Shown piece after piece: positions 1 to 46,826 of a DNA stretch of 46,826 nucleotides. Every line of letters begins with the position of its first letter. Position 1 is the first letter of the stretch. The notes under the pieces were generated by a model. It saw only the letters and a list, made by a program, of their open reading frames with translations, had not been told where the DNA came from and made no database searches. Position numbers and translations under genes: made by a program. The DNA comes from Thermoleophilia bacterium (lineage in GTDB: Bacteria > Actinomycetota > Thermoleophilia > Gaiellales > Gaiellaceae). The stretch lies in assembly GCA_025936995.1 (NCBI GenBank), contig JAICSH010000015.1, forward strand, positions 1 through 46,826, in the 5' to 3' direction.

Positions 1-1545
<1,545 letters not shown>

Positions 1546-1573
1546 TCAGCATTTGCGGGCAGTGCGAAGTGTA

Positions 1574-2008
1574 TCAGACGGAGCGGCCGTCGGGCGCACG
1601 AACTAACGCCGCTTTTATCGTTTTGGCAACAGATTCGCGCAGGTCTGGATCCGAGATCCCGGAGGCGAGCGAAGCCGCCTCGCGCGCCTGCTCCGGAGTG
1701 GCCTCGGGCGGAGGCGGCGGAGGCGGATCGGCGGAGGTGTCCGGCAGCGGCCCCGGGACGAAGCGGAGCCGTGGACGGCCCGGCAGGCGACCCGAGATCT
1801 CGGCCGCCCGCTGGGTCAGCTCGAAGCCCCAGATCGCGTCGCGGACGTGCACGACGAGCGTTCCGTCGGGCTGCGTCCGCGCCGGCCAGGCGTTCCGCGC
1901 GATCTCGTCGCCGACGGCGGCGGGCCAGTCCGTGGCAGCGTCCCCCGCTCCGCCGTCCGCCCCGACCCGGCGCAGCTCGGCACGAATCTGGTCGCCGACC
2001 GGCTCCAC
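1574..2008 (-). CDS. DUF721 / DciA-like protein
   Basis: 144-residue protein of the DUF721 family. The family includes DciA, the ancestral loader of the replicative helicase in bacteria lacking DnaC/DnaI. The conserved DUF721 core is residues 25-80, with WPAAVGDEIARNAWP followed by a stretch around LVVHVRDAIWGFELTQ; a Pro/Asp-rich linker and short tail follow. It begins with GTG, sharing one base with the recF stop (TAGTG), so the two are translationally coupled. Position between recF and gyrB matches the actinobacterial origin cluster. Family assignment is confident; the helicase-loading role is inferred from DciA homologues. Confidence 0.85.
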   Translation of the reverse strand: MEPVGDQIRAELRRVGADGGAGDAATDWPAAVGDEIARNAWPARTQPDGTLVVHVRDAIWGFELTQRAAEISGRLPGRPRLRFVPGPLPDTSADPPPPPPPEATPEQAREAASLASGISDPDLRESVAKTIKAALVRAPDGRSV

Positions 2009-3075
2009 TACGCCGCCGCCTCCAGGACCGTGCCGGACGTCACCTCGAGCAGCTGGTCGGGCGTGGCCGGCAGCATCGCGGCGTCGGTGGCCGTGACGAG
2101 CGCCTGGCCGGCGCTGCGCACACGCGCCGCGAGAATCCGGCGCCGCTCCGGATCGAGCTCGGAAAGGACGTCGTCGAGCAGGAGAAGTGGCGGCACCCCC
2201 GTCCGGTCGACGATCGTCTCGGCCTCGGCCAGGAGGAGCGCAAGCAGAGCGAGGCGCTGTTCGCCCTGGGAGCCGTAGTTGCGGAGATCCCGGTCCCCGG
2301 CGGCGAGCACGACGTCGTCGAGATGCGGGCCGAGCGAGGTGATCCCGCGCTCGAGGTCGCGGTCCAGTACCGCCGCGAGCGCCTCCTGCGTAGGCGGCTC
2401 ACCCTCGTAGCGGAGAGACGCGTGGTCGAGTCCCAGCTCCGCGGCGCGAGCGCCGAAGGACGGGCCGAGCTGGTCGAGCGCGTCGAGCCGCGCCGCGACG
2501 AGCTCCGCGCCGAGCAGCGCGACGCGCTCACTCCATGGCTCGATCGCGTCGCGGCCGGAGAAGCCCCCCGCAGCCCGCCGGAGAGCCGCGTTCCGTTGTG
2601 CCACCGCCGCGCCGTACTCCGCCGGCAGCGTGGCGCGCGCCGGTGCGAGGCGACCGAGAACGCGGTCGAAGTACGCGCGACGCGAGGCCGGCGGGCCTTT
2701 GACGACGCCGAGCCGGTCCGGCGTGAAGACGAGCGTCGAGACCACCGTCCGCAGCTGCTCCGCCGCCCGCAGAGGAGCACCGTTGAGCCGCGCGCGCTTC
2801 CCCTCTCCCCGCTGCACCGTCACCTCGAGCTCCATGCGCACGTCGCCGCGGCCGCCGGCGACCGCCGCTCGCGCTCCGTCGGCACCGAACCGGACGACCT
2901 GCGAGTCGGTCCTCGTCCGGGGAGAGAAGCCCTGGGTCGCGACGTGGACGCCCTCGAGGAGATTCGTCTTGCCGACGCCGTTCGGCCCGACGAGGAGCAC
3001 GAGACCGCTCCGCAAGGCGAGCTCGAGTCGCTCGTAGGAGCGGAAGTTGCGAAGTGAGACCGTCTCGACGACCAG
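2008..3075 (-). CDS. recF: DNA replication and repair protein RecF, apparent CTG start
   Basis: SMC-like ATPase that helps load RecA at single-strand gaps with RecO and RecR. Walker A is GPNGVGKT, the ABC-type signature and Walker B ([12 protein letters not shown]) are near the C-terminus. The first ordinary start is TTG at 3015, but that would remove the first beta strand and the RNFRSYE segment typical of RecF. The frame is open upstream only to the dnaN stop at 3084-3082, and between them the sole near-start codon is CTG at 3075. With it the protein is 355 residues and the Walker A lysine is residue 36, as in E. coli RecF (K36). There is no clear ribosome site, so coupling to dnaN (6 bases upstream) is likely. 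Confidence 0.9.
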
Positions 3076-3081
3076 CGCCGG

Positions 3082-4212
3082 TCAGCCCGGCAGGCGGATC
3101 GGCATCACGAGGTACGTGAAGTCTTCGCCCTCGTCGGTGAGGATGCACGGGCGGAGCGAGCTGATGAGCTTCAGCCGAACGTCGTCGCCCTCGACCGACT
3201 CGAGGCCCTCGCGCAGGAACTCCGCGTTGAAGCCGATCTCGAGCGGCTCCCCGCTGTACGCGATCGGCATCGACTCCTGCGACTCACCCACCTCGTGCGT
3301 CCGCGCCACCACCGTGACCTCGCCGTCGGCGAAGCGCAGCTGCAGCGGCGTCGCGCGCTGGATCATCACGGCGGCGCGGCGCACGACGTCGAGGAGCTCG
3401 GCGCGCGCGACGGTCAGCTCGTGCTCGAACGTCTCCGGCAGAAGCTGCCGGTAGTTCGGGAACTGGCCGTCGATGCGCCGCGTCGTCAACCACACCCCGT
3501 CCGCCGAGAAGATGACCTGGTTCTCCTGCACGCCGACCGCGATCTCGTCGGAGTCACCCGCGACGCGCGCGAGCTCCTGGAGCGCGCGGCTCGGGACGAT
3601 CGCCTCGAGGTCCGGCGCCGGCGACTCGAGCGCAGTCTCCTTTACGGCGAGCCGGTACGAGTCCGTCGCGGCCATCACGAGCTTGTCGCCTGCGAACTGG
3701 ACGAGGACGCCGGTGAGGACAGGGCGCGCCTCGTCGCGCGAGGCCGCGCGCGCGACGCGGGCGATCGTCTCAAGCAGCGCCTCGCGATCGACGGAGAACG
3801 TCTGCGTCTCCGCGACCTCCGGCAGCCGCGGGAAGTCCTCGGCGTTGTACGTGTGCAGCGTGTAGCTCGCGCTGCCCGACGCGACGTGGACGACCGACTC
3901 CGACGCGCGGTGCTCGAGCGTGACATCGTCGCCGGGGAGCAGCCGCGCGATGTCGACGAGCGTCCTGCCGGGAAGCACGACTGCGCCGTCGCCCTCCACC
4001 CGCGCCGGCACGGCTGCGCGCAGCGAGAGCTCCATGTCCGTGGCGGCGAGCCGGAGCTCGTCGCCGGCAGCCTCCAGCAGGATCCCGGACAGGATCTGGA
4101 TCGCCGTGCGGCTCGAGACGGCGCGACCGACGAGGGCGAGGCCCTGTACGAGCTCGTCCTTCGTGCAGGTGATCCTCAGACCGGTGCCTATTGCGATGTC
4201 ACTCTCGATCAT
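3082..4212 (-). CDS. dnaN: DNA polymerase III sliding clamp (beta)
   Basis: Ring-shaped processivity clamp for DNA polymerase III; 376 residues, the normal length, with three repeated clamp domains of about 120 residues. The start [11 protein letters not shown] adds about ten residues before the usual first strand ([14 protein letters not shown]). The C-terminus ends VMPIRLPG, matching the clamp cleft consensus MPIRL. It is separated from dnaA by 131 bases that hold DnaA-box-like sequences, and is followed at 6 bases by recF. Confidence 0.97.
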
Positions 4213-4241
4213 CTTGGGATTCTCGTAGAAGTAGTAGGGAG

Positions 4242-4315
4242 TGTGGACGACGGGGAAGACATGCCCGCTGCCGCTTGCCTCCTGGCCTCGGCGTGTGGAG
4301 GGTCATTGTGGACGA
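4242..4315. promoter_or_regulatory. DnaA-box-like cluster in dnaA-dnaN spacer
   Basis: The spacer 4213-4343 has TGTGGACGA at 4242-4250 and again at 4307-4315, each one base off the actinobacterial box TTGTCCACA read on the other strand, and a weaker TGTGGAGGG at 4294-4302. Such boxes often mediate dnaA-dnaN autoregulation or form a second part of a bipartite origin. The matches are seen directly; their function is inferred. Confidence 0.5.
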
Positions 4316-4343
4316 TCGGAGAGGTCCCACAGGCCGGCACCGG

Positions 4344-5717
4344 TCAGCGCACCTGCTTCACACGTGCCGTCAGCTCCTGCACAAGGTTGTACACAGACCT
4401 GTCCTCACGGATGAGGCGCGCGATCTTGGACGTCGCGTGGATGACGGTGGTGTGGTCGCGGCCGCCGAACTCCTTTCCGATCTTGGGCAGCGAAGAGTCG
4501 GTGAGCTCGCGGGACAGGTACATCGCGACCTGCCGCGGGTAGACGATGTTCTGCGATCGCTTGTCGCCGCAGAGCTCGTCGAGCGAGAGCTGGAACCGCT
4601 CGGCGACGAGGTCCTGGATCCGCTTGATCGAGACCTCGGCGGCCTCTCCCTGCGGGAAGACGTCGCGCAGGACGTCCTGGGCGAGCTCGACCGTCATCGG
4701 CCGGCCGGTGAGAGACGAGAAGGCGACGACCCGGGTGAGCGCCCCCTCGAGCTCGCGGATGTTCGACGAGACGCGGCTGGCGGTGAAGGTCAGCACCTGC
4801 TCGTCGTGGACGTGGATCCCGTCGACCTTCACCTTCTTGCGAAGGATCGCGATGCGCGTCTCGAGATCGGGTGGCTGGATGTCCGTTATGAGACCCCATT
4901 CGAACCGGCTCCGCAGCCGCTCCTCGAGAGTTGCGATGTCGCGCGGCGGCCGGTCGGAGGACAGCACGATCTGCGAGCCGGCCTCGTACAGCGAGTTGAA
5001 CGTGTGGAAGAACTCCTCCTGGAACCGCTCCTTGCCCTCGAAGAACTGGACGTCGTCGATGAGGAGGACGTCGTAGGCGCGGTAGCGCTGCTTGAAGCCT
5101 TCGATCCGCTTGTCGCGGAGCGAGTTGATGAAGTCGTTCACGAACGCCTCGCTCGTGACGTAGCGCACCGAGAGCTTCGACGAGTGTTCGGCGACGTACT
5201 GCGCCACGGCCTGGAGGAGGTGGGTCTTCCCGAGTCCGGTGCTGCCGTAGATGAAGAGCGGGTTGTACGCCTGCGCGGGGGCTTCGGCGACCGCCAGCGC
5301 CGCGGCGTGGGCGAAGCGGTTCGACGAGCCGATCACGAACGAGTCGAACGTGTACTTCGCGTTGAAACCGCCGCTTTCCGGCCGGACACGCAGGCCCGGG
5401 ACCATGGGAACGACGGCGTCCGACCCCGAGCGACCCTCCGGCGCCGGCTCGTCACGGCCGGCGACACGAAGCTCGATCACGCGCTCCCTGCCCACGATGT
5501 CGCGTACGGCAGCGCCGATCAGCCCGAGGAAGTTCCCCTCGATCCAGTCGCGCGTGAACTCGCTCGGGACGGTGAGGACGAGCGCCTCGCCTTCGAGCTC
5601 GAGGCCGCGGATGTCGCCGAACCACTTACCGTAGGTCCCGTCGTTGAGCGCCTCCTTGAGCCGCCCGGAGATCTCCTCCCAGAGGTCATCTGCAGACAGC
5701 TCGAGTTGGTGCTCCAC
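4344..5717 (-). CDS. dnaA: Chromosomal replication initiator DnaA
   Basis: AAA+ ATPase that binds DnaA boxes and melts the origin. Domains in order: N-terminal domain I (about 1-85, with [13 protein letters not shown]), a short linker, the AAA+ core with Walker [10 protein letters not shown] and Walker [10 protein letters not shown], and the C-terminal helix-turn-helix with the signature [14 protein letters not shown] at 5717 gives 457 residues, typical for the family, and has GGAGG about 12 bases upstream; the open frame continues to an ATG at 5993 but would run through the DnaA-box region. It is divergent from rpmH across the predicted origin. Confidence 0.96.
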
Positions 5718-5798
5718 CGGCGCCCTGATCCTCCCGTCTCCGGCCCGGCGGCCAGCATAACAGTGCCTTCGCCGGGGACAAAATCGCCTGATTTGCAG

Positions 5799-5818
5799 GT
5801 AGTTTCCACGTGGCCCAG
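5799..5818. other. Possible parS-like site near oriC
   Basis: GTTTCCACGTGG at 5802-5813 matches one arm and the centre of the site at 17705-17723 read on the other strand, but the second arm is not conserved (GCCCA). It is the weakest of three related sites in the window. It could be a degenerate ParB site or chance. Confidence 0.3.
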
Positions 5819-5915
5819 ATCCCTCCACAGCTGTGGACACGCGTGGGGGTAACTCCCCCCAGCCGCATTCCTCCGCCCTCCGTGGCTGTGGACAAGATGG
5901 TGGACGACGCTCGTC

Positions 5916-5954
5916 TATACTGGCCGCCGCACCCCGCCACCCGCGGGGATTTTT
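5916..5954 (+). promoter_or_regulatory. rpmH promoter -10 and leader hairpin with T-run
   Basis: TATACT at 5916-5921 is a good -10 box for the rpmH operon; no convincing -35 was seen. About ten bases after the predicted start of transcription, CCCCGC (5932-5937) and GCGGGG (5943-5948) form a six-pair hairpin with a five-base loop, followed by ATTTTTC (T-run 5950-5954). This looks like an intrinsic terminator placed inside the leader, before the rpmH GTG at 5983, so attenuation of the ribosomal-protein operon is plausible. Structure is seen; regulation is inferred. Confidence 0.5.
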
Positions 5955-5982
5955 CTGGCAAAGACGAGCCTTTTCGCCACCC

Positions 5983-6117
5983 GTGAAGCGCACCTACCAG
6001 CCCAACGTCCGCCGCCGCAAGCGCAAGCACGGCTTCCGCGCGCGCATGGCGACGAAGGCCGGTCGCGCGATTCTGAAGCGGCGGCGCGGTAAGGGCCGGG
6101 CGCGCCTCTCCGCCTAG
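5983..6117 (+). CDS. rpmH: 50S ribosomal protein L34
   Basis: 44-residue, very basic large-subunit protein beginning [18 protein letters not shown] and ending KGRARLSA, the standard L34 sequence and length. The start is GTG at 5983; longer readings to 5833 would run through the DnaA boxes and are not supported. First gene of the rightward rpmH-rnpA-yidD-yidC-jag array. Confidence 0.98.
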
Positions 6118-6140
6118 GCGGCCGGGCGGGGCTCAGCCTC

Positions 6141-6146
6141 TAAGCT
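6141..6146 (+). promoter_or_regulatory. Candidate leaderless promoter of rnpA
   Basis: TAAGCT lies six bases before the rnpA GTG at 6153, the spacing that would place the transcription start on the start codon. Same arrangement as several other genes in the window. Weight is modest because rnpA can also be read from the rpmH transcript. Confidence 0.4.
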
Positions 6147-6152
6147 GCATCC

Positions 6153-6506
6153 GTGAAGCGCGCCAACCGCCTGTCCCGCTCCCGGGACTTCGACGCGGTG
6201 CATCGCCGCGGCCGGTCGGTCTCATCCCGTTTCCTGGTTCTCTACTGGCTGCCCCAGGACGAGCCGGCGGAACCGCGGATCGGGTTCGCAGTGCCGCGGG
6301 CAGCCGGCGGAGCGGTCGAGCGGAACCGGATCAAGCGCCGTCTCCGCGAGGTGTGGAACGAGCGCCTCGACCGCGTTCCGGCCGGGCGCGACTACGTACT
6401 GATCGTCCGTCCGGGTCTCGTGGAGTCTGCGGAGACGAACGGCTTCGCCTGGCTCGGCGAGCGCGTCGACGAGCTGCTCGAGCAGACCGGAGCGGTCGCC
6501 GCGTGA
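6153..6506 (+). CDS. rnpA: Ribonuclease P protein component
   Basis: Protein subunit of RNase P, which matures tRNA 5' ends together with the rnpB RNA (not in the window). 117 residues, basic, beginning MKRANRLSRSRDFDAVHRRG. The RNR-type motif is present as ERNRIKRRLREVW around residues 53-65. GTG start 35 bases after rpmH; its stop overlaps the yidD start (GTGA). Confidence 0.95.
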   Translation: MKRANRLSRSRDFDAVHRRGRSVSSRFLVLYWLPQDEPAEPRIGFAVPRAAGGAVERNRIKRRLREVWNERLDRVPAGRDYVLIVRPGLVESAETNGFAWLGERVDELLEQTGAVAA

Positions 6507-6733
6507 GCGTGGTGCTCCGCCTGCCCGGCCTCGCCGGCATTGGACTCGTCTGGCTCTACCGGGTCACCCTCGGCGCGCTCTTCCCCACGACCTGCAAATA
6601 CCACCCGTCGTGCTCGGAGTACGCGATCCAGTCGCTCCGCCGCCACGGCTTCGTCCGCGGGAGCGCGCTCGCCGCGTGGCGCCTGCTCCGGTGCAACCCG
6701 TGGAGTCGCGGAGGCTTCGACCCGGTCCGATGA
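6503..6733 (+). CDS. yidD: Membrane protein insertion efficiency factor YidD
   Basis: Small (76-residue) amphipathic membrane-associated protein that aids YidC-dependent insertion. The hallmark LFPTTCKYHPSCSEYAIQ and a later CNPWSRGGFDPV are present. GTG at 6503 overlaps the rnpA stop by four bases, and its own stop overlaps the yidC ATG (ATGA). A GTG two codons further in is an alternative start. Confidence 0.95.
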   Translation: MSVVLRLPGLAGIGLVWLYRVTLGALFPTTCKYHPSCSEYAIQSLRRHGFVRGSALAAWRLLRCNPWSRGGFDPVR

Positions 6734-7554
6734 TCCTCCTCACCATCCCGATCATCAGCCAGCTCGAGACCGTGATGCGTCACGTTCTCAACTTCTTCCA
6801 CACGAACCTCGGGCTGACGTGGGCGTGGTCGATCGTGGCCACCACGATCGTCGTCCGGATGATCCTCGTCCCGCTGACGATCCGGCAGATCCACTCGATG
6901 CAGTCGCTGCAGAAGCACGCGCCGCAGATGAAGGAGATCCAGAAGAAGTACAAGCACGACCGGCAGAAGCAGAACGAGGAGCTGATGAAGTTCTACCGGG
7001 AGAACAGCATCAACCCGGCTGCGTCGTGCCTGCCGATGCTCCTGCAGCTGCCGGTCTTCATCGCGCTCTACTACTCGCTGCGAAACTTCAAGTTCGCGAA
7101 GGGGGACGACCTCTCGTTCCTCCACTTCATCCCGTCCATCTCGGCACACACGACTACGCACTGGGGCGGCTACGTGCTCCTGTTCGTCTACGTCGTGAGC
7201 CAGATGGCGTCGTCGTTCTTCATGATGACGACGGTCGACAAGACGCAGCGCGTGCTCTTCATGTTCATGCCGGTCGTCTTCGTCTTCATCATTGCGCGCG
7301 TCCCCGCAGGCCTCGTCCTCTACTGGGTGACGACGAACCTCTGGACGGTCGGGCAGGGGCTGATCACGCGGCGACTCGTCTCGCGAACCCCGGCGCCCGC
7401 GGCGGAGAAACGCAGCTCGCGCACTCCGCCGAAGGACGACGGCTCGAGCGGTAACGGCGCGCGCAGCGAACCCCCTTCGCCGAAGCCGGGCGGGTCGGCG
7501 GCGCAGCCACCGCGCCAGGTGCGGCGCAAGAAGAAGCGCACCAGCCGGCGATGA
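6730..7554 (+). CDS. yidC: Membrane protein insertase YidC
   Basis: Oxa1/YidC/Alb3 insertase, 274 residues, Gram-positive-type short form without a large periplasmic domain. Several membrane segments are visible (about 28-50, 98-115, 143-165, 175-195, 200-215). The conserved groove arginine is in VVRMILVPLTI. A cytoplasmic charged hairpin (QKKYKHDRQKQNEELMKFY) and a basic C-terminal tail (QVRRKKKRTSRR), typical of ribosome contact, are present. ATG at 6730 overlaps the yidD stop; its stop overlaps the jag ATG. Confidence 0.95.
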   Translation: MILLTIPIISQLETVMRHVLNFFHTNLGLTWAWSIVATTIVVRMILVPLTIRQIHSMQSLQKHAPQMKEIQKKYKHDRQKQNEELMKFYRENSINPAASCLPMLLQLPVFIALYYSLRNFKFAKGDDLSFLHFIPSISAHTTTHWGGYVLLFVYVVSQMASSFFMMTTVDKTQRVLFMFMPVVFVFIIARVPAGLVLYWVTTNLWTVGQGLITRRLVSRTPAPAAEKRSSRTPPKDDGSSGNGARSEPPSPKPGGSAAQPPRQVRRKKKRTSRR

Positions 7555-8255
7555 ACGAGGTCGCGGATCTCACCGCCGAAGCCACCGGCGAGACCGTCGG
7601 CGAGGCGAAATGGGCCGCGTTGCGTGAGCTAGAGCGCCGGCATCCCGGGCTCGACAAGGGCGCCGTGCAGTTCGAGGTCATCGCCGAAGGCGAGCGGGGA
7701 ATCCTTGGCGTCGGGTACGAGCCCGCACGGGTGATCGCCCACCTTCCGGCCGCCGCAGCAGAGGCCGCCGCAGCAGAGGCCGCCGCGCTCGCAGGGGCCG
7801 ACGAAACCGGCCAACTCGCGGAGGCGCGGAGCCTGGTCGCGCGCATCGTGTCGGCGCTCGGGGTCGACGCGGAGGTCGATGCCCGCGAGGAGCAGGACGC
7901 CGTCGTCGTGACGTGCTCGGGGCCCGACGTCGGCCTCCTGATCGGCCGTCACGGGCAGACGATCGACTCGATCCAGTACCTCCTCAACGCGATCGGCTGG
8001 CGTGCGTACGGCGAGGAGCGGAAGGAGGTCACCGTCGACGCCGCGGGGTACCGCGCGCGGCGGAAGGCGACCCTCGAGACGCTCGCTCTGCGCGTGGCCG
8101 ACAGCGTGCGGGAATCCGGCCAGGCCGAGGAGCTCGAGCCGATGACGGCCGTCGAGCGGAAGGTCGTCCACCTGCGCCTCAAGGACGTCGCCGGCGTGGG
8201 AACGACATCCGAGGGTATGGAGCCGAACCGCTACGTCGTCGTCGTTCCTGAGTGA
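7551..8255 (+). CDS. jag: Jag/KhpB-type RNA-binding protein
   Basis: 234 residues with three domains: Jag_N (about 1-65, with GERGILGVGYEPARV), an Ala/Glu linker, a KH domain (about 120-165, GLLIGRHGQTIDSIQYLLN) and an R3H domain (about 175-230, MTAVERKVVHLRL). Family members bind RNA and affect cell division and elongation in Gram-positives, partnered by KhpA. It follows yidC with an ATGA overlap, the conserved location. The linker contains a 15-base tandem repeat. Confidence 0.93.
   Translation: MNEVADLTAEATGETVGEAKWAALRELERRHPGLDKGAVQFEVIAEGERGILGVGYEPARVIAHLPAAAAEAAAAEAAALAGADETGQLAEARSLVARIVSALGVDAEVDAREEQDAVVVTCSGPDVGLLIGRHGQTIDSIQYLLNAIGWRAYGEERKEVTVDAAGYRARRKATLETLALRVADSVRESGQAEELEPMTAVERKVVHLRLKDVAGVGTTSEGMEPNRYVVVVPE
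7749..7786 (+). repeat. 15-base tandem repeat inside jag
   Basis: GCCGCCGCAGCAGAG occurs at 7749-7763 and 7764-7778, followed by a partial third copy to 7786. It encodes the Ala/Glu-rich linker between the Jag_N and KH domains. Because the unit is a multiple of three, copy-number change would alter linker length without a frameshift. Confidence 0.8.
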
Positions 8256-8817
8256 CTGGCTCGCCGCCGTTCTCGCCACACCGGGCCTGACGGCGCTCCG
8301 AGATCAGGAACGGGCGCGAGCCATGCTGCTCGACGATGCGCTGCGGGCGCTGCCGCTCGTCGAGTGCTACGGCGGCCCCCTGATCGACGTCGGCTCGGGC
8401 GGAGGCTCGCCGGGCATTCCGCTGGCCGCGGCGCTGCCCGGACGCGAGGTGACGCTGCTCGACGCCGAGCTCCGGAAATGCGACTTCCTGCGCCGGTGGG
8501 CGCCGCCGAACGCTGAGGTCGTCCGGGGCAGGGCGGAGGAGCAGCCGCCGGAGCAGTGGAACGTGGCGACGGCGAAGGCGCTCGCGCAGCCTCCCGTGGC
8601 CGCCGAGTGGTGCCTGCCTCTCGTCCGTGTCGGTGGGGCGGCGATCCTCTGGCTCGGCGAGAGCGCGGACATCGCGAGACTCGCCCATGTCTCCGAGCAG
8701 CTCGGCGGCGGTGCGCCCGAGCTCCACGACGGCCTGGCAGTGCTGTCCAAGGTCGCACCGACCCCGCCCGGGTTCCCGCGCCGCGTCGGCGTGGCGAAGA
8801 AGCGTCCGCTGGCCTAG
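8248..8817 (+). CDS. rsmG: 16S rRNA (guanine-N7) methyltransferase RsmG, start uncertain
   Basis: Methylates G527 of 16S rRNA using SAM. The SAM-binding motif LIDVGSGGGSPGIPLA and the following VTLLDAELRKCDFLRRW are typical. The first standard start is ATG 8323, but that codon falls inside the conserved LTALRDQERARAMLLDDAL segment. Upstream the frame stays open to a stop at 8143 with no ATG/GTG/TTG; the only near-start is CTG 8248, which overlaps the end of jag. With CTG the protein is 189 residues, somewhat short for RsmG (about 210-240), lacking part of the N-terminal helices. No Shine-Dalgarno is seen, so the start is inferred. Confidence 0.82.
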   Translation: MSDWLAAVLATPGLTALRDQERARAMLLDDALRALPLVECYGGPLIDVGSGGGSPGIPLAAALPGREVTLLDAELRKCDFLRRWAPPNAEVVRGRAEEQPPEQWNVATAKALAQPPVAAEWCLPLVRVGGAAILWLGESADIARLAHVSEQLGGGAPELHDGLAVLSKVAPTPPGFPRRVGVAKKRPLA

Positions 8818-8834
8818 CGACAATGGGTGCGGCA

Positions 8835-9570
<736 letters not shown>

Positions 9571-9587
<17 letters not shown>

Positions 9588-10434
9588 GTCGTCCCCCCGC
9601 CGCGGCCTCGGTCGCGGCCTCGAAGTCCTGATCGGCGGCCAGCCGGTTCCCTCCGAGTTGCTCGAGATTCCGGTCGACGTGATCCATCCGAATCCGCGCC
9701 AGCCGCGCCGCCGCTTCGAGCCCGAAGCCGCCTCGGGACTGGCGGAGTCGGTCCGGAGGCAGGGCGTGATCCAGCCGCTGCTCGTGCGTCCGCGCGGTGT
9801 CGGCGGATACGAGATCGTCGCCGGCGAGCGCCGCTGGCGGGCGGCGCGCGAGGCCGGCCGCGAGACGGTGCCGGCGGTCGTGCGCACCGCGGACGACCGG
9901 GAGACCCTGCTGCTCGGGCTGGTCGAGAACGTCGCGCGCGAGCAGCTGACCCCGATCGAGGAGGCCCGTGCGTACGCCGTCCTGATCGACGAGTTCTCGC
10001 TCTCGCTAGGAGAAGTCGCCGAGCGCGTCGGCCGCTCGAAGCCGTCCGTCTCGAACCGGATCCGGCTGCTCGAGCTGCCGGACGACGTGCTCGGGATGGT
10101 CGAGCGAGGCCAGCTGACCGAAGGACACGCCCGCGCCGTCCTCGCCGTGCCCGACCAGGAGGGCCGTCGCCGGCTGGCGCGCGAGATCGTGAGGCGCGGC
10201 CTGTCCGTCCGAGCGGCGGAGCAGCGGGCGAAGTGGGCCGGCGCCCGGCAACGGCCGCGCACGCGCTCGGCGCCGGTCGATCCGGTGCTCGCCGATCGGA
10301 TCCGGAATGCCGTCGAGCAGCTCACCGGCCGCGACGCACGGGTTCTTCCCGGACGGGTCGAACTGGCCTTCTCCGACGAGCACGACCTCGCGGAGCTGGC
10401 CGAGGCGCTCGAGAACGCGGCCGGACGCGGCTAG
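9571..10434 (+). CDS. parB: Chromosome partitioning protein ParB
   Basis: CTP-dependent DNA clamp that loads at parS. The N-terminus has the ParA-activating RRGLGRGLEVLI stretch, then the ParB/Srx domain with AGERRWRAAREAG (box II) and ENVAREQLTPIEEARAY. The parS-reading helix-turn-helix is LGEVAERVGRSKPSVSNRIRLL, and a C-terminal dimerisation segment follows. TTG at 9571 inside the end of parA is the only suitable start and gives 287 residues; GGAG lies just upstream. Confidence 0.95.
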
Positions 10435-10435
10435 A

Positions 10436-10509
<74 letters not shown>

Positions 10510-10535
10510 GCGCGGAGGCCGATTGTAGCCCGGGC

Positions 10536-10793
10536 TCAGTGGAGCCGGTGCGTGCGGACGAGGTACTCCTCGACGGCGAGCAGGAACGACTCGTCCTGCG
10601 CGAGCTCGACGAGCCGGCCCTTGGTCACGGCGTCGAGATCTCGGTCGAGAGCCACCTCGACGACGAAGCTCGACGTGCGCCCCGTCTGCGAGAGAGAAGC
10701 CATGCGGAGGAAGATCCGGCGGGTCTCCTCGTTCTGGGAGATCGCTTCGAGCGACTCGATGTCGTTCAGCCAGAGCGGGTGCACGTGGGTCAA
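10536..10793 (-). CDS. Small protein of unknown function (85 aa)
   Basis: 85 residues from TTG at 10793; a GTG at codon 4 is an alternative start. Composition is mixed alpha/beta, soluble and slightly acidic: a first half with IESLEAISQNEETRRIFLRMA and a second with an amphipathic VVEVALDRDLDAVTKGRLVELA. No signal peptide or membrane segment and no motif I recognise. It lies between tRNA-Ile and the divergent bifunctional-nuclease gene. Coding is supported by high GC at third positions and protein-like composition, but the function is unknown. Confidence 0.6.
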   Translation of the reverse strand: MTHVHPLWLNDIESLEAISQNEETRRIFLRMASLSQTGRTSSFVVEVALDRDLDAVTKGRLVELAQDESFLLAVEEYLVRTHRLH

Positions 10794-10824
10794 ACGACAC
10801 CCACGCGACCGGGGATACGCCGGG

Positions 10825-10852
10825 TTTTCGAGCGCCCGGCCTGAGCTATATT
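10825..10852 (+). promoter_or_regulatory. Candidate promoter of the bifunctional nuclease gene
   Basis: TATATT at 10847-10852, conspicuous in this GC-rich sequence, has a poor -35 (TTTTCG, 10825-10830) 16 bases upstream and a GAGG ribosome site ten bases before the ATG at 10871. Confidence 0.4.
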
Positions 10853-10870
10853 CGAGACGAGGTCGGGCCG

Positions 10871-11383
10871 ATGCAGGAGATGCTCATCTACGGAGTCAGC
10901 TTCGATCTGGTCGGCAAGCAGCCGATCGTCCTGTTGAAGACCGCTGACGGCAACAAGTTCCTGCCGATCTGGATCGGCCACCCCGAGGCGGCGGCCATCC
11001 TCATGAAGCTCCAGAGCCAGACGTCCGTCCGGCCGATGACGCACGACCTCTTCAGCGACACGCTCGAGCAGCTCGGCGCGTCGATCAGCCGCATCACGGT
11101 CACCGAGCTGCGGGAGAACACCTTCTACGCCCAGATCACGGTGGTGCAGGACGGCCAGGAGATCGAGGTCGACTCTCGCCCGTCCGACGCCATCGCGCTC
11201 GCCATCCGGGCGGAGGCGCCGATCTTCGCCGCGGACGACGTCATCGCGGAATCCGCGATCGAGTTCGAGGGTGAGGAAGTCGACGAGGAGCAGCTCGAGG
11301 CGGAGGTGCTCAAGTTCCGCAGCTTCCTCGAGGACGTGACGCCCGACCAGTTCGTCGTCGAGAACGGCGACGAGGAGGAATAG
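10871..11383 (+). CDS. Bifunctional nuclease family protein (DUF151)
   Basis: 170 residues. The DUF151 domain covers about 1-130: a start like YGVSFDLVGKQPIVLLK, the conserved LPIWIGHPEAAAI, then a segment with HDLFSDTLEQLGA and SRPSDAIALAIRAEAPIF. The family includes plant and actinobacterial proteins reported to have RNase and DNase activity. The C-terminal 40 residues are acidic (EGEEVDEEQLEAEVLKF). Convergent with the CPBP gene, five bases apart. Confidence 0.9.
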   Translation: MQEMLIYGVSFDLVGKQPIVLLKTADGNKFLPIWIGHPEAAAILMKLQSQTSVRPMTHDLFSDTLEQLGASISRITVTELRENTFYAQITVVQDGQEIEVDSRPSDAIALAIRAEAPIFAADDVIAESAIEFEGEEVDEEQLEAEVLKFRSFLEDVTPDQFVVENGDEEE

Positions 11384-11388
11384 CCGAG

Positions 11389-12096
11389 CTAGCGCGCGGC
11401 GACGATGTAGGCGAGTGCCGCGCCGTTGAAGAGCCCGTGGACGACCATTCCGGGCACGACGCTGTCCGTGCGGTCGCGAAGCCAGGCGAGCGCGATGCCG
11501 AACGGGACGAGGACGAGCAGCGCATCGACGAGACCGTGGGCCACCCCGAAGGCGACGCCGACCAGGACGATCGCCGGTGTCCGACCGAGGAAGCGCAGCA
11601 GCGACTGGCCCGCGCCGCGGAAGGTCAGCTCCTCGACGAACGGCGCGATCACGGCGAAGAGGACGAAGTTGGCGGCGAATGCGCCGGCGTGCGCCGGCTC
11701 CCAGTGGACGTCCGTGAGGCCCTGCTCCTTCCCGGGGCTTTCCGGCAAGGGCAGGTACGAGACGACGCCTTCCCAGAGGTAGATCGCGACGACGACGGCG
11801 AGGCCGAGCCAGAGCGCTCTCATCCAGCCGCGGGGCGGGCGGAGCGCGAGAAGGTCGAAGCGATCGATGGCGATCAGAAGGACGATCCCGAGCCAGACGC
11901 CGTAGATGATCGTCCCGCCGGCGAACGTCGCATACGAGTAGACCTCCTGATGCGAGACGCCGCGGCTGCCGCTCCCGTTGCCACCGCCCGAGAAGCGCGC
12001 CGCGTAGTTGGCCGCCGCGATCAGCGCGACGAAGAGGAGCCAGAAGGCCAGGCGTGTGTGGCTCGGACGCGGACGCGACTGGGCTTCTGCCTCCAC
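11389..12096 (-). CDS. CPBP-family intramembrane metalloprotease
   Basis: Polytopic membrane protein of the CAAX protease/bacteriocin-processing (PF02517) family. GTG at 12096 gives 235 residues. The three signature motifs are present: EELTFRG (EExxxR), FGVAHGLVD (His motif) and HGLFNGA (HxxxN). About six membrane segments are visible, the first being LAFWLLFVALIAAANYAA. The actual substrate is unknown. Its start lies only 25 bases from the divergent DUF2203 gene, and TATGCT (12110-12105, reverse) sits eight bases before its GTG. Confidence 0.85.
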   Translation of the reverse strand: MEAEAQSRPRPSHTRLAFWLLFVALIAAANYAARFSGGGNGSGSRGVSHQEVYSYATFAGGTIIYGVWLGIVLLIAIDRFDLLALRPPRGWMRALWLGLAVVVAIYLWEGVVSYLPLPESPGKEQGLTDVHWEPAHAGAFAANFVLFAVIAPFVEELTFRGAGQSLLRFLGRTPAIVLVGVAFGVAHGLVDALLVLVPFGIALAWLRDRTDSVVPGMVVHGLFNGAALAYIVAAR

Positions 12097-12121
12097 GACG
12101 GCCCAGCATAGGCTTCGGCCC
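12097..12121. promoter_or_regulatory. Back-to-back -10 boxes between CPBP and DUF2203 genes
   Basis: Within 25 bases separating two divergent start codons, TATGCT on the reverse strand (12110-12105) is eight bases before the CPBP GTG, and TAGGCT on the forward strand (12109-12114) is seven bases before the DUF2203 ATG. The boxes overlap at TA. Both spacings fit leaderless transcription. Confidence 0.5.
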
Positions 12122-12523
12122 ATGCGGCACTTCACCCCCGAGGAGGCGAACGCCGAGCTCGAGCACGTGCGGCCGCTCGTCGAAGAACTCGTTGCCCGCC
12201 GGCGTGAGCATGCGGCCGCGCTCGAGCGGCAGGAGGAGCTCGAGCAGAAGATCCGTGGCAACGGCGGCGGCATACCCCCGGCCGAGCTCGCGGCGGCGAC
12301 CGCCGAGGTCGACGGCATCGCCCGCCGGCTCGCCCACCTCGTCGACGAGATCACGAGCCACGGCGCCCAGGTCAAGGATCTCGACACCGGCCTGATCGAC
12401 TTTCCCGCGCTTCATGCGGGAGAGACGGTGCTCCTGTGCTGGCAGCTCGGCGAGGACGAGATCGCCTGGTGGCACCGAGTCGACGACGGCTTCGCCGGCC
12501 GCCAACCGCTCCCCTTCGACTGA
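12122..12523 (+). CDS. DUF2203 family protein
   Basis: 133 residues beginning MRHFTPEEANAELEHVRPLVEEL, the family hallmark. The middle is a long predicted coiled coil (about 20-90, with EHAAALERQEELEQKIR), and the C-terminal portion contains DLDTGLIDFPALHAGETVLLCW and ends near WWHRVDDGFAGRQPL, the conserved DUF2203 signature. No catalytic motif is known for the family and function is unknown. Confidence 0.9.
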   Translation: MRHFTPEEANAELEHVRPLVEELVARRREHAAALERQEELEQKIRGNGGGIPPAELAAATAEVDGIARRLAHLVDEITSHGAQVKDLDTGLIDFPALHAGETVLLCWQLGEDEIAWWHRVDDGFAGRQPLPFD

Positions 12524-12550
12524 GGACTTCGCCCCTCCGCCGCGAACTCC

Positions 12551-13288
12551 GTGCGGGGGATGAGTCCGTTCTGGAAGCACATCGTCGTCGCGGCAGCGAT
12601 CTTCGTCGCCGTCTCGCTCTTCGCGCGGCTGATCGACTGGTCGCTCCGGAGAAGGCCGCTGCCCCCGGAGGCCGTGACCCGCTACCGCATCTTCCGCCGC
12701 ACGGTGACCGCGGTCATCCTCATGGTCGGCCTCTTCTCGGCGCTGCTCGCGATCCCCGAGGTGCGCGCCGTCGCGGGCGGGCTGCTCGCCTCGTCGGCGT
12801 TGCTCGGCGTCGTCCTCGGCTTCGCAGCGCAGCGCACGCTCGGCAACTTCGTCGCGGGGATCCTGATCGCGCTCGCGCAGCCGGTGCGCATCGGCGATCG
12901 CGTCGAGTACGCCGGCTCGTCCGGGGTCGTCGAGGAGATCGGCCTCACTTACACGTTCATCCGCGCCTACGATCGGCGGCGGATCGTCGTGCCGAACGAG
13001 AAGCTCGCTTCGGAGGTGATCGTCAACGCGTCGATCCGCAGTCGTGAGACGTTCGCCGAGGTGTCGGTGCCCGTCCCGCTGACCGCGGACCTCGACGGCG
13101 CCATCGACGCGCTGCGCGAGGACGTCTCGGCCGAGCGCGACGCCGACGTGTACGTCACCTCGCTCGACGGATCGGCCATGGTCACCGTGCGCGCGGCCGC
13201 GACCGACGATCTGGCGGCGGAGCACCTGGAGCACGAGCTCCGCCTCCGCGCTCACCGGCGGCTTCGCGCGCTCGGCGTCTGGACGTGA
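12551..13288 (+). CDS. MscS-family mechanosensitive ion channel
   Basis: 245-residue small-conductance mechanosensitive channel, expected to release solutes on osmotic downshock. Three membrane segments are visible (about 8-26, 47-67, 72-95). The pore-lining helix and the start of the beta domain read GVVLGFAAQRTLGNFVAGILIALAQ followed by RIGDRVEYAGSSGVVEEIGL, and VVPNEKLASEVIVN closes the beta domain. GTG 12551 was chosen; ATG 12560 would shorten it by three residues. Its stop overlaps the PBP start (GTGA). Confidence 0.92.
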   Translation: MRGMSPFWKHIVVAAAIFVAVSLFARLIDWSLRRRPLPPEAVTRYRIFRRTVTAVILMVGLFSALLAIPEVRAVAGGLLASSALLGVVLGFAAQRTLGNFVAGILIALAQPVRIGDRVEYAGSSGVVEEIGLTYTFIRAYDRRRIVVPNEKLASEVIVNASIRSRETFAEVSVPVPLTADLDGAIDALREDVSAERDADVYVTSLDGSAMVTVRAAATDDLAAEHLEHELRLRAHRRLRALGVWT

Positions 13289-15252
13289 CCGCCAAGGCGA
13301 AAGGCAGATGCAAGCCGAAGCCGAAGCCGAAGCCCACGCCCAAGCGACGGCGTCGGCTCCTCCTCGTGCTGGTGGTTACCACCCCGCTCGCGCTGCTCGC
13401 GCTGACGGCTGCGGGCGGAGCCGTCTACTTCGGCTCGAGCTGCGACCTGAGCTCGCTGCGGCCGGTCGGCCAGACCGACAGCTCACTCGTCTACGGCGAG
13501 AACGGCGCGCTGATCGGCGTGCTGCCGGCGGTCGAGAACAGGACCGCCGTCGCCCGCGACGCAATCAGCCCGTGGATGACGAAGGCCACGGTGGCGATCG
13601 AGGACAGGCGGTTCTACGAGCACGGCGGCGTCGATCCGGAGGGGATCCTCCGGGCCTTCGTCGCCGACATGAGCGCCGGCCGGATCGTCCAGGGCGGATC
13701 GACGATCACGCAGGAGCTCGTCCGCAACCTCTACCTCACGCGCGACCGGACGATCAGGCGGAAGGTCGTCGAAGCGTGCCTCGCGATCAAGCTCGCGCGC
13801 GCGTGGCCGAGGGAGAAGATCCTCACCGCGTACCTCAACGACGTCTACTACGGCAACCACGCCTACGGGATCCAGGCGGCGGCGGAGACGTACTTCTCGA
13901 TCCCGGCGAGCCGCCTGACGCTGGAGCAGGCGGCGCTTCTGGCCGGTCTGCCGCAGGCGCCGTCCTACTTCGACCCGCTCCACAATCCGTCGGCCGCGCT
14001 CGTGCGGCGTGACGGGGTCCTCCATGCCCTGCGGCGCAGCGGTGACCTCTCGGCCGCCGAATATGTAGCCGCCGCCGGCGACAGCAGCCTCCACCTGCGT
14101 CCGAGCCCGGCATACGCGAGCGGCGAGCCGTATTTCGACGGCTTCGCCGAGGATCTCCTGCAGCAGGAGTACGGCGCGGCCACCGTGCGCGCCGGCGGGC
14201 TGAGGATCTACACGACGATCCGACCGCGGTTGCAGCGCGCCGCGGTGCGCGCGCTCTCGCAGGTGCTCGACTCGCGCGGCGATCCGGCCGGCGCGATCGT
14301 CTCCGTCGATCCTGCAAGCGGCGCGATCCGCGCGATGGCCGCCGTCACGCCGAGCACTCCCGGAAACGAGTTCAACCTCGTCACGAACGCCGAGCGTCAG
14401 GCGGGGTCGACGTTCAAGCCGATCGTCCTCGCCGCCGCGGTCGCGGACGGGATGAACCCATGGGCGACGCAGTACCTCTCCGCCCCCTTCTACGACGCGT
14501 CGCTCGACTGGCGCGTGCGCACGTACGACGGCGCGTATGCCGGGCCGGAGTCGGTCGCCGCGGCAACCCTCCATTCCGACAACACGGTGTACGCCCGTCT
14601 TGCGCTCGACGTCGGTGCGGACACGATCGCGGCGACCGCGCAGAAGCTCGGCGTGCGGACGAGCCTGCAGGCGACCCCGTCTCTCGCCCTCGGCACGAGC
14701 GCGGTGACGCCTCTCGACATGGCCTCCGTCTACGCCACGCTCGCGGCCGGCGGCATGTACTCGCGGCCGCTTGCGATCCGGAGAGTCGTCTTTCCCGGCG
14801 GCAAGAGCGACGCCGCGTGGGGTAGCCCGCAGCGGCAACGTGCGATCCCGGATTGGGTCGCGGCCACGGTTACGCACGTGCTCGAGGAGAACATGCTCCA
14901 CGGTACGGGCGTCGGCGCTCATGTCCCCGGGCGGGACGACGCCGGCAAGACCGGGACGACGGACGACTACGCGGACGCGTGGTTCTGCGGCTACACGCCG
15001 GGCCTCGAGGCGACGGTGTGGATCGGCTATCCGCGGGGCGAGGTGCCGATGCTCGACGTTCACGGAGCTGCCGTCTCGGGCCCGACGCTGCCCGCTACGG
15101 CGTGGCGCCTGTTCATGGGGTCGGCGCTCGAGGGCTCGTCGGGCGAGGCGTTCCCCGATCCGCTCTCGCCCGCGGAGTTCGCGCCCTGGAGCGGAGCGCA
15201 CGCCTATCAGGCGCCGGTCGTCGCGACCGGGCCGGTCACGTCGTCCCCGTAG
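13285..15252 (+). CDS. Class A penicillin-binding protein (transglycosylase/transpeptidase)
   Basis: Bifunctional peptidoglycan synthase, 655 residues. A Lys/Pro-rich cytoplasmic N-terminus precedes one membrane anchor (about 25-48). The GT51 domain has the catalytic glutamate E106 in IEDRRFYEHGG and the GGSTITQELVRN motif. The transpeptidase domain shows S375 in STFK, S431-D-N433 and K555-TG. The short C-terminus ends in a Ser/Thr/Pro tail. Its last 17 bases overlap the convergent Ser/Thr kinase gene; PBPs are common targets of such kinases in actinobacteria. Confidence 0.95.
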   Translation: MTAKAKGRCKPKPKPKPTPKRRRRLLLVLVVTTPLALLALTAAGGAVYFGSSCDLSSLRPVGQTDSSLVYGENGALIGVLPAVENRTAVARDAISPWMTKATVAIEDRRFYEHGGVDPEGILRAFVADMSAGRIVQGGSTITQELVRNLYLTRDRTIRRKVVEACLAIKLARAWPREKILTAYLNDVYYGNHAYGIQAAAETYFSIPASRLTLEQAALLAGLPQAPSYFDPLHNPSAALVRRDGVLHALRRSGDLSAAEYVAAAGDSSLHLRPSPAYASGEPYFDGFAEDLLQQEYGAATVRAGGLRIYTTIRPRLQRAAVRALSQVLDSRGDPAGAIVSVDPASGAIRAMAAVTPSTPGNEFNLVTNAERQAGSTFKPIVLAAAVADGMNPWATQYLSAPFYDASLDWRVRTYDGAYAGPESVAAATLHSDNTVYARLALDVGADTIAATAQKLGVRTSLQATPSLALGTSAVTPLDMASVYATLAAGGMYSRPLAIRRVVFPGGKSDAAWGSPQRQRAIPDWVAATVTHVLEENMLHGTGVGAHVPGRDDAGKTGTTDDYADAWFCGYTPGLEATVWIGYPRGEVPMLDVHGAAVSGPTLPATAWRLFMGSALEGSSGEAFPDPLSPAEFAPWSGAHAYQAPVVATGPVTSSP

Positions 15253-16555
15253 CGGTCGTTGTCGTCCCGCCGGCGCTCGTCGTCGCCGCTGTCGTCGTCA
15301 CCCCCGCCGTGGTGGTGGGCGTGGTCGTGGTCGTGGTTGTGGGCGTCGTCTCGGTGGTTGCCGTCGACGTGCCCGGGATCGTCGTCGGGATGGTCGGATT
15401 CGACGGCACAGTGGTCGCGGCGGCGGTCGTGGTGCCCTCGTGCTTCTTGTGCTTTCGCTTCTTGCCGTGCGGCGGGCCGTGTCGCCCATGCTGCGTCGTC
15501 GGAAGGGCCACCTGCGTCGTGCCGACGGAGCCCGATCGATGCGTGTTCGCGCCCGAGCTGGTCGAGAGGATTCCCGCGGGCGCACTCGCGCCCGGGCGGG
15601 TGACGGCCCAGGCGAGAACGCCTCCCGCAGCCGCCAGCAAGAGGAGCGCCGCTGCGGCCAGGGCGGTGCCGCGCCGCTGCCGCCCCGCGGGCGCCGGCGG
15701 CGCCGGCGGCGCGAGAACCCGGGTCTCGTCCGTCTCCGGCGCGACGGGATGCGAAGCGGATGCGGCGCCCAGAGCGGCGAGGAGCGCCTCGCCGTCGGCG
15801 GGCCGCTGCGCGGGATCCTTCTGCAGCGCCGCCGCCGTGAGCGCTGCGAGCTCCGGCGGCGCGTCCCCTCGGAGGCTCTCCACGGCCGGCGGCGGCGTAT
15901 GCCTGTGCATCTCGGCAAGCGCGAACGCGTCGTCGCCGACGAACGGCAGTGCGCCCGTCAGCATCCGGAAGAGGATGACGCCGAAGGAGTAGACGTCGCT
16001 CGCCGGCCCGGCGGGCTCCCCCGCCGCCTGCTCGGGCGAGATGTATGCAGCCGTGCCGAGCACCGTCCCCGCCTCGGTCAGCGTCCCGGAGCCCGCAGCG
16101 GCGCGGGCGAGCCCGAAGTCTCCGAGCTTCGGGCGTCCCTCCTCGTCGAACAGGACGTTCGCGGGCTTGAGATCGCGGTGGACAAGGCCGCGGGCGTGCA
16201 GGTGCGTCAGCCCGGCCGCGATCCCCTCGGCGAGCCGGTGGGTCTCGTCGTCCGGGATCGCGCCTCCCGCGAGGCGGTCCTCGAGCGTCCCGCCGGAGAG
16301 CCATTCAAGCGCCATGTACGGGCCCGCGGCGTCCTCGCCGTAGTCGTAGACGCGCATGACGTTCTCATGCGCGAGCGCCGCCGAGGCCTGCGCCTCCCGC
16401 CGGAACCGGGCGAGATCGGCCGTCGGCGCAAGGATCTTCAGCGCGACCGTGCGGTCGAGCGTTCTGTCGTGCGCCCGCCAGACCTCCGACATCGGGCCTC
16501 GGCCCCGGAGGTCGTCGAGCCGATACCGGCCGGCTACCTCGTCGCCCTGCCTCAC
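15236..16555 (-). CDS. Membrane Ser/Thr protein kinase with Thr-rich tail
   Basis: PknB-like Hanks-type kinase, 439 residues. Key residues: glycine-rich loop GRGPMSEV, ATP lysine K40 (VALKIL), catalytic HRDLKPAN at 126-133 and DFG at 146-148, so it should be active. A Pro/Ala juxtamembrane linker and one membrane segment (about 297-320) follow. The external part has no PASTA repeats; instead a basic HGRHGPPHGKKRKHKKH stretch leads into about 80 residues made almost wholly of Thr, Ala, Pro and Ser. Starts at GTG 16555, 20 bases from divergent moeA, with CATACC six bases before it. Confidence 0.93.
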   Translation of the reverse strand: MRQGDEVAGRYRLDDLRGRGPMSEVWRAHDRTLDRTVALKILAPTADLARFRREAQASAALAHENVMRVYDYGEDAAGPYMALEWLSGGTLEDRLAGGAIPDDETHRLAEGIAAGLTHLHARGLVHRDLKPANVLFDEEGRPKLGDFGLARAAAGSGTLTEAGTVLGTAAYISPEQAAGEPAGPASDVYSFGVILFRMLTGALPFVGDDAFALAEMHRHTPPPAVESLRGDAPPELAALTAAALQKDPAQRPADGEALLAALGAASASHPVAPETDETRVLAPPAPPAPAGRQRRGTALAAAALLLLAAAGGVLAWAVTRPGASAPAGILSTSSGANTHRSGSVGTTQVALPTTQHGRHGPPHGKKRKHKKHEGTTTAAATTVPSNPTIPTTIPGTSTATTETTPTTTTTTTPTTTAGVTTTAATTSAGGTTTTATGTT

Positions 16556-16575
16556 GACTACGGTATGCCTCCGAG
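16556..16575. promoter_or_regulatory. Back-to-back -10 boxes between kinase and moeA
   Basis: Twenty bases separate two divergent GTG starts. Forward TATGCC (16564-16569) is six bases before moeA GTG 16576; reverse CATACC (16567-16562) is six bases before the kinase GTG 16555. Both are carried by the single stretch GGTATGCC. Confidence 0.5.
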
Positions 16576-17769
16576 GTGGCTTCGCTACTCACGTTCGAGG
16601 AGGCGCAGGAGCGGGTCCTGGCGCATGTGCGCCCGCTTCCGGCCGAGCCCGTGCCGATCGCAGAGGCCGCCGGGCGCGTCACGGCGGAAGAGGTCCCGGC
16701 CGGCGTGGACCTGCCTCCGTTCGCGAGCTCGGCGATGGACGGCTTCGCGGTGCGTTCGGCAGACCTCCCCGGGACGCTGCGGATCGCCGGCGAGTCGGCG
16801 GCCGGGCTTCCGTACGAGGGCCGTCTCGAGCCCGGCGACGCCGTGGCGATCTCGACGGGAGCCGTCGTGCCGGAAGGCGCCGACGCCGTCGTCCCGATCG
16901 AGCGTGTTGTCAAGACTGACTACAGAGTCGAGGTGACGGACGCGGTCGAGCAGGGCGCGCACGTTCGCCCCCGCGGTGGAGATGTCCGCGCCGGGGACGC
17001 CGTGGTGCCGGCAGGGGCTCGAATCACCCCGGCGCGCATCGCCGCCGCGGCGGCCGCGGGAGTGGACGTCGTGTCCTGCCGCCGGCGCCCAAGCGTGGCG
17101 ATCCTCGCGACTGGGAGCGAGCTCGTCCCGCCGGGACAATCGCTGCAGCAGGGCCAGATCTACGAGGCGAACGGCTTCATGCTCGCCTCGGCCATGGCAA
17201 CGGCCGGCGCAGACGTCTCGACGGAACCTGCCGTCGCCGACGACGAGGCGGTGCTGAGGAAGGCGCTCGAGCGTGGGCTCGAGGCGGACGTCCTCGTGAC
17301 ATCCGGCGGTGTGTCGGTCGGCGAGCACGACCTCGTCCGCGCGGTCGAGAGTGAGCTCGGCGTGAAGGAGGTCTTCTGGGGGGTCGCGATCAAACCGGGC
17401 AAGCCGCTCGCCTTCGGCGTCCACAACGGCACGCTCGTGTTCGGATTGCCGGGCAATCCCGTCTCGGCGCTCGTCGGGTGCGAGTTGTTCGTCAAGCCCG
17501 CGCTGCGCGCGCTGCAGGGCGTTGCGGAGCCTCTGCCGCGCTTCGACACCGGGCGTCTCACCGCAGGCTTGCGGCGGAACCCCGAACGCGACGAGTTCGT
17601 GCGGGCGCGCTCGCGTGTCGACGGGGACGAGGTCGCGCTCGAGCCCGTCGTGGGCCAGGAGTCGCACATGATCGTGCGCTCCGGCTCCGCGGACGCGCTC
17701 GTGCACGTTTCACGTGGAAACGGCGAGCTCGCCGCCGGCGCAACCGTCCGCTGGCTCCGGTTCGACTGA
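16576..17769 (+). CDS. moeA: Molybdopterin molybdenumtransferase MoeA
   Basis: Inserts molybdate into adenylated molybdopterin. 397 residues with domains in MoeA order: N-terminal LLTFEEAQERVLAHV and PPFASSAMDGFAVRS, then VVPEGADAVVPIERV, the molybdopterin-binding domain with ILATGSELVPPGQ, VLVTSGGVSVGEHD and GLPGNPVSALVG, and a C-terminal beta domain. moaC and mogA lie about 4 kb downstream in another operon. A parS-like palindrome is embedded at 17705-17723, where four successive codons end in T or A, unlike the rest of the gene. Confidence 0.96.
   Translation: MASLLTFEEAQERVLAHVRPLPAEPVPIAEAAGRVTAEEVPAGVDLPPFASSAMDGFAVRSADLPGTLRIAGESAAGLPYEGRLEPGDAVAISTGAVVPEGADAVVPIERVVKTDYRVEVTDAVEQGAHVRPRGGDVRAGDAVVPAGARITPARIAAAAAAGVDVVSCRRRPSVAILATGSELVPPGQSLQQGQIYEANGFMLASAMATAGADVSTEPAVADDEAVLRKALERGLEADVLVTSGGVSVGEHDLVRAVESELGVKEVFWGVAIKPGKPLAFGVHNGTLVFGLPGNPVSALVGCELFVKPALRALQGVAEPLPRFDTGRLTAGLRRNPERDEFVRARSRVDGDEVALEPVVGQESHMIVRSGSADALVHVSRGNGELAAGATVRWLRFD
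17705..17723. other. parS-like palindrome inside moeA
   Basis: CGTTTC and GAAACG form a perfect inverted repeat around ACGTG (17706-17722). This closely resembles the bacterial parS consensus TGTTTCACGTGAAACA: the first half is nearly perfect and the second half is shifted by one inserted G. The codons here (GTT TCA CGT GGA) break the strong G/C preference at third positions, suggesting selection on the DNA rather than the protein. ParB is encoded 7 kb away. Confidence 0.55.
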
Positions 17770-17770
17770 G

Positions 17771-19639
17771 CTACTCGTTCACGGCCCGGCGTTCCTCGGC
17801 CATCGCCGCGCGCCGCCGCTGAGCGAGGACGACGGCGCGGACGAGCTCACGCAGAGGACCGAGGCGCGGCCGCTCGTGCGGCGCCGGGTACGGCACGTAG
17901 CGCCCGGCAGCGAGGGAGGCGAGCTGCCCCGCGGCGGCGAGCCAGCCGAGCCCCACGACGAGTAGCGGCAGCGGCGCGTACCCCACGGCGAAGAGCTTGG
18001 CGACATACCACGGCGCATCCCAGCCCAGTCCGTAATGCGTCGCGAACGACCACACGAGGTAGGCGGGACCGGCGAGGCCGGCGAGGAAGACGCTCGAGCG
18101 CAGCGCCGCATGGCGCGTTTGCACCTGCGGAAGCCAGAGCCACGCGTGTAGCGACGGGAGGACGAAGACGAGCGCGAACGGATTCGTCGCCGCGACGAGC
18201 AGTCCGACGACGCCGAGGGCGAGCAGGGCGCCGCTGTGGCCGGCAAGGCGCTCCTCCGGGCGGATCGAGCGTCGCGGGAGCAGGCTGCTGCGCGCGACGC
18301 CCCAACCCGCCGCGGCGAGCAGCACGAGCACGATGAGAGCGCCTCCCGGCCAGGTCACCCTGTCCAGAGGCGGCGGATGGCCGTTGCTGCTCCCCCAGAA
18401 GCCGAGTGCTGCGAAGACGAGAAAGAGCCCACCGACCCAGGCCCAGAAGCCGAGCCGGCTCCGGTAGCTGCGCAACGCCGGCGCGATCTCGATCCGGCGG
18501 CGGCGGCAGCGGGCGAAGAGATCGACCGCTGCGGCGAGAAACGGCAGGAGCATCGCGACGAGCACGATCTCGATCGCCCAGCCGCGCAGTAGACGCTGCC
18601 CGAGGAAGACGTAGCTCGTCGGCCCCTGCGCGAGCGAGACGCCCCGCTCCATCGCGTCGACCGCGTCCTGCGCCGCGAGACCGACGAGGCCGAGATGGCG
18701 GACATCGAGGCGCTCGGCGCCCCTCCGGGCCGTCGGCGGCCGCGCGCCCGCCGTCGTCACGGTCACCGCGGGGATCCCGCGGCTCACGAACGGCGCCTGC
18801 TCGTAGGGATTGAACGGGAACGCGAGATTGAGGAGCTGCTGCAGTCCGCTCGGGCGCGAGGGGTCGCCGCCTCCCTCCTGTGCGAGCGCGGCACGAAGTG
18901 TCTCCACGAGCCCGGGAGCGGGCGAGCGAGCGCTGTTGGCCCCGAAGACGAGGCGCGGATGTCCGGAGCCGCCGACGGCGTCGAGGTTGATCACCGCCAG
19001 GACCGTTTCGCGGCCGCGCTCCTCCGCGGCGAAGTGGGCGGCCCCGCGCGCCCCCACGGCCGCTCCGTCGGTCGAGAGGAAGATGAGCGAGTACGGGAGC
19101 GTGATGCGCTGCGCCGCGGCGGTCGGCGCATAGGAGCGCGCGAGCTCGACGAGCGCGGCAGTCCCCGACGCGTTGTCGTTCAGACCCGTTCCGATGCCCG
19201 TGTCGTCGCGGTGCGCCATGACCACGATCGCCTCATGCGGGGAGATCCCCGTCTTCGCCGCGACGAGGTTCACGAGCGTCGTCGTGTGCCCGTGAACCCG
19301 CGCGTTGAAGCGTTCGCTCCGGACGGCGAAGCCGTACGGCTGAAGCGCGCGCCGGAACCACGCGGCGGCTCCGACCGCCCCCGGCGTGCCCGGCCGGCGG
19401 TCGGGATAGCGGGACGCGAGATCGCCGGCGAGCGAGGCGGCCGCCGAGGCGTCGAACGCCGGCGGCAGGCTCGGGGCCTGCAGCGCCGCGGGCCGGGCGA
19501 CGCTGAAGGCGAGGAGCAGGAGCGGCAATCCCACCAGAAGCCAGGTGCCGCGATAGAGCCGCGCGTTGACGGGACGGTCGAGTGAGCCCGGCCGCGAACG
19601 TCGGCGCTCGGGTGCGGGCGAGGCGGCCGTCACGAGCAT
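17771..19639 (-). CDS. M28-like polytopic membrane protein, catalytic residues incomplete
   Basis: 622 residues. After an N-terminal membrane segment (about 33-50), an M28 zinc-aminopeptidase-like domain (about 60-330) is recognisable by VVMAHRDDTGIGTGLNDNASGTAAL and VINLDAVGG. The usual Glu-Glu pair (catalytic base plus zinc ligand) is replaced by STDGAAVGARGA, and the final His ligand motif is not found. Seven or eight membrane segments fill the C-terminal half (350-590). It may be an inactive or divergent hydrolase. ATG 19639 is used; the GTG two codons in (19633) has TAGACT eight bases before it and could be the true leaderless start. Confidence 0.75.
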   Translation of the reverse strand: MLVTAASPAPERRRSRPGSLDRPVNARLYRGTWLLVGLPLLLLAFSVARPAALQAPSLPPAFDASAAASLAGDLASRYPDRRPGTPGAVGAAAWFRRALQPYGFAVRSERFNARVHGHTTTLVNLVAAKTGISPHEAIVVMAHRDDTGIGTGLNDNASGTAALVELARSYAPTAAAQRITLPYSLIFLSTDGAAVGARGAAHFAAEERGRETVLAVINLDAVGGSGHPRLVFGANSARSPAPGLVETLRAALAQEGGGDPSRPSGLQQLLNLAFPFNPYEQAPFVSRGIPAVTVTTAGARPPTARRGAERLDVRHLGLVGLAAQDAVDAMERGVSLAQGPTSYVFLGQRLLRGWAIEIVLVAMLLPFLAAAVDLFARCRRRRIEIAPALRSYRSRLGFWAWVGGLFLVFAALGFWGSSNGHPPPLDRVTWPGGALIVLVLLAAAGWGVARSSLLPRRSIRPEERLAGHSGALLALGVVGLLVAATNPFALVFVLPSLHAWLWLPQVQTRHAALRSSVFLAGLAGPAYLVWSFATHYGLGWDAPWYVAKLFAVGYAPLPLLVVGLGWLAAAGQLASLAAGRYVPYPAPHERPRLGPLRELVRAVVLAQRRRAAMAEERRAVNE

Positions 19640-19664
19640 TCAGTCTAGGGCGGTGCTCGGCGCC

Positions 19665-19683
19665 CAGTTTTCCCGTGGAAACG
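19665..19683. other. parS-like palindrome upstream of the M28-like gene
   Basis: GTTTTCCCGTGGAAAC at 19667-19682 shares CGTGGAAACG and the GTTT arm with the site at 17705-17723, with two mismatches to the idealised GTTTCCACGTGGAAAC. It is intergenic, 28 bases before the M28-like gene start. It could be a second ParB site or an operator. Confidence 0.4.
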
Positions 19684-19785
19684 CGCGGGTTACTTGTCTC
19701 GCCCGGAAGGGAATGGCGCGGTGAGGAAGCACCGAACGGCTGCCGCCGACGGACGTGTTTGTCCGCTAGTGGTAGAAATCGGCGG

Positions 19786-19811
19786 GTTTAGCACCCGGAA
19801 TCTACGGGAAT
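19786..19811 (+). promoter_or_regulatory. SigB/SigF-type promoter of the anti-sigma gene
   Basis: GTTTAG (19786-19791), a 14-base spacer and GGGAAT (19806-19811) match the general-stress sigma consensus GTTTAA-N14-GGGTAT at 10 of 12 bases. Transcription would start near 19818, only about five bases before the ATG at 19823. That gives an almost leaderless mRNA, or points to the ATG at 19871 as the real start. Confidence 0.5.
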
Positions 19812-19822
19812 ATCGAGGTGGA

Positions 19823-20284
19823 ATGGGCGAGGCGACGCTGGCCGAAGCGGCACAGGAAGAGCTCGAGGGCATGCGGACAGTGCGCCTTCGCGTGCCTGCA
19901 CGGGCCGAGTACGTCGCGCTCGCGCGGCTCGCGCTCGCCGGCCTGGCCGACATCATCAGGCTTCCCGACGAGCTCCTCGCCGACCTCAAGCTCGCCCTCA
20001 CCGAGGCGGTCTCCAACTCGGTCAGGCACGCGTACGCGGACGGAGGCGGCTACGTCTCGATCGCCTACGAGCTCCGCCCCGACGCGCTCGCCGTCGAGGT
20101 CGTCGACGACGGGAAAGGCTTCGATCCCGAGCGGCCGCCGCTGCTCGAGGGAGAGGAGCTGACCGAGGGGGGACTCGGGATCGCGATCATCCGCACGATC
20201 GCGGATGAGTTCGAGCTGCAGTCACAGCTGGGCGCACGCGGCTCACGGCTTCGGTTCGTGAAGCGGCTGCAGCCGCCTGCCTGA
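19823..20284 (+). CDS. RsbW-like anti-sigma factor / Ser protein kinase
   Basis: 153 residues, a GHKL ATPase domain of the HATPase_c_2 (RsbW/SpoIIAB) type. Such proteins bind a SigB/SigF-family sigma factor and phosphorylate an STAS-domain antagonist. N box EAVSNSVRHAY, G1 box VVDDGKGFDP and G2 box GGLGIAIIRTIADEFEL are intact. ATG 19823 follows a good ribosome site (GAGGTGGA); ATG 19871 (MRTVRLRVPARAEY) also fits the family start. No sigma factor or antagonist is adjacent; the GT20 gene follows at 3 bases, suggesting stress-linked trehalose-type metabolism. Confidence 0.88.
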   Translation: MGEATLAEAAQEELEGMRTVRLRVPARAEYVALARLALAGLADIIRLPDELLADLKLALTEAVSNSVRHAYADGGGYVSIAYELRPDALAVEVVDDGKGFDPERPPLLEGEELTEGGLGIAIIRTIADEFELQSQLGARGSRLRFVKRLQPPA

Positions 20285-20287
20285 TCG

Positions 20288-21760
20288 TTGTCAGACACGA
20301 CAACTAATCGACGCAAGCTCCTCGTCGTCTTCAACCGTGCGCCGATCTCCTACGCCCGCGAGGGAGGCGAGCGTGTGGCACGGCGGGGAGGCGGTGGCGT
20401 CGTCACGGCGCTCGGCGGCCTCCTGGCGCACCACGACGTGACATGGGTCGCCAGCGCGATGACGGACGAGGACAGGGCCGTCGCCGCGGAGCGTGACGGG
20501 TCGTTCGTCGAGGAGACGGCGAATGGGGCCGCGTACCGGCTCCGGCTCGTCGCGCACGACCCGGGGACGTATGAGCGCTTCTACAGCGTGTTCGCGAATC
20601 CGACCCTCTGGTTCCTGCAGCACTATCTCTGGGGGTTGGGCGCGGCTCCCGACTTCGGGCCGGAGCTGCACGAGGCCTGGAGCGACGGGTACGTCCCGGT
20701 GAACGAGGCGCTGGCCTCCGCCGCCCTCGAGGAGCTCGACCGCGAGCCCGAGGCGGCGGTGCTCTTCCACGACTACCACCTCTACCTCGCGCCTCAGCTC
20801 GTGCGGGCCGCGCGGCCGGACGTCGTCACCTCGCACTTCGTACACATCCCGTGGCCTGAGCCCGACTACTGGCACGCCCTTCCGGAAGGGCTCCGCGTCG
20901 CCATTCACGAAGGGCTGCTCGCGAACGACGTCGTCGGGTTCCACACCGACCGCTGGCGGCAGGCGTTCCTCCTCGCCGCGGGGCACCTCCTCGGAGCGCG
21001 GGTGGACAGAGATGCCGGGACCGTCGAGCACCGCGGCCACAAGACACGCGTCGTCGCACGGCCGATCGGCGTCGAGCCCGCGGAGTTCGATCGGCTGCGC
21101 GAGGATCCCGCCGTGCTCGAGCGTGAGGCCGCCCTCGCGGCCAGGCGGCCGGAACAGCTCGTCCTGCGCGTCGACCGGACGGATCCCTCGAAGAACGTCG
21201 TCCGCGGCTTTCGCGCGTTCGCGTTGCTGCTCGAGCGTCACCGGGAGCTGCACGGGCGGGTCGGGATGGTCGCTCTGCTTGCGCCCTCACGGCAGGACAT
21301 TCCCCTGTATGCCGACTACGTCGCCGAGATCGAAGCGGTCGTGCGAGAGGTGAACGAGCGCTTCGGAAAGGACGACTGGCAGCCGGTGGAGCTCGACATC
21401 GCCGACGACTTCCTCCGCTCAGTCGCCGGCTACAAGCAGTTCGACGTGCTGCTGGCGAATCCGGTCTTCGACGGGCTGAACCTCGTGGCGAAGGAGGCGT
21501 TCCTCGTCAACGAGCGGGACGGCGTGCTCGTCCTCTCGGAGAACGCAGGCGCGCACGCGGAGCTCGGCGATTGGGCGCTGACCGTCAATCCCCTCGACGT
21601 CTCGGGCCAGGCCGACGCGCTCCATGCCGCGCTCACGCTCGAACCCGGCGAGCGGCGCCGTCGGGCGGCCGCGATTCGCGAGCACGTCCGCGCGCACAGC
21701 ATCCGTGAGTGGATCGACGCGCAGCTGGCCGACCTCGACGCCGTACGATCCGCCGGATGA
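20288..21760 (+). CDS. otsA: GT20 glycosyltransferase, trehalose-6-phosphate synthase-like
   Basis: 490 residues, a single GT20 domain. Recognisable motifs are VFNRAPISY at the N-terminus with a Gly-rich loop (RRGGGGVVTALGG), FHDYHLYLAPQLVR, HFVHIPWPEPDYW, LRVDRTDPSKNVVRGF, and the nucleotide-sugar site ANPVFDGLNLVAKEAFL. It is probably trehalose-6-phosphate synthase (UDP- or GDP-glucose plus glucose 6-phosphate); a glucosylglycerol-phosphate synthase is possible. No phosphatase gene (otsB) is nearby. TTG start three bases after the anti-sigma gene; stop overlaps moaC (ATGA). Confidence 0.85.
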   Translation: MSDTTTNRRKLLVVFNRAPISYAREGGERVARRGGGGVVTALGGLLAHHDVTWVASAMTDEDRAVAAERDGSFVEETANGAAYRLRLVAHDPGTYERFYSVFANPTLWFLQHYLWGLGAAPDFGPELHEAWSDGYVPVNEALASAALEELDREPEAAVLFHDYHLYLAPQLVRAARPDVVTSHFVHIPWPEPDYWHALPEGLRVAIHEGLLANDVVGFHTDRWRQAFLLAAGHLLGARVDRDAGTVEHRGHKTRVVARPIGVEPAEFDRLREDPAVLEREAALAARRPEQLVLRVDRTDPSKNVVRGFRAFALLLERHRELHGRVGMVALLAPSRQDIPLYADYVAEIEAVVREVNERFGKDDWQPVELDIADDFLRSVAGYKQFDVLLANPVFDGLNLVAKEAFLVNERDGVLVLSENAGAHAELGDWALTVNPLDVSGQADALHAALTLEPGERRRRAAAIREHVRAHSIREWIDAQLADLDAVRSAG

Positions 21761-22206
21761 GCGATCTGTCCCACGTCGACGAGTCGGGCGACGTCCGGAT
21801 GGTCGACGTCGGCGGCAAGGAGCCGATGCGCCGGCGGGCGGTCGCGCGCGCGGAGGTGCGAATGGCCGCGGAGACGGCTCGGACGCTGCGGGAGCTGCCG
21901 AAGGGCGACGCGCTCGCGACGGCCCAGCTCGCCGGGATCATGGCCGCGAAGCGGACGAGCGAGCTCATCCCCCTGTGCCACCCATTGCCGCTCACCCACG
22001 TCGAGGTGTCGCTCGAGGTGCGCGAGGAGTCGGTCGAGATCGTCGCCGCGGCGGAGACGACCGCGCAGACCGGCGTCGAGATGGAAGCGCTGACCGCCGC
22101 GTCGGTCGCGGCCCTCACCGTCTACGACATGGCGAAGGCGGTCGACAAGGCGATGCGGATCACTGACGTCGTCCTCGTCGAGAAGACGAAGGAGCGCCTC
22201 GCCTGA
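21757..22206 (+). CDS. moaC: Cyclic pyranopterin monophosphate synthase
   Basis: Second enzyme of molybdenum cofactor synthesis, forming cPMP from the MoaA product. 149 residues beginning MSDLSHVDESGDVRMVDVGGK. The conserved LIPLCHPLPLTHV, TGVEMEALTAASVAALTVYDM and the Lys-rich KAVDKAMRI motif with catalytic residues are present. ATG overlaps the previous stop; its own end carries AAGGAG, which serves as ribosome site for mogA. Confidence 0.96.
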   Translation: MSDLSHVDESGDVRMVDVGGKEPMRRRAVARAEVRMAAETARTLRELPKGDALATAQLAGIMAAKRTSELIPLCHPLPLTHVEVSLEVREESVEIVAAAETTAQTGVEMEALTAASVAALTVYDMAKAVDKAMRITDVVLVEKTKERLA

Positions 22207-22682
22207 AGGCCGCGGTCCTCACTGTGTCGGACGGAGTCGTGGCGGGGACGCGCGAGGACCGGAGCGGCGACGTGCTCCACGAGCTGCTGCGGGGCGAGGG
22301 CTACGACGTCGAGCGCCGGGTCGTCCCCGACGAGCGCGACGAGATCGCCGCGGCGGTGCGTGAGCTCGCCGCTTCGGCGCGGCTCGTCCTCACGACCGGT
22401 GGGACCGGGCTCGCGCCGCGGGACGTGACGCCCGAGGCGACGCGGGACGTGCTCGAGCGGGACGCGCCCGGAATCGCGCAGGCGCTGCGCGCGGACTCGA
22501 TCGCGAAGACGCCGCACGGCCTGCTCTCGCGCGGTGCGGCCGGCGTCGTCGGCGCCACACTCGTCGTCAACCTGCCGGGCTCGACGGGAGGATGCCGAGA
22601 CGGCTTCTCCGTCCTGCGCCCCGCCTTGGCGCACGCGCTCGAGCTCCTGGCCGACGCCCCCACCGCGCACGAGCAGACGTGA
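22203..22682 (+). CDS. mogA: Molybdopterin adenylyltransferase (MogA/MoaB-like), CTG start
   Basis: Adenylylates molybdopterin before MoeA inserts molybdate. Motifs: TGGTGLAPRDVTPEAT and NLPGSTGGCRDGF. The first standard start, GTG 22224, would delete the conserved first strand; the family begins M-K-x-A-V-L-T-V-S-D-G, and exactly that sequence (KAAVLTVSDG) follows a CTG at 22203. The CTG overlaps the moaC stop as CTGA and has AAGGAG (22189-22194) eight bases upstream. A CTG start giving 159 residues is therefore strongly supported. Stop overlaps ubiA (GTGA). Confidence 0.92.
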   Translation: MKAAVLTVSDGVVAGTREDRSGDVLHELLRGEGYDVERRVVPDERDEIAAAVRELAASARLVLTTGGTGLAPRDVTPEATRDVLERDAPGIAQALRADSIAKTPHGLLSRGAAGVVGATLVVNLPGSTGGCRDGFSVLRPALAHALELLADAPTAHEQT

Positions 22683-23548
22683 CTGTCGGCACCGCCCCGG
22701 CACCGCTCCCGACCCGCTTCGCGCGGCTCGTCAAGGTCGAGCACACCGTCTTCGCGCTGCCGTTCGCGTATGTCGGAGCCTTCCTCGCGGTGGCTGGAAC
22801 TCCGAGCGGACACGACCTGCTCTGGATCACGCTTGCGATGGTCGGGGCGCGCTCGCTCGCGATGGCGCTCAACCGGTTGATCGACGCCGGGATCGATGCC
22901 CGGAATCCGCGGACGGCGGGGCGGGAGCTTCCCAGCGGCCAGCTCTCGGTGCCCCAGGTCGTCGTCTTCTGCGTCGCCTCGCTCGCGCTCTTCCTCGCCG
23001 CCGTCTGGGAGCTGGACCCGCTCGTCCGCTGGCTCTGGCCGATCCCCGTCGCCGGCTTCGTCGTCTATCCGTATCTCAAGCGCTTCACCTGGCTCTGCCA
23101 CCTCTGGCTCGGCGCGGTCGACGGGCTCGCGCCCGTCGGAGCATGGGTGGCGATCACGGGGCGGTTGCCGTGGCAGGCGTGGATGCTCGGCGCCGCCGTC
23201 GCGCTCTGGGTGGGCGGCTTCGACCTGTTCTACGGGCTCTTCGACGAGGAGATCGACCGGCGGGAGGGACTCCACTCGGTCGTTACGCGCTTCGGCGTGG
23301 CCGGTGCGTTCGCAGGAGCCCGGCTCGCTCACGCCGCGACCGTCGCGTGCCTCGTCGCGGCCGGCCTCGGGCTCCCGGTCGGGGCGCTCTACTGGCTCGG
23401 CGTCGCTGCGGTCGCGGTGCTGCTGGCGTACGAGCATTCCCTCGTCCGTCCCGGCGAACTGCGGCGGCTCGACACGGCGTTCTTCACGATGAACGGCGTC
23501 ATCAGCGTCGTCTTCGCCGCGTTCGTGATCGTCGACGCGGCTCTCTAG
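22679..23548 (+). CDS. UbiA-family prenyltransferase (menaquinone pathway type)
   Basis: Integral membrane prenyltransferase, 289 residues, eight or nine membrane segments. The two Asp-rich motifs are NRLIDAGID (65-73) and DLFYGLFDEEID (about 180-191); these bind Mg-polyprenyl diphosphate. LKRFTWLCHLWLGAVDGLAPVGAW is the conserved central region. Sequence style resembles UbiA/MqnP, which prenylates an aromatic acid in quinone synthesis. The adjacent cytochrome and haem genes fit a respiratory role, but the exact acceptor cannot be read from sequence. GTG overlaps the mogA stop. Confidence 0.87.
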   Translation: MTVGTAPAPLPTRFARLVKVEHTVFALPFAYVGAFLAVAGTPSGHDLLWITLAMVGARSLAMALNRLIDAGIDARNPRTAGRELPSGQLSVPQVVVFCVASLALFLAAVWELDPLVRWLWPIPVAGFVVYPYLKRFTWLCHLWLGAVDGLAPVGAWVAITGRLPWQAWMLGAAVALWVGGFDLFYGLFDEEIDRREGLHSVVTRFGVAGAFAGARLAHAATVACLVAAGLGLPVGALYWLGVAAVAVLLAYEHSLVRPGELRRLDTAFFTMNGVISVVFAAFVIVDAAL

Positions 23549-23562
23549 CGGCGTTCGCGGCC

Positions 23563-23568
23563 TATGCT
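23563..23568 (+). promoter_or_regulatory. Candidate leaderless promoter of ccmA
   Basis: TATGCT lies six bases before the ccmA GTG at 23575, in the 26-base gap after ubiA. It would put the transcription start on the GTG; no ribosome site is visible. Confidence 0.45.
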
Positions 23569-23574
23569 GGCTGC

Positions 23575-24162
23575 GTGCTCGTTGCGCGACGCCTCGGCAA
23601 GCGTTACGGGGAGAAGCGCGTCCTTCGCGGGATCGATCTCGAGCTCTCGCGCGGCGGCTTCCTCGTCATCACCGGGGCCAACGGCTCCGGGAAGACGACG
23701 CTGCTGAGGATCTGCGCCGGCCTCGCGCAGCCGACCGAGGGGAGGATCGAGCGGGACGCGGAGCGCGCGCAGGTGGGCTACCTCGCGCACGAGCCGCTCG
23801 TCTACCGGGAGCTCAGCGCGCTCGAGAACCTCGAGCTCTACGGACGGCTCTACCGCGTGCCGGAGCGGCGCGAGCGGATCGGCATGCTGCTCGAGCGCTA
23901 CGGGCTGTGGGACGTCCGCCGCGATCGCGTCGCGGACTACTCGCGCGGGATGACGCAGCGGCTCGCGCTCTGCCGCACCCTCCTCCACGATCCCGCGCTG
24001 CTCGTGCTCGACGAGCCGTTCACCGCGCTCGACGAGTCCGGGGCCGCCCTGCTCGACGCCCAGCTCGCGGAGCTGCGCGGCGAGCGGACGCTCATGGTCT
24101 CGACCCACGACCCGGGCCGTGTGGCGTCGCTCGCGACAGCCCGGCTCGAGCTGGCGGCGTGA
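23575..24162 (+). CDS. ccmA: Haem exporter ABC transporter ATPase CcmA
   Basis: ATPase of the CcmAB(CD) complex of cytochrome c maturation system I, which drives release of holo-CcmE. 195 residues with Walker A GANGSGKTT, Q-loop region, signature YSRGMTQRL and Walker B LLVLDEPFTALD. GTG at 23575 has a TATGCT six bases before it. Followed by ccmB with GTGA overlap, which separates it from generic ABC ATPases. Confidence 0.9.
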   Translation: MLVARRLGKRYGEKRVLRGIDLELSRGGFLVITGANGSGKTTLLRICAGLAQPTEGRIERDAERAQVGYLAHEPLVYRELSALENLELYGRLYRVPERRERIGMLLERYGLWDVRRDRVADYSRGMTQRLALCRTLLHDPALLVLDEPFTALDESGAALLDAQLAELRGERTLMVSTHDPGRVASLATARLELAA

Positions 24163-24797
24163 CCTACGCGAGAGACGTCGGCGCGCTCGCGCGCAAGGAC
24201 CTCCTGCTCGAGCTGCGGGCGCGGGACACGCTGCCGGCGATGCTCCTCTTCGTCGTCTCGACCTTCGTCGTCTTCCACTTCTCGCTACCCGCGCATCCTT
24301 CGAGGCTCGCGGCGAGTGGGCTCCTGTGGGTGGCGATCCTGTTCACCGCGCTGCTCGGGCTCGGGCGTGCGTTCGTGCCGGAGCGGGAGCAGCGCGTGCT
24401 CGACGGGCTCGTGCTTGCCCCGTGCGACCGGAGCGCGATCTGGCTCGGCAAGTCGATCGCGACGCTCGCCTTCCTCGTCGCGGCGGAGGTCGTCGCGCTG
24501 CCGGTCTACGCGCTCTTCTTCCGGCCGCTGAGCGGGGCAGCCGTGCTCGGCGTGGCCCTCGCGGACGTCGGGATCTGCGCGGTCGGGACGTTCCTCGGCG
24601 CGATGGCGGTGACGACGCGAGCCCGCGAGCTCATCCTGCCCCTGCTCTTCCTGCCGCTGGCGATCCCGATCGTCATCGGCGGTGTCGGCTCCGGTGCTGC
24701 GGACTCGCCGGGCCGCTACCTCGGGTTCCTCGTCCTCTACGACCTCCTGTTCGCCGTCGTCTGCTGGGCGTCGTTCGAGTATGTCGTCGCCGAGTAG
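24159..24797 (+). CDS. ccmB: Haem exporter permease CcmB
   Basis: 212-residue membrane permease, the partner of CcmA. It begins MTYARDVGALARKDLLLELRARD, the typical CcmB N-terminal cytoplasmic segment, then six membrane segments; APCDRSAIWLGKS and LPLLFLPLAIPIVIGG are CcmB-like. GTG overlaps the ccmA stop. Confidence 0.9.
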   Translation: MTYARDVGALARKDLLLELRARDTLPAMLLFVVSTFVVFHFSLPAHPSRLAASGLLWVAILFTALLGLGRAFVPEREQRVLDGLVLAPCDRSAIWLGKSIATLAFLVAAEVVALPVYALFFRPLSGAAVLGVALADVGICAVGTFLGAMAVTTRARELILPLLFLPLAIPIVIGGVGSGAADSPGRYLGFLVLYDLLFAVVCWASFEYVVAE

Positions 24798-24809
24798 GCC
24801 GGCTGCTGC

Positions 24810-24815
24810 GACAAT
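24810..24815 (+). promoter_or_regulatory. Candidate leaderless promoter of ccmC
   Basis: GACAAT lies seven bases before the ccmC GTG at 24823, in a 25-base gap without an evident ribosome site. It resembles a -10 box (TATAAT with two changes). Confidence 0.35.
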
Positions 24816-24822
24816 CCGTGCC

Positions 24823-25509
24823 GTGGGTCGCACGCGTCGCATCCCCCTGCCCGCGCTCGCCGCGACGTCGCTCGTGCTCGTCACGACGGCGATCGCCTTC
24901 GTCTTCTTCGTCGCGCCGAACGACGCGGACCAGGGCTTCTCGCAACGGATCTTCTACTTCCACGTCTCGCTCGCCTTCACGGCCTACGCGTGCTTCGCCG
25001 GCGGCGCGTGGAACGCGTTCCGGCACCTCTGGAAGCGGGATCCGCGCGCCGATCTCCGGAGCTACGTCTGCGTGCACCAGGGGCTGATCTTCGGGACGCT
25101 CGTCCTGCTCACCGGGTCCATCTGGGCGAAGATCTCGTGGGGCCGGTGGTGGATCTGGAGCGAGGACGAGCTCGTCCTGTTCCTCGTCCTCTACCTCTTC
25201 TACTGCGCGTACTTCATGCTCCGCTTCTCGGTCGATCCCGGGCCGCAGCGCGCGAACCTGAGCGCGGTGTATGCGCTCTTCGGCGTCGTCCTCATCCCCG
25301 TGAGCTTCGCCGCGATCCGGCTCGCGAAGACCCTCCTCCATCCCGTGGTGTTCACGCCCCACGGCCCCAACTTCGGCGGCTGGATCCTCGTCACCTATTG
25401 CCTCGCGCAGGTCGCGATGCTCGTCCTCGCGTACACGCTCTACCGGCTCGAGCTCGGCGCCAAGCGGCTCGACGGGCGGCTGCGCCGGCTGAGGGAGGTG
25501 CTCGTCTGA
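24823..25509 (+). CDS. ccmC: Cytochrome c assembly protein CcmC
   Basis: 228-residue haem-handling membrane protein of the CcmC/CcsA family, six membrane segments. The Trp-rich haem-binding motif is WAKISWGRWWIWSEDE. The two flanking histidines are seen in IFYFHVSLAF and LHPVVF. It presents haem to CcmE in system I; no ccmE, ccmF or ccmH is in the window. The stop overlaps the next gene as CTGA. Confidence 0.9.
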   Translation: MGRTRRIPLPALAATSLVLVTTAIAFVFFVAPNDADQGFSQRIFYFHVSLAFTAYACFAGGAWNAFRHLWKRDPRADLRSYVCVHQGLIFGTLVLLTGSIWAKISWGRWWIWSEDELVLFLVLYLFYCAYFMLRFSVDPGPQRANLSAVYALFGVVLIPVSFAAIRLAKTLLHPVVFTPHGPNFGGWILVTYCLAQVAMLVLAYTLYRLELGAKRLDGRLRRLREVLV

Positions 25510-25688
25510 CCACTTCGGAGAAATACGTCACCGCGGCGTACTGCGTCGTCTTCGCCGTCGTCCTCGTCTACGTCCTGATCATGGCGCTCAAGCTCCAGCG
25601 GCTCGAGCGCGAGGTCGACGAGCTCGCGGGGCGCGCGCCTGCGGACGACGCGGAAGAGGCTCCGCGGGAGCCGGCGCGAGTTGGCTGA
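25506..25688 (+). CDS. CcmD-like small membrane protein, CTG start
   Basis: 60 residues: a short N-terminus, one membrane segment (about 8-28, AAYCVVFAVVLVYVLIMAL), then a charged helix (LQRLEREVDELAG) and an acidic tail. Size, topology and location directly after ccmC match CcmD, although CcmD sequence is poorly conserved. No ATG, GTG or TTG precedes the membrane segment. CTG at 25506 overlaps the ccmC stop and has GGAGG (25494-25498) seven bases upstream, a perfect initiation context apart from the codon itself. Confidence 0.75.
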   Translation: MTTSEKYVTAAYCVVFAVVLVYVLIMALKLQRLEREVDELAGRAPADDAEEAPREPARVG

Positions 25689-26469
25689 GCTGCTCTTCTG
25701 GCCGGCGCTGTTCCTCTACGGGGAAGCGGCGATCGGATACTTCGGCGAAGTGAGGCGTCCGGGCCTGGCCGGGCGCGCCGCGACGTGGGGCGTCCGTCTC
25801 GGTTGGCTCCTGCAGACCGCGCTGCTCGGCGTCCAGGCGGCTCGCGACGACGGCTTCCCGTGGGGGACGTGGGCCTCGTCGCTCGATCTCTTCGTCTGGC
25901 TCGTCGTTTCCGCGTATCTCATCTGGGGTTGCCGCAGGCCGTACCGGCTGCTCGGCCTCGTCGTCATGCCGCTCGCGGTGGCGCTGCTCGTCGTGGCCCG
26001 CGCCGGCGGAGGGACCGGAATAGGGGCTGCGAGCCACTACTCGAACCTCTTCCTCGTCGTCCACGTCGGGCTCGTCCTCGCCGCATTCGCGGGCTTCACG
26101 CTCGCCGCGGCCATCTCGGGGCTCTACATCTGGCAGGAGCGGCGGCTGAGGTCGCGGCCGGCGGCGATCCTCCGCCGGCAGATGCCCGCGCTCGCGACGC
26201 TCGACTCGCTCGCGTTGCGGACGGTCGCGTGGTCGGTGCCGCTGCTCACCCTCGGCGCCGCCGTCGGCCTCGTGCGGCTCGTCGCCCGCGGTGACAGGCT
26301 CGACGCGCTCATCGCGGTCACCGCCGCCACCTGGATCGTCTGGTGCGCGTATCTCGGACTGCGGCTGCTCGGCGGCTGGACGGGACGGCGCGCCGCCTAT
26401 CTCGCCCTGGCCGGCTTCATTCTCGTTGGCGTCGTCCGGCTGGCGCTTCCGGCCGCCCACTTCGCATGA
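25681..26469 (+). CDS. CcsA/HemX-like cytochrome c assembly protein
   Basis: 262-residue membrane protein of the PF01578 (cytochrome c assembly) family, eight membrane segments. The family Trp motif is seen as DDGFPWGTWASSLDLF, with histidines in VVHVGLVLAAF and near the C-terminus. The position directly before hemA is that of hemX in Gram-positives, where HemX lowers HemA level; alternatively it is a second haem-handling protein working with CcmC. TTG start inside the previous gene; stop overlaps hemA (ATGA). Confidence 0.82.
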   Translation: MAELLFWPALFLYGEAAIGYFGEVRRPGLAGRAATWGVRLGWLLQTALLGVQAARDDGFPWGTWASSLDLFVWLVVSAYLIWGCRRPYRLLGLVVMPLAVALLVVARAGGGTGIGAASHYSNLFLVVHVGLVLAAFAGFTLAAAISGLYIWQERRLRSRPAAILRRQMPALATLDSLALRTVAWSVPLLTLGAAVGLVRLVARGDRLDALIAVTAATWIVWCAYLGLRLLGGWTGRRAAYLALAGFILVGVVRLALPAAHFA

Positions 26470-27668
26470 TGCGCCTCGTCCTGATCGGCACCTCGCACCA
26501 CCACGCTCCGGTGGAGCTGCGCGAGCGGGTCGCGCTCGGGCGCGACGAGGCGCAGGCCCTCGCGGCGCGGCTGGCCGAAGGCGGACGCGAGGCGGCGTGC
26601 CTCTCGACCTGCAACCGGACCGAGCTCTACGTCGCGGCAGACGACGCGGAGCAGGCCGAGCGCGACGCGGTCGCAGCGCTTGCGTCGCTCGAGCCGGACG
26701 TCGAGCCCGCGCTCTACCGGTTGCAGGACCGGGCGGCTGCCCATCACCTCTTTCGCGTGGCGGCGGGACTCGATTCCCTCGTGCCGGGCGAGGGCGAGAT
26801 CCTCGGCCAGGTGCGCCTCGCGCACGAGCTCGGGACGACGGGAGCGCTGCTCGACAGGCTCTTCCGGCAGGCGCTTCACGCTGGACGGAAGGCGCGCGCG
26901 CAGACGGCGATCGGGCAGAGCCCGGCTTCGGTGTCCGCGGCCGCCGCGGCTCTGGCCGAGCAGGTGTTCGGGAGCCTCGAGGGGCGCTCGATCCTCCTTC
27001 TCGGCGCCGGCAAGGTGAGCGACCAGGCGGCGCGCAACCTCGGCAGCCGGGGCGCGGAGATCACGCTTGCGGCCGACAGCAAGACCGACCGCGACCGGAT
27101 CCGCGAGCAGCTGGCGGAGGTCGACGTCGTCATCGCGTCGACGAATGCGCCCGGGCTCGTGCTCGATGCTGCGACGGTCGCCGACGCGCTTCGGCTCCGG
27201 AAGGGACGCCGTCTCGTGCTCGTCGATCTCGCCGTTCCGCGCGATCTCGAGCCCGCGATCGGGGAGCTCGACGGCTGCTACCTCTACGACATCGATGACC
27301 TCGAGCAGATCGTCGTGGAGACCCTCTCCGTGCGGCGGCGCGAGGCCGAACGGGCCGAGGCGATGGTCGCCGGGGAGGTGGAGAAGTTCCACGAGTGGCA
27401 CGCGTCGCTCGACGTCGTGCCGGCAATTGCGTCGCTTCGTGCGCGGGCCGAGGAGATCCGCGAGGCCGAGCTGCAGAAGGCCGAGTCGCTCCTGGGGCGG
27501 CTCGACGAGAGCCAGCGGCGGGCGGTCGAGGCCGTCACGGCCCAGATCGTGAACAAGCTCCTCCATCTGCCGACCGTGCGGATGAAGGAGGCGGCCGCGG
27601 CAGCCGACGGGGTCCTCTATGCTGAGACGGTGCGGCACCTCTTCGGTCTCGGCGAGGACGAGCGCTGA
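26466..27668 (+). CDS. hemA: Glutamyl-tRNA reductase
   Basis: First committed enzyme of C5 tetrapyrrole synthesis: Glu-tRNA(Glu) to glutamate-1-semialdehyde with NADPH. 400 residues: catalytic domain with C49 in LSTCNRTELY, GEGEILGQVRLAHE, NADPH domain with LLLGAGKVSDQAARNL, and the C-terminal dimerisation helix (LDESQRRAVEAVTAQIVNKLLH). Two ATGs lie in tandem (26466, 26469); the first overlaps the preceding stop. The following 111 bases to hemC are non-coding. Confidence 0.96.
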   Translation: MMRLVLIGTSHHHAPVELRERVALGRDEAQALAARLAEGGREAACLSTCNRTELYVAADDAEQAERDAVAALASLEPDVEPALYRLQDRAAAHHLFRVAAGLDSLVPGEGEILGQVRLAHELGTTGALLDRLFRQALHAGRKARAQTAIGQSPASVSAAAAALAEQVFGSLEGRSILLLGAGKVSDQAARNLGSRGAEITLAADSKTDRDRIREQLAEVDVVIASTNAPGLVLDAATVADALRLRKGRRLVLVDLAVPRDLEPAIGELDGCYLYDIDDLEQIVVETLSVRRREAERAEAMVAGEVEKFHEWHASLDVVPAIASLRARAEEIREAELQKAESLLGRLDESQRRAVEAVTAQIVNKLLHLPTVRMKEAAAAADGVLYAETVRHLFGLGEDER

Positions 27669-27779
27669 GGCTCGGGCAGCTCACCGGCCGTCCGCTGCCT
27701 CTCCAGGTGCCGACGGCATTCATCCGAGTCAGGCCGCGTGGCGTGGGATGCGCACCGCTCGTGCGGCGCCCCTTGCCCT

Positions 27780-28613
27780 GTGCTCGTCCGCGTCGGCAGT
27801 CGCGCCAGTAGGCTCGCGCTCACTCAGGCCGAGCGCGCCCTCGCGTCGCTGCGGGCGCCCGGCATCGAGCTTGCGCTGGTCCCCATCACGACGGCCGGCG
27901 ACCGCGACCGTTCGCGTCCGTTCGGCGAGATCGGCTCTCGCGGCGTCTTCGTGAAGGAGCTCGAGGAGGCGTTGCTCGAGCGGCGTATCGACGTCGCCGT
28001 CCACTCCGCGAAGGACCTGACCGCGTCCGACCCGGCCGGGCTGGTGGTCGGCGCCTACCTCCGGCGCGAGGATGCGCGCGACGCGCTCTGCGGCGCCGAG
28101 GAGCTGCAGCCGGGAATGCGGATCGGGACGGCCTCGGTGCGACGGAAGGCGCAGCTCCTGGCCGTCGATCCGACGCTCTCGATCGAGCCGTTGCGAGGGA
28201 ACATCGACACGCGCCTGCGGAAGCGCCGGGAACGAGGGCTCGACGCGATCGTGCTCGCAGCGTGCGGTCTCGACCGGCTCGGGCTCGCACGCGAGATCGG
28301 ACACCGTTTCGAGCCGGAGGAGATGCTCCCCGAGGCCGGTCAAGGCGCGCTCGCGCTCCAGGTGCGGGCGGGAGAGGAGCACCTGGTCGTGGCTGCGGAC
28401 GACCCGGACACGCGGGAGCGCGTCGAGGCGGAGCGGGCGGTCGTCGCCGCCGTGGGCGGCGGTTGCCTGGCTCCCGTCGCCGCGCACCACGACGGCTCGA
28501 CGCTGACCGGCCTGGTCGCGGCCGAGGACGGATCGTGGATCGAGCGGCACACGGGCGACGACCCCGAAGCGCTCGGGGCGGAGCTGCTGGATGCGAGTAC
28601 TCGTCACTCGTGA
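27780..28613 (+). CDS. hemC: Hydroxymethylbilane synthase (porphobilinogen deaminase)
   Basis: Polymerises four porphobilinogens into hydroxymethylbilane. 277 residues beginning MLVRVGSRASRLALTQAE. Motifs: DRDRSRPFGEIGSRGVFVKELEEALLERR (the DR...GAF-type region), HSAKDLTA, and the cofactor-attaching C229 in VGGGCLAPVAAH. GTG 27780 fits the family start; the reading from 27738 adds an unlikely extension. No strong ribosome site is visible. Overlaps hemD by 23 bases. Confidence 0.95.
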   Translation: MLVRVGSRASRLALTQAERALASLRAPGIELALVPITTAGDRDRSRPFGEIGSRGVFVKELEEALLERRIDVAVHSAKDLTASDPAGLVVGAYLRREDARDALCGAEELQPGMRIGTASVRRKAQLLAVDPTLSIEPLRGNIDTRLRKRRERGLDAIVLAACGLDRLGLAREIGHRFEPEEMLPEAGQGALALQVRAGEEHLVVAADDPDTRERVEAERAVVAAVGGGCLAPVAAHHDGSTLTGLVAAEDGSWIERHTGDDPEALGAELLDASTRHS

Positions 28614-29205
28614 GGAGCTCGTGGCCCGCGTCGCGTCGCTCGGGCACGACGCGGTCCTCTGCGAGCTGATCCGCGTCGAGCCTCTGGGCGACGACCCGGT
28701 CGACGCCCGCCCGTACGACTGGCTCGTCGTCACGAGCCGCAACGGCGCGCACGAGCTCGCACGGCGCGGCGTCACCGCGAACCGGATCGCGGCGATCGGA
28801 CCCGCGACCGCCGACGCCCTGCGTTCACACGGGCTTCGCGTCGATCTCGTTGCCGCGACCCACTCGCAGGAAGGCCTGCGGGAGGAGCTGCCGCCGGGGA
28901 AGCTCCTGCTCGCGGCCGCCGAGAACGCGCGGCAGGACGTGCTCGACGCCGACTTCATGCCGCTCTACCGGACGGTCGAGCTGCGGCCCGACGTGCCGGA
29001 GGCAGACGTCGCGCTCCTCATGTCCGGCTCCGCCGGGCGCGCCCTCGCTGCGACGGGAGCGCGCATGCCCGTCGTCGCGATTGGCCCCCAGACCGCTGCC
29101 GAGGCGCGGTCCGCGGGGCTGGAGGTCGTCGCCGTCGCGGTCACTCACGACCTCGACGGCCTCGTCCAGGCATTACGTTCTCGCTCGTGGTCATCACCTT
29201 CCTGA
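28591..29205 (+). CDS. hemD: Uroporphyrinogen-III synthase, short form
   Basis: Cyclises hydroxymethylbilane to uroporphyrinogen III. 204 residues with the weakly conserved HemD fold: MRVLVTREE, DWLVVTSRNGAHELARR, AIGPATADALRSHG, and in the second lobe LMSGSAGRAL and VVAIGPQTAAEARSAGL. Assignment rests on these and on its position after hemC. It is shorter than the usual 240-260 residues. Its end overlaps the next gene by 19 bases. Confidence 0.9.
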   Translation: MRVLVTREELVARVASLGHDAVLCELIRVEPLGDDPVDARPYDWLVVTSRNGAHELARRGVTANRIAAIGPATADALRSHGLRVDLVAATHSQEGLREELPPGKLLLAAAENARQDVLDADFMPLYRTVELRPDVPEADVALLMSGSAGRALAATGARMPVVAIGPQTAAEARSAGLEVVAVAVTHDLDGLVQALRSRSWSSPS

Positions 29206-29993
29206 CCGACTTCGGCCTGCAGGACGACTTCGTGGGCACATGCCACGGGGTCATTGCGACGATCGCCCCGGATGCCCGCGTCATCGACATCACGCACGGG
29301 GTCCGGCCCGGGCACGTGCTGCAGGGCGCGCTCGTTCTCGCGAACACGCTGCCCTACATGCCGGCAGGCGTCCATCTCGCCGTCGTCGATCCCGGCGTCG
29401 GCGGCGGCCGCCGGGCTCTCGCGCTGCGCGACGGCGAGGGGCGGCTGCACGTCGGCCCCGACAACGGCCTCCTCCTCGCGGCGGCGGAGCGGTTCGGCGG
29501 GGTCGCCGAGGCGTACGAACTGGCCAACGCCGACTACTCGCTGCAGCCGGTGTCGCGCACCTTCCACGGCCGCGATCTCTTCTCCCCGGCGGCGGCCCAC
29601 CTCGCCGCAGGCGTGCCGCTCGAGGAGCTCGGCCCGCCGCTCGACCCGGAGGCGCTCGTGCATGTCGAGATTCCCCAGCCCGAGGTGGGACAGAACCGGA
29701 TTCGCGCGGTCGCGCTCGTCGTCGACCGGTTCGGAAACGTCGCGCTCAACCTCCGGCGGGAGCACCTCGCGCACGCGGAGCTCGCCGCCGGAACGCGCGT
29801 GGAGCTCACCTGCCGCGGCGAGCGGTTCTACGCGGTCTCGGCGCGGACGTTCGCTGACGCCCAGCGCGGCTCGCTGATCCTCTACGAGGACAGCTACGGC
29901 AGCCTCGCCCTCGCGGTGTCGCGCGGGAGCGCTGCCCAGCTCCTGCGAGTCGAGGAGGGAGGCGAGATCGTCCTCGATCTCGTGGCCCGGTGA
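29187..29993 (+). CDS. SAM hydrolase (SAM hydroxide adenosyltransferase, DUF62)
   Basis: 268 residues of the fluorinase/chlorinase-like DUF62 family; members without the halogenase loop hydrolyse SAM to adenosine and methionine. Motifs: FLTDFGLQDDFVGTCHGVI, ITHGVRPGHVLQGA, VVDPGVGGGRRAL, GPDNGLL and SRTFHGRDLFSPAAAHLA, and a C-terminal beta barrel with DRFGNVALNL. The DH..R-type hydrolase residues appear intact. GTG start. Followed by a SAM-dependent methyltransferase with GTGA overlap, so the pair may share SAM chemistry. Confidence 0.9.
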   Translation: MVITFLTDFGLQDDFVGTCHGVIATIAPDARVIDITHGVRPGHVLQGALVLANTLPYMPAGVHLAVVDPGVGGGRRALALRDGEGRLHVGPDNGLLLAAAERFGGVAEAYELANADYSLQPVSRTFHGRDLFSPAAAHLAAGVPLEELGPPLDPEALVHVEIPQPEVGQNRIRAVALVVDRFGNVALNLRREHLAHAELAAGTRVELTCRGERFYAVSARTFADAQRGSLILYEDSYGSLALAVSRGSAAQLLRVEEGGEIVLDLVAR

Positions 29994-30598
29994 TCGACGG
30001 CCAGCGGTTCGCGCGCATGGTCACCGACGCAGTCGTTCGGCGGCCGCTGCTCTGGCGGCTCTTCCGCCGGCCGCTGCGGAGGATGTTCGACGGGCTCGCC
30101 CCGACGTGGGAGACGCGGATCGGCCCGCATCACCTCTTCGCGCTCGACCTCGCGCTCGAGGGCGTCCAGCCGCCGGAGCGCATCCTCGACCTCGGCACCG
30201 GGACGGGCGTCGTCGCGATCGCGCTCGCCGAGCGCTATCCGGAGACCGACGTCCTCGGCGTCGACATCAGCCCGGGCATGATCGGGGAGGCTCGCCGGAA
30301 GCTGCCGCAGGAGCTCGCGAGCCGAGTCCGCTTCGAGGTCGGCGACGCCTCGGCGCTCCCCTACCCGGGCGGCCGTTTCGCGCTCGTGGTCCTCTCGAAC
30401 ATGATCCCGTTCTTCGACGAGCTGGCCCGGGTCGTCGCGCCGGGAGGCACGCTGGTCCTGTCGTCGTCGAGGGGAGCCGAGACGCCGATCTACGTCGCTC
30501 CTGTCGTGCTCCGCGAGGAGCTCGGCCGCCGGGGGTTTGCGGAATTTGCGGAGTTTTCGGCGGAGCCGGCGACTGCGCTCCGCGCGAAGAGGGGTTAG
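29990..30598 (+). CDS. Class I SAM-dependent methyltransferase
   Basis: 202 residues. SAM-binding motif I is ILDLGTGTGVVAIALAERYP, motif II GVDISPGMIGEAR, then VGDASALPYPGGRFALVVLSNMIPFF. The N-terminal 45 residues are Arg-rich (VVRRPLLWRLFRRPLRRMF). Resembles UbiE/methyltransferase-11 proteins; the substrate is unknown. It ends the long rightward operon and is followed by a strong terminator-like hairpin. Confidence 0.85.
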   Translation: MIDGQRFARMVTDAVVRRPLLWRLFRRPLRRMFDGLAPTWETRIGPHHLFALDLALEGVQPPERILDLGTGTGVVAIALAERYPETDVLGVDISPGMIGEARRKLPQELASRVRFEVGDASALPYPGGRFALVVLSNMIPFFDELARVVAPGGTLVLSSSRGAETPIYVAPVVLREELGRRGFAEFAEFSAEPATALRAKRG

Positions 30599-30648
30599 GG
30601 TCCGGCCAACGGTCGTCCGCGACACGGTTGCACCGGTCCGAACGACCT

Positions 30649-30686
30649 GAGGCCCCCGAGTACGCGCAAGCGTCCACGGGGGCCTC
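30649..30686. terminator. Bidirectional terminator-like hairpin
   Basis: GAGGCCCCCG (30649-30658) and CGGGGGCCTC (30677-30686) form a perfect ten-pair stem. Inside it ACGC-GCAA-GCGT forms a second small stem with a GNRA loop. It lies between the convergent methyltransferase and permease genes. No T-run follows on either strand, as is common for actinobacterial terminators. Confidence 0.75.
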
Positions 30687-30699
30687 GCTGTCGGTGGCG

Positions 30700-32190
30700 C
30701 TAGATGTGGCCCCCGAACCAGCTGACATGCTGCTGGAGCAGCGGCACGAGGAAGTAGAGGACGAACGCGCCGCTCACGACCCACATGAACGGGTGGATTC
30801 GCTTCCACTCGCGCCGCGCGGCGCAGATCACGGTGTACGTGATGAAGCCGAAGCCGATGCCGTTCGTGATCGAGTATGTGAACGGCATGACCATGATCGC
30901 GAGCGCCGCCGAGAGGCCGATCGCGAGATCGTGGAAGTCGATGCCGGCGAGCTTGGCCACGCCCGTGCCCTCGGCCTCGCCCTCCATCTCGGTTAGCGTC
31001 GAGATCATCAGCCAGCCGACCACGACGAGCGCTGCGGCGGTCGCCTGGGCGGGGACCATCCCGATCAGCGGCGAGATGAACATGAACGGGAAGAAGAGGA
31101 GCCCGGCCACGATCGCGACCCAGCCCGTGCGGCCGCCGGCCGCGACACCGGAGCCCGACTCGATGAACGTCGTCGCGGAGGACGACGAGGCGGCGCCGCC
31201 GGCCGCTGCGGCGAGGCCGTCGATGACGAGCGCCTTCTTGAACTTCGGGATGTTGCCGCTCGCGTCGACGTAGCCCGCCTGCTTGCCGACCCCGATCGCC
31301 GTCCCGGAGAAGTCGAAGAAGTCGCTCAGGAAGAGCGAGAAAACCCAGACGAGCGAGGCGATCACGCCGAGCTGCGTCGTCGAGAACGAGTGCAGGCTGA
31401 TGTTCCCGACGAGGCTGAAGTTCGGGGACGCGTAGAGGTGATGCCAGCCCGGCCACGTCGCCGTCGCCGTCCCGAACGCGCGGTGGTGGCTCACGAGCGC
31501 GTTGATGACCGTCGCGACGGCCGTCGTGCCGATGATCCCGACGATGAGGTCGCCGCGGAAGCGGACCGCGCGCAACGCGAACGTGAAGACGATGCCGAAG
31601 AGCGCGACGAAGATCGGCCACGTCGTGAAGCTCCCGAGCGTCACCGGCTGGCCGGCGCTCGGCGGCATCGACGCGATGATCCCCGAGTTGTAGAGGCCGA
31701 TGAACGCGATGAAGAGGCCGATGCCGATCGCGATGGCCTTCTTCAGCTCGAGCGGGATCGCCCTGAAGATCAGCTCGCGCAGGCCGCTCACGGCGAGCAG
31801 GACCATGGCCACGCCCTCTAGCACGACGAGCCCCATCGCCTCGGGGAAGCTCGCCTTGCCGCTCGCGACCAGGCCGTAGGCGACGACCGCGTTGAGGCCC
31901 ATGCCCGGCGCGATCGCATAGGCGTAGTTCGTCGTCAGCCCCATGAGGATCGACATCACGCCCGCAACGAGGCAGGTGCTGGTGAGGACGGCGGAGAAGG
32001 CGAGCGACGGCCCGAACTTGGGGTGTGCCCCGGTCAGGATGATCGGGTTGACGAAGATGATGTACGACATCACGACGAACGTCGTGGCGCCGGCCATCGT
32101 GTCCCGCGCGAGCGTCGTGCCGCGCGCGGCGAAGCCGAAATAGCGCTCCAGGAGTCCGTCGGCCCGGAACGATGCTGCGATGGTGCTCAT
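30700..32190 (-). CDS. NCS2-family purine permease (AzgA/PbuG type)
   Basis: Proton-coupled purine (hypoxanthine, guanine or adenine) transporter, 496 residues, about 12-14 membrane segments. AzgA-type motifs include RDTMAGATTFVVMSYIIFVNP near residue 30, AIAPGMGLNAVVAYG, and SGVAAGGRTGWVAIVAG. ATG 32190 has a clear GGGGAGG ribosome site; the 15-20 residues before it in the open frame are not protein-like. Expression may depend on a structured leader (32191-32335) between it and tRNA-Phe. Confidence 0.9.
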   Translation of the reverse strand: MSTIAASFRADGLLERYFGFAARGTTLARDTMAGATTFVVMSYIIFVNPIILTGAHPKFGPSLAFSAVLTSTCLVAGVMSILMGLTTNYAYAIAPGMGLNAVVAYGLVASGKASFPEAMGLVVLEGVAMVLLAVSGLRELIFRAIPLELKKAIAIGIGLFIAFIGLYNSGIIASMPPSAGQPVTLGSFTTWPIFVALFGIVFTFALRAVRFRGDLIVGIIGTTAVATVINALVSHHRAFGTATATWPGWHHLYASPNFSLVGNISLHSFSTTQLGVIASLVWVFSLFLSDFFDFSGTAIGVGKQAGYVDASGNIPKFKKALVIDGLAAAAGGAASSSSATTFIESGSGVAAGGRTGWVAIVAGLLFFPFMFISPLIGMVPAQATAAALVVVGWLMISTLTEMEGEAEGTGVAKLAGIDFHDLAIGLSAALAIMVMPFTYSITNGIGFGFITYTVICAARREWKRIHPFMWVVSGAFVLYFLVPLLQQHVSWFGGHI

Positions 32191-32335
32191 GCTGTTGTCC
32201 TCCCCTGGACTAGAACGACCCGAGGCAGAAGAAGCTAAAGCTCGCGCCCGACGGAGCAAAGACCCCTCCGGGCAGAAGCCCGCACGTTGCGAGGAAATCG
32301 CACGTCCGGTGGCGCCGAATCGAGCGAGTGAGGAA
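32191..32335 (-). promoter_or_regulatory. Structured leader between tRNA-Phe and permease
   Basis: 145 bases with no gene. Three small hairpins can form: TGCGA/TCGCA around 32288-32302, CGGGC-TTCT-GCCCG at 32282-32269, and CGGAG/CTCCG at 32270-32252. The last two share two bases and so are mutually exclusive at their boundary. CGCACGT is repeated directly (32281-32287, 32299-32305). It does not match the purine riboswitch core. It may be a tRNA-processing spacer, an attenuator or an unknown regulatory RNA. Confidence 0.35.
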
Positions 32336-32408
32336 TGGCGAGGGCCGGACTCGAACCGGCGACACCCCGGTTTTCAGCCGAGTGCTCTACCAGCTGAGCT
32401 ACCTCGCC
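32336..32408 (-). tRNA. tRNA-Phe(GAA)
   Basis: 73-base cloverleaf on the reverse strand. The acceptor GGCGAGG pairs with CCTCGCC, the D arm is GCTCAGCTGGTAGAGC, the anticodon loop CTGAAAA gives GAA, and the T arm contains GGTTCGAGTCC. Discriminator A, no encoded CCA. Confidence 0.97.
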
Positions 32409-32456
32409 GCGGCTGGGCGGCGGTCAGTGTAGCCAGGCCTCTCCGCGCGGGCGCGT

Positions 32457-32462
32457 TAGCCT
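32457..32462 (+). promoter_or_regulatory. Candidate leaderless promoter of arginase gene
   Basis: TAGCCT lies seven bases before the GTG at 32470; no ribosome site is visible. It fits the pattern seen at several other starts in the window. Confidence 0.45.
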
Positions 32463-32469
32463 CCGCGCA

Positions 32470-33384
32470 GTGAGCGTCGACGATGCCGCCCGCGAGATCG
32501 CCGTGATCGGCGCGACTCTCGACCTCGGCGCCGGCAGGCGCGGCGTCGACATGGGCCCGTCGGCGATCCGCTATGCGGGCCTCGAGCAGCACCTGACGGA
32601 GAAGCTCGGCGTGCAGGTCTCCGACATAGGCAACGTCATCTCGCCCGTCGTGGAGACGACGGCGGTGGGCGACGAGCACGCCCGCTACCTCGACCAGATC
32701 CTCGATCTCTGCGACCGGCTGGCCGGGTTCGTCGCGGAGGCCGCCGGGCGAGGAGCGCTGCCGCTCGTGCTCGGCGGTGACCACTCGGTGGCGCTCGGAT
32801 CCCTCGTCGGCATGGCGCAGGCGCGAGGGCGTGGCGGGGTGGTCTGGATCGACGCGCACGGGGATCTCAACACGCCGGAGTCGTCTCCCAGCGGGAACGT
32901 GCACGGGATGGTGCTCGCCGCGGCGCTCGGGCTCGCCGGCGACGCCTTCAAGCGGGACGGGTGGCCGCTGCCCGCGGTCGAGCCGGGGAAGGTCGCGCTC
33001 GTGGGCGTCCGCTCGCTCGACGACGGAGAGCGCGAGCTTCTGCGCGAGCTCGACGCCAAGGTGTTCACGATGAGCGAGGTCGACCGGATCGGCGTCGAGC
33101 CCTGCGTCCGGGAAGCGCTCGCGCACGCGGCCGGCGGCGCGTTCCTCCATGTCTCGCTCGACATGGACGTCGTCGACCCCGATTACGCGCCCGGTGTCGG
33201 CACTCCGGTCCGGGGGGGCCTTTCCTACCGCGAGGCGCATCTCGCGATGGAGACGGTGGCGGAGTCCGGGCTGATCGACTCGATGGACGTCGTCGAGGTC
33301 AATCCCATCCTCGACCGCGAGAACGCGACGGGACAGCTCGCGGTGGAGCTCGTCGCCTCCGCGCTCGGCGCACGCATCCTCTGA
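32470..33384 (+). CDS. rocF: Arginase (ureohydrolase family)
   Basis: Binuclear-manganese enzyme hydrolysing arginine to ornithine and urea. 304 residues; the metal motifs GGDHSVALGS, DAHGDLNTP and SLDMDVVDP are intact. The SPSGNVHGM substrate loop (SxNxHG) and the N-terminal GAGRRGVDMGPSAIRYAGL favour arginase over agmatinase. GTG start with TAGCCT seven bases upstream. Its stop overlaps the ATG of the macro-domain gene (TGATG). Confidence 0.9.
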   Translation: MSVDDAAREIAVIGATLDLGAGRRGVDMGPSAIRYAGLEQHLTEKLGVQVSDIGNVISPVVETTAVGDEHARYLDQILDLCDRLAGFVAEAAGRGALPLVLGGDHSVALGSLVGMAQARGRGGVVWIDAHGDLNTPESSPSGNVHGMVLAAALGLAGDAFKRDGWPLPAVEPGKVALVGVRSLDDGERELLRELDAKVFTMSEVDRIGVEPCVREALAHAAGGAFLHVSLDMDVVDPDYAPGVGTPVRGGLSYREAHLAMETVAESGLIDSMDVVEVNPILDRENATGQLAVELVASALGARIL

Positions 33385-33896
33385 TGCTCCGGTTGGAGGT
33401 CCGCGAGGGAGACATCGCGGCGATCGAGGCCGACGCGATCGCGAATGCCGCGAACGACCGCCTCTGGATGGGCGCAGGCGTCGCGGGAGCCCTCAAGCGG
33501 GCGGGCGGTGACGAGATCGAGCAGGAGGCGATGGCGATCGGCGGGATCCCGATCGGCACGGCTGTCGCGACGACGGCCGGACGGCTTCGGGCTCGCTGGG
33601 TGATCCACGGCGCGGTGATGGGCCAGGACCTGCGGACGGACGGCGACCTCGTCCGCCGCACGACGCGCGCCTGTCTCGAGCTCGCCGACGAGCTCGCGTG
33701 CCGCTCGCTCGCGCTGCCTGCGTTCGGCACGGGAGTCGGCGGCTTCCGGCTCGCGGACTGCGCGGCGATCATGGTCGAGGAGGCACGGATCTACGAGCCG
33801 AGCTCGCTCGAGCTGGTGATCTTCGCGGTCTTCGGGAGCGAGGCCTACGAGGCGTTCTCGTCGGCGCTCTCTTCGCCGCTACCGGACGGCTCGTAG
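33384..33896 (+). CDS. Macro-domain protein (ADP-ribose binding)
   Basis: 170 residues, one macro domain: EGDIAAIEADAIANAANDRLWMGAGVAGALKRAGG, then GTAVATTAGRLRARWVIHGAV and SLALPAFGTGVGGF, the ADP-ribose pocket. Likely an ADP-ribose/O-acetyl-ADP-ribose hydrolase or reader. It is translationally coupled to arginase. Its last 52 bases overlap the 3' end of convergent rarA. Confidence 0.9.
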   Translation: MLRLEVREGDIAAIEADAIANAANDRLWMGAGVAGALKRAGGDEIEQEAMAIGGIPIGTAVATTAGRLRARWVIHGAVMGQDLRTDGDLVRRTTRACLELADELACRSLALPAFGTGVGGFRLADCAAIMVEEARIYEPSSLELVIFAVFGSEAYEAFSSALSSPLPDGS

Positions 33897-35113
33897 TAGC
33901 GGCGGCCCTCGAGCTCCTCGGGGAGGTAGCTCGTCTCGAACCCCTCGGGGTCGTCGTGCGGATAGACGTAGCCCTCGCCGTGGCCCAGCCGGCGGCCGTA
34001 CCAGGAGCCGTCGCGAAGCGCCTTCGGTGGACGCGCGGCTCCGCGGTCGCGGACGTCCGCGGACGCCCGGTTCAGCGCGACGTAGCTCGCGTTCGACTTC
34101 GGCGCCCGGGCGAGGTAGATCGCCGCCTGTGCGAGATTGAGCCGCGCCTCAGGCAGGCCGACGTGCTCGACGGCCTGCGCCGCCGCGACCGCGACGAGAA
34201 GCGCGCGCGGGTCCGCGTTGCCGATGTCCTCGGAGGCGAGGACGATCATCCGCCGCGCGACGAACCGCGCATCCTCGCCGCCCTCGAGCATCGCCGCGAG
34301 GTAGTAGACCGACGCGTCGGCGTCGCCGCCGCGCATCGACTTGATGAAGGCGGACGTGTAGTCGTAGTGCGCGTTGCCGGCCTTGTCGTAGACGAGCGGC
34401 GGCTTGCGTGCAGCGTCCTCGACCTGCGTCTCGGTCACGGGGGAGCCCTCCGCCTTCGCCGTCTCCGCGGCGAGCTCGAGGATGTTGAGTGCCGAGCGCG
34501 CATCGCCGCCGGACCGGCGTGTCACGAGGGCGACGAGCTCGTCCTCCAGCTCGGCACCGAGCTCCTTCGCGCCCCGGCGCACGATCTCGGCGAGGTTCTC
34601 CTCGCTGAGCGGCTCGAGCTCGTACACCTGCGTGCGCGAGATCAGGGCCGAGTTGACCTCGTAGTACGGGCTCTCGGTCGTCGCGCCGATCAGCGTCACG
34701 AGGCCGGACTCGACGCCGGGCAGCAGCGCGTCCTGCTGCGCCTTGTTGAAGCGGTGGATCTCGTCGAGGAACAGGATCGTGCGGCGGCCCGTGGTGCCGA
34801 GCCGCTCCTTCGCGCACGCGAGCACCTCGCGCACGTCCTTCACCGTCGCCGAGACCGCCGAGAGCTCCTCGAACGCCGCGCCGGTCGAGGCGGCGACGAT
34901 CCGCGCGAGCGTCGTCTTCCCGCTACCGGGAGGCCCGTACAGGATCGAGGAGCGGACGCGGTCCTCCTCGATCGCGAGCCGCAGCGCGGAGCCCTCGCCG
35001 AGCACGTGCTCCTGGCCGACGAACTCGCCGAGGGCCGTCGGCCGCAGCCGCTGCGCGAGCGGCGCGACGGCGCCCGCCCGCGCGTCCGCGGCGTCCGAGA
35101 AGAGGTCTCCCAC
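33845..35113 (-). CDS. rarA: Replication-associated recombination protein RarA (MgsA)
   Basis: AAA+ ATPase of the clamp-loader clade acting at stalled forks. 422 residues: Walker A GPPGSGKTT, Walker B LFLDEIHRFNKAQQD, sensor 1 GATTESPYYEVN, and the C-terminal tetramerisation domain with AFIKSMRGGDADASVYYLA and SEDIGNADPRAL. GTG 35113 gives MGDLFSDA; longer readings run across the divergent methyltransferase. CATACT lies six bases before the GTG. Confidence 0.95.
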   Translation of the reverse strand: MGDLFSDAADARAGAVAPLAQRLRPTALGEFVGQEHVLGEGSALRLAIEEDRVRSSILYGPPGSGKTTLARIVAASTGAAFEELSAVSATVKDVREVLACAKERLGTTGRRTILFLDEIHRFNKAQQDALLPGVESGLVTLIGATTESPYYEVNSALISRTQVYELEPLSEENLAEIVRRGAKELGAELEDELVALVTRRSGGDARSALNILELAAETAKAEGSPVTETQVEDAARKPPLVYDKAGNAHYDYTSAFIKSMRGGDADASVYYLAAMLEGGEDARFVARRMIVLASEDIGNADPRALLVAVAAAQAVEHVGLPEARLNLAQAAIYLARAPKSNASYVALNRASADVRDRGAARPPKALRDGSWYGRRLGHGEGYVYPHDDPEGFETSYLPEELEGRRYYEPSGSGEESADENAS

Positions 35114-35134
35114 GACCGCAGTATGCTCCGCCGC
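35114..35134. promoter_or_regulatory. Back-to-back -10 boxes between rarA and methyltransferase
   Basis: Only 21 bases separate the two divergent GTG starts. The octamer AGTATGCT (35120-35127) reads TATGCT forward, seven bases before GTG 35135, and CATACT in reverse, six bases before GTG 35113. A single element thus appears to serve two leaderless transcripts. Confidence 0.55.
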
Positions 35135-35881
35135 GTGAGCGGGTCGGTCGCCGACGCCTGGAGCGGTGCGAGCTACGAACGGATCGCGGAGACCTTCGCT
35201 TCGATTCACGATCGGGTCGTCGAATTGCTCGGGATCGAGCCGGGGACGCGCGTGCTCGACGTCGCCTGCGGGACCGGCGGCGTGGCGTTGCGGGCCGCCC
35301 GCGCCGGCGGGGACGTCGTCGGCATCGACATCTCGGCCGACCAGCTCGCCAAGGCGCGGCGGGCCGCGGACGCCGAGGGTCTCCGCGTCCGGCTCGACGA
35401 GGGCGACTGCCAGGAGCTTCCGTACCGGGAAGCCGAGTTCGACGCCGTCGCATCCGCCTTCGGCGCGATCTTCGCCGCCGATCACGAGCGGACGGCCGGT
35501 GAGCTCGCGCGCGTCTGCCGTCCCGGCGGCCGGCTCGTGCTCACGGCCTGGGAGGACGACGACTGGTCGGCCGTCCATGCGAAGGCGGGACGGACGTTCC
35601 CGGGGGACTCCGGCGCGCGCGAGTGGGCGAAGGAGGAGCACGTCCGTGCCCTGCTCGGCGACGTCTTCGATCTCGACCTGCAACGGGGCGGCTGGCGCAT
35701 GGAGGCGGCTTCGGGCGACGAGCTCTGGGAAGTCGTCTCCACCTCGATGCCGCCTCTGCGGGCCTGGCTCGCGGCCGCCGACGAGGCTACGCGCACGCAC
35801 GCCGAGCACGTCTACCGCGACTTCCTCGCGTCAGGTGTCCTCGAGCGCCAGTACATCGTCGTTCTGGGCGCGCGGCGATGA
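35135..35881 (+). CDS. UbiE-type SAM-dependent methyltransferase
   Basis: 248 residues from GTG 35135; ATG 35123 would add four residues but lies within the proposed -10 box. Motif I VLDVACGTGGVALRAARAG, motif II GIDISADQLAKARRAA, then EGDCQELPYREAEFDAVASAFGA and LARVCRPGGRLVLTAWE. Substrate unknown. Followed by the M20 peptidase with ATGA overlap. Confidence 0.87.
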   Translation: MSGSVADAWSGASYERIAETFASIHDRVVELLGIEPGTRVLDVACGTGGVALRAARAGGDVVGIDISADQLAKARRAADAEGLRVRLDEGDCQELPYREAEFDAVASAFGAIFAADHERTAGELARVCRPGGRLVLTAWEDDDWSAVHAKAGRTFPGDSGAREWAKEEHVRALLGDVFDLDLQRGGWRMEAASGDELWEVVSTSMPPLRAWLAAADEATRTHAEHVYRDFLASGVLERQYIVVLGARR

Positions 35882-37185
35882 CCGCGACCACGCTCAGGGA
35901 CGAGGCCGCCGACCTCCTCCAGCGCCTCATTCGGGTCGACACGACGAATCCGCCCGGCAACGAGACCGCCGCGGCCGAGCTGCTGCGCGACTACCTCGAG
36001 GCCAACGGTGTCGCCTGCGAGCTGATCGCGAAGGTGCCGGAGCGCGCGAACCTCGTCGCCCGGCTTCCCGGCGGAAGCGGTCCGACTCTGCTCCTTCTCT
36101 CGCACACGGACGTCGTTCTCGCGGATCCGGCCGAGTGGTCGGTGCCGCCGTTCTCGGGCGAGCTGCGGGACGGGCAGGTGTGGGGGCGCGGCGCCCTCGA
36201 CATGAAAGGACAGGTTGCGGCGAACGCGGTCGCGATCGCCTCGCTCGCGCGCGAGGGGTTCGCACCGGGCGGCGACCTCATCTTCGCGGCGACCGCCGAC
36301 GAGGAGGTCGGCGACGGCTTCGGCCTCCAGTGGCTCTGCGAGGCACATCCCGACGCGGTGCGGTGCGATTTCGCGATCAACGAGGGCGGAGGCGACCGGG
36401 TCGAGCTCGACGACGGACGGCCGATCTACGAGGCCACCGTGGCGGAGAAGATGACCGCGCCGTTCCGGCTGCGCGTCCGGGGCCGCTCGGGCCACGCGTC
36501 GATGCCCGGGATAGCCGACAACGCGCTCGTCAAGGCGGCGCGGCTGATCGGGCGGCTCGCTGCATTCCGCCCGGAGCCGCAGCTCGTCCCGGAGGCGGAG
36601 GGCTTCCTCTCCGTCGTGCTCGGCGACGTGCCGCCTGCGCACGAGGCGGTCGAGCGGACGCGAGCCGTCTCGGCCGCCGCGGCCGACGTCGTCGAGGCGC
36701 TGCTCGTGCCGACCTTCTCGCCGACGATGATCTCGGCCTCGCAGAAGCGGAACGTCATCCCTGCGGTCTGCGACGTCGAGGTCGATTGCCGGCTCCTGCC
36801 CGGACAGCACCCGGAGCTCGTGGAGCCGCTGATCCGCGCGGTGCTCGGCTCGGACGTCGAGTACGAGCTCGAGTGGATCGAGCCCCCGCAGGGCGGCACG
36901 CGCTCTCCGCTCGACACGCCGCTGTGGCAGGCGCTCGCGGAGTGGGTCGCCGAGGTAGAGCCGGGGGCGAGGGCGGCCCCGCTCGCGTGCGTCGGCTTCA
37001 CCGACAGCCACTGGCTCCGCGAGGCGTTCGACACCGTCGCGTACGGCTTCTTCCCGATGACCGGCGAGCTGCCACCGGAGGTGGCGACGTCGCTCGTCCA
37101 CTCCGCCGACGAGCGCATCCCCGTCTCCGATCTCGAGCTCGCGGTCGGCTGGCTGCGCCACGCGGCGCGCGCGCTCCTCGGGTAG
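35878..37185 (+). CDS. M20-family metallopeptidase
   Basis: 435 residues of the ArgE/DapE/CPG2 family. Metal ligands and catalytic residues are seen in LLSHTDVVLADP (His, Asp), GRGALDMKGQ (bridging Asp), ATADEEVGDG (catalytic Glu-Glu) and the C-terminal FTDSHWLRE region. The dimerisation domain includes GRSGHASMPGIADNAL. It probably cleaves a short peptide or acyl-amino acid. ATG overlaps the methyltransferase stop. Confidence 0.92.
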   Translation: MTATTLRDEAADLLQRLIRVDTTNPPGNETAAAELLRDYLEANGVACELIAKVPERANLVARLPGGSGPTLLLLSHTDVVLADPAEWSVPPFSGELRDGQVWGRGALDMKGQVAANAVAIASLAREGFAPGGDLIFAATADEEVGDGFGLQWLCEAHPDAVRCDFAINEGGGDRVELDDGRPIYEATVAEKMTAPFRLRVRGRSGHASMPGIADNALVKAARLIGRLAAFRPEPQLVPEAEGFLSVVLGDVPPAHEAVERTRAVSAAAADVVEALLVPTFSPTMISASQKRNVIPAVCDVEVDCRLLPGQHPELVEPLIRAVLGSDVEYELEWIEPPQGGTRSPLDTPLWQALAEWVAEVEPGARAAPLACVGFTDSHWLREAFDTVAYGFFPMTGELPPEVATSLVHSADERIPVSDLELAVGWLRHAARALLG

Positions 37186-37192
37186 CGCCGAC

Positions 37193-37198
37193 TACCCT
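37193..37198 (+). promoter_or_regulatory. Candidate leaderless promoter of DUF1385 gene
   Basis: TACCCT lies eight bases before the ATG at 37207, in the 21-base gap after the M20 gene. Confidence 0.4.
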
Positions 37199-37206
37199 TC
37201 GGCGCG

Positions 37207-37989
37207 ATGGCCAAGGAGAAGATCCGGCTAGGCGGCATGGCCCTCCCGAACGGTGTGCTCGTGCACGGACCGCATTCGTGGGCGTGCGCGGTCAGGCTGG
37301 AGGACGGGCGGATCGAGGTCGCCTCGGCCCGGAAGCGCTTTCAGGCCTCGCGCATCGAGAATCCGCTTCTGCGCGGCCCGGCCCGCCTCCTCGAGGCGCT
37401 CGCCCTGCTGCCGCAGGTGAAGGCGAAGCTCCCTGCCGCGCGCCTGCCGATGGAGAACCCGCGCACGCTGGCGTCGATGCTCGGTGCCGCCGCGTTCGTC
37501 CGCGTCCTCCGCGAGTCGGGGTTGCGGCCGATCGCGCGCGAGCTGCTGTCCGCGATCGCCTCTGTCGCGCCCGCGGTACTCGCGCTCCGCTCGGGTGAGC
37601 TCGCGGCCTATCACGGCGCGGAGCACATCTCGATCGGGAGCTACGAGCACGGGAAGCGCGCGACGCGGGAGCACGAGCGGTGCGGCGGGCACCTCGTCGG
37701 CCCGCTCGTCGCCACGTCCGCGATCGGGAACACGCTGGCGACGCGAGCCCCCGAGCGGCTGCGGCGCCACGCGCAGGCGGCCGCGCAGATCGGCGCGATC
37801 GCGGCGGCCACGGAGCTCTTCGGCTGGATGACGCGGAACCCGTCGCATCCTCTCGCGCAGGCGCTCGCGAAGCCGGGGCACGAGCTGCAGCACCGGTTCT
37901 CGACTGCCGAGCCGAGCGCCGAGCAGCTCGAGGTCGCCGAGGCCGCGCTGGCGGCGTGCCTCGAGCTCGAGCATGCCTCCGCCGCATAG
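37207..37989 (+). CDS. DUF1385 (YqhQ-like) protein
   Basis: 260 residues. RLGGMALPNGVLVHGPHSWA at the N-terminus and the hallmark LAAYHGAEHISIGSYEHG at about 135-152 assign it to DUF1385. Hydrophobic helices flank the motif but are less membrane-like than in B. subtilis YqhQ. Function unknown. It overlaps the nicotinate phosphoribosyltransferase gene by 17 bases, so the two are co-transcribed. Confidence 0.85.
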   Translation: MAKEKIRLGGMALPNGVLVHGPHSWACAVRLEDGRIEVASARKRFQASRIENPLLRGPARLLEALALLPQVKAKLPAARLPMENPRTLASMLGAAAFVRVLRESGLRPIARELLSAIASVAPAVLALRSGELAAYHGAEHISIGSYEHGKRATREHERCGGHLVGPLVATSAIGNTLATRAPERLRRHAQAAAQIGAIAAATELFGWMTRNPSHPLAQALAKPGHELQHRFSTAEPSAEQLEVAEAALAACLELEHASAA

Positions 37990-39052
37990 GCAGAGGCTCT
38001 CCCCGGAGGTCTTCGACCTCCCCGTCGAGAAGATGCGCACGGGCTGGTACACCGACGCGTACTTCAACCATGCTCGCGCGACGCTCCTCGCCGACGGACG
38101 TCATCCAAGGGTCGTCATCCAGGTCTTCCAGAAGAACGACGCCTGGCTCGGCGGGATGGACGAGGCGATCGCGATCCTCCGCCTCTGCTCCGAGGAACCC
38201 GACGGGCTGACGATCAGGGCTCTGTACGACGGCGACCGGCTTGCGCCATGGGAGACGGTGCTGACGATCGAGGGCGACTACACGACGTTCGCGCATCTCG
38301 AGACGGCCTTCCTCGGGACGCTCGCGCGGCGGACGCTCATCACGACGAACGTGGTGCGCGTCCTCGAGGCGGCGAACGGCAAGCAGATCATCTTCATGCC
38401 GGCGCGCTTCGACCACCACCGCGTCCAGGCGGGCGACGGCTATGCCGCCTACGTCGCCGGACGGATCACCGGCTTCGAGATCGGCGTCACGAGCGACGAG
38501 CAGGCGTCGTGGTGGGGAGGACGCGGGATCGGGACGGTTCCGCATTCACTCATCGCGGCCTACGGCGGGGACACCGTCCTTGCGGCGCGCAAGTTCGCGA
38601 AATGGGCGGCGCCGGACATGTCCGTGACGGTCCTCGTCGACTTCGAGAACGACTCGGTGAGGACGGCGCTGGAAGTGGCGGAGGCTCTCGGCGAGCGGCT
38701 CTGGGGCGTGCGGCTCGACACCTCCGAGACGCTCGTCGACCGCTCGCTGTGGGAGGACCTCGGGGACTTCAAGCCGACCGGCGTGAACGAGCGCCTCGTC
38801 CGCAAGACGCGGGACGCGCTCGATGCGGCCGGCTTCGGCCACGTGCGGATCGTCGTCTCGGGCGGGTTTTCGGTCGACAAGATCCGTGAGTTCGAGGAGC
38901 GCGGCGTCCCCGTGGACGCGTACGGCGTCGGCTCCTCGCTCATCCGCGGCGCGAACGACTTCACCGCCGACGTCGTCCTGACCGACGGGCGGCCGTCCGG
39001 GAAGTTCGGCCGGCGCTTGCGCGACAACCCGCGGCTCGAGCTCGTCGAGTGA
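37973..39052 (+). CDS. pncB: Nicotinate phosphoribosyltransferase
   Basis: Makes nicotinate mononucleotide from nicotinic acid and PRPP in NAD salvage. 359 residues. Family features: KMRTGWYTDAYFNHAR near residue 20, TNVVRVLEAANGK, PARFDHHRVQAGDGYAAYVAG, GIGTVPHSLIAAYGG (phosphate region) and SGGFSVDKIREFEERGVPVDAYGVGSSL. The short length matches the actinobacterial/archaeal form. Its stop overlaps the S51 peptidase GTG. Confidence 0.93.
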   Translation: MPPPHRQRLSPEVFDLPVEKMRTGWYTDAYFNHARATLLADGRHPRVVIQVFQKNDAWLGGMDEAIAILRLCSEEPDGLTIRALYDGDRLAPWETVLTIEGDYTTFAHLETAFLGTLARRTLITTNVVRVLEAANGKQIIFMPARFDHHRVQAGDGYAAYVAGRITGFEIGVTSDEQASWWGGRGIGTVPHSLIAAYGGDTVLAARKFAKWAAPDMSVTVLVDFENDSVRTALEVAEALGERLWGVRLDTSETLVDRSLWEDLGDFKPTGVNERLVRKTRDALDAAGFGHVRIVVSGGFSVDKIREFEERGVPVDAYGVGSSLIRGANDFTADVVLTDGRPSGKFGRRLRDNPRLELVE

Positions 39053-39663
39053 AGCGGCTCCTACTCGCCTCGTACGGCGTCGGTGCGCTCCCGCAGGTGG
39101 TCGACGGCGACGCCGCCGGCCTGCGCCTCGCGTTCGTGCCGACCGCGGCCGGGCCCGACGCGGAGGCGAAGGAGTGGGTGCGGGCCGACCGGCGGCAGCT
39201 CGAGGCGCTCGGCTGCGAGGTCTCGACGCTCGACCTCGCGCGGACGGACGCAAGCGACGTGGCCGCGGCGCTAGGCGGGGTCGACGGCGTCTTCCTCAGC
39301 GGAGGCAACTCGTACCTGCTCCTCTGGCATGCGCGCCGCAGCGGATTCGCGGAGCACGCGGTCCCGCTCGTGGAGCGCGGCGAGCTCCTGTACGTGGGTA
39401 CCAGCGCCGGGGCCATGGTCGCCGGGCCCGACCTCGCGCCGGCCGCGAACCTCGACAACCGGCGCGAGGTGCCGGAGCTCGAGTCGAGCGCAGGGCTCGG
39501 GATCACGCCCCTCACGGTGCTGCCTCACGACAACGACCCCGAGGCGCGCGTGCTGCACGACGACATCGTGGCTGCCCATCCCGACGTCCGGCTCAGGGAC
39601 GGCACCGCGGTGCTCGTCCGCGGCGACGAGGCGGAGGTCGTCGACTCGCCGGTGGTGGCGTAG
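39049..39663 (+). CDS. S51-family peptidase (dipeptidase E-like)
   Basis: 204 residues with the class I glutamine-amidotransferase-like fold. Catalytic serine in VGTSAGAMVAGP, preceded by GGVDGVFLSGGNSYLLL; LPHDNDPEAR carries the probable histidine. Family members cleave Asp-X dipeptides (PepE) or cyanophycin dipeptides. GTG overlaps the pncB stop. Confidence 0.88.
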   Translation: MKRLLLASYGVGALPQVVDGDAAGLRLAFVPTAAGPDAEAKEWVRADRRQLEALGCEVSTLDLARTDASDVAAALGGVDGVFLSGGNSYLLLWHARRSGFAEHAVPLVERGELLYVGTSAGAMVAGPDLAPAANLDNRREVPELESSAGLGITPLTVLPHDNDPEARVLHDDIVAAHPDVRLRDGTAVLVRGDEAEVVDSPVVA

Positions 39664-39690
39664 CGCTGCTCGCAGCCGTACGCTTGGAGC

Positions 39691-39933
39691 GTGTTCGCCT
39701 CCACCGTCACGTCCCGTACCTGAGCGATCGACCACGCCGAGCGTGTCTCGGTCGCGCTGCAAAACCAGGAGCTACGGCGTCAGCTGCGCGAGGCTGCGAC
39801 GGCCGGCGGGCCCTTCAGGTCGCGGCTGAAGCTCCTGGGACTCTCACTCGGCTGGAAGGCCGAAGAGCGGCAGGCACGGCGCGACTCCCTCGAGCTCGAC
39901 GGGGAACGGCGGCCTCCAGTCCTCTCGTCGTAG
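39691..39933 (+). pseudogene. Possible interrupted small gene
   Basis: A GTG at 39691 with TACGCT six bases upstream opens MFASTVTSRT and then meets TGA at 39721. The same frame continues for 69 further codons with a protein-like sequence (ERVSVALQNQELRRQLREA, a coiled coil, then LKLLGLSLGWKAEERQ) to TAG at 39931-39933. Third-position GC is lower than in neighbours. It could be a decayed gene, a sequencing error at the TGA or a chance frame. The last 90 bases overlap the opposite-strand GNAT gene. Confidence 0.3.
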
Positions 39934-40476
39934 CTCGACGTCCGTGTGGCCGACCTCGACGCCGCGCGGCGCGACCGTTCCCCGCCCGATCACGCGGTAG
40001 CCGAGCTTCTGCGACACGCGCAGCGACGCCGCGTTCCCGTCGATCGCACCCGACCGCGCGACCTCCGCGCCCAGCCCGCGAAACGCGAGCTCGAGCACCG
40101 CGGTCCGCATCTCGGTGCCGACCCCGCGCCCCTGGAACCGCCGGCCGAGCCATGAGCCGGTGCCCACGGCCAGTGTCTCCCTGAAGCCGGTGCTCTCGGT
40201 CGCCTGGACGCCGGCAGGCTCTCCCTCCACCCAGACGCCGAGCTCGAGGTGCCAGGCCTCCTGGCTCCACTCTCGCCTTCGCATCTCGTGGTAGTCGATG
40301 AAGTCCGCCTGGTCCGGGTCGTCCGTCCACGGCACCGTGAACGGCATGAACGACTCGGCGTGGATCCCCTCGAGCGCCACCTCGCGCAGGGCTTCGAGGT
40401 CGTCCCGGGTGGGTAGCCGCAGCTCGAGTCGCGGTGTCCGCAGCCGGACGTCGAAGAGCGGCGAGAGGTCGGTCAA
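39844..40476 (-). CDS. GNAT-family acetyltransferase
   Basis: 210 residues, RimJ/RimL-type N-acetyltransferase (Acetyltransf_3). It begins with RTPRLELRLPTRDDLEAL; the acetyl-CoA loop is GRRFQGRGVGTEMRTAVL, followed by DGNAASLRVSQKLGYRVIGRG. TTG at 40476 overlaps the NDH-2 stop (TTGA) with GGAG 8-12 bases upstream, so it is translated from the ndh transcript. Acceptor unknown. Confidence 0.9.
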   Translation of the reverse strand: MTDLSPLFDVRLRTPRLELRLPTRDDLEALREVALEGIHAESFMPFTVPWTDDPDQADFIDYHEMRRREWSQEAWHLELGVWVEGEPAGVQATESTGFRETLAVGTGSWLGRRFQGRGVGTEMRTAVLELAFRGLGAEVARSGAIDGNAASLRVSQKLGYRVIGRGTVAPRGVEVGHTDVELRREDWRPPFPVELEGVAPCLPLFGLPAE

Positions 40477-41726
40477 CCGAGCTTCTCCGGATGTCCGAGC
40501 CGGCCGAGCTCGGCGATGTCGCGGCGGAAGAAGAGGGACACCGTCCAGTCGACGACGACGCGGAGCTTCCGTTGGGCGAGCGGCAGCTGGTACAGGTGGT
40601 ACGTCCGCGTCACCCACCAGCCGGGGAAGCCGCGGAGGCGCAGGCCGAGCACCTGTGCGATCCCCTTGTGCCGGCCCAGCGTCGCGACCTGGCCGAGCAT
40701 CCGGTAGCCGTACGGCTCGGCCGGGCCGGTCAGGTTGCGCGCGAGCCTCCGCGCCTGGCGAAGCGCGTGCTGGCACGTCGGCGGGTCGGGATGGTCGCTC
40801 CGCGCGTTCGGGACGCGGGCGCAGTCGCCGAGCGCCCAGACGTGCTCGTGCCCCCGCACGCGCAGGAGCTCGTCGACCTCGACACGCCCCCTCTCGTCGA
40901 GCGGCAACGACCACTCGCGCAGCAACGGGTTCGGCGCGACGCCGGCCGTCCACACGAGCGTGTTCGTGGGGATCCGTGTCCCGTCTCCGAGCACCACTTC
41001 GTCGACCGAGACCGACTCGAGCGTCGAGTCGACGTGGATCTCCACGCCGCGCTTGCGCAGCTCGGCGGCTGCGTAGTCGCCGAGGGGAGGCGGGATCTCG
41101 GGCAGGATCCGCGGCGCCGCGTCGACGAGCACCCAGCGGCGCGGCGTCGGGCGCAGGCGCGGGTAGTACCGGAGCGCGTCCTCCGCGAGATCCGACAGCT
41201 CCGCGAGCGCCTCGACTCCGGCGTAGCCCGCACCGACGAACACGAAGGTCAACCGCCGCGCGCGCTCCTCCTCGTCGAGAGCCGCGTCCGCCGCCTCGAG
41301 CTGGTGGAGGACGCGATTCCGCAGGTTGATCGCGTCGGCGAGCGACTTGAACGAGAGCCCATGCTCGGACAGACCGGGGATCGGGATCGTGCGCGGCACG
41401 GCGCCCAGCGCCACGACGAGCTCCCGCCACTCGACGGTCTGCGTCCCCTCGTCGGTCTCGACCGAGACCGTCTGTGCCTCGAGGTCGAGCGAGGTCGCGC
41501 TGCCGAGAATCAGCTCCGCACGCGGGCACATGGCTCGCAAGGGCACGACGGCGTGGCGCGGCTCGAGCGTCCCGGAAGCGGCCTCGGGCAGCAAGGGCGT
41601 GTAGAGCATGAAGTTCTCCTCGCTCACGATGGTCGCGCCGCGGGTACCGAGCTCGCGCGCGACGTACCCGCCGGCGAATCCGCCGCCGAGCACGAGCACG
41701 CCGCCGCGTGCCTCTCTCGTCCCCAC
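40473..41726 (-). CDS. ndh: Type II NADH dehydrogenase (NDH-2)
   Basis: FAD enzyme transferring electrons from NADH to quinone without proton pumping. 417 residues: first dinucleotide motif VLVLGGGFAGGYVAREL, second VFVGAGYAGVEALAEL for NADH, FAD motif HVWALGDCARV, and a C-terminal membrane-binding amphipathic region (PGWWVTRTYHLYQLP). GTG 41726 has TAAGAC six bases upstream. It could also reduce other substrates, but the C-terminus fits NDH-2. Confidence 0.92.
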   Translation of the reverse strand: MGTREARGGVLVLGGGFAGGYVARELGTRGATIVSEENFMLYTPLLPEAASGTLEPRHAVVPLRAMCPRAELILGSATSLDLEAQTVSVETDEGTQTVEWRELVVALGAVPRTIPIPGLSEHGLSFKSLADAINLRNRVLHQLEAADAALDEEERARRLTFVFVGAGYAGVEALAELSDLAEDALRYYPRLRPTPRRWVLVDAAPRILPEIPPPLGDYAAAELRKRGVEIHVDSTLESVSVDEVVLGDGTRIPTNTLVWTAGVAPNPLLREWSLPLDERGRVEVDELLRVRGHEHVWALGDCARVPNARSDHPDPPTCQHALRQARRLARNLTGPAEPYGYRMLGQVATLGRHKGIAQVLGLRLRGFPGWWVTRTYHLYQLPLAQRKLRVVVDWTVSLFFRRDIAELGRLGHPEKLG

Positions 41727-41752
41727 GAGGGTGTCTTAGCATCCGGCGCGTC
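41727..41752. promoter_or_regulatory. Back-to-back -10 boxes between ndh and LOG-family gene
   Basis: Twenty-six bases separate divergent GTG starts. Reverse TAAGAC (41738-41733) is six bases before GTG 41726. Forward TAGCAT (41737-41742) is ten bases before GTG 41753, a less exact fit. Confidence 0.4.
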
Positions 41753-42211
41753 GTGGCGATCCAGGTCTCCGTCGTCGGGAGTGGAAGCGAGCACGAGTCG
41801 AACGCCGAATCGGTCGGGCGGCTCCTCGCCGAGCGCGGTGCGACGGTGGTCACAGGAGGTCTGGGCGAGGTGATGGCCGCGGCGTCCCGCGGCGCGAAGA
41901 GCGCGGGCGGCACGACGGTCGGCGTTCTGCCGGGCGAGACCCGGGCGGGCGCGAATCCCTGGCTCGACCACGTCGTGGTCACGGGCATCGGCCACGCCCG
42001 CAATCTCGCCGTGGTCGCCTCGGGAGACGCGGTGATCGCGATCGGAGGCCGCTACGGGACGCTCGCCGAGATCGGCTTTGCGCTCACGCTCGGGCGGCCG
42101 GTCGTCATGCTCGAGCCGGGCTGGCAGGTCGAGGGGACGCAGCGGGCACGGACTCCGGAGGAAGCGGTCGAGTTTGCTCTGGCAGCCTTACGGCATAGAA
42201 CGATGACATGA
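41753..42211 (+). CDS. LOG-family / TIGR00725-type protein
   Basis: 152 residues with a Rossmann fold related to cytokinin riboside-5'-monophosphate phosphoribohydrolases: VVSGSE-like N-terminus (VSVVGSGSEHESNAE), VTGGLGEVMAAASRGAKSAGG, and GGRYGTLAEIGFAL in place of PGGxGTxxE. Activity unknown for this short branch; nucleotide-monophosphate cleavage is plausible. Stop overlaps the next small gene (ATGA). Confidence 0.85.
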   Translation: MAIQVSVVGSGSEHESNAESVGRLLAERGATVVTGGLGEVMAAASRGAKSAGGTTVGVLPGETRAGANPWLDHVVVTGIGHARNLAVVASGDAVIAIGGRYGTLAEIGFALTLGRPVVMLEPGWQVEGTQRARTPEEAVEFALAALRHRTMT

Positions 42212-42393
42212 CGCACGTGCTGCTGCTCAACCTCGTCTTCTTCGTCCCGGCGACGTGTGGCGCGACGGCGTTCGCGTTCATCGTCCACCGTGTGCTCAGG
42301 AGCACGCCGCCGCCCGCGGCCTCCCCGCCCGGAGGAGGAAGCAAGATCCCGCTGCCCGCGGCAGGGCCGGACGACCTGGCCCGCTCCGCCTAG
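42208..42393 (+). CDS. Small single-span membrane protein (61 aa)
   Basis: ATG overlaps the LOG-gene stop. One N-terminal hydrophobic segment (about 3-27, LLLNLVFFVPATCGATAFAFIV) then a Pro/Gly-rich tail. No recognised family. Coupling to the upstream gene and its membrane-protein composition support it. Its TAG shares the palindrome CTAG with the stop of the convergent CGNR gene. Confidence 0.5.
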   Translation: MTHVLLLNLVFFVPATCGATAFAFIVHRVLRSTPPPAASPPGGGSKIPLPAAGPDDLARSA

Positions 42394-42944
42394 CCGGTCG
42401 CGCGGGTGGCGTGGCGCGCGCGGAAGCTGCGCGCCTTCTCGCGGTTCCCGCAGACCTCCATCGAGCACCAGACGCGCGAGCGGTTGCGCGACTTGTCGTA
42501 GAAGGCGACGCGGCAGTCCTCGTCCCGGCAGCCCTTCAGCCGCTTCCACTCGTCGGTCGGGGCGAGCTCCGCGACGGTGGCGACGATGCGGCCGATCGCG
42601 CCGCGCGCACCGTCGTCTTCGGGAGCGAGCACCGGGCGGCCGCTCTCGAATCGGACGCCGAGACCCGCCTTGCGGCCGGCGTCCTCGAGCGTCTTCGATG
42701 CTGCGTCGGCATCCGCCTCGACGCCGTTGTTCGCGAGCAGGAGCGCCCGGATCGCCTCACGTACTGCGAGGGCGTCCGCGTGCTCGTCGGCGGTCGGATC
42801 GACGAGATCCTCGACGAGGCCCTGCTCCGAAAACCACGTCGCCAGCTCGTCCGGCGACGAGATCGCGTCGATGCCGGTCTCGAAGTCGAGCGTGTTGACG
42901 TAGTCGCGGACGAGATCGAGCTGGGGGCGGAAATCCGTAACCAT
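42390..42944 (-). CDS. CGNR zinc-finger (ABATE-domain) putative regulator
   Basis: 184 residues. The N-terminal ABATE domain (about 8-125) carries DLVRDYVNTLDFE, ELATWFSEQGL and LREAIRALLLANN-type helices. The C-terminal CGNR zinc finger (about 135-178) contains KGCRDEDCRVAFYDKSRNRSRVWCSMEVCGNREKARSFR, giving the four cysteines. Members are thought to be DNA-binding stress or metabolic regulators. Divergent from the small gene at 43022 across a spacer with inverted repeats. Confidence 0.93.
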   Translation of the reverse strand: MVTDFRPQLDLVRDYVNTLDFETGIDAISSPDELATWFSEQGLVEDLVDPTADEHADALAVREAIRALLLANNGVEADADAASKTLEDAGRKAGLGVRFESGRPVLAPEDDGARGAIGRIVATVAELAPTDEWKRLKGCRDEDCRVAFYDKSRNRSRVWCSMEVCGNREKARSFRARHATRATG

Positions 42945-42949
42945 TGTAC

Positions 42950-42979
42950 TTGCGTTGGAGGTTACATAACTGGTAATCT
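42950..42979 (+). promoter_or_regulatory. Promoter and inverted repeat between CGNR gene and small gene
   Basis: TTGCGT (42950-42955) and TAATCT (42974-42979), 18 bases apart, form a fair promoter for the gene at 43022. In between, GTTACATAAC (42961-42970) is a short palindrome and TTAC...GTAA repeats the motif, so GGTTACATAACTGGTAATC is an imperfect operator-like repeat. The CGNR protein encoded next door is the obvious candidate ligand. Confidence 0.4.
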
Positions 42980-43021
42980 CCGAACGGTGGTTAGGTTAGC
43001 AGATCGAGAGGAGGAGTTGTG

Positions 43022-43372
43022 ATGCACCCCGAGCTCATTCGCCAGGTCGCCAACGCCCGGATCGCCGATTTCCGGCGCGACGCAGCGAGGTACCGCCGGG
43101 CACGCGCCGTTTCGTCCCATGCTCCGCAGCCGGTTCGAACGTCGATCCAGCTGAGGGTGAGCGCCTCGAACGAGGAGCTGGAGCGTCTCGCGGCGCTGAG
43201 CGAGCGGCCGCTGCACGACGGCGACTGGATCGTGGCCGACCTCGACGGAGTGCCGGTCGCGGCCGTCTCCGTCGAGGACGGGGCGACGGTCTACGACCCG
43301 TTCCGGCCGACATCGCAGGCGGTCTCTCTGCTGAGGCTGCGGCGCAAGCAGGTGCTGGCGACGGCGTACTAG
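43022..43372 (+). CDS. Conserved small actinobacterial protein of unknown function
   Basis: 116 residues from ATG 43022 with GAGGAG five bases upstream (GTG 43019 is adjacent). The N-terminus MHPELIRQVANARIADFRRDA forms a charged helix; the middle is variable; the C-terminal VAAVSVEDGATVYDPFRPT and LLRLRRKQ stretch is a pattern I recall from many actinobacterial hypothetical proteins, often GNAT-like half-domains. No function is known to me. It shares a CTAG stop palindrome with the convergent sigma gene. Confidence 0.75.
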   Translation: MHPELIRQVANARIADFRRDAARYRRARAVSSHAPQPVRTSIQLRVSASNEELERLAALSERPLHDGDWIVADLDGVPVAAVSVEDGATVYDPFRPTSQAVSLLRLRRKQVLATAY

Positions 43373-44550
43373 GAGACGGAGGCGGCGAGTCGCCCTTCGA
43401 GGAACGTGCGCTCGGTCTCGCTCGGAGCGAGCTCGAGCGCACGGGAGTAGGCGGCGGCCGCCTCCGCATTGCGGCCGAGCTGCTGCAGGAGCTCCCCGCG
43501 GGTCGAGTGCCAGAGGTGGTAGCGCTCGAGTCCCGTGAGCCCGTCGACGATCGCGAGCCCCGGTTCGGGGCCGGAGGCCATCGCGACGGCAACCGCGCGG
43601 TTGAGCTCCACTACGGGCGACGGGGTCAGCTCGGAGAGCCGGCCGTAGAGGACGGCGATCTCTTCCCAGTCCACCGGATCCTCGTAGTGCAGCGACGCGA
43701 TCGTCGCCTGCACCTGGTACGGCCCGGGACTGCGGAGTGGAAGCGCGCGGTCGAGTGCCCGCCGGCCCTGCTCGATCTCGCCGGTGTCCCAGACGCTCCG
43801 ATCCTGGTCCGCGAGCAGCACGAGCTCGCCGGCGGGCGAGACGCGCGCATCGCGGCGGGCGTCCTGCAGGAGGAGTAGGGCATGGAGGCCGTGCGCCTCG
43901 GCCTCGTCCGGCATCAGCGTTGCGAGGACGGCCGCGAGCCGGATTGCCTCGCCGCACAGCTCGCGGCGCACCGGCGGCCCGTAGCCGGCGTTGAACACGA
44001 GGTAGATCGTCGCGAGCACGAGCCTCACCCGCTCGGGGAGGAGATGCTCCGCGGGCACGCGCAGCGGGATCCCGGCGTCGCGGATCTTCCGCTTCGCGCG
44101 CACGAGCCGCTGGGCCAGGGTCGTCTCGGGAACGAGGAAGGCGCGCGCGATCTCGGCAGTCTCGAGGCCGCCGACGAGGCTCAGCGTCAGCGCGACCTGA
44201 GCCTCCGGCGCGAGCGCGGGGTGGCAGCAGGCGAAGATCAGCTCGAGGCGCTCGTCGGGGATCACGGCCTCCTCGTCCACCGGTAGCGTCTCCGCGCGCG
44301 CGAGCAGCTCTGTCTTGCGGACGAGTGTCTGCTCCCGGCGGATCCGGTCGATCGCGCGGTTCCGCGCGGTGGACACGATCCAGGCACCGGGATTGGCGGG
44401 CGTACCGTCGCGCGGCCATCGTTCGGCCGCCCGGAGGAACGCGTCCTGCACCGCGTCCTCGGCGAGATCGAGGTCACCGAGGACGCGGCCGAGGATCGCG
44501 ATCGAGCGGGCACGCTCGTCGCGGTAGGCGCGGGCGATCTCCTCTACGAC
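43369..44550 (-). CDS. ECF42-type RNA polymerase sigma factor, no standard start codon
   Basis: About 393 residues. Sigma region 2 (VLGDLDLAEDAVQDAFLRAAERWP... IDRIRREQ), region 4 (LELIFACCHPALAPEAQVALTLSLVGGLETAEIARAFLVPETTLAQRLVRAKRKIR, quoted in part) and a long C-terminal extension ending in a TPR-like repeat (LGRNAEAAAAYSRALELAPSE) identify an ECF42-group factor. Its partner DGPF gene lies directly upstream, the group's hallmark context. In frame near the expected start (VVEEIARAYRDE) there is no ATG, GTG, TTG or CTG; candidates are GTC 44550, GTA 44547 (overlapping the upstream TAG) or ATC 44538. Confidence 0.88.
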   Translation of the reverse strand, partial: VVEEIARAYRDERARSIAILGRVLGDLDLAEDAVQDAFLRAAERWPRDGTPANPGAWIVSTARNRAIDRIRREQTLVRKTELLARAETLPVDEEAVIPDERLELIFACCHPALAPEAQVALTLSLVGGLETAEIARAFLVPETTLAQRLVRAKRKIRDAGIPLRVPAEHLLPERVRLVLATIYLVFNAGYGPPVRRELCGEAIRLAAVLATLMPDEAEAHGLHALLLLQDARRDARVSPAGELVLLADQDRSVWDTGEIEQGRRALDRALPLRSPGPYQVQATIASLHYEDPVDWEEIAVLYGRLSELTPSPVVELNRAVAVAMASGPEPGLAIVDGLTGLERYHLWHSTRGELLQQLGRNAEAAAAYSRALELAPSETERTFLEGRLAASVS

Positions 44551-44909
44551 GCGACCTCCGCCTCGCTCATCACGACGGGGCGCACCTCGATGTGCCCGTA
44601 GCGGGCGGACGGGATCTTCGCGGCCCACTCGATCGCCTCGTCGAGCGTGTCGACGTCGATCAGGTAGTAGCCGCCCAGCACTTCCTTCGTCTCGGCGAAC
44701 GGACCGTCGGTGGTCAGCGTCTTGCCGTCGTCGACGTGGACGACGGTCGCCGTGCCCGAGGGCTGGAGCTGGTTGGCGCCGACGAGGATGCCGCGGCTCT
44801 GCAGATCCTCGGTGTACTGCATGTACTCGCCGTACATCGCGTTGCGCTCGTCCTCGGGCATGTCGCCCCAGTGAGCCTCGTCGTCGTTGATCAGGAGCAG
44901 ATACTGCAC
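44544..44909 (-). CDS. DGPF/YCII-domain protein, ECF42 partner
   Basis: 121 residues: MQYLLLINDDEAHWGDMPEDE, a central ASGTATVVHVDDG-like strand, the signature TDGPFAETKEVLGGYYLID, and YGHIEVRPVV. GTG 44909 has a strong AGGAGG ribosome site. Proteins of this family are consistently co-encoded with ECF42 sigma factors but their role is not established. The stop TAG (44546-44544) overlaps the sigma frame. Confidence 0.92.
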   Translation of the reverse strand: MQYLLLINDDEAHWGDMPEDERNAMYGEYMQYTEDLQSRGILVGANQLQPSGTATVVHVDDGKTLTTDGPFAETKEVLGGYYLIDVDTLDEAIEWAAKIPSARYGHIEVRPVVMSEAEVAS

Positions 44910-44953
44910 GGGTCCCTCCTTCGGGCATCGTTGACAACGGTACGACGAACGGA

Positions 44954-46826
44954 CTAGCCCGAATTCGACATCCTCGTCAACAGGGTGAGTGCGCCGGCCT
45001 TGTCGAGGAACTCGTTGAGGTTGCCGCACTTCGGGCTCTGGACGCAGGAAGGGCAGCCGCGCTCGCACGGGCAGCCCGCGAGGAGCTCGACCGTGTCGGC
45101 CACCCAGCCCTCGAACTGGTCGAACCCGCGGGCCGCGATGCCGACGCCGCCGGCGTGGCCGTCGTAGACGAACACGGTCGGCGCGCCGGTGTCGGTGTGG
45201 AGGTTCGTCGAGAGGCCGCCGATGTCCCAGCGGTCGCACATCGCCCAGAGAGGCAGGAGCGCGATCAGCGAGTGCTCCGCCGCGTGGAGGGACGAGAGCA
45301 GGAGCGGCATCGCCTCGAGGCCCTCGAGCTGGTGTGGGCGCGGCACGAACCAGACGGCCTCGGTGTCGAACGTCGTCGGCGGGAGATCGAGCGGGACGGT
45401 GTCGAGAGTCGATCCATCGGCAGCCGCCTTCTTCTGGTACGCGACGACCTGCTCGGTCACCGACACGCGGCCGAAGGAGAGCTCGAGCCCGAGCCGCCGC
45501 TCGACACGCAGCGGCTCCTCGATCGAGGTCTGCGTCTCCTTCTTCGCCTGCGTGTACCAGTCCCCGTCGAAGGGCTCGACGAGCGCGCGCCGTGCCTGGA
45601 GGTCGAGCTCGCGCACGAGGTACTGGCGGCCGAGGTGGAGATAGACAGCGCCCTCGTGGACGGTGGAGTACGCGCGTTCCCGCTCGGCCAGGCCGAGGAC
45701 GTCGCCGCTCGAGGCGTCGACGACGAGGAAGGCATCCGGCGAGGTCGAGCGGAGCGGGACGCGGCCGGCCGGCGCGTCCTTGCCCGCCCAGACCCAGCCG
45801 CGCGGGGTGTGACGCAACTCGGGCACGAGCGGCGCCCGCTCGAGCGCCTCCGGACCGAGCGTCGCGGCGTCTCCCTCGTCCACCGGAGCCTCGAAAGCGG
45901 CCGCGGCGACGTGCCCGTCCAGCACGCGCGGGTTGGCGTGGTCGAGGATTGCCGCCTCCACCTGCCGCTCGAGCAGCGCCGGCGGCTCGCGCATGAAGTA
46001 CTGGTCGAGCGCGTCCTCGGAGGCGATGAGTACGGCGAGACCGTGGCCACGGCGACCGGCCCGGCCCCACTGCTGGCGCAGGCTCGCCACCGTTCCCGGG
46101 AAGCCGACCGAGATCGCGCAGTCGAGGTCGCCGATGTCGATCCCGAGCTCGAGCGCGTCGGTGGACGTGACGCCGAGGAGCTCGCCCTCGACGAGTCGCC
46201 GCTCGATCTCGCGGCGCTGCTGCGGCGTGTAGCCGGCGCGGTAGGGCGCGAGCCGGGCAGCCGTCGCGGCGTCGAGCCGGTCGCTCGCGAAACGGTGGAT
46301 GAGCTCGGCCGACTTGCGGCTCTTGGCGAAGCAGATCGTCCGGAGGCCGCGGCCGACGAGCCCGGCGAGCAGCCGCGATGCCTCGCCGAGCGCGCTCGCC
46401 CGCAGCCCGAGCTCCGCGTCGAGCAGCGGCGGGTTCCAGAGCGCGACGGTGCGCTCCGCGCGCGGAGCCGCATCGTCCTCGACGACGGCCGCCTCCTCCC
46501 CGGTGAGCGCGCGTGCGAGCTGGCCGGCGTTCGCGATCGTCGCCGAGGCGAGCAGGAACTGCGGCTCGGCGCCGTAGATCCGCGCGAGCCGGCGCAGTCG
46601 CCGGAGGACGTTCGCGACGTGCGAGCCGAAGACGCCGCGGTAGACGTGCGCCTCGTCGACGACCACGAAGCGGAGATTGTGGAGGAAGTCGCCCCAGAGA
46701 TCGTGGCGCGGCAGGACGCCGATGTGGAGCATGTCCGGGTTCGTGAGCACGAGGTTCGCCCAGCCGCGGATCTGGCGCCGCCGCTCGGTCGGGGTGTCTC
46801 CGTCGTAGATCGCCGCGCGGACGCCG
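44954..46826 (-). CDS. DEAD/DEAH-box helicase with DUF1998-like C-terminus, 5' end outside window
   Basis: The frame is open to the right edge, so the N-terminal part with Walker A is missing; 624 codons are visible. First visible motif is YDGDTPTERRRQIR and ANLVLTNPDMLH, then motif II VVDEAHVYRG, ASATIANA (motif III), SRKSAEL, STDALELGIDIGDLDCAI (motif V) and QQWGRAGRRG (motif VI). The C-terminal domain ends with GCPCERGCPSCVQSPKCG, a four-cysteine metal site as in MrfA/Hrq1-like repair helicases. Probably a 3'-5' helicase acting in crosslink or excision repair. Confidence 0.93.
   Translation of the reverse strand, partial: GVRAAIYDGDTPTERRRQIRGWANLVLTNPDMLHIGVLPRHDLWGDFLHNLRFVVVDEAHVYRGVFGSHVANVLRRLRRLARIYGAEPQFLLASATIANAGQLARALTGEEAAVVEDDAAPRAERTVALWNPPLLDAELGLRASALGEASRLLAGLVGRGLRTICFAKSRKSAELIHRFASDRLDAATAARLAPYRAGYTPQQRREIERRLVEGELLGVTSTDALELGIDIGDLDCAISVGFPGTVASLRQQWGRAGRRGHGLAVLIASEDALDQYFMREPPALLERQVEAAILDHANPRVLDGHVAAAAFEAPVDEGDAATLGPEALERAPLVPELRHTPRGWVWAGKDAPAGRVPLRSTSPDAFLVVDASSGDVLGLAERERAYSTVHEGAVYLHLGRQYLVRELDLQARRALVEPFDGDWYTQAKKETQTSIEEPLRVERRLGLELSFGRVSVTEQVVAYQKKAAADGSTLDTVPLDLPPTTFDTEAVWFVPRPHQLEGLEAMPLLLSSLHAAEHSLIALLPLWAMCDRWDIGGLSTNLHTDTGAPTVFVYDGHAGGVGIAARGFDQFEGWVADTVELLAGCPCERGCPSCVQSPKCGNLNEFLDKAGALTLLTRMSNSG

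Follow-up and report, generated by a model that had tools for sequence, protein, structure and literature searches.

A CTG codon overlapping the ccmC stop as the probable start of ccmD in a member of the Gaiellaceae, and further probable CTG starts at other gene junctions of its genus

Reinitiation of translation at overlapping stop and start codons is established in bacteria (PMC6728339), and post-termination 70S ribosomes reach a nearby start codon aided by a Shine-Dalgarno sequence and IF3 (PMC5972666). The four-base overlap is written as (A/G/T)TGA (PMC3887535). First-position pairing of CUG with a variant initiator tRNA is described as poor (PMC11497404), and the reported counts of CUG starts are low: 0.03% of the selected leadered starts in mycobacteria (PMC4633059), 20 ORFs or 0.024% in 69 genomes (PMC9845219), and four switches to CUG among about 68,900 starts reconstructed in 36 genome triplets (PMC5622118). 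Moreover, no activity of a CUG reporter was seen in E. coli or tobacco chloroplasts (PMC9845219). CUG initiates poorly in the bacteria tested, and this counts against a functional CTG start. All 64 codons have reportedly been covered in E. coli by Hecht et al. In the portions of the literature that were searched, neither CTGA junctions nor a bacterial genus using CTG were found to be described. CTG starts have been counted as near-accidents in bacteria. In the present case, CTG seems to be retained throughout a genus at certain genes, among them an essential one.

The window analyzed here comprises positions 1 to 46,826 of the forward strand of contig JAICSH010000015.1 from a Gaiellaceae genome (GCA_025936995.1). 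It carries a ccmD-family gene behind ccmA-like, ccmB and ccmC genes and in front of a CcsA/CcmF-like gene and hemA. In the following, genomes are denoted by G numbers (G000 being that of the window) and loci or stretches by L numbers.

23575-24162, + strand: ccmA-like ABC ATPase gene, GTG start placed by alignment, Walker-A-like motif recognized by eye only
24159-24797, + strand: ccmB, GTG start from the start alignment, PF03379 at 83.2 bits
24823-25509, + strand: ccmC, GTG start placed by alignment, PF01578 at 85.3 bits; TIGR01191 (85.3 bits) is the best NCBIfam match, below its cut-off
25494-25498, + strand: GGAGG, Shine-Dalgarno-like, seven-base spacer to the ccmD CTG, motif count not above chance
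25506-25509, + strand: CTGA junction, read directly, in which the ccmD CTG (25506-25508) overlaps the ccmC stop TGA (25507-25509)
25506-25688, + strand: ccmD-family gene with CTG start, 60 aa, stop TGA at 25686-25688, from translation, the TIGR04391 profile and orthologous starts
25533-25589, + strand: membrane helix of the CcmD-like protein predicted by hydropathy, residues 10-28, mean Kyte-Doolittle value 2.78
25681-26469, + strand: CcsA/CcmF-like cytochrome c assembly protein gene, TTG start at a conserved TTG/ATG start column, PF01578 at 38.2 bits

Translation of 25506-25688 (+) gives LTTSEKYVTAAYCVVFAVVLVYVLIMALKLQRLEREVDELAGRAPADDAEEAPREPARVG, a single-helix protein of 60 amino acids adjoining ccmC, which matched TIGR04391 (CcmD family protein, CcmD_alt_fam) with 34.7 bits at a cut-off of 24 and did not reach the thresholds set for classical CcmD (TIGR03141, 18.4 vs 25.95; PF04995, 22.2 vs 25.6). 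A member of this family would be needed for cytochrome production, acting in a complex with CcmABC and serving CcmE. The TTG start of the CcsA-like gene lies inside the last ccmD codons with an overlap of eight bases (25681-25688), this start being TTG in most genomes of the genus and ATG in three. Since CcmE (PF03100) was found in 14 of the 16 genus genomes, a CcmABCD/CcmE route in the genus appears plausible. A second ccm cluster was noted in G012 (L065, contig G012:C41), where an additional CcmD-like frame follows a ccmC-like one and the contig also carries a CcmE match (PF03100).

The preliminary description had pointed to CTG 25506 overlapping the ccmC stop and to GGAGG seven bases upstream, and both are read directly in the sequence. 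Its further statement that no ATG, GTG or TTG precedes the helix is right for any sensible start: the nearest canonical start in frame on the 5' side is TTG 25398, 36 codons upstream and within ccmC, and the first on the 3' side is ATG 25581, which is codon 26 and lies within the hydrophobic residues 10-28. Initiation at one of these canonical codons, or at GTG 22224 in the case of mogA, is conceivable as such codons exist, but a start at ATG 25581 would truncate the CcmD helix, and one at TTG 25398 would prepend 36 residues read from ccmC in another frame; together with the evidence from mogA, murF and the methyltransferase gene given below, this makes canonical starts further inside or upstream highly improbable. 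The stop and start of the ccmC/ccmD pair lie as close together as in termination-reinitiation pairs, but the start is CTG and not a canonical codon. The only ORF with an ATG, GTG or TTG start in the ccmD frame is a 232-codon GTG ORF buried in ccmC, and hence loss of ccmD in routine annotation is plausible. The motif GGAGG-N(4,9)-CTGA was found once in the GC-rich window, against 3.4 occurrences expected in shuffles; there is no enrichment, so the motif alone proves nothing, and orthologous start columns were used as evidence instead of motif statistics. Conservation of 'NTG' alone was also rejected as start evidence, because a conserved overlapping TGA stop of the upstream gene forces NTG. The informative evidence used was the first base, the absence of alternative starts, and starts without stop overlap.

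The preliminary description had made its proposal depend on conservation of the reading frame in relatives, and the frame is indeed conserved: a ccmD-like protein was matched in 80 of the 101 genomes searched, and the CTG aligns exactly with orthologous ATG, GTG and TTG starts. The genomes seen by title are all metagenome-derived assemblies (Thermoleophilia, Gaiellaceae, 'Actinomycetota') from several projects. At 55 same-family loci the aligned start codon is ATG (21), GTG (18), TTG (3) or CTG (3), with NTG at the exact column in 45/55, and at the other 10 an ATG or a GTG lies between codons -2 and +4; L057, L074, L077, L078, L080 and L081 were left out as they gave no local match, and L076 (same family) and L082 as misplaced. 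The CTG loci are those of G000, G001 and G009, in which canonical starts are absent between 15 codons upstream and 9 codons downstream. A further set of 80 loci, which overlaps the main set and may omit the window's own genome, gave ccmD in 77 cases, two of them with CTG. At the ccmD column, C is the first base in 3 of 45 loci, whereas it precedes 96 of 185 TGA stops that have no overlap (Fisher 7e-9, kinship ignored); for this reason the first base at ccmD appears to be selected as in a start codon, i.e., the column is read as a start codon at which CTG is tolerated but disfavoured. The earlier view of CTGA as a variant of the usual ATGA/GTGA junction is supported, and its link to mogA holds as well (CTG in 12/15), but CTG is not fixed at ccmD, where it is the exception (3/17 genus loci). 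This sporadic occurrence, limited in the genus to G000, G001 and G009, would also suit a decaying start at which efficient CcmD expression is lost and CTG initiation is non-functional. Against this, the ccmD frame is intact, with the window's product sharing 92% identity with that of G001, 87% with that of G014 and 75% with that of G009, and CTG has long been kept in the essential gene murF (13/15) and in mogA, which renders decay very improbable.

A second CTG start in the window was found at mogA.

21757-22206, + strand: moaC, PF01967 at 172.4 bits, upstream partner of mogA
22189-22194, + strand: AAGGAG, eight-base spacer to the mogA CTG, from sequence reading
22203-22682, + strand: mogA/moaB-type gene with the second CTG start in the window, PF00994 at 108.2 bits; CTGA at 22203-22206 overlaps the moaC stop

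Comparison of 50 loci revealed CTG at the mogA start column in 12 of the 15 genus genomes having the gene and in 5 of 35 others. Because C as first base in the genus (12/15) does not differ clearly from the background (96/185; p = 0.057), the first base of mogA may be nearly neutral. Several mogA rows contain a GTG four to eight codons downstream, as a canonical start further inside would require, but in G003 the mogA CTG has no canonical start nearby. In G037 (L122), GTA stands at the mogA column and overlaps a TAA stop (GTAA), and ATG, GTG and TTG are all absent between 10 codons upstream and 8 codons downstream; this could be a GTA start or an assembly error. In G088 (L187), a member of a related family, the moaC tail seems to continue in frame into mogA, likely as a natural MoaC-MogA fusion.

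The essential gene murF, located behind murE, starts with CTG at 13 of 15 genus loci as compared to none of 15 same-family loci outside the genus. These 30 loci were read among 74 genomes with murF matches, and the 13 comprise 12 at the aligned column and G008, which is two codons off in the local alignment. The murF gene of G000 (L149:5690-6922, CTG start; other murF loci, L190-L218) was found with the dcw cluster. While several rows again show GTG four to eight codons downstream, the CTG rows of G003, G005, G008, G009, G013 and G015 lack a nearby canonical start, which argues against initiation at such codons; in G005 the frame is closed by a stop nine codons upstream, and the first canonical start is codon 21 downstream. 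The N-terminus reads LIPLPLAEV, and PRK10773 (NF008041) aligns residue 2 with model position 2. LIPLPLAEV agrees with MI.LTLAEI, which we take to be the start of MurF. On a nine-gene tree, read by eye and with some low internal supports, the most suitable position for the CTG of murF is the base of the genus, followed by its loss in the pair G002 and G012, and two or three origins are suggested for the CTG of ccmD.

A further gene, coding for a SpoU-type RNA methyltransferase (PF00588 and an MRM3-like N-terminal domain by profile match), begins with CTG at 11 of 13 genus loci (L337-L349) and 4 of 16 others; 30 loci were read among 60 genomes with matches, and 29 were usable, L364 being cut by the contig edge. 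All 11 genus CTG loci are devoid of a canonical start within -15 to +20 codons, again at odds with a canonical start nearby. The rplT stop is TAG five bases upstream of the CTG in G006 and G011 and TGA four bases upstream in G015, so that in these genomes the CTG triplet is not forced by overlap. A short tandem duplication was observed in G015 that shifts the CTG off the rplT stop codon. Where the methyltransferase gene adjoins rplT, CTG was found in 13 of 15 cases as compared to 2 of 14 elsewhere (Fisher 1.5e-4, kinship ignored), and in G002 and G014, where the gene is located away from rplT, the start is GTG.

These distances also bear on programmed -1 frameshifting at the stop, which would yield CcmC-CcmD, MoaC-MogA and MurE-MurF fusions, need no start codon and leave the first base free. 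The proteins do match NCBIfam models of natural MoaC/MoaB and MurE/MurF fusions (NF002947, NF008896), and both the in-frame moaC tail of G088 and the near-neutral first base of mogA would be in line with it. Nonetheless, we consider frameshifting very unlikely: the codon before TGA differs among genomes and no slippery heptamer was seen by eye, the first base of ccmD is strongly biased to A/G, and in three genomes the CTG follows the rplT stop by four to five bases, a spacing at which -1 slippage on that stop cannot yield a fusion.

The extent of CTG starts was surveyed in 63 aligned families (at least five genomes each) from four regions, namely ccm/hem, dcw, nuo and infC. In this survey, only murF, mogA and the SpoU-type methyltransferase gene showed unambiguous CTG starts in most genomes. 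CTG use appears specific to certain genes, since junctions such as those of ccmB, moaC, ubiA and the murB-like gene in these four regions have no CTG starts. Several columns were not counted: hemA (window position 26466), where most genus genomes have NTG-ATG and the first codon is CTG in 5/16, the next ATG making the start ambiguous; families 6881 and 5397, in which the next codon is ATG; and family 3126 behind hemA (CTG 9/9 at the column), which resembles a short out-of-frame ORF. The CTG columns of presumptive MurG, GcvP-like and PheS-like genes appear to be leucine codons inside longer frames. As isolated observations, CTG was noted at a trehalose-phosphate-synthase-like gene in G008 as well as G015 and, in the single genome G006 (stretch L089), at a CTGA junction where a recF-like frame would begin. 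infC was not found in the incomplete assemblies of G000 and G011.

Conservation of the frame, homologous start positions, absence of alternative starts and recurrence within one genus are seen in the comparison of these sequences. We regard it as highly probable that CTG 25506 is the real start of ccmD, reached by reinitiation on CUG, and that the same device operates in the genus at mogA after moaC, murF after murE and the SpoU-type methyltransferase gene after rplT. We propose that GGAGG 25494-25498 would retain ribosomes that have ended ccmC translation at TGA 25507-25509, and that these would reinitiate on the CUG overlapping this stop; GGAG(G) holding the ribosome at the stop would let CUG serve at a low but sufficient rate. 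Initiation would use the ordinary initiator fMet-tRNA, so that the ccmD product would begin with Met and not Leu. If CTG is read as Met, the expected N-terminal peptides are MTTSEKYVTAAY..., MIPLPLAEVR... and MKAAVLTVSD... An initiator tRNA with a CAG anticodon was not found in the 16 genomes searched with the pattern GGGYTCANAACCC, which initiators deviating from it would escape. The pattern detected an initiator-type tRNA in 13 of the 16 genomes, each with one CAT-anticodon copy classified as tRNA-Met by ARAGORN. In this search the sole CAG-type match (G009, L243) was not a tRNA, and an altered initiator tRNA reading CUG was set aside on these results.

One lineage would employ termination-reinitiation on CUG repeatedly, with CUG possibly acting as a weak start, and a weak CUG would lower the output of the downstream gene. 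The correlation with rplT favours the notion that CUG is kept to lower output, and the near-neutral first base of mogA favours the notion that CUG is merely tolerated. It may be suggested, tentatively and with somewhat more doubt than belief, that in this genus CUG serves as a regular fourth start, only in reinitiation just behind a stop, and that it is selected as a built-in attenuator. If so, a low-need enzyme would ride behind a high-output gene, as the methyltransferase behind ribosomal protein L20 or MurF behind MurE. The well-resolved CTG starts lie at the upstream stop or at most five bases from it, which raises the questions whether reinitiation relaxes the choice of start codon and whether a weak start sets the ratio of coupled proteins. 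Furthermore, gene finders limited to ATG, GTG and TTG would, if CTG starts are real, miss or truncate such genes across the lineage; annotation of such lineages can omit small genes like ccmD as well as the N-terminal residues of MurF and MogA.

CUG starts are known but rare, and the genus-wide pattern beyond ccmD, at mogA, murF and the methyltransferase gene, is wider than the preliminary description had claimed. As in the ATGA, GTGA and TTGA reinitiation overlaps (PMC6728339, PMC3887535), TGA and start codon overlap here, a Shine-Dalgarno-like sequence lies upstream and the neighbours belong to one pathway; in contrast to them, the first base is C, and the string CTGA is absent from the main text of PMC6728339 and PMC12548453. 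With the rare bacterial CUG starts, as described in PMC5622118 and PMC9845219, the present starts share a C-first NTG codon read by initiator tRNA, but those are very rare, whereas here CTG is conserved genus-wide at particular genes. Finally, the ccmD product resembles the CcmD family TIGR04391 in its score above the cut-off, its one helix and the position of its gene directly after ccmC, and differs in its start codon.

Follow-up and report, generated by a model that had tools for sequence, protein, structure and literature searches.

The window, the whole 46,826-bp stretch of DNA analysed here, is contig JAICSH010000015.1 of a Thermoleophilia genome; its features are collected in Table 1. 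The gene rarA and a methyltransferase gene diverge from a 21-nt spacer at 35114-35134, GACCGCAGTATGCTCCGCCGC, which is bounded by a GTG codon at 35113 on the minus strand and a GTG codon at 35135 on the plus strand. TATGCT and CATACT overlap by 4 bp in AGTATGCT, and the putative -10 boxes of the two strands thus share base pairs. The original prediction had placed these hexamers 7 and 6 nt from their GTG codons, and the sequences were as it described. The presumed -11 adenines lie on neighbouring base pairs (35123 on the top strand, 35124 on the bottom strand). CATACT is the weaker box because it carries C instead of T at -12. The 6-7 nt between box and start codon are too short for a Shine-Dalgarno sequence on either side.

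An in-frame ATG at 35123, within the octamer, is an alternative candidate start for the methyltransferase gene. GTG 35135 is the better call because in most relatives the distance to the first gene is 6 nt, which puts this ATG in another frame. Judged from its conserved N-terminal sequence (L134/L135/L139), the DUF1385 gene probably adjoins rarA in several outgroup loci. Several relatives (L031, L032, L036, L037, L038, L045, L246) showed one in-frame stop within the rarA match or at its end, probably the regular stop close to the C-terminus.

Table 1. Genes and putative promoter elements in the window
Feature	Position	Strand	Remarks
rarA/mgsA, AAA+ ATPase, replication-associated recombination protein A	33845..35113	-	Pfam MgsA_C 4e-58, AAA_assoc_2 3e-22
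-10 hexamer CATACT	35120..35125	-	would serve rarA; 6 nt upstream of GTG 35113
Shared -10 core AGTATGCT	35120..35127	both	reverse complement AGCATACT; register +1; from sequence and family conservation
-10 hexamer TATGCT	35122..35127	+	would serve methyltransferase operon; 7 nt upstream of GTG 35135
Class I SAM methyltransferase, first divergent-operon gene here	35135..35881	+	Pfam Methyltransf_25 1.7e-23
M20 peptidase	35878..37185	+	overlaps methyltransferase stop; first gene of the operon in many relatives; Pfam Peptidase_M20 1.6e-26
DUF1385 protein	37207..37989	+	next in methyltransferase-M20 operon; Pfam DUF1385 3.9e-13
Core AGCATAGGCT, ANNNTANNNT register	12105..12114	both	spacer 12097-12121; TATGCT for minus-strand gene (start 12096), TAGGCT for DUF2203 (start 12122); 7 and 8 nt
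Core GGTATGCC, second +1-register site	16562..16569	both	spacer 16556-16575; Ser/Thr kinase gene (start 16555, -) and moeA (start 16576, +); 6 nt each side
Core GTCTTAGCAT, weaker fourth site	41733..41742	both	spacer 41727-41752; pyridine-nucleotide oxidoreductase (start 41726, -) and SLOG/LDcluster4 (start 41753, +)

The genes listed by family beside the four spacers are genuine. The same design had been proposed to recur at the three further spacers of Table 1. The kinase/moeA and DUF2203 sites proved equally good, but the fourth is weak, with the forward TAGCAT 10 nt from its GTG and the reverse TAAGAC having no T at -7. Relatives retain GATGCTAG at this oxidoreductase/SLOG site, and same-genus relatives carry a core similar to AGCATAGGCT. 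An FtsH-length reading of the gene starting at 12096 was ruled out by stops inside it; the gene spans 11389-12096. A short predicted gene (42208-42393, 16 score units) overlaps the stop of the SLOG gene and ends against a minus-strand gene.

Two-way boxes and putative leaderless starts across genomes

The window's own genome is a 1.85-Mb metagenome-assembled genome (70% complete, 71% GC), of which 1.64 Mb was sampled, and 1764 genes were called with a home-made codon-usage gene finder that was blind to promoters. In this sample, TANNNT occurred at 0-0.7% of starts at a distance of 5 nt from the start codon and rose abruptly at 6 nt, where it preceded 6-10% of co-directional starts and 21% of the starts of divergent pairs with gaps of 15-34 bp. 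A position weight matrix for the -10 box (T.71 A.95 N N N T.91) was derived solely from co-directional genes; among co-directional starts preceded by a gap of 20 nt or more, about 35% fitted it. Leaderless mRNAs would show a depletion of Shine-Dalgarno sequences, and such sites were present at 2.4% of starts with a -10 box compared to 20.9% elsewhere, which fits the leaderless reading. No positional signal of a -35 element was detected in 443 one-way or 65 two-way starts.

Close divergent starts had been proposed for counting against a shuffled background, and in this genome they exceeded it by far. With gaps of 15-34 bp, TANNNT lay 5-9 nt from both starts in 22 of 57 divergent pairs compared to 0.18 in shuffles; with gaps of 16-29 bp, the matrix matched on both sides in 26 of 45 pairs compared to 0.47 in shuffles (maximum 3). 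The boxes shared bases in 25 of these 26 two-sided pairs, and only in two registers: TANNNTA (+4; 12 pairs, predicted starts 18 bp apart) and ANNNTANNNT (-1; 13 pairs, predicted starts 23 bp apart). The original prediction took the rarA-type octamer as the recurring class, whereas it is these two other registers that recur. The reciprocal -11A/-7T pairing of TANNNTA, present at those 12 other pairs, is absent at rarA, whose octamer represents a third register with predicted starts about 21-22 bp apart, close to 18 and 23 and equal to neither. Divergent pairs with gaps of 30-60 had boxes without overlap (registers -5 to -38), like separate face-to-face promoters.

It is quite possible, though the chance is somewhat below even, that two independent leaderless promoters overlap only since compact genomes crowd divergent starts, in which case the sharing would serve no function as such and the registers would repeat since base-sharing needs fewer A/T in 71% GC DNA. 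The both-side frequency equals the product of the single-side frequencies: with boxes at 60% per side about 20 pairs were expected and 22 were seen, and there was no sign of coupling between the two boxes beyond independence in divergent pairs with gaps of 15-34 bp. TANNNTA and ANNNTANNNT need four fixed bases and other overlapping registers about six, a difference that alone predicts most of the dominance of the two. This dominance is therefore for the most part what two leaderless promoters at so short a distance would be expected to show, and because the both-side frequency also matches independence, we make no claim of selection for sharing as such. Independent origin would, however, leave the mechanism unchanged, with one DNA core still serving two directions, and it explains neither the retention of the rarA core through swaps of the first gene nor the change of register in family f2 with the two-way layout kept, both described below.

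The original prediction also envisaged a count across Thermoleophilia. Patterns were counted in whole genomes, with the pattern spelled backwards as control and families designated by codes. In ten genomes of the window's family, ANNNTANNNT was found 79 times compared to 18 in the control and TANNNTA 37 times compared to 15. Family f10 of the same class was enriched in one register (ANNNTANNNT, 29 compared to 5) and family f9 weakly (64 compared to 39), whereas f5, f6, f7 and f8 of that class showed no enrichment of the registers over the spelled-backwards control, and most genomes across the phylum showed little or none. A class-wide property was rejected on families f5-f8. The two-way design is lineage-bound, not class-wide, since it is enriched in the window's family, f10 and weakly f9, but not in f5-f8, and little or not at all in most genomes across the phylum.

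Conservation of the rarA core

Of the 38 rarA loci in the window's family, 36 carry AGCATACT 6-9 nt upstream of rarA, with all eight bases fixed. The divergent operon has the layout (optional first gene)-M20 peptidase-DUF1385, and in 25 of the 34 assessable family loci TATGCT lies 6-7 nt before the start of its first gene. Across rarA loci this first gene encodes a methyltransferase, an M20 peptidase, a Trp-2,3-dioxygenase-like protein or a glyoxalase protein, and parsimony on a quick RarA tree, many of whose branches are weakly supported, gives at least 10 changes of this gene. In alignments, M20 copies from within the operon begin at the same first residue, and the start calls therefore do not simply reflect the closest start codon. 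A variable or absent first gene ahead of a constant M20 gene was seen in loci L023-L051, L243-L246 and L295 and in the window (35135-37989), where DUF1385 is next.

Outside the window's family, rarA uses other -10 sequences. In family f2, locus L135 carries AGTATAGGCT with the divergent start at gap 22, a predicted two-way rarA promoter in register -1 (ANNNTANNNT), and L134 is like it if the GTG at gap 22 is the start. Two-way function would thus be kept in f2 with a different register.

Two-way use alone fails to explain the invariance of the octamer, because the octamer is retained where the divergent first gene starts far off (L023, L027, L132); positions G2, C3 and C7 are also invariant, though required by neither -10 box. 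In L023 and L027, about 70 bp of extra DNA lies between the unchanged octamer and the methyltransferase gene, which starts 65-89 nt away and apparently has a TAGGCT box of its own. The fixity may stem from recognition of the octamer by a further factor, or from a box of unusual weakness in which no change is tolerated.

An extra factor, either a regulator or a special sigma factor, could also bind the rarA octamer and define a small regulon around rarA; we consider this unlikely. It would account for the eight fixed bases, as no one octamer is retained at the window's other divergent pairs (at best 5 of 28, 9 of 25 and 6 of 25 relatives), and for the retention in L023, L027 and L132. Second copies of AGCATACT, each flanked on either side by a start codon at 6-7 nt, occur away from the rarA contig (G020:C11:3450-3476 and G022:C1:7570-7595) and point the same way. 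Against an extra factor, AGCATACT occurs once in the 1.64 Mb of the window's own genome and is thus not a general operator there, so that its role as a regulon operator in this genome was rejected. The octamer is also placed exactly at -10 spacing on both sides, and no conserved sequence was found further upstream of the rarA core among family loci, at a -35 or an operator-half position. About nine copies of AGCATACT were expected in the 1.64 Mb from base composition, so this -10-like word is depleted outside rarA. The generalized pattern AGYATRCT was counted 33 times in the family compared to 10 in the control, with about 19 of the 33 at rarA; as a general class it was rejected, the family counts being near the control once rarA sites were removed. 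This register is essentially rarA's own plus the kinase/moeA site.

It is considerably less probable still that the octamer is a promoter of rarA only, with TATGCT a by-product and the divergent gene transcribed from inside rarA. Such one-way use would fit L023 and L027, which keep the octamer with a distant methyltransferase start, but not the start codons of unrelated first genes at 6-7 nt from TATGCT in most family loci, nor L050, where the same TATGCT is followed by a 26-nt leader with AAGGAGG. The latter arrangement is consistent with a transcription start at the same place and a normal ribosome site. Chance or misannotated start codons, conceivable with a home-made gene finder and the many alternative start codons of high-GC genomes, can be dismissed on the shuffle, spelled-backwards and conservation controls.

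A probable two-directional leaderless core at rarA

The data suggest, with high probability, that the octamer is a bidirectional promoter core of the housekeeping sigma factor without a recognisable -35 element and that both mRNAs are leaderless. At the level of sequence, this reading is carried by the spacing, the genome-wide excess, the shared registers and the conservation. RNA polymerase with the housekeeping sigma factor would most likely bind the core in either orientation (TATGCT on the top strand, CATACT on the bottom strand), because the -10 box is nearly symmetric. Transcription in each direction would begin at the start codon itself or within one base of it, and both mRNAs, that of rarA included, would therefore be leaderless. 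The rightward product would be the methyltransferase-M20 peptidase-DUF1385 operon and the leftward product rarA. The compact two-way promoter with two leaderless mRNAs, recurring in the genome as originally predicted, is thus favoured by the spacing, the Shine-Dalgarno depletion and the excess of two-sided pairs over shuffles. Divergent genes at short distances commonly show this design in the lineage, mostly as TANNNTA and ANNNTANNNT, with the rarA register rarer.

Steric geometry would allow one polymerase at a time on the core, with weak competition between the directions at ordinary activity. Two polymerases would be unable to bind at once, yet mutually exclusive expression, as had been proposed for rarA and its neighbour, does not follow and found no support: in E. 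coli, the basal activity of all five bidirectional promoters tested was too low for competition, and one direction repressed the other only when strongly activated (PMC12825309). A functional pairing of rarA with one neighbour is unlikely, because the first neighbour has been swapped among unrelated families. A further reading, which we rate as less likely than not, is that across the family the octamer is invariant for two-directional leaderless use and that newcomer first genes were selected to place their start codon exactly at the pre-existing transcription start; recognition of the octamer by an additional protein, which may also occur, would account for the fixed positions required by neither -10 box.

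The rarA locus amounts to a natural experiment in which the promoter stays constant through repeated replacement of the gene on one side, and the first codon of the newcomer usually falls at an unchanged distance from the -10 box. The locus makes testable whether one common core couples or decouples two unrelated genes. Known bidirectional promoters came to light through mapped RNA starts. Provided that both mRNAs are leaderless, the spacing of the start codons alone reveals the promoter and its register, and two-way promoters become countable in thousands of uncultured genomes from sequence alone.

Comparison with known systems

Leaderless genes of Actinobacteria and Deinococcus carry TANNNT 6-7 nt before the start codon (PMC3160421, PMC3898074). 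The genome analysed here resembles them in motif, spacing, missing -35 element and the fraction of genes concerned (about a quarter to a third), although those works concern single genes. At the rarA site, TATGCT at 7 nt from the methyltransferase start fits the actinobacterial rule, and CATACT at 6 nt from the rarA start has the T at -12 replaced by C. The available portion of the M. tuberculosis paper among these works reports that close divergent promoters are common, with the prpD/Rv1129c pair having two leaderless mRNAs, and that portion describes no shared core for divergent pairs. Separate face-to-face promoters share the divergent orientation and the short intergenic space, but their -10 boxes do not overlap.

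Bidirectional promoters with a near-symmetric -10 element were described in E. coli, Salmonella and other bacteria by Warman, Grainger and co-workers; their common start spacings are 10, 18 and 23 bp, of which 18 and 23 are dominant, and TANNNTA, with -11A and -7T reciprocally paired, is the commonest, not the sole, arrangement (PMC12825309, PMC10268837). Here too, one -10 core would be read on both strands, and the 18- and 23-bp registers recur, in this case from start-codon spacing. The rarA core, with its 21-bp register, lies outside the 10, 18 and 23 bp of those promoters. Unlike in those promoters, the transcription starts here appear to coincide with both start codons. By its sequence features, the class corresponds to the known bidirectional promoters, in a putative leaderless variant.
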